A stretch of 20,492 bases of DNA from Candidatus Thorarchaeota archaeon (lineage in GTDB: Archaea > Asgardarchaeota > Thorarchaeia > Thorarchaeales > Thorarchaeaceae). The stretch covers positions 1 to 20,492 of the forward strand of contig DXJI01000036.1 in assembly GCA_019057595.1 (NCBI GenBank), in the 5' to 3' direction. Under the pieces are notes generated by a model that saw only the letters and a program-made list of their open reading frames with translations, was not told the DNA's origin and did not search any database. Each line of letters begins with the position of its first letter. Position 1 is the stretch's first letter. The position numbers and the translations under genes were made by a program. This document shows, in pieces, positions 1 through 20,492 of this stretch.

Positions 1-35
1 AGGACGTTGAAAAGACTCCTTGACTAAAAGCAGAC

Positions 36-43
36 TTTATAAC
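36..43 (+). promoter_or_regulatory. TATA-like box upstream of adkA
   Basis: TTTATAAC lies about 50 bases before the adkA start, which would place a transcript start near base 66 if the usual archaeal spacing of about 25 bases holds. All three forward frames are closed by base 27, so nothing codes between there and 93. In other archaea secY normally precedes adkA; only a possible eight-residue gene tail is visible here. Confidence 0.4.
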
Positions 44-92
44 AGATACCTCTAACCAGCGCCTAATCTTCGATGGATGGTGTATCCACTCA

Positions 93-683
93 ATGACTGA
101 ATCTCGAAATGTCGTGATTGTGACTGGCATCCCTGGTGTTGGAAAAACTACTGTGATTAACACAGCCATTGAGCAAGTCAAGGAAAAACATGGCGAGGAT
201 GTTCTAATCTTGAACATTGGGACAGAGATGTTTGAGGTAGCAGTAAAAGCAGGTCACGTGAAAGACCGAGATGAATTGCGGAAATTACCAACTTATCTTC
301 AGAGAGAGATTCAAAGAAAAGCTGGTGAAGCTATTGCTGAGAAATCCAAGTCAGCAAGGACCATTGTTGATACTCACACACTTATCCAGACTAACAATGG
401 GTACTTGATAGGACTGCCAGAATGGGTTGTTAACGCCATCAAACCAAAGACGGTTGTCCTTGTTGAGGCAGACTCAGAGAAGATAGCCGATCGTAGGACT
501 GGAGATGAGACTCGAACACGCGATGCTCAAGCAGTGGCTGATATTCAAGTGCATCAAGAGATGTGCAGAGCAGCCGCAGTATCAGTGGGCACCATAACCG
601 GTGCGACCGTCAGAATAATCAAGAACCGAGAAGGTCTTGTAGAGGAAGCAGCTGCTGAACTTGCAGACACATTAATGGAGTAG
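93..683 (+). CDS. adkA: Archaeal-type adenylate kinase
   Basis: Predicted to interconvert ATP + AMP and 2 ADP in the cytoplasm, balancing adenine nucleotides. The 196-residue protein has a P-loop at residues 12-20 (GIPGVGKTT) and the compact length of the archaeal AdkA family, which is distinct from the bacterial/eukaryotic kinase with its large lid. An Arg-rich segment around residues 134-143 (RRTGDETRTR) fits the phosphate-binding arginines of the lid region. The ATG at 93 has no in-frame upstream alternative, and GGTG lies about ten bases before it. It is followed after six bases by the DUF106 gene, the usual archaeal neighbour. Assignment rests on motif, length and gene order; I am confident. 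Confidence 0.95.
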   Translation: MTESRNVVIVTGIPGVGKTTVINTAIEQVKEKHGEDVLILNIGTEMFEVAVKAGHVKDRDELRKLPTYLQREIQRKAGEAIAEKSKSARTIVDTHTLIQTNNGYLIGLPEWVVNAIKPKTVVLVEADSEKIADRRTGDETRTRDAQAVADIQVHQEMCRAAAVSVGTITGATVRIIKNREGLVEEAAAELADTLME

Positions 684-689
684 ACTGAG

Positions 690-1247
690 ATGCAGGACAT
701 ATTTAGCCAGTTTATAGTTTGGTTCACCCTAGTCTTCAAAGAACCCCCAATGGCTGGGATTTTCATTCTCCTTGTTTCGATGAGCATCTCGACCGTAAGC
801 AATCTCGCAATGAGGCGTTTCACAGATATGCGACGTCTGAACAAACAGCAGGCAGAGATCAAAAAATACAAAGAGCTGGAGCAAGAGGCAAAGAAAACCC
901 AAAACGAGAAGCTCATGAAGAAGCTGAAGAAGAGAAAGGCATACATCGATCGCATTCAAAGGGAACAGATGGGAGCAAGGTGTAAACCATCACTGATATT
1001 TTTCATCCCGTTCATATTCATATTCTCCTTCCTAAGAGGGTTCTACAACACAGGAGGATTAGACGATATCGTCGTTGTCCTTCCATTCAATATCCAAAAG
1101 GTTCTACCCTTCCTTGACGGCATGCTTGGCACGGTCTCAGCCGCGGGCTTTGGACTCAGCTTCTATGGTTTCTACTTCATTGTAGGTCTTGGACTCTCAA
1201 GCATACTTCAGAGAATCATGGGAACCCAGGTGCTTACAGGCACCTAA
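690..1247 (+). CDS. DUF106 membrane insertase (EMC3/YidC/Oxa1 superfamily)
   Basis: A 185-residue membrane protein with a hydrophobic segment at about residues 18-38, a long charged coiled coil at about 45-98 rich in Lys, Glu and Gln, then hydrophobic segments near 104-117 and 148-175. This is the three-helix plus cytoplasmic coiled-coil plan of archaeal DUF106 proteins, related to EMC3, Get1 and YidC, which help insert membrane proteins that bypass or follow SecYEG. The gene starts six bases after adkA and is presumably co-transcribed with it; the position next to the usual secY locus fits a role in membrane-protein biogenesis. Family identification is strong; the exact clients are unknown. 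Confidence 0.88.
   Translation: MQDIFSQFIVWFTLVFKEPPMAGIFILLVSMSISTVSNLAMRRFTDMRRLNKQQAEIKKYKELEQEAKKTQNEKLMKKLKKRKAYIDRIQREQMGARCKPSLIFFIPFIFIFSFLRGFYNTGGLDDIVVVLPFNIQKVLPFLDGMLGTVSAAGFGLSFYGFYFIVGLGLSSILQRIMGTQVLTGT
1228..1245 (+). repeat. Hairpin at the 3' end of the DUF106 gene
   Basis: AGGTGC (1228-1233) and GCACCT (1240-1245) form a perfect 6-bp stem with a 6-base loop, overlapping the last codons of the DUF106 gene. No T-run follows, so it is not a classical terminator; it could pause RNA polymerase or protect the transcript end. It may simply be chance. Confidence 0.35.
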
Positions 1248-1292
1248 GAGATGAACGCGCGAATTACGTTCGAGAGAAGACAGGAATTATGC

Positions 1293-1309
1293 AAATCCAG
1301 TGTGGATTT
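1293..1309 (+). repeat. Perfect 7-bp inverted repeat in the leader of the small membrane protein gene
   Basis: AAATCCA and TGGATTT are separated by GTG, making a perfect dyad in the 95-base gap between the DUF106 gene and the next start. It lies 33 bases before the ATG at 1343, where either an operator for a dimeric regulator or an RNA hairpin could act. No function can be assigned from sequence alone. Confidence 0.45.
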
Positions 1310-1342
1310 CTAACACCTGTAGGATGCTAGCTACCAAATGAC

Positions 1343-1624
1343 ATGCCACCGACGTATATCCGAATTCAGATGTTTGAAGAAATACTGAGCCCTCTAGAAG
1401 AGTTTGCCCGACTTATTGGGGGTTATTTTGAAGAAATCTGGGGTTTCCTGATGTTCATTGGAGGAGCATCTTCATTCATTGTGATACTGATAGGAGCAAT
1501 TCTATTGTTTGTAGGTGTGAGGGTAGGAAAGATGACAGGACGAGGTCTGATTCTTGGTGGTGTGATACTGGCCATCATCGTTGCGTACTTCACGTTGTAT
1601 CCACCAGACTTCACACCGGGCTAA
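1343..1624 (+). CDS. Small two-TM membrane protein, unknown
   Basis: I do not recognise this 93-residue protein. An amphipathic, acidic N-terminal part (about 10-30) is followed by two hydrophobic, Gly-rich segments at about 34-60 and 66-86, separated by a basic turn (RVGKMTGR). The charge pattern suggests a hairpin with its loop in the cytoplasm. The start is uncertain: ATG 1343 and the in-frame ATG 1370 are both possible and neither has a clear Shine-Dalgarno sequence. It sits between the DUF106 gene and eL34, genes that are often adjacent in other archaea, so it may be a lineage-specific insertion in this cluster. The inverted repeat upstream may control it. Confidence 0.65.
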   Translation: MPPTYIRIQMFEEILSPLEEFARLIGGYFEEIWGFLMFIGGASSFIVILIGAILLFVGVRVGKMTGRGLILGGVILAIIVAYFTLYPPDFTPG

Positions 1625-1649
1625 CCAGTTTTCCGTCGACACCGCTTTG

Positions 1650-1657
1650 CTTAAAAG
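1650..1657 (+). promoter_or_regulatory. TATA-like box upstream of eL34
   Basis: CTTAAAAG lies about 50 bases before the eL34 start, giving a predicted transcript start near 1676-1680 and a short leader that holds the GGTG ribosome-binding site at 1691-1694. This suggests that eL34 and the genes after it can be transcribed independently of adkA. Confidence 0.45.
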
Positions 1658-1700
1658 GAAAGTCTAGACGGTCCCCAAAGAGAAAGACAGGTGTCAGAAA

Positions 1701-1964
1701 ATGCGACCAGGTATGCTTACTCGATCACGGGCAAACCGCGTAGTGAGGACTCCAGGCGGTAATAGAGTCATTCACAGACAGAAGTTCTACAAGGCAAGTG
1801 GAACCTGCGCTGTCACAGGCAAGAAGTTGCATCTATCCAGACATGCCAAGCATAATCGCAGGCGAAGTGCAAGCAAATCAGCTAAGAGACCAAACCGACC
1901 ATATGGTGGTGTCATTACCTCGAAGGCACTACGTCGTGGTCTCATCAAAGCAGCACGAGACTAG
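1701..1964 (+). CDS. rpl34e: Large-subunit ribosomal protein eL34, zinc ligands lost
   Basis: An 87-residue basic protein of the 60S/50S subunit with the eL34 signature: R-S-R-A-N-R near the start, RTPGGNRVIH at 16-25, and the conserved RPNRPYGG at 63-70. Typical archaeal eL34 carries two CxxC pairs binding one zinc. Here only Cys36 of the first pair remains (CAVTG, Thr at the second position), and the second pair aligns to Thr73 and Ala76, so zinc binding looks lost. ATG 1701 is preceded by AGGTG at 1690-1694. The stop precedes the cmk start by a single base. Identity is supported by both motifs and position in the conserved cluster. Confidence 0.9.
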   Translation: MRPGMLTRSRANRVVRTPGGNRVIHRQKFYKASGTCAVTGKKLHLSRHAKHNRRRSASKSAKRPNRPYGGVITSKALRRGLIKAARD

Positions 1965-1965
1965 A

Positions 1966-2502
1966 ATGATGAAACGCGTCGTCACTGTGGGAGGGCTTCA
2001 CGGTACTGGCAAGAGTTCATTGGCTGACGCGATTGCCAATAAGTTTGATCTTAGGAGAATGTCTGCAGGGATTGTTTTTAGGCAGCTTGCAAAGGAAAGG
2101 GATCTCACTCTTGAAGAGTTTAGCAGGGTTGCAGAGGGTAACGAGGACATTGACAGACTGATTGATGACAAGCTCCGTGAAGAGGCAGTGAATGGCAATG
2201 CAGTCATTGATGGTCAGCTGGCAGCTTGGATGGCGGGAGACAATGCGGACCTGAAGATTCTACTGACTGCTTCTGTAGAGAACAGAATCCGGAGAATCTC
2301 AGAGAGGGACGGAACGGACTTTGAATATGCCCGTCGGGAAACTATAACCCGAGAAGGCAGTGAAAAAGCGAGATACCTCGAGTATTACGGAGTAGACGTG
2401 TCTGACCACTCAATCTATGACGTCATCATTAACACTGACAAGTATGATCTTGAAGAGGTCATCGCCATAGTTTTCACAGCCATCGAAGAATTCTTTGAAT
2501 AA
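1966..2502 (+). CDS. cmk: Cytidylate kinase (archaeal type)
   Basis: Predicted to phosphorylate CMP (and dCMP) with ATP in pyrimidine nucleotide recycling. The 178-residue protein opens with a P-loop at about 10-17 (GLHGTGKS) and continues with a segment resembling the family's SAG-x-x-F-R at 36-41 and a Y-A-R-R-E lid segment near 124-128. The open frame extends upstream to 1798, but that stretch is inside eL34 in another frame; the true start is one of two adjacent ATG codons at 1966 and 1969, just after the eL34 stop. Length matches archaeal Cmk, shorter than bacterial enzymes. It lies between eL34 and eL14 as in many archaea. Confidence 0.92.
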   Translation: MMKRVVTVGGLHGTGKSSLADAIANKFDLRRMSAGIVFRQLAKERDLTLEEFSRVAEGNEDIDRLIDDKLREEAVNGNAVIDGQLAAWMAGDNADLKILLTASVENRIRRISERDGTDFEYARRETITREGSEKARYLEYYGVDVSDHSIYDVIINTDKYDLEEVIAIVFTAIEEFFE

Positions 2503-2619
2503 ATCTACTAGTTTGTATCAAGCGCAAGGCTCATATTGCTAACACGAGTCCGCTCGACTATTCTCCCAGTCCAAGGGATGATGCTACGAGGTGACTCGGG
2601 TGCAGACCAAGGACAAGGC

Positions 2620-2625
2620 GAGGTG
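2620..2625 (+). promoter_or_regulatory. Strong ribosome-binding site deciding the eL14 start
   Basis: GAGGTG ends eight bases before ATG 2634. It selects this ATG over the in-frame TTG at 2628, which is too close to the site. The 131-base gap between cmk and eL14 otherwise shows no clear TATA box or RNA gene. Confidence 0.7.
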
Positions 2626-2633
2626 TATTGAAG

Positions 2634-2915
2634 ATGAGTCTTTACGAAACAGGAAGAGTATGTGTCAAGACTATGGGCCGCGAAGCCGGTAGTTATTGTG
2701 TTGTATTGGAAAAGAAAGACGATAGCTATGTAGTGGTTACAGGACCAAGAAAGCTGAGCGGTGTCAAGCGACGAAGTTGCAATATCAGACACTTGGAACC
2801 ACTTGAAATAATGCTCACAGTCGCAGCAGATGCGGATGATGAAGCAATCGAAAAGGCCATTGAAGAGGCTGGTCTGACTGACAAGTTCAGAACAAAGATT
2901 CGTCTTGATATTTAG
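2634..2915 (+). CDS. rpl14e: Large-subunit ribosomal protein eL14
   Basis: A 93-residue ribosomal protein. The N-terminal half is a KOW/SH3-like beta barrel with the eL14 features ETGRVCVKTMGREAG near residues 4-18 and VVVTGPRKLSGVKRRSCNI around 33-51, followed by HLEPLEIML. The C-terminal third is acidic and helical. Length fits the short archaeal form, which lacks the eukaryotic extension. It stands between cmk and cbf5, the standard archaeal order, with only a few bases before the next gene, which suggests co-transcription with cbf5. Confidence 0.92.
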   Translation: MSLYETGRVCVKTMGREAGSYCVVLEKKDDSYVVVTGPRKLSGVKRRSCNIRHLEPLEIMLTVAADADDEAIEKAIEEAGLTDKFRTKIRLDI

Positions 2916-2920
2916 ACTGA

Positions 2921-3961
2921 GTGGTCATCAGGAGTGTTGATTCGTTGAAGGGCATGCTGCCTGCAGATAAGCCCCGCGAACTGATTCTCAAATCATCCAC
3001 TAGTACCAATCCAGACTATGGGTTCCAGTCTCTGGACAACCTACCAATTGAATACCTGCTTAAGAACGGGGTAGTCGTTCTCGACAAACCAGCTGGACCC
3101 ACAAGCCATGAGGTTGCAACCTGGGTGAGAAAAATCCTCGGAGTTGAACGAGTGGGCCACGGCGGAACCCTCGATCCGGGTGTAACAGGCATTCTACCGA
3201 CGGGAGTAGGAAATGCGACCAAGGCAATGCAAGCACTGTTACCAGCCGGAAAGGAGTATGTCTGTGTTCTTGAATTACATCACAAAGCACCTGAGGAAGA
3301 TATACGAAGGGTAATCGACGAGTTTGAAGGTAAGCTCTACCAAAAACCACCTCTGCGATCGTCGGTCAAGAGGGTACTCAGGGTGCGTGAAGTCTACTAC
3401 AATGATATACTCGAGATAAAGGGACGTCTTGTACTCTTTCGTGTGGGTTGTCAGGCTGGTACTTACATCCGAAAACTCTGTTTTGATATTGGAGAAGCAC
3501 TTGGTGTGGGAGGACATATGCGGGAACTTCGAAGGACCCGTGTGGGATCTTTCCGAGAGGATGAACACATGTGTTCCCTATATGATCTGAAGGATGCCTT
3601 CATGTTCTGGAAACAGGACGGAGATGAGACCGAGCTCAGGAAGTACCTACTCCCAATCGAATTTGGTGTGGGGCATCTTCCTGTGATAAACATCCGTGAT
3701 TCTGCGGTGGATGCTGTCTGTCATGGAGCCAATCTCGCAGCGAATGGTGTCGTCAGTCTGAGCAGTGATCTCAAAAAAGGCGACATGGTCGTCTTGAAGA
3801 CACTGAAGGGTGAGGTAGTTGCTATTGCCACCAGTAACGATACTAGCGATAGGATAGCCAAGGCAAAGAGTGGTATTGTTGCCAAGAGTGAACGGGTCCT
3901 GATGGAGAGAGGTCGATATCCCTCACTCTGGAAGAAGAAACCCAAGGATGATTCATCATAG
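2921..3961 (+). CDS. cbf5: tRNA/rRNA pseudouridine synthase Cbf5 (dyskerin homologue)
   Basis: Catalytic subunit of H/ACA guide RNPs, acting with Nop10, Gar1 and L7Ae on rRNA and possibly directly on tRNA U55. The 346-residue protein has the TruB-family core with LDKPAGPTSHEV at about 54-65 and the catalytic motif HGGTLDP at 80-86 (Asp85). The substrate-binding motif AGTYIRKLC follows at about 174-182, and a C-terminal PUA domain covers roughly residues 255-330, ending in a basic tail. The start is uncertain: GTG 2921 gives the family's usual N-terminal extension, while ATG 2954 would remove 11 residues. The gene begins five bases after eL14, and RNase P RNA follows it directly. Confidence 0.95.
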   Translation: MVIRSVDSLKGMLPADKPRELILKSSTSTNPDYGFQSLDNLPIEYLLKNGVVVLDKPAGPTSHEVATWVRKILGVERVGHGGTLDPGVTGILPTGVGNATKAMQALLPAGKEYVCVLELHHKAPEEDIRRVIDEFEGKLYQKPPLRSSVKRVLRVREVYYNDILEIKGRLVLFRVGCQAGTYIRKLCFDIGEALGVGGHMRELRRTRVGSFREDEHMCSLYDLKDAFMFWKQDGDETELRKYLLPIEFGVGHLPVINIRDSAVDAVCHGANLAANGVVSLSSDLKKGDMVVLKTLKGEVVAIATSNDTSDRIAKAKSGIVAKSERVLMERGRYPSLWKKKPKDDSS

Positions 3962-3974
3962 ACAATCCTTCATC

Positions 3975-3982
3975 TTTTTATT
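3975..3982 (+). promoter_or_regulatory. TATA-like box for RNase P RNA
   Basis: TTTTTATT is placed so that transcription would begin about 25 bases on, near 4000, just before the P1 helix of the RNase P RNA. The spacing matches what an archaeal RNA gene promoter needs. Confidence 0.5.
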
Positions 3983-3999
3983 CGTAAGTGCTAAGTCAA

Positions 4000-4361
4000 G
4001 AGTGGCTCTGGAGCAGAAGCGCGACTGACGGTACTCACTCCTCGGAGTGAGAGCTGAGGAAACTCCCGACTCTATGTCGATGCCGGTCCTAGATTACTAG
4101 GGAGGTGAGAACCTCGCTCTGGGAACAGAAACGATATCCCCGAATTGGATACGACAATGATACAGAAGTTCAATCTGTTGAGGATCAGTTCGGCTTGATT
4201 GAAACGGCCCATCACCGGTTGAGCAATTCCAAGAGTACACCGTTGACGTGTCGACCCGAGGTGTAGGGTAGGAAGCTTAGTTTGATGTCGCAAGACTTCA
4301 GATCGGCAACAATCTGGAGTGGAACAAAATTGGGGTTACTCTCTGGACCAGAGCCGCCCCA
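4000..4361 (+). ncRNA. rnpB: RNase P RNA
   Basis: Catalytic RNA that removes 5' leaders from tRNA precursors. GGCTCTGG (4004-4011) pairs perfectly with CCAGAGCC (4348-4355) to make helix P1, closing the whole molecule. The hallmark GAGGAAACTCCC begins at 4056; AAC-T-CCC (4061-4067) pairs with GGGGTT (4332-4337) to form P4 with the universal bulged U at 4064. A strong hairpin, CTCACTC with GAGTGAG, precedes it as P3, and the conserved ACAGAAA lies near 4124. The layout fits archaeal type A RNA. Ends are estimated from P1 and the promoter. It fills the gap between cbf5 and the next gene. Confidence 0.92.
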
Positions 4362-4375
4362 CCCTTTCATTACTC

Positions 4376-4753
4376 TCATAACGCTTTACAGAGCTGAGCC
4401 AAGGATATTGACAAACACAGGAAGGATACCCCTAGAGCCAAAATAGCTTGTATCGCGGGATATACATACATCAGATTGCTTATCATCTCCTGTAATGTGA
4501 AGAACATAAAGCATGCAAGTCCCGAACCAACTAGTCCAATCAACGCTCCCAGTTTTCTGAAATCTCTCGGTGAAGTAAAGAGGTAACACACACTTCCTAG
4601 GATTAAGAAAGGACCGGACACTAAAGACACGGAACCAAATATGTTGGCCTTCAACATGAACTCGAATAACATCCACAGTCCAAATGCTGTAAAAAGAAAC
4701 ATGTAGATGAAATCCCTAGGACTTCTTGAAAGAGTAAACTTCCTTTCTGTCAT
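4376..4753 (-). CDS. Four-TM membrane protein, unknown
   Basis: I do not recognise this 125-residue protein. A short basic N-terminus (MTERKFTLSRSPRD) leads into four hydrophobic segments at about 14-34, 38-58, 66-86 and 96-120, with short loops and no catalytic or metal-binding pattern. A second SPRDFRKLG segment in the loop before helix three repeats the SPRDF of the N-terminus, hinting that the protein arose from duplication of a two-helix unit. It runs convergently towards RNase P RNA, ending some 15 bases from it, and lies downstream of tsr3 in the same direction with a 74-base gap. ATG 4753 has only a weak ribosome-binding site. Confidence 0.65.
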   Translation of the reverse strand: MTERKFTLSRSPRDFIYMFLFTAFGLWMLFEFMLKANIFGSVSLVSGPFLILGSVCYLFTSPRDFRKLGALIGLVGSGLACFMFFTLQEMISNLMYVYPAIQAILALGVSFLCLSISLAQLCKAL

Positions 4754-4827
4754 TCAAAAACAACCTGCTTGAATACTATAGATAGTGGTAGCATTACTAG
4801 ATGAAAAGAATTACTCCATGTTGATAG

Positions 4828-5358
4828 TCAATCTCGAGTGTGCTCGCTCATTATCTCTTGCTGAACCTGAACTACCTCAACACTAGTGCCACATTCTGCG
4901 TAAGAATCCAGCCACTCACGATTGAGTGTGATGAAGGAGTGTCCCCATTTGAAGACAGACAACAGGTCATCCGCCTCATCTTGTAGTCCAATGATGTAAA
5001 GTGCTGCAGCCAGTGCTTCAGCTGTGGAGAGTATAATGGGAATGTATGTGTTAATCGGATTAGCAGCAAGCAGGTATGGTAAGGATCTCTGTGCTCCAGC
5101 TCTGGATGCAGCAAATATCTTCTCAGCCTGCTTCCATGAACAGTCCAGGGCAACGAGACCGGATTTCAGAATGGAGTCTTTGTCAGCGGGAGAGAATGCT
5201 ACCTCAGATACTGGATTGAGAACAACTCCACCCCGAGGAATGAACCTCATATTTTTCACAACTTTTGCCTTACGCATCCTACCAAGTCGAGTACCAGTAC
5301 ACTTCTTTGGGTCACACTGACCTGCATGATAGACAACGACTTGGGGTTTCTGGTTCAA
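4828..5358 (-). CDS. tsr3: rRNA aminocarboxypropyltransferase Tsr3
   Basis: Predicted to transfer the 3-amino-3-carboxypropyl group of S-adenosylmethionine to a (pseudo)uridine of small-subunit rRNA, completing the hypermodified nucleotide near the decoding site. The 176-residue protein shows the Tsr3 N-terminal signature with HAGQCDPKKCTGTRL at about 11-25, then the DUF367 core with LDCSWKQAEKIF and the R-S-LPYLLAANPINTY motif typical of the family. No in-frame ATG precedes these motifs, so the start is TTG at 5358; GGAG lies nine bases before it. It is transcribed divergently from the zinc-protein gene. Confidence in the family is high. Confidence 0.93.
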   Translation of the reverse strand: MNQKPQVVVYHAGQCDPKKCTGTRLGRMRKAKVVKNMRFIPRGGVVLNPVSEVAFSPADKDSILKSGLVALDCSWKQAEKIFAASRAGAQRSLPYLLAANPINTYIPIILSTAEALAAALYIIGLQDEADDLLSVFKWGHSFITLNREWLDSYAECGTSVEVVQVQQEIMSEHTRD

Positions 5359-5438
5359 GACATATATCTCCGATGTGTGGAGTCGAAGAGGAAAGGATTT
5401 CTGTGTTGCCCTACGTCTTCTGGTCGAGGAACTTCATC

Positions 5439-5708
5439 ATGCTCTATGAACCAGGTAACTCCTGTGAGATATGCAATCAAACCGGACCATTCAGTTCATG
5501 CAAGATGTGTGGTGCTATTGTGTGTGAATCTTGTAGAGTTACTGGCGAGGATCTCTGTATCAACTGTCGTGAAGCGAGATGTCAGATCTGCTGTGAGTAC
5601 CTGGCTTCACGTGCATGCAACACATGTGGTAAGTTGGTCTGCGAAGAGCACGGAGCCAAAGTCAATGAAGTCACAATGTGTGACAGCTGTTGGAAGAATG
5701 ATAAATGA
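5439..5708 (+). CDS. Tandem cross-brace zinc protein (RING/B-box-like), coupled to tiaS
   Basis: An 89-residue protein with two copies of one pattern: Cys at 9, 12, 21, 24, 29, 32, 40, 43 and then Cys/His at 48, 51, 60, 63, 68, 71(His), 81, 84. Each copy reads C-x2-C-x8-C-x2-C-x4-C-x2-[CH]-x7-9-C-x2-C, so each could hold two zincs in a cross-brace like RING, B-box or FYVE folds. I know of no named family for it. The start at ATG 5439 is chosen because GAGG lies nine bases upstream; longer frames reach into tsr3. Its stop overlaps the tiaS start (ATGA at 5705-5708), so the two are translationally coupled. It may be a protein-interaction or RNA-binding partner. Confidence 0.75.
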   Translation: MLYEPGNSCEICNQTGPFSSCKMCGAIVCESCRVTGEDLCINCREARCQICCEYLASRACNTCGKLVCEEHGAKVNEVTMCDSCWKNDK

Positions 5709-7036
5709 GTAGTAAACTTGTTCAGATTGGAATGGATGACATCGACAGTCCGAAAGGCCGATGCACCACACACTTCTCCAGTATTCTAGTGGAGAAACTG
5801 AATGAGTGGAATGTAGAGTGGACAGACTATCCAAACCTCATTCGTTTGAACCCAGGAATTCCCTACAGAACCAGGGGAAATGGAGCAGTGGCTCTAAGAT
5901 TTCGAACTAATGAACCAGACTCCATTCTTCCAATGATTGAGAAGTTAGTGGAAAATTATGTAGATGATGAATATCCTAATACGAATCCTGGGGTAGTCAT
6001 CCTCAATGATAATGTTCCAAAACAGATCCAGAATTTATCAGAGCAAGCACTCTGGCGTGTTGTTCCCATTGAACTTGCCAAAAGAATCATCGATACCAAT
6101 AACATCTCCCATTTCTCGCGCGGAAACGGAAGGGGTCTCATTGGAGCCCTTGCCTCCGTGGCAAACACACTCCAGAAAGATCACACCTACGAGTACATAG
6201 CATATCGTTCGATAAAGGAATGCAATGACTCGCGAGGAGTCGATGTGGACTCAGTGCGAGCTATGGACAAAGAAGGGGGTGATTGTGTCTTCTCCAATCT
6301 TGATGCGGCAAAAGATAGGATACTCATCGAACCGCATGGTCCAGACCCTGTTCTCTTTGGAGTCCGTGGAGAAACCCCTGAATGTGTCATCAAAGCAGGC
6401 AGACAGGTAAAGAGCAAACAACAAGTTAACAGATGGATGGTGTTCAGATCAAATCAGGGAACAGGAGAACACCTGAAGCATCGCGTCGAAGTAAAGAATC
6501 TCAGACCGTACATGGCGGCTATAGTCAAAGGTAGAGTGGATAGTAAACCCAAGATGATTGAGGGCGGTCACTCAATATTCAGTATTGTAGATGATAGTGG
6601 AAAGGTGGACTGCGCTGCGTATGAACCCTCTGGTGAGTTTCGAGAAACTGTGATGAAACTCATGCAGGGAGACAAACTCTGTGTACATGCAGGAGTACGA
6701 CCTGCCTCTAGAACACACGGTCTCACATTGAACTTGGAGGGAATAGAAGTTATTGAGCTTGTACCGGCTATCGAGGTTCTCAATCCTGTATGTCCAGAAT
6801 GCGGAAAGAGAATGAAGAGCGCAGGAAGTGGGAAAGGGTACAAATGTGTGAGGTGTGGCTTCAAGGATTCTGAGATCAGCAAGATTGAAACTCCTATTGC
6901 GAGAGACCTCTGCAAGGGGGTCTATCTACCACCTACTCGAGCACAGAGACATCTAACGAGGCCTCTCGTTCGAAGTGCTAAAATGAATAGCGGCGCACCA
7001 GCTAGTCTCAAAGTAAAATGGCATAGCTACTCTTGA
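5705..7036 (+). CDS. tiaS: tRNA(Ile2) 2-agmatinylcytidine synthetase TiaS
   Basis: Attaches agmatine to C34 of tRNA-Ile(CAU) using ATP, so that the tRNA reads AUA rather than AUG; essential in archaea. The 443-residue enzyme has the N-terminal GMDDIDSPKGRCTTH at 9-23, a central kinase-like domain with FSRGNGRGLIGALA around 138-151 and a serine- and aspartate-rich catalytic stretch, an OB-fold of about 70 residues near 270-345, and a C-terminal zinc ribbon with CPEC and CVRC. Its ATG overlaps the stop of the upstream zinc protein. It runs convergently towards rps11 with a 27-base gap. All family domains are intact. Confidence 0.95.
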   Translation: MSSKLVQIGMDDIDSPKGRCTTHFSSILVEKLNEWNVEWTDYPNLIRLNPGIPYRTRGNGAVALRFRTNEPDSILPMIEKLVENYVDDEYPNTNPGVVILNDNVPKQIQNLSEQALWRVVPIELAKRIIDTNNISHFSRGNGRGLIGALASVANTLQKDHTYEYIAYRSIKECNDSRGVDVDSVRAMDKEGGDCVFSNLDAAKDRILIEPHGPDPVLFGVRGETPECVIKAGRQVKSKQQVNRWMVFRSNQGTGEHLKHRVEVKNLRPYMAAIVKGRVDSKPKMIEGGHSIFSIVDDSGKVDCAAYEPSGEFRETVMKLMQGDKLCVHAGVRPASRTHGLTLNLEGIEVIELVPAIEVLNPVCPECGKRMKSAGSGKGYKCVRCGFKDSEISKIETPIARDLCKGVYLPPTRAQRHLTRPLVRSAKMNSGAPASLKVKWHSYS

Positions 7037-7063
7037 AGAACTGAATGCTTGAAGTTGACCTGA

Positions 7064-7462
7064 TTAGACTCTTCGCCCGCGACGACCACCGCGCTTTCTA
7101 GTACCGTCGTGTGGCATCGGGGTGACTTCGTCAATTATGCCGATTCTGAGTCCGGCCCTGCTGAGTGCACGAATTGCAGCTTGTGCCCCAGGACCGGGAG
7201 TCTTTGGTCCATGACCACCAGGTGCTCGAACTCGTATGTGAATGCCGTAGATGCCCTTGTCCTTTGCCTCTCGAGCAGCTTGGAATGCGGCCTGCATTGC
7301 AGCGTGTGGTGATGACTCGTTCCTGTCAGCTTTGACCATCATTCCACCAGAATATCGAGCAAGAGTTTCGGCACCAGTGATGTCAGTAATCATAATGATT
7401 GTGTCATTGTAAGATGCGAAGATATGGGCAATTCCCCATTTGTCACGGTCGTCCTTACTCAT
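7064..7462 (-). CDS. rps11: Small-subunit ribosomal protein uS11
   Basis: A 132-residue component of the 30S platform contacting the E-site mRNA and 16S rRNA. It shows [18 protein letters not shown] near the start, the A-AA-x-A-x-x-A-KDKGI helix, [19 protein letters not shown], and the basic C-terminus [14 protein letters not shown]. The open frame extends upstream to 7495, but ATG 7462 is chosen because GAGGAG lies just before it and the usual uS11 length results. It overlaps the end of rps4 by eight bases, so the two are coupled. In most archaea rpoD comes next; here the adjacent gene is tiaS, on the other strand. Confidence 0.95.
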
Positions 7463-8105
7463 GTTTCTCCTCTCCTGCAGCTGGAAGGTCAGCATTTGTC
7501 ACAGGTTCTTTGCCCTCTGGTCTCCGTGGGCGCTCGCCATCATCTGCACCATCAAAGGGTTCAGCAGTAGCCCTTGTTGCGGCATCGGAAGCAGCAATTC
7601 GTGCAGGATGTGACATGTCATTCAGAGGTGACTTGGTAGTGTATTGGAGTCGTTCCTCTTCCGCCACAGTGATCAGTCTCTGAGGTGTATTGACCCGAGC
7701 TCCATCCAGAGCAACATGTCCATGGGCCACTAGCTGTCGAGCATGATGCATCGAACTGGCTAGACCCTTCCTAAACACTATTGTCTGAAGGCGACGTTCA
7801 AGCATGTCCTCTAATGTAAGGTCAAGAACATGATCCAGAGTTGGTTCTGCTCTGAGAATACCAACCCGAGCCAGTTTAGTGACTAACTCACGTTCATTCT
7901 GCTCTCGTTCAGATACTGAAAGTGCCAGCATCTGACGGGCATTACGTCGATAATGTGAGAGATCAGTCTTGTGTTTCCATAACTCTCTCTTGTTTCTCAG
8001 TCCATATGAACCGATGAGTTGGAGTTCCTGTTCGAACCTGTCACTGTCGAAGGGTTTCTTCGGGGCTACGTATTTTTTCTTCTGTTTGCGCGGATCACCC
8101 ATCAT
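7455..8105 (-). CDS. rps4: Small-subunit ribosomal protein uS4 with C-terminal extension
   Basis: A primary 16S rRNA-binding protein that nucleates 30S assembly. The 216-residue protein has the archaeal uS4 N-terminal region ([18 protein letters not shown]), a helical middle with [10 protein letters not shown], and the S4 RNA-binding domain at about 104-146 with [20 protein letters not shown]. From about residue 165 it continues in a roughly 50-residue tail rich in Ala, Glu, Asp and Pro, longer than I would expect for archaeal uS4. The start is one of two adjacent ATG codons (8105, 8102), with GAGGG close upstream. It follows rps13 after 12 bases. Confidence 0.95.
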
Positions 8106-8117
8106 TCATTCCCTCGA

Positions 8118-8567
8118 CTATAATTTCTTCCTTGAAACACCAACTGCCATTCCACCGCGCCCAGTTGTTCGAGTATGCTGACCTCTGACTCGGAGACCGA
8201 GTGAGTGTCTGACACCTCTCCAGGACTTGATTCTTCGAAGCCTGTCAATATCGTTCCTGTGAGCAAATTCTAGGTCGGATCCAGTCAAATGGAGCATCCT
8301 TCCACTCATTCTGTCTCTTGGACGATTGACATACCAGTCAGGAAAATTAGACGAAACAGGATCCTTGACGATCTTCTCGATCTTCTTTATCTCTGTATCA
8401 GTCAAGTAACCGAGTCTCTTGGATGAATCAATCTCGGTCCTAGTGATGATGGCACGGGACAGTCTAAGACCCACACCCTTTATTCGTGTGAGTCCTTGGA
8501 GTAGGTTCTCTTGCCCGTCTATGTCACTTCCACTGATACGGACAATATACTTGTAATCTTCTGACAT
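8118..8567 (-). CDS. rps13: Small-subunit ribosomal protein uS13
   Basis: A 149-residue protein of the 30S head that bridges to the large subunit. It has the uS13 helix-hairpin-helix LTRIKGVGLRLSRAI near residues 25-39, DWYVNRPRD in the middle, and the conserved C-terminal RGVRHSLGLRVRGQHTRTTGR. The frame is open up to 8639, but ATG 8567 is preceded by GAGG at nine bases and gives the family's normal N-terminus, SEDYKYIVRI. It leads the rps13-rps4-rps11 operon, and a TATA-like box lies about 50 bases upstream. Confidence 0.95.
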   Translation of the reverse strand: MSEDYKYIVRISGSDIDGQENLLQGLTRIKGVGLRLSRAIITRTEIDSSKRLGYLTDTEIKKIEKIVKDPVSSNFPDWYVNRPRDRMSGRMLHLTGSDLEFAHRNDIDRLRRIKSWRGVRHSLGLRVRGQHTRTTGRGGMAVGVSRKKL

Positions 8568-8618
8568 GATGTATAACCTCATCTGACTGGTCTGAGGCTT
8601 GTTCGCGTCTTGAAAATA

Positions 8619-8627
8619 CCTTATAAT
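8619..8627 (-). promoter_or_regulatory. TATA box of the rps13 operon
   Basis: Read on the minus strand this is ATTATAAGG, one of the best TATA matches in the window. With usual archaeal spacing transcription would start near 8596, leaving a leader of about 30 bases before ATG 8567. The same intergenic region (8568-8728) must also serve the divergent gene at 8729. Confidence 0.6.
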
Positions 8628-8728
8628 AGTTGCCATCAAGCCGCGGATTCTGAAGCGTCTTACGTGCTCTGGGGGAGTTCTTATGGGCAGAATAGATATA
8701 CGAGAGGAGAGAGTATTCTTCTCATGGG

Positions 8729-9136
8729 GTGGATGTTGTGAGTGTCAAATCACCAATTGAACCAGAAGTGACACCTTCAATACTTGCGAATATACCTGAC
8801 ACATTACGAACAGTTCTCAGTGATTCGTTTCAAAGTGACACAAGGAACAGAAAGTCAGTTCTAATCTCTAGTAACAGTCTAGCAAATAGATTCATACTTA
8901 ACCGATGGGGGATCCGACCTTCACAGAGGAGGAGATACAAGAATCTCTATTCATCAGTACGGAAAAATTGTAGAGATGTTTTCCAAAATTATCTCTCTCG
9001 TGGGAGAGTAGACTGGGATTCAGGAGTAGAAAATTTGGTCTTTGGTGTTTTCAAATTTGATGATATCAGGGGAAATCTGATTCTTGGATTCGTTGAAATG
9101 ACCCCCGAGTCAGAATGGACCTTAAGTAAGAGATAG
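8729..9136 (+). CDS. Hypothetical protein
   Basis: I do not recognise this 135-residue protein. A Ser/Pro-rich N-terminus is followed by a helical middle with a basic cluster (RPSQRRRYKNLYSSVRKN at about 63-80), then alternating hydrophobic strands (LVFGVFKF, LILGFVEM) near the C-terminus. No signal peptide, membrane segment or Cys/His cluster is seen. The start is GTG 8729; a purine-rich GAGAGGAGAG at 8702-8711 is rather far upstream, and GTG 8738 is an alternative. It is transcribed away from rps13 and runs convergently into the small GTPase gene, with three bases between their stops. Confidence 0.55.
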   Translation: MDVVSVKSPIEPEVTPSILANIPDTLRTVLSDSFQSDTRNRKSVLISSNSLANRFILNRWGIRPSQRRRYKNLYSSVRKNCRDVFQNYLSRGRVDWDSGVENLVFGVFKFDDIRGNLILGFVEMTPESEWTLSKR

Positions 9137-9139
9137 TGA

Positions 9140-10027
9140 CTATGCCTCTTCTTCAATGCAAAGTAGTTGTTCCACCGGTAGGTCTGGAACCTCTAGTTCG
9201 AAAAACTCTGAAAGGACATCCACTAAGATCCGAAGAAGATCTTCCCGGTAGGCCAGATCAATAGCCACCATAGAATAAGATGGGGACCCCATGACCTTAC
9301 TGATTGCTGAGGGGTCAAGAGAGTTGGGAGTGTCCTGTTTGTTTGCAAAGATTATGATTGGCATCTCAGGATATTCAGAGAGTATTTCTGTGAAAATCGA
9401 TTTAGAGGACACAATATTCTTGAGTGTTGAATCAGTAATCAAGAAGATCATGTCTGTAAATGAGAAGTCCCAAAGATTTCTAGCGGCTTCCCGTCCTGCA
9501 AAATCGAAAATTACTATCTCGTAGTTTGCAAATTTGATGTCTTCAATTACCTCACAGTTCAATGCGATTGTGGGGACATGAGTTTCTGGAGGAGGTTTTC
9601 CCATCAATAGATGAAGGAGTGATGTTTTTCCAACTCCCATGTTTCCAACAAGGGCGATTACAAAACGGGATTGGATGAAACGAGCGATGATCTGCTCATA
9701 GTTCGTCTTGACGTATTTTGCAGTATTCTTGTCTAAGACCAGTCGGAGTGAACTTGCAGCACGATTGATTTTGTTAATGATATCCTCTTCGGATTCATCA
9801 TGATCTGTGACAAAGATGATAATCCCTTTACCACATTCTCGACTTACGAATTTGTACTCTTCGAGTACAACTGGTTTGTACTTCAAACGCTCAGATTTCT
9901 GGATAAGAGCTTCAAGCTGTGAGAGATACTGGTTGATGATTTTCCTTGGAATTGGGTCCGCCCAATATTCAGATGATGCAATCTTGCGTCTAGTCTGAGC
10001 ATTCAGCAAGATTGTGCTATAGATCAT
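9140..10027 (-). CDS. Small GTPase (Ras/Arf-like) with N-terminal longin/roadblock-like region
   Basis: A 295-residue protein. The C-terminal ~170 residues form a full small GTPase: G1 GNMGVGKTS at 128-136, switch I Thr153 (VPTIAL), G3 DFAGRE at 175-180, G4 NKQD at 229-232 and a degenerate G5 near 255-258 (AIDL). At the place of Ras Gln61 there is Arg179, so intrinsic hydrolysis may be altered. The first ~115 residues show alternating strands and helices (GIIIFVTDHDESEEDIINKI) that could be a longin- or roadblock-like fold; this part is inference. No C-terminal lipidation box is seen. Such GTPases are abundant in Asgard archaea, where they may serve membrane or signalling roles. ATG 10027 has GAGGAG about ten bases upstream. 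Confidence 0.85.
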   Translation of the reverse strand: MIYSTILLNAQTRRKIASSEYWADPIPRKIINQYLSQLEALIQKSERLKYKPVVLEEYKFVSRECGKGIIIFVTDHDESEEDIINKINRAASSLRLVLDKNTAKYVKTNYEQIIARFIQSRFVIALVGNMGVGKTSLLHLLMGKPPPETHVPTIALNCEVIEDIKFANYEIVIFDFAGREAARNLWDFSFTDMIFLITDSTLKNIVSSKSIFTEILSEYPEMPIIIFANKQDTPNSLDPSAISKVMGSPSYSMVAIDLAYREDLLRILVDVLSEFFELEVPDLPVEQLLCIEEEA

Positions 10028-10164
10028 CTGACAGAGTCTCCTCTAATGGATTAGTGTAGATATTTCCATTCTTAAGCTGTTGTCCTACAGACTAGAATTA
10101 AAACCCACTAATTGCAATAGGAATGGAAAAGATGAAAAGGAATACAAGATTCTCTGTACTTCAA

Positions 10165-10285
10165 GCCGAGGTAGCCAAGCCCGGTTCACGGCGATAGCCT
10201 GGAATCGACAGTTGTCTTAACGACCTTCGTTCAGACAGCTATTCTCCAATAGGAGGCATGAGTTCGAATCTCATCCTCGGCGCCA
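10165..10285 (+). tRNA. tRNA-Ser(GGA) with intron
   Basis: Full type II cloverleaf: acceptor GCCGAGG (10165-10171) with CCTCGGC (10275-10281), D stem GCC/GGC, anticodon stem ATAGC (10194-10198) with GCTAT (10238-10242), a variable arm with CTCC/GGAG, and T arm ATGAG-TTCGAAT-CTCAT. The spliced anticodon loop is CTGGAAA, giving anticodon GGA at 10201-10203, which reads UCC and UCU. Discriminator G10282 and the long variable arm fit serine. CCA is encoded (10283-10285). It stands alone between the GTPase and asparaginase genes in a gap of 311 bases, the rest of which (10028-10164, 10286-10338) shows no clear feature. Confidence 0.95.
10205..10236 (+). other. tRNA-Ser intron at position 37/38
   Basis: A 32-base intron lies between A37 (10204) and A38 (10237). 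A bulge-helix-bulge can be drawn: exon CTGG pairs with intron TCAG, the 5' cut falls in bulge AAT and the 3' cut in bulge ACA. CGA pairs with TCG inside, and the intron core forms GTTGT-CTTA-ACGAC as a hairpin. This is the canonical substrate of archaeal splicing endonuclease. Exact cut sites are inferred from the fold. Confidence 0.85.
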
Positions 10286-10338
10286 CTTTCATTTGAACTA
10301 TAATAGAAATCCGCTATATTTAGAGGAATTGAACTAGT

Positions 10339-11370
10339 CTACTTGTCAGAAGCACTCTCGATATAGGACATCTCACCAATATAGCTGATTCCCATCATCT
10401 CTTTGACTCGATCGGATTCTTTGGTGTGACCCAAGACCCAAGCTAGCTTTACCAGTGCAGCTTCAGATGTCATGTCGTGGGCACTCATTGCTCCGACCTC
10501 CATAGCCGCTCTTCCAACCTCATAGATCGACAGGTCAGCCTGACCAAAGGCACACTGTGAACTGACAACGACAAAACAGCCCTGGTCTATTGCCTGAAGA
10601 ATACCTCCAGTCAAGGCATTTTCATTTGTGGGAATGTTGCCGGATCCATAGCCCTCTACGATTATTCCATGAAAGCCCATGTCCACAATTCGAGCAAGAG
10701 TCTGAGGTGGCATTCCTGGAAACACCTTGAGAAGAAACACCCTATCATCGAGTCGTGTATCAAACCGCGGAATGCACGTATGATCACGTTTCTTCCGACC
10801 CTCGTAAAGTACTATGTCACGTGCTAAGAGACCTATTGGTGAGGGGTCCATCGAGTCGAATGCATCATATGAGTTGGCCCGCACCTTCTTTGCTCTGGTT
10901 GCTCGATGGACCTCGCCATTGAACACAATGCAGGTCTCACCGAGGTCCCCAAACGCAGCCACCCGAATTGCATCGAGCAGATTTCTTGGACCATCGCTCC
11001 ATGGCACTGTTGCGGGAATCTGAGAACCAGTGAACACAATCGGCTTACCGAAGTCTTGAACCATAAAACTCACGGCTGCAGCAGAATAGGTCATGGTGTC
11101 AGTACCATGAGTGACAACAATACCCGTGAGATCCTGAATCTCCTCACTCACCTCTTTGATAGTGCTTGCTAAGGTCTGCCAGTGGTGCGGTTGTGCATTA
11201 GCAGAGTCCAGTTGATACAACTCTCTCTGGATGACCTCAATATTGCCCATTCCCTTAGGGAGGCGTTCAATAAGCTCCTCGACAGACAGACCTGGACGAA
11301 GTGCTCTGGTTTCAGAGTCATAGACACTAGAGATAGTTCCTCCAGTTGTGATGAGGCAGACTTTGACCAT
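10339..11370 (-). CDS. ansA: Type I L-asparaginase
   Basis: Predicted to hydrolyse L-asparagine to aspartate and ammonia in the cytoplasm. The 343-residue protein has both threonine active-site motifs, TTGGTIS at 8-14 (nucleophile Thr12) and THGTDTM at 87-93, and a catalytic Lys at 161/162 (RAKKVRANSYDAF). The C-terminal domain carries EGYGSGNIP, as in archaeal asparaginases. GatD of the archaeal glutamyl-tRNA amidotransferase shares this core but adds an N-terminal domain of roughly 80 residues, absent here, and no gatE is nearby, so asparaginase is preferred. A TATA-like GATAAACC may lie about 50 bases upstream. It follows tRNase Z after 73 bases. Confidence 0.88.
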   Translation of the reverse strand: MVKVCLITTGGTISSVYDSETRALRPGLSVEELIERLPKGMGNIEVIQRELYQLDSANAQPHHWQTLASTIKEVSEEIQDLTGIVVTHGTDTMTYSAAAVSFMVQDFGKPIVFTGSQIPATVPWSDGPRNLLDAIRVAAFGDLGETCIVFNGEVHRATRAKKVRANSYDAFDSMDPSPIGLLARDIVLYEGRKKRDHTCIPRFDTRLDDRVFLLKVFPGMPPQTLARIVDMGFHGIIVEGYGSGNIPTNENALTGGILQAIDQGCFVVVSSQCAFGQADLSIYEVGRAAMEVGAMSAHDMTSEAALVKLAWVLGHTKESDRVKEMMGISYIGEMSYIESASDK

Positions 11371-11443
11371 TTTATCTGAGCTCAGTGTTACACACCTACA
11401 ACCAGAAACATAGTGAGAGGTTTATCCGTGTTGTGCTTGAGTC

Positions 11444-12391
11444 TCAGTCATCCTCTGGGGGTTTGACTACTACTGCGGTTCCATCACGGGCCAATTGAAT
11501 TCTCATGTGGTCTCGAGCTAGCACGGAGTTTGGAAAGACCGACCTTGCTTCTTCGATAATCTCGTTTCCTTCGTAGTAACGAGGACTGTAATGAGTGAGA
11601 ACAAGCAATTTTGTGTTGGCATCACGAGCAAGCTCTGCAGCACCAGATGCAGTAGTATGGCCTCTTTCCTCCGCCAGAGTTTCATGTTCTGAAGTATACA
11701 TCGCCTCGCAGATCAAGATGTCAGCATCCCTTGATGCATTTTGCAGATTTTCACAGGGACGAGTGTCTCCCGAGTAGACTATTTTCAAGGGGCTAGGACC
11801 AGGTTCAGTTACCTGATCTGGAGAAACTTTCGAACCATTCTCGAGTTGGATTGTTTTCCCAGATGCAAGAGCCTTCCAAAAAGGACCTTTAGGAACACCT
11901 AGCTCTTCAGCTTTAGCTGGAAGGAACGTGCCCGTGGGTCGTGACCAGGTAATCTCATACCCAAATGCAACTCCTCGATGGTCAACCTCAAACGCACGGA
12001 CAGTCAGGTGCTGTTCTTGGAAGATGACGCCAGGTTCGATTGCGTGAACTTCTGTTTCAAAGGTGGTCCCAAGATTTATTGTTGACTGACTGACCTTGAC
12101 ATATTCAATGAGACCCTCTGGTCCATAGATAGTCAATGGTTTCATTCTCCCCAGTAGAGAGAAACGAAGCAGAATTCCTGGCAGACCTATAACATGGTCT
12201 GCATGAACGTGAGAAACAAAGATGGCCATCTTTTTGTTTAGTCCTAGGTTCGCCTTCTCATACTGTCTTTGTACATCCTCACCTGCATCGAGAAGTAACA
12301 CCCAACCTTCATGGCGGATTGCAATGGACGGGTGATTTCGACCCTTGGTGGGAATTGATCCTCCTGTACCTAGGAATACGATTTCTATCAT
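11444..12391 (-). CDS. rnz: tRNase Z (RNase Z, tRNA 3' endonuclease)
   Basis: Cuts the 3' trailer from tRNA precursors. The 315-residue metallo-beta-lactamase protein has the family opening FLGTGGSIPTKGRNHPSI at 6-23, zinc motif HVHADH at 61-66, and further ligand motifs VDHRG, YSGDTRP and LTHYSPRY in order. A segment rich in Gly, Pro and Lys around residues 160-200 lies where tRNase Z carries its tRNA-binding structures. The frame extends to 12424, but ATG 12391 gives the standard N-terminus. With RNase P RNA, both tRNA end-processing activities are encoded within this window. It is followed by the asparaginase gene and preceded by a large regulator gene. Confidence 0.93.
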   Translation of the reverse strand: MIEIVFLGTGGSIPTKGRNHPSIAIRHEGWVLLLDAGEDVQRQYEKANLGLNKKMAIFVSHVHADHVIGLPGILLRFSLLGRMKPLTIYGPEGLIEYVKVSQSTINLGTTFETEVHAIEPGVIFQEQHLTVRAFEVDHRGVAFGYEITWSRPTGTFLPAKAEELGVPKGPFWKALASGKTIQLENGSKVSPDQVTEPGPSPLKIVYSGDTRPCENLQNASRDADILICEAMYTSEHETLAEERGHTTASGAAELARDANTKLLVLTHYSPRYYEGNEIIEEARSVFPNSVLARDHMRIQLARDGTAVVVKPPEDD

Positions 12392-12448
12392 CAGACAGTC
12401 CTGTCCGGGTAAACACTTACACAAGATATGACTTGCGAATTGCGAGAT

Positions 12449-13861
12449 TCATGCCAGGTCTAGAGGGATGTTTTTCGGTGACGCCTCCCTGCGAACCACA
12501 CTGTATGTAAAAGCATCAAAGAACTTCGATATGTCCCATTTCCATTGGTCCTTTCTTCGGTCGTACATTGAGGAGACCTTTGAAGATCCTCCCACTCCCG
12601 CTGCAACAACATTAGCTGAATAGTCATGTATCTTGGACGTTTCATCATCTAGCACTTCAATGAGATTCTGGCCAGACCCAGCAGGCAGGGCCGAAACAAG
12701 CAAGACCTTCTTCTCGGAGGGATCCTCCAGGTTCTGTATCCGTGAGTGATATGTGAGAGGCAGGTAGTCCCATGCTGGGATAATATCTCCTGAACATTCG
12801 GGACTTAGGAGGCAGATGACCCGATCGCTCAGGGTAGGAATATTGACACGGGCTCTTGGCAACACAATTCCCTTCCGCAGAAGCTGAGTTCTTTTCCTAA
12901 ATGCCGTGGAGGATGACAGTTTGGTTGCCTTAACTATGTCCGCCGCCGTCCCTCCATAATTATCGACAAGTGCGTCAATGATCTTGACATCGGCATAGGT
13001 GAATCCATGTGGATTAGGTGGAACTGTAGAAGCCACATCTGCAAGAACAAGTGGATTGCCTCCTTTCCTCAGCATAAGTCGGAAATGGAGCAAGTCAAGT
13101 TTCCAACCTCTGTTTGGGTTGAAATAGCGACCATTCAGTTGTGGCCTTCCGGCAGAGAGACCCCAGACAGAAACGCTTCCAGTGCTGGTTCTGAAGCTCT
13201 TTATGGTATCGAGAAATTCCTTACGTTTCTCATATGGTATCGTGGCGACGACTAATACTAAGGGAGAATAACCATCGATCATCATTGTCTTCTGAACGTA
13301 GGGACCAGACAAGACAAGAGTTGGAGACTCAAACATAATCAGGACCCTCTCTAGTCCTAGTTTGTGGGTGTTCAACATACCCCCAGTCTTCAGGACCTCT
13401 GAGTCATTCAGTCGTTTGGATGCACGACGAGTCTGTCCATAAGAGAGATTTGCATATTCGGCAATGACGTTTAGTGGTTTGCCTGGATTTTTGATTGCGG
13501 CCTTCAGATAGGGTAACTCGGTCCTTGAGAGGACAGAGATATTCTCTTCCCACAAGTCAACAATCAGGCTCATGATATCCCTCTGACTGATAATCGTGAT
13601 ATCACCAAGCTTGACAACTTCCTCTAAACGACGGGTAAGTAAGAAATAGAGACTTCCTCGATAAGACAGGACCATCTTTCTAAGTAGTTTGAAGTCCGCA
13701 TCCTCTGTGAAGACTACTAGTTGACCTCCCTCTTCAAATGTCTTGACAAAACGTAAGACTGCCATTGCACTCGGCGATAGTTTTTCCCAAAAGTTTGGAG
13801 TGTCATCATCAGGCATTATTGTGTCGTCCTGACCATCCTTTGCAAGTTCTGGCTCAGTCAT
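12449..13861 (-). CDS. Large protein with duplicated winged-helix modules, putative regulator
   Basis: I do not recognise a named family for this 470-residue protein. After an acidic tail (1-25) and an N-terminal alpha/beta region (30-105), a winged helix-turn-helix lies at about 112-165 (PLNVIAEYANLSYGQTRRASKRL). An alpha/beta segment like an Lrp/AsnC ligand domain follows at 170-237. The same plan recurs: a second winged helix at about 288-345 (TAADIVKATKLSSSTAFRKRTQLL) and another alpha/beta segment at 345-425. It looks like an internally duplicated transcription factor. ATG 13861 has GGGGGT upstream. It lies between a TrmB regulator gene and tRNase Z, all on the minus strand. Confidence 0.7.
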   Translation of the reverse strand: MTEPELAKDGQDDTIMPDDDTPNFWEKLSPSAMAVLRFVKTFEEGGQLVVFTEDADFKLLRKMVLSYRGSLYFLLTRRLEEVVKLGDITIISQRDIMSLIVDLWEENISVLSRTELPYLKAAIKNPGKPLNVIAEYANLSYGQTRRASKRLNDSEVLKTGGMLNTHKLGLERVLIMFESPTLVLSGPYVQKTMMIDGYSPLVLVVATIPYEKRKEFLDTIKSFRTSTGSVSVWGLSAGRPQLNGRYFNPNRGWKLDLLHFRLMLRKGGNPLVLADVASTVPPNPHGFTYADVKIIDALVDNYGGTAADIVKATKLSSSTAFRKRTQLLRKGIVLPRARVNIPTLSDRVICLLSPECSGDIIPAWDYLPLTYHSRIQNLEDPSEKKVLLVSALPAGSGQNLIEVLDDETSKIHDYSANVVAAGVGGSSKVSSMYDRRKDQWKWDISKFFDAFTYSVVRREASPKNIPLDLA

Positions 13862-13946
13862 AGTGGACCCCCACTGAATCTGTTCTAAACTCGAGTAATA
13901 TTATGTTAGAGTGTCATCGATAGAGGATATAAGACCGTAAAGTCAT

Positions 13947-14699
13947 TCAGAGTGGACTACTGTCCTTCCATAGAGACTCAAAGTAGGCTCGGGCCATTAA
14001 TGCAAACAGACTGGCGCTTGAATAGATGCCCACAAACTCTGTATCTGAGTCCCCTCCCGCGAGCATGATCAATGTCTGCAACTCGTCTATGACAAGTCCC
14101 ACACCAAATACCCTCTCCCTTGTTCGAACCTCAAAGTGTGAAGGTATCAGCGGTTTGATAGTATCAGGAACACTAGAAGTCAGGATACGAGTGCGAGCTT
14201 TCACAGAGAGCACATTCTCAGCGACGGTTGTCAGATCCTCCATATCAAGACCCAATCCTGGAATCGATAGAAGGACTTCCTCCTTTACAGACTCGAGCAT
14301 CTCCACAGCCTTTGACAGGATAGCAGCACGACCATGCATCACATAGACGTCCCTAGTCGTGACCTTGGTCTCCTGTTCAAAGAGTGGTTGGAGCTCATCT
14401 ACTACGAGTCGGCTGGATTTCTCAATTTTTTGTTCCCAGTCGAGACGTATCACTCGGACCACTTCAGTGGGAGACTTTGCAACGTAAATGGTTGGGCGAC
14501 CTCTCTTGACAATGATGAACTGTTTATCCTCAAGCCTACCCAAGACATCATAAATTCGAGAGTAGGGGACCTTCGACTTGGCCGAGATGTCTGATGCACC
14601 CATCTGTCCTCCACCCACTAGAGCAAGATAGGCTTGTGTTTCATACTCTGTGAGTCCCAGCTGCCTGAGGGCTTTGAGAGTTGCATCAGTTACTGACAT
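13947..14699 (-). CDS. TrmB-family transcriptional regulator
   Basis: A 250-residue DNA-binding protein. The N-terminal winged helix spans about residues 5-70 (LRQLGLTEYETQAYLALVG, then ASDISAKSKVPYSRIYDVLGRLE), the signature of TrmB-type sugar-responsive regulators. A short coiled coil at about 85-110 would dimerise it, and residues 115-250 fit the PLD-like effector domain of the family, without the long sugar-binding extension of Thermococcus TrmB. No sugar transporter lies nearby, so its targets are unknown. ATG 14699 faces the divergent small gene at 14822, and the 122-base gap between them could hold its operator. Confidence 0.88.
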   Translation of the reverse strand: MSVTDATLKALRQLGLTEYETQAYLALVGGGQMGASDISAKSKVPYSRIYDVLGRLEDKQFIIVKRGRPTIYVAKSPTEVVRVIRLDWEQKIEKSSRLVVDELQPLFEQETKVTTRDVYVMHGRAAILSKAVEMLESVKEEVLLSIPGLGLDMEDLTTVAENVLSVKARTRILTSSVPDTIKPLIPSHFEVRTRERVFGVGLVIDELQTLIMLAGGDSDTEFVGIYSSASLFALMARAYFESLWKDSSPL

Positions 14700-14768
14700 C
14701 GTTGGTCACTTGCAAAAGCGTCGTCTTCAGTCTTAAGGCTTGTCAAGTTACAAATAGAAACGAGAGCG

Positions 14769-14777
14769 TTTTTATTT
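14769..14777 (+). promoter_or_regulatory. TATA-like box for the small Cys-rich gene
   Basis: TTTTTATTT lies about 45 bases upstream of TTG 14822 and predicts transcription from near 14800. The GGGGGA ribosome-binding site is at 14809-14814. The box is in the gap shared with the divergent TrmB-type regulator, which may act here. Confidence 0.5.
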
Positions 14778-14821
14778 CACGATGTTACGTTTCCACTTCG
14801 ATTGAATCGGGGGAATGAACT

Positions 14822-15043
14822 TTGGACCTGAAGAAATCTAGAAACCGACCTGTTGTTTCAGAGAAGTTAGCTGCCATGAGGAAGTGTGAAACATGCTATT
14901 TCTGTGTAGACACGAAACGTGTCGGTGGATCAAGCTGGTGCCATTGTTCAAATGTTGCGAGGTCTCAAGAAACAACAGTGGCTATGTCATGGGTGAAGAG
15001 TGAACTGAATCCTACCTGCTGGCGCAGGCCAGAATCACTTTGA
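14822..15043 (+). CDS. Small Cys-rich protein, putative metal binder
   Basis: A 73-residue protein of unknown function with Cys at 22, 25, 28, 40, 42 and 66 in the pattern CETCYFC ... WCHC ... C. This suggests one bound zinc or another metal. A basic first third (KKSRNRP) precedes the metal site. TTG 14822 is favoured as start because GGGGG sits about eight bases upstream; ATG 14876 is an in-frame alternative that keeps all the Cys. The upstream ATG 14816 is quickly closed by a stop. Its last nine bases overlap the end of the convergent XTP pyrophosphatase gene. Confidence 0.6.
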   Translation: MDLKKSRNRPVVSEKLAAMRKCETCYFCVDTKRVGGSSWCHCSNVARSQETTVAMSWVKSELNPTCWRRPESL

Positions 15044-15592
15044 GTACCATTTCAGAAATTTCTCAAAAGCGTTTGTCCTATGGGAGATACTCACTTTCTC
15101 TTCAAAAGTGAGTTCAGCATATGTCTTTGTAAACCCATCAGGAACAAAGATGGGGTCATATCCAAATCCATCCTCTCCTGCAGGTTTGCTAGCAACGACT
15201 CCAGACATCGTCCCTACAAATGATTCGAGTTGATGACCATCGTAATATCCCACTGCAGTCTGGAACTCCGATACTCGATTTTCATAATCGGTCATAAGTC
15301 GCAGTATTCCTTCATAGCCTATTGATTTGAGTACAATACCTGCATATGACCCAGGGAAACCATTGAGTGAATCGACAAAGAAACCGGTGTCATCTACCAC
15401 AACCGGTTTTTGAATGGTCTCAAATGCAACCTTAGCAGCTACTCGGGCAATCTCTTCTATACTCTCAGAACGAATCTCATATTTCTCAAGGGTGGTTGTG
15501 TCAAACTCGACGTTGTACTTCTTGAACAAGGGTGTGAGTTCCTTGAGCTTGTGCTGATTCTGTGTAACAAGAACGAGTCTATCCCTTGACAT
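15035..15592 (-). CDS. rdgB: XTP/dITP pyrophosphatase (Ham1/RdgB)
   Basis: Removes non-canonical purine nucleoside triphosphates (ITP, dITP, XTP) as monophosphates, protecting DNA and RNA from deaminated bases. The 185-residue protein has the family's T-x-N-x-x-K opening (TQNQHK, 10-15), VVDDTGFFVDSLNGFPG at 65-81, GFGYDPIFVPDG at 142-153 and SHRTNA at 170-175. The length is typical. Its ATG lies 14 bases inside the end of the LLM oxidoreductase gene, so the two are coupled, and the M20 peptidase gene leads the same run. Its 3' end overlaps the small convergent Cys-rich gene. Confidence 0.94.
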   Translation of the reverse strand: MSRDRLVLVTQNQHKLKELTPLFKKYNVEFDTTTLEKYEIRSESIEEIARVAAKVAFETIQKPVVVDDTGFFVDSLNGFPGSYAGIVLKSIGYEGILRLMTDYENRVSEFQTAVGYYDGHQLESFVGTMSGVVASKPAGEDGFGYDPIFVPDGFTKTYAELTFEEKVSISHRTNAFEKFLKWYSK

Positions 15593-16703
15593 ACGCCAGG
15601 ACCTCTTTCATTATCTTGTAAGATGACCGAGTCTTTTCCAAATCGAACATGCCAGTCGAGTTCCAAAGAATCATGTGCTCCAAACCATTTCGAGCATATT
15701 CCTCTAATTGTTTGATCATAGACTCAGCGTTTCCACACATGTAGAATTCTCTCAACACTTCCATCGGTACCTGTTCAATTGCTTTGAGCGTGGTTTCTCG
15801 ATCATAACGCATTGGGATGTAGTCAATGAGCGAGTGAAAGTTCTCACCAAATGGGTGTGTATGACCCAAGCGTTTCCATTCGCTCCCTGGAAGTAGTAGT
15901 GCAAATGCTTTGGCAATCGGGGTTTCCATCATCTTCTCACATTCAAAGATATCACTGTCCAAGATGCACCAGTTCCAGAGTGCGGCTGTGAATTCACCAG
16001 TTCGGTCTTTCTTCTTTCTGTGATTCTGAATGACCTTCAGGCGTTCTCCGTAACTTTTTGGATTGAGTATTGTCGGAATCCATCCATCGCCATATTCTGC
16101 TGTGAGCTCCAACATCTTGGGTCCGAGAGATGCAATCCAGATTGGTGGCGGTCTGTCCTCAACAGCAGGACGTAATGACATCACAGCATCCTTCAGCTTC
16201 CAGAAACGACCATCATAGTCAAAGGGCTCATGGGTCCCCCATACAAGTCTGATTATTTCAAGTGCCTCTCTCAACTTACCTACTTGACCAGAATAGTTGA
16301 GACCATAGGGTTCGACATTCTCAATCTCACCTGCACCAATTCCGAAAATCACTCTGCCTTGACTAATGTGGTCCAATGTGAGAAAGGTCTGCGCTAGAAG
16401 AATCGGATGGCGCCGTAGGGGTTCAGTGACTGACGAGATCAATTTGACGTTCTCAGTTACTGCCGCACAGGCACCCATGATAGTAGCAAGCTCATAGTAT
16501 GTGTGTGGTGACTGTTGAAAGAAAGCCAAGGGTGTGATATCATGAGTCCAGATCTGTTCAGGTACAAATCCTGCAAAATGATCTGGAAATGCCATGCTGT
16601 CGTATCCCAGAGTGTCGATGAGTTTAGCACTCTTCAGCGCATTTTCCCATGGTGGGAGAAATGGTCCAGGTGCACCAATCTTTAGATCATGAATGTTGAC
16701 CAT
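15579..16703 (-). CDS. LLM-class (F420/flavin-dependent) oxidoreductase
   Basis: A 374-residue member of the luciferase-like TIM-barrel family. Archaeal members usually use coenzyme F420. Visible family features are GYDSMAFPDHF at 33-43, a strand segment VKLISSVTEPLRRHP, the cofactor-loop-like FGIGAGEIENVEPYG at about 119-133, LREALEIIRLVW, and PPIWIASLGPKMLELTAEYGDGWIP with the family's typical AEYGDGW. It resembles methylenetetrahydromethanopterin reductase and F420-dependent dehydrogenases in layout, but no residue I can see fixes the substrate. ATG 16703 follows the M20 peptidase stop with no gap (TAGATG), and its end overlaps rdgB, so it is the middle gene of an operon. Confidence 0.88.
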   Translation of the reverse strand: MVNIHDLKIGAPGPFLPPWENALKSAKLIDTLGYDSMAFPDHFAGFVPEQIWTHDITPLAFFQQSPHTYYELATIMGACAAVTENVKLISSVTEPLRRHPILLAQTFLTLDHISQGRVIFGIGAGEIENVEPYGLNYSGQVGKLREALEIIRLVWGTHEPFDYDGRFWKLKDAVMSLRPAVEDRPPPIWIASLGPKMLELTAEYGDGWIPTILNPKSYGERLKVIQNHRKKKDRTGEFTAALWNWCILDSDIFECEKMMETPIAKAFALLLPGSEWKRLGHTHPFGENFHSLIDYIPMRYDRETTLKAIEQVPMEVLREFYMCGNAESMIKQLEEYARNGLEHMILWNSTGMFDLEKTRSSYKIMKEVLAYVKG

Positions 16704-17885
16704 CTAACCACACGTCTCTGCAAAGTGGATGAGGACCTTTTTGACCTTCTCAAAGTCCTTTAGATGCATAAATTCGTCAACCCCGTGATAGTTGTTGTCG
16801 TCTGCCAACGTGCCATAACAAACGGTTGGAATCCCATGGGATGTGAAGTAATGACCATCATTCCCTCCTAAGTCTGCTGAAATTGTTATGTCAGGGTCAA
16901 CGGTCTCTTTGACCGCTTCGTGGAAAGCTTTGACATACTTGTCCTCTGGGTCCGAGCCCCAACCAGCATGCTTGGTCTTGAACTCTAGGGATGCCTCCAC
17001 ACCGGTCTCTTCCTTCGCCTTCTCAAAGAACTCCTCGATGTCCTTGACTACATCATCAATTTTCTCTTCAGGAACTGTCCTGCAGTCAAAAGATATCTCT
17101 GCCTTTCCAGGAATCGTGTTGGTCTTGCTTCCAGCATTATAGACTGTCATGGAAAATCGACCCCAGAGTGTTTGATGAGGGCTTCCAGGTGGTGCTGGTA
17201 ATTCAGACACGACCTTGCGACGGATATCAACATAGTCAAGCATGACCTGCATTAGAGGGATTGAAAGATGGATGGCGTTTGCAAACTTGAATGGGTATCC
17301 TGCATGTCCTTGAGTTCCACGAACCGTCATAGTGCCAGAAATCACACCACTAGCACCTGTACTGACATATTCTGGACCAGAGTCAACTACAATGCCGAAA
17401 TCACCGCGGATCTTGGGAGGACCATTCATCAGATAATCTATGCCCCACTCTCCGCCTATCTCTTCGTTAGGTGAGATGAGAATCTTCCAATTCACCTTGG
17501 AGCTACTCTTCTTAATGAGCTCCTTTGCAGAACTTACTGAAGCAACTATGTTCCCCTTGTCGTCACTTACGCCACGGCCATAGGCCTTGTCCTTCTCCAA
17601 GGTGAGCTTGAAAGGGGGTCGCTTCCATTCCTCAACATCACCTGCAGGAACAACATCATAGTGTGTGCAGAGTAGGACTGTTGTCTTTGCTCCGACATCC
17701 ATGGTCGCAACGATGTTTGGCTGAGGAATCCCATCGTTCAAAGAATCAAAAATCTCGACCTTTAGTCCAGCCTCTTCACAATAGTTCTTGATGATTTCAG
17801 CGCAGATTGCGTAGTTCTTCTTCTCGTCACTGTTTGTATCCAGCTTGACTATCTCTCTGAGAAAATCAGTTTCCCATTTGTCCAT
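16704..17885 (-). CDS. M20-family metallopeptidase/deacylase (ArgE/DapE/ACY1 type)
   Basis: A 393-residue di-zinc hydrolase. Ligand motifs stand in order: THYDVVP at 74-80 (His75, Asp77), GRGVSDDKG at 103-111 (bridging Asp108), NEEIGG at 140-145 (catalytic Glu141, ligand Glu142), VVDSG at 166-170 (Asp168) and NYHGVDE with His367. The dimerisation domain lies between about 175 and 290 (RGTQGHAGYPFK). Family members cleave dipeptides or N-acyl amino acids; the substrate cannot be told here. There is no signal peptide, so it is cytoplasmic. It is the first gene of the run with the LLM oxidoreductase and rdgB. ATG 17885 has GGAG upstream. Confidence 0.9.
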   Translation of the reverse strand: MDKWETDFLREIVKLDTNSDEKKNYAICAEIIKNYCEEAGLKVEIFDSLNDGIPQPNIVATMDVGAKTTVLLCTHYDVVPAGDVEEWKRPPFKLTLEKDKAYGRGVSDDKGNIVASVSSAKELIKKSSSKVNWKILISPNEEIGGEWGIDYLMNGPPKIRGDFGIVVDSGPEYVSTGASGVISGTMTVRGTQGHAGYPFKFANAIHLSIPLMQVMLDYVDIRRKVVSELPAPPGSPHQTLWGRFSMTVYNAGSKTNTIPGKAEISFDCRTVPEEKIDDVVKDIEEFFEKAKEETGVEASLEFKTKHAGWGSDPEDKYVKAFHEAVKETVDPDITISADLGGNDGHYFTSHGIPTVCYGTLADDNNYHGVDEFMHLKDFEKVKKVLIHFAETCG

Positions 17886-17935
17886 CTCAACTCATCTCCA
17901 ATGAGGTGTCAGATGTAGAGTATACCTCACTCATA

Positions 17936-18739
17936 TTACTTCTGGCAAGTCTGACAGTAATTGGTCTTGAACCTATTCGCAGTCACTTCTGAAACCCTGC
18001 CACCACATAATGGACAGATGGCTCCTCCTCGGTTGTGAACCATGAGAAAGTCCCGTTTTTCTATCGCAATCTCATCTAGAGACCTCTCAGAAATAACATC
18101 ACGGATGCGAGTTAGGACATTTCGCATCGATTGGTATAGCTTCTCAACCTCATCGTCACTAAGGGTTGGTCGTCTTCGAAATGGGAGGATACCGGCATAG
18201 ACCAGAATCTCATCAGCATATGCGTTTCCAATTCCCTTGACAAACCGCTGGTTCCTAAGCACGTTCTTGATCTGACCTGTGTGGCGCTTGATTCTATCTC
18301 GAAAGACATCGAGAGTAAGGTCCGGGTCCAACGCAGAGGGACCGCGGTCTCCAAACCCAGCGACCTGGGAATAATCTCCCTTTGGCACGAGATAGATGCG
18401 CCCCATCTTTTTCCTGTCGGAATACCAGAGTGTGCCCTCACCTGTATGAACTGAAACCATGTCATAACTCGTTGGCTTCTTGTAACGTGTAATGACTCTG
18501 AACCGACCTGTTAACATTGGATTCACCACGAATTCGTGATTGGTCAGGGACAGAACGAGGAATTTACCATCTGCCCTGACGGAGTCAAACTCTTCGTCGA
18601 CAGCCAAGGACTCGAACTCACTTACTGGTTGTCCATGGACAACAATATGATTGTGGACCACTGTCTTCTTGACCGACTTCCCACTGAGCTCATCTGTAAG
18701 CAAAAGCGCTATGATTTCAAGTTCAGGAAGTTCGGGCAA
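17936..18739 (-). CDS. Fpg/Nei-family DNA glycosylase
   Basis: Base-excision repair enzyme removing oxidised bases and nicking the abasic site. The start is TTG 18739, fixed because the family needs PELPE directly after the initiator; GGTGA lies about five bases upstream. The 267-residue protein has MPELPELE with catalytic Pro2 and Glu3, Lys59 (ADGKF), a NPMLTGRF strand, the helix-two-turn-helix around GIGNAYADEIL at 169-179, and a C-terminal zinc finger with Cys242, Cys245, Cys262 and Cys265, ending a few residues after the last Cys as usual. Fpg and Nei cannot be separated by eye. A TATA-like CTTATC may lie near 18777-18782. Confidence 0.92.
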   Translation of the reverse strand: MPELPELEIIALLLTDELSGKSVKKTVVHNHIVVHGQPVSEFESLAVDEEFDSVRADGKFLVLSLTNHEFVVNPMLTGRFRVITRYKKPTSYDMVSVHTGEGTLWYSDRKKMGRIYLVPKGDYSQVAGFGDRGPSALDPDLTLDVFRDRIKRHTGQIKNVLRNQRFVKGIGNAYADEILVYAGILPFRRRPTLSDDEVEKLYQSMRNVLTRIRDVISERSLDEIAIEKRDFLMVHNRGGAICPLCGGRVSEVTANRFKTNYCQTCQK

Positions 18740-18821
18740 TCTCTCACCAATCTCAAAAAATCAATGTGTGGAACAAGATAAGACAGTTTGCCTCTTCTGA
18801 AATCACAACGACCAAAAGGTA

Positions 18822-18846
18822 CCGAGTCATGTGCAGAATAACTCGG
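18822..18846 (+). repeat. Inverted repeat upstream of the extracellular protein gene
   Basis: CCGAGT (18822-18827) and ACTCGG (18841-18846) are perfect complements with a 13-base loop. The pair sits just upstream of the GGTG ribosome-binding site (18851-18854) of the gene at 18862, in the 122-base gap shared with the divergent glycosylase. It could be an operator or a leader hairpin; chance is possible. Confidence 0.35.
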
Positions 18847-18861
18847 ACTGGGTGTTGAAAA

Positions 18862-19512
18862 GTGGACCATCGTCGGAAACTGCTCATTGTTGTGGTTCTT
18901 ACATTCGTCATCACCCTATCAGGCGGATTTCTGACCGAGTACATCAGACAATCGATAACATATTCATGGGCGATCAATGTGGATGATGAGTTCGTCTATG
19001 AAGTGTCAGTGACTGGAAACGCTACCATGGGCTCACAGATTATTCCACCGCTTTTTGAGCCTATGAACAACACACGTATCATCGTCGAAATCACATCACT
19101 CCCCAACCTGACCCTGATGTACTATGCACATGTTTTCCTTCATGAGGTCATAGAATATCCAAAGACCTATTCGAGGTTTGAAGATGGTTCAACCATTCCT
19201 TCAGAGTTCCGCAATGCAATCAACTCCCATGCTTCATGGAGTATTCTACCTGTTGGAGCCTGGGTTCACCTGGATTCATTATTTCCTGATCAAATCAACC
19301 GTGCGCTACCTAACCACGAGGCATTCCTATCTAGAATGGATTCAGACTCATTCTTCTTTGGATACTGGGCAAATAGAACATACAGTAGGTCAGAGTGGTA
19401 TGGAATAATCGATTTGGAAACGGGGGTCCCGAGTGTCTTGTCCTTCTCAGTGTGGACCGAGGGACAACCTTGGATCCAAAATTACAATGTATTGATGACT
19501 CTTGATAATTAG
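18862..19512 (+). CDS. Membrane-anchored extracellular protein, unknown
   Basis: A 216-residue protein with a basic start (MDHRRK) and one hydrophobic segment at about 7-25, which is either an uncleaved anchor or a signal peptide. The rest is polar, aromatic-rich and predicted to be beta-rich, as expected of an outside domain. Four N-glycosylation sequons are seen at Asn53, Asn69, Asn82 and Asn171, which fits exposure at the archaeal cell surface. There is no Cys after the hydrophobic segment to suggest a lipoprotein, and no known domain is recognised. The start is GTG 18862 with GGTG seven bases before it. It runs convergently into the gene at 19533, leaving 20 bases. Confidence 0.7.
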   Translation: MDHRRKLLIVVVLTFVITLSGGFLTEYIRQSITYSWAINVDDEFVYEVSVTGNATMGSQIIPPLFEPMNNTRIIVEITSLPNLTLMYYAHVFLHEVIEYPKTYSRFEDGSTIPSEFRNAINSHASWSILPVGAWVHLDSLFPDQINRALPNHEAFLSRMDSDSFFFGYWANRTYSRSEWYGIIDLETGVPSVLSFSVWTEGQPWIQNYNVLMTLDN

Positions 19513-19532
19513 AATATATTTTGTCAGGAACA

Positions 19533-20492
19533 TCAAACCAGCCTGTAGTGGCCCGGACGCGGTTCATAGAGGACTCCACTATCCTTCATTCGGGTCAGGG
19601 TCTCTGCAGCTACGTGACGTTCAACACCAGCCTCCTGGGCAATCTCGTCAAGAGTTGGACCAAGAGAGCCTTTCTTACCAGTGTCGAGAGTCCTGATCGC
19701 CTTCAGGACCTTTGTATTGAACCTGTCAAATCGACTTCCTTTGCCCCATTCCTTTTCTACGCCTTCTTTGAGTTCTGTGAGTTCAATGAACTCTTTGAGT
19801 GCGGGTTCTAGTATTTGATTCCACGCAGACTTGAGATCCTTGGCGGTAATCTTTGTTTTCCAGTAAGCCCGTGCAGTAGAACGAGCCAATCGAAGGGTGC
19901 TGAGTGGTCTCCCAAGTGAATCAGCATCAAGGAGGTTGCCACGTGCCATAGAACCATCTTCAAGACCAAAGCTCTCCCGCAATGTTTCCAACCGCGAGAG
20001 AACATGTTCCGTACCTGAGTCGATACTCCGTTTAGAGACCTCAGGCGTCAGTAGCTGAAACGTGATAGCTGCCTTCAGAATTGGTAGTCTGAGTTCAGTG
20101 GGATTCCCTGTTTCTACCCAGAAGTCTTCCGATGCCAGTGCAATGGGGACATCAGGAAGGGATGCTGTATGTGCTTCAGTTAATGCTCCCAGAGAAACCT
20201 CCCTGAATCCTGAGGGGTCTTGACGCTTCACGCAGAGCTGTTCTATCCTCTTCTTCGAGTATGATCCAATGTCAAAACGTAAGAGTTTGGGAGCCTTGAC
20301 TCGGATGCCCCGTATGCTCCTGTATGCTGAAGGTCTACCCCTCATGGCTGGAGGTAGTACATTTCGGATGAATGAGAGGAGTCTTCGCACCTTGGTCTGT
20401 GAGGCAATTGCTTGGATTCCAGTTGTCAGACCTCCGATGCTCTCCTCATATGGTGGACTTGAAACGAAAAGTCGGGCGAAAACCCTCTTACT
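19533..20492 (-). CDS. Winged-helix protein, 5' end outside window (MCM C-terminus-like)
   Basis: The reading frame stays open to the window edge, so at least 319 residues are present and the start is missing; the GTG at 20390 is probably internal. Near the C-terminus a segment PLSTLRLARSTARAYWKTKITAKDLKSAW resembles in pattern the lid after the ATPase core of MCM helicases. The last ~60 residues form a winged helix (LDEIAQEAGVERHVAAETLTRMKDSG), finishing in YEPRPGHYRLV like MCM tails. No Walker or arginine-finger motif is visible in the part present, so it could be a diverged MCM-like protein or an unrelated DNA-binding protein. Confidence 0.55.
   Translation of the reverse strand, partial: SKRVFARLFVSSPPYEESIGGLTTGIQAIASQTKVRRLLSFIRNVLPPAMRGRPSAYRSIRGIRVKAPKLLRFDIGSYSKKRIEQLCVKRQDPSGFREVSLGALTEAHTASLPDVPIALASEDFWVETGNPTELRLPILKAAITFQLLTPEVSKRSIDSGTEHVLSRLETLRESFGLEDGSMARGNLLDADSLGRPLSTLRLARSTARAYWKTKITAKDLKSAWNQILEPALKEFIELTELKEGVEKEWGKGSRFDRFNTKVLKAIRTLDTGKKGSLGPTLDEIAQEAGVERHVAAETLTRMKDSGVLYEPRPGHYRLV

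Follow-up and report, generated by a model that had tools for sequence, protein, structure and literature searches.

Small GTPases of Asgard archaea have been used to argue for the membrane abilities of the ancestor of eukaryotes. The stretch of DNA analysed here (the window; 20,492 nucleotides of Candidatus Thorarchaeota contig DXJI01000036.1) encodes such a protein with arginine at the position of Ras Gln61, and it raises the question of what kind of switch is left when the catalytic glutamine is gone. The protein, from Thorarchaeota, belongs to the longin-Arf/Rag-type GTPases of Asgard archaea and is encoded on the minus strand by an open reading frame with an ATG start, opposite a plus strand with many stops. 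Pfam assigns Arf as the best match (residues 121-248, 4.7e-16), with weaker G-domain matches to Roc (1e-10), Ras, MMR_HSR1 and SRPRB (4.9e-6, just above the cut-off). The gene and its parts are as follows.

9140..10027, minus strand: gene for the 295-aa longin-GTPase, the divergent member of a tandem pair of Thorarchaeota (ORF analysis, Pfam Arf, homologues)
9674..10027, minus strand: predicted N-terminal longin domain, residues 1-118 (AlphaFold2 topology, profile matches, Pfam in some relatives)
9194..9673, minus strand: Arf/Rag-type G domain, residues 119-278 (Pfam and fold comparison)
9623..9646, minus strand: G1 or P-loop GNMGVGKT, residues 128-135 (from sequence; Gly133 and Lys134 in 125 of 125 rows)
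9638..9640, minus strand: Met130 at the Ras Gly12 position (read off the P-loop)
9557..9574, minus strand: G2 or switch I PTIALN with Thr153 (Thr153 in 125 of 125 rows)
9488..9505, minus strand: G3 and start of switch II, DFAGRE, residues 175-180 (from sequence)
9491..9493, minus strand: CGG, the codon of Arg179, where Ras has its catalytic Gln61 (direct DNA reading)
9332..9343, minus strand: G4 NKQD, residues 229-232 (from sequence)

The original prediction, made from the letters alone, had read G3 as DFAGRE with Arg179 in place of Gln61 and all nucleotide-binding motifs as intact. Both statements hold: the CGG codon is there, and G1, G2, the DxxG of G3 and the NKxD of G4 are all present, with an atypical G5 (VAIDL, Ala255). 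The catalytic Gln that should follow DxxG is absent from the window protein. A homologue search with the protein gave 193 matches, 120 of which are listed; the listed ones with a named organism come from Candidatus Thorarchaeota, in keeping with the predicted Asgard-type small GTPase. At least 281 aa are present in 114 of the 120, and a scan of genome contigs with the single window protein as query gave two loci. Between the window protein and its orthologue in genome G198, dN is 0.16 and dS about 2.3 (near saturation), which indicates that the protein is maintained.

Residue 179 varies among the homologues. The 120 listed matches carry Q in 64, R in 37, E in 5, D in 4, I and H in 3 each, and L and K in 2 each. 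The number of homologues (193) and the recurrence of Arg argue against chance or a sequencing error. A tree of 164 rows, for which columns 172-190 were left out, places the window protein in a starred 39-row clade inside a 68-row clade. Arg occupies the site in 36 of the 38 rows of the window's Arg clade (one Leu, one Lys); in the remainder of the enclosing clade, 30 rows, the residues are Q (18), H (4), I (3), R (2), E (2) and K (1). Arg recurs outside the window's clade in P0064 and in the truncated P0114, and in 10 rows that form a branch of their own the residue is Asp or Glu. Within the Arg clade the site is conserved no better than the median column (0.947 for both). The original prediction had held that Gln in close homologues would make Arg179 a one-off variant. 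With Arg in 36 of 38 clade rows and mostly Gln outside, it is a trait of a clade, neither a one-off nor a property of the whole family.

We infer that Gln is the ancestral state, given its frequency in two wider samples. A survey of four related genomes covered 95 of 100 Arf-family matches (one in G198, three in G206 and one in G202 were left out), and in the profile alignment 91 of the 95 have Gln. Of the remaining four, two are orthologues of the window gene, with Arg in G198 and His in G206. The other two belong to a second family, which reads GTPGL, with Leu at the Gln position, and occurs in G198 and G202 (L140, L100). Gln is also found in 25 of 25 longin-GTPase family relatives from 17 other genomes of the phylum, a selection from a longer match list rather than an exhaustive set; one stretch (L160) that did not lie at a match was left out. 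Among the genomes sampled, loss of Gln in the longin-GTPase family thus appears confined to this Thorarchaeota branch. A tree of 125 divergent rows (64 with Gln, 61 Gln-less), built without switch II, requires a minimum of 7 changes when rows are scored as Gln or non-Gln and of 13 when the exact residue is scored.

Against this variability, the alignment demonstrates retention of the residues expected to bind guanine nucleotide, Mg2+ and the gamma-phosphate. All 61 Gln-less rows keep Gly128, Gly131, Gly133, Lys134, Thr/Ser135, Pro152, Thr153 and Gly178; Asp175 is kept in 60 (the exception is D175E), and NKxD in all 59 rows that have letters at G4. Binding residues that are kept while the catalytic Gln is let go are our main evidence that the switch would no longer depend on Gln. 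We also considered a link between loss of Gln179 and a hydrophobic residue 130. Met, Ile or Leu is found there in 43 of 61 Gln-less rows as against 1 of 64 Gln rows, of which 59 have Ser; in the Arg clade 38 of 38 rows have one of the three. The count is strong, but it reflects only three changes on the tree, and a test on independent pairs had too few pairs to show a link, so the candidate was set aside.

The region upstream of the G domain was predicted to be a separate alpha/beta region of about 115 residues, and the AlphaFold2 model (73 homologues; pLDDT 86, pTM 0.82) agrees, with a separate alpha/beta domain at residues 1-118. Its elements are E2-9, E15-20, H28-44, E53-55, E58-64, E68-74, H80-100 and H103-118, with an extra short helix at 46-50. 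The longin fold has the order beta-beta-alpha-beta-beta-beta-alpha-alpha, which the model matches over these residues. The last longin helix (103-118) is predicted to run into the first G-domain strand (120-127), in the place of the Arf membrane helix. In the whole-model searches with Foldseek and VIA-align, G-domain matches filled the lists; that roadblock and profilin folds do not appear there is no argument against them.

Profile comparisons point the same way. The window's N-terminal domain as sole query matched no longin model. Profile A3, made from 44 N-terminal domains (20 more were located besides), matched the AP-3 mu longin over its full length at 0.0013 and a designed protein at 0.011. 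The wider profile A6, made from 28 of these N-terminal domains and taking in other genomes of the phylum, matched AP sigma (2.5e-4), AP-2 sigma (0.013-0.014) and AP-3 mu (0.014), followed by an uncharacterised chain (0.033), non-longin chains from 0.11 (including the designed protein at 0.11) and a VAMP7-type longin, synaptobrevin-like 1 (0.34). Pfam found Fuz_longin_1 in 4 of 28 relatives' N-terminal domains (best 5.6e-7) and Clat_adaptor_s in 5, together with Longin in 2, Sybindin in 2 and one weak match to SLM4. A scan of the 44 domains placed a phage holin family in 3 members, as many as each of two longin families, and settles nothing by itself. Given the holin and designed-protein matches, single weak matches should not be trusted, whereas the pattern of many longin families should. 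By predicted topology and profile matches together, residues 1-118 are a longin domain. Of the folds originally guessed at (longin, roadblock-like or profilin), longin therefore stands, and roadblock and profilin have little in their favour beyond the one weak SLM4 match.

The genomic slot of the gene suggests how the variant arose. We compared the window with 16 related loci (stretches L041-L056; L057-L060 were left out). Where the slot is complete, the GTPase gene lies between an asparaginase gene and ribosomal S13-S4-S11 genes, which in the window are placed as follows.

7064..8639, minus strand: ribosomal protein genes S13, S4-domain (S4) and S11, the syntenic anchor on one side (Pfam, synteny)
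8729..9136, plus strand: orphan gene, 135 aa, convergent with the GTPase gene (homologue in 11 of 16 related loci)
10339..11370, minus strand: asparaginase-type gene, which anchors the synteny at the opposite end (Pfam, synteny)

Eight of the 16 loci have a single canonical copy (DFAGQERF) in the slot. In four others, those of G202 and G208 among them, a divergent copy accompanies the canonical one, head to tail on the same strand at a distance of 88-136 bases. The divergent copy stands alone in G198, in G206 and in the window, and the G198 contig ends before any asparaginase gene. In G200 (L055 8092-8960) the divergent gene is broken, with a disrupted N-terminal part, for which a decayed gene or an assembly error are both possible. 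The G211 slot is cut by a contig end, and 1659-aa and 701-aa ORFs lie there between the divergent GTPase and the orphan gene (L056 2926-7905). The divergent copy has Gln in 3 of the 4 tandem pairs and is Gln-less as a sole copy (G198, G206 and the window slot), although the loci are few.

This arrangement suggests that a canonical Gln gene was duplicated in tandem, that one copy diverged and that only the diverged copy was left in the slot of the window lineage. In a tree of five neighbour proteins (G205, G193, G191 and G211 with under half of the columns) the window, G198 and G206 group at 100/100, which fits a single loss of the canonical gene in their common ancestor, the event we infer. 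At E <= 1e-30, the matches in G198 and in G206 comprise in each case a single divergent copy, a distant relative of 285 aa and two long paralogues (569-654 aa); no canonical copy was seen among the first-look candidates scored (10 of 22 in G198 and 10 of 21 in G206). The paralogues of about 600 aa (L027, L007 and others) end in a long Glu-rich, acidic, low-complexity C-terminal tail, which offers no hint of function. The orphan gene gives a 12-row alignment with 27 invariant columns (SSNxLA, WxIRxSQR, RGNxILG), and Pfam and PDB searches gave it no convincing relative; one member matches DUF4770 at 0.0019. The window further contains an archaeal RNase P RNA at 4009-4350 (plus; 155.5 bits), a 118-base tRNA gene at 10165-10282 (plus) called by Rfam and not by ARAGORN, in which an intron is possible, and a 470-aa ORF at 12449-13861 (minus) with no Pfam match at 1e-5, whose homologues in related genomes (37-75% identity) lie in the same neighbourhood.

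On balance, we favour reading the window protein as a slow or GTP-biased switch with its longin domain as a built-in platform. The protein would bind GTP and change shape, with Gln-based hydrolysis no longer needed, which would make it slow or GTP-biased; it may be reset by nucleotide exchange, by turnover or by a partner. In place of the membrane helix of Arf, the longin domain would provide a platform on which the protein dimerises or binds a regulator, a role modelled on the longin and roadblock domains that work with Rab, Rag and MglA GTPases. Longin and roadblock dimers have been described as platforms for small GTPases (PMC4917890, PMC10933270). The premise of the original prediction, that loss of Gln61 locks the GTP state, is not a safe guide here: human LRRK2 shares the DFAGR motif (1394-1398) and has detectable GTP hydrolysis (PMC2851569), so a protein locked on should not be assumed here, and slow or biased cycling is not proven either. 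For a Thorarchaeota Rab, intrinsic hydrolysis was reported to be similar to that of eukaryotic Rabs and perhaps GAP-dependent (PMC10933270), so loss of Gln may matter only for the GAP-driven rate. Residues 179-183 differ together from the canonical copy, and what changed may therefore be the target or the GAP and not the chemistry. That Gln persists in 64 of the 125 divergent rows counts against a Gln-less switch, as does the conservation of residue 179 in the Arg clade, which is no higher than the median.

The main rival takes Arg179 as a replacement and not a loss: Arg would reach the gamma-phosphate, sense GTP and pull switch II over, with modest intrinsic hydrolysis kept. We hold this doubtful, although the parallel with LRRK2 is close, since DFAGR is common to both proteins and both deviate at the Ras Gly12 position (T1343 in LRRK2, Met130 in the window). 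In a 2026 preprint that proposes Arg1398 of LRRK2 as a sensor of the gamma-phosphate, the modelled distance between the two is 2.7-2.9 A, and R1398H is argued to make the GTP state weaker and hydrolysis lower (PMC13345514); the hydrolysis detected was that of wild-type LRRK2. The concentration of Arg in the window's clade and its reappearance in P0064 and P0114 would also suit a working residue. The papers partly disagree, however, as R1398L and the Ras-like double change R1398Q/T1343G both raised hydrolysis in the 2010 work (PMC2851569); related rows with Q, H, K, E, I, L or D look more like a site that is unneeded than like one chemistry, and the window protein has no COR-like partner domain. 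An extended version, in which a tandem-duplicated longin-GTPase dropped Gln and one clade rebuilt the switch around a gamma-phosphate-reading Arg, convergent with human LRRK2, strikes us as rather doubtful. If it were true, the Q/R/K/H/E/D/I/L set with binding intact would be a natural series of a Ras-like switch without its catalytic Gln.

Other readings place the answer in a partner or in the gene itself. A GAP might contribute the absent catalytic group in trans, with fast hydrolysis whenever this partner is present. Gln in trans is known for some eukaryotic GAPs and has been proposed for the Gln-less Group 1 Rup proteins (PMC4316618), and the block difference at residues 179-183 is as expected of a new partner there; but no partner gene was found, and the commonest neighbour, the orphan ORF 8729-9136, has no known fold and also lies beside Gln copies, in 4 of the 8 single-canonical loci, so we judge this unlikely. 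The tandem pair could instead have worked as a Rag-like heterodimer of a cycling Gln subunit and a non-cycling one. The window lineage would later have kept only the non-cycling subunit, whose partner would be a second copy of itself or a long Gln paralogue. The head-to-tail genes in 4 of the 16 loci fit this, as does a Rag-like operon pair in MK-D1 with a predicted GTR1/GTR2-like heterodimer (PMC10933270), yet Gln persists in the divergent copy of 3 of the 4 pairs, and we find the idea quite unlikely. That the gene is decaying and Arg is mere drift is very improbable: in the genetic code a single base change turns a Gln codon into one for Arg, Leu, Glu, Lys or His, and the G200 lineage copy is broken in its N-terminal part, but the lengths of the listed homologues, a dN far below dS and the kept nucleotide-binding residues speak against it. 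The slow or GTP-biased switch remains our preferred reading.

Compared with known systems, the architecture is not new, because longin-Arf fusions are already in print: five lokiarchaeal longins fused to Arf-like GTPases (PMC4917890), and Asgard GTPases fused to longin or roadblock domains (PMC10933270). The fusions of Lokiarchaeum and MK-D1 resemble the window protein in joining a longin domain to a GTPase that carries an Arf annotation and has a Rag-like structure. They differ at the catalytic site, where Gln is present in every relative sampled in other genomes of the phylum and the window protein has Arg, and the main text of PMC10933270 makes no mention of a lost catalytic Gln. As far as titles and opening abstracts of the open-licence literature show, the Gln-less catalytic variant is new, and no title or opening abstract found there names a Gln-less Thorarchaeota family. 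The case suggests that Asgard switch chemistry has been altered inside single lineages.

The best Foldseek match of the whole model is GerdArfR1 (8oum), which together with the Pfam assignment places the G domain near Asgard ArfR and eukaryotic Arf. Arf proteins have an N-terminal amphipathic helix that moves with the nucleotide state, whereas the window protein is predicted to have a longin domain there, and the Arf G3 motif is WDxGGQ in contrast to DFAGR. In Rag GTPases a C-terminal roadblock serves the heterodimer; the window chain ends about 17 residues past the G domain and its extra domain is N-terminal. The SRX domain of SR-alpha is longin-type and works with the Arf-type SR-beta, a combination that recalls the window protein, which has an SRPRB match in Pfam; the SR system, however, consists of two proteins with the membrane anchor on SR-beta (PMC8358228) and the window protein is one chain. 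Bacterial Group 1 Rup proteins are likewise prokaryotic small GTPases without the G3 Gln, but they belong to a different family, and longin is unmentioned in the account of them that we cite (PMC4316618).

The closest likeness at the catalytic site is to the ROC domain of LRRK2, with its DFAGR Arg at the Gln61 position and a residue other than Gly at the Ras Gly12 position. LRRK2 has LRR, COR and kinase domains, with COR following ROC, whereas the window protein has 295 aa, no further domain and Arf as its best Pfam match, Roc being weaker. Among 20 Roco proteins Arg is found in LRRK2 only and ten keep Gln (PMC13345514, preprint). We take the likeness of the two sites to be probably convergent. 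If the protein can be made, it would offer a small, naturally replicated model for the Arg-for-Gln change of LRRK2, with the Gln-bearing paralogues from the same genomic slot as controls.
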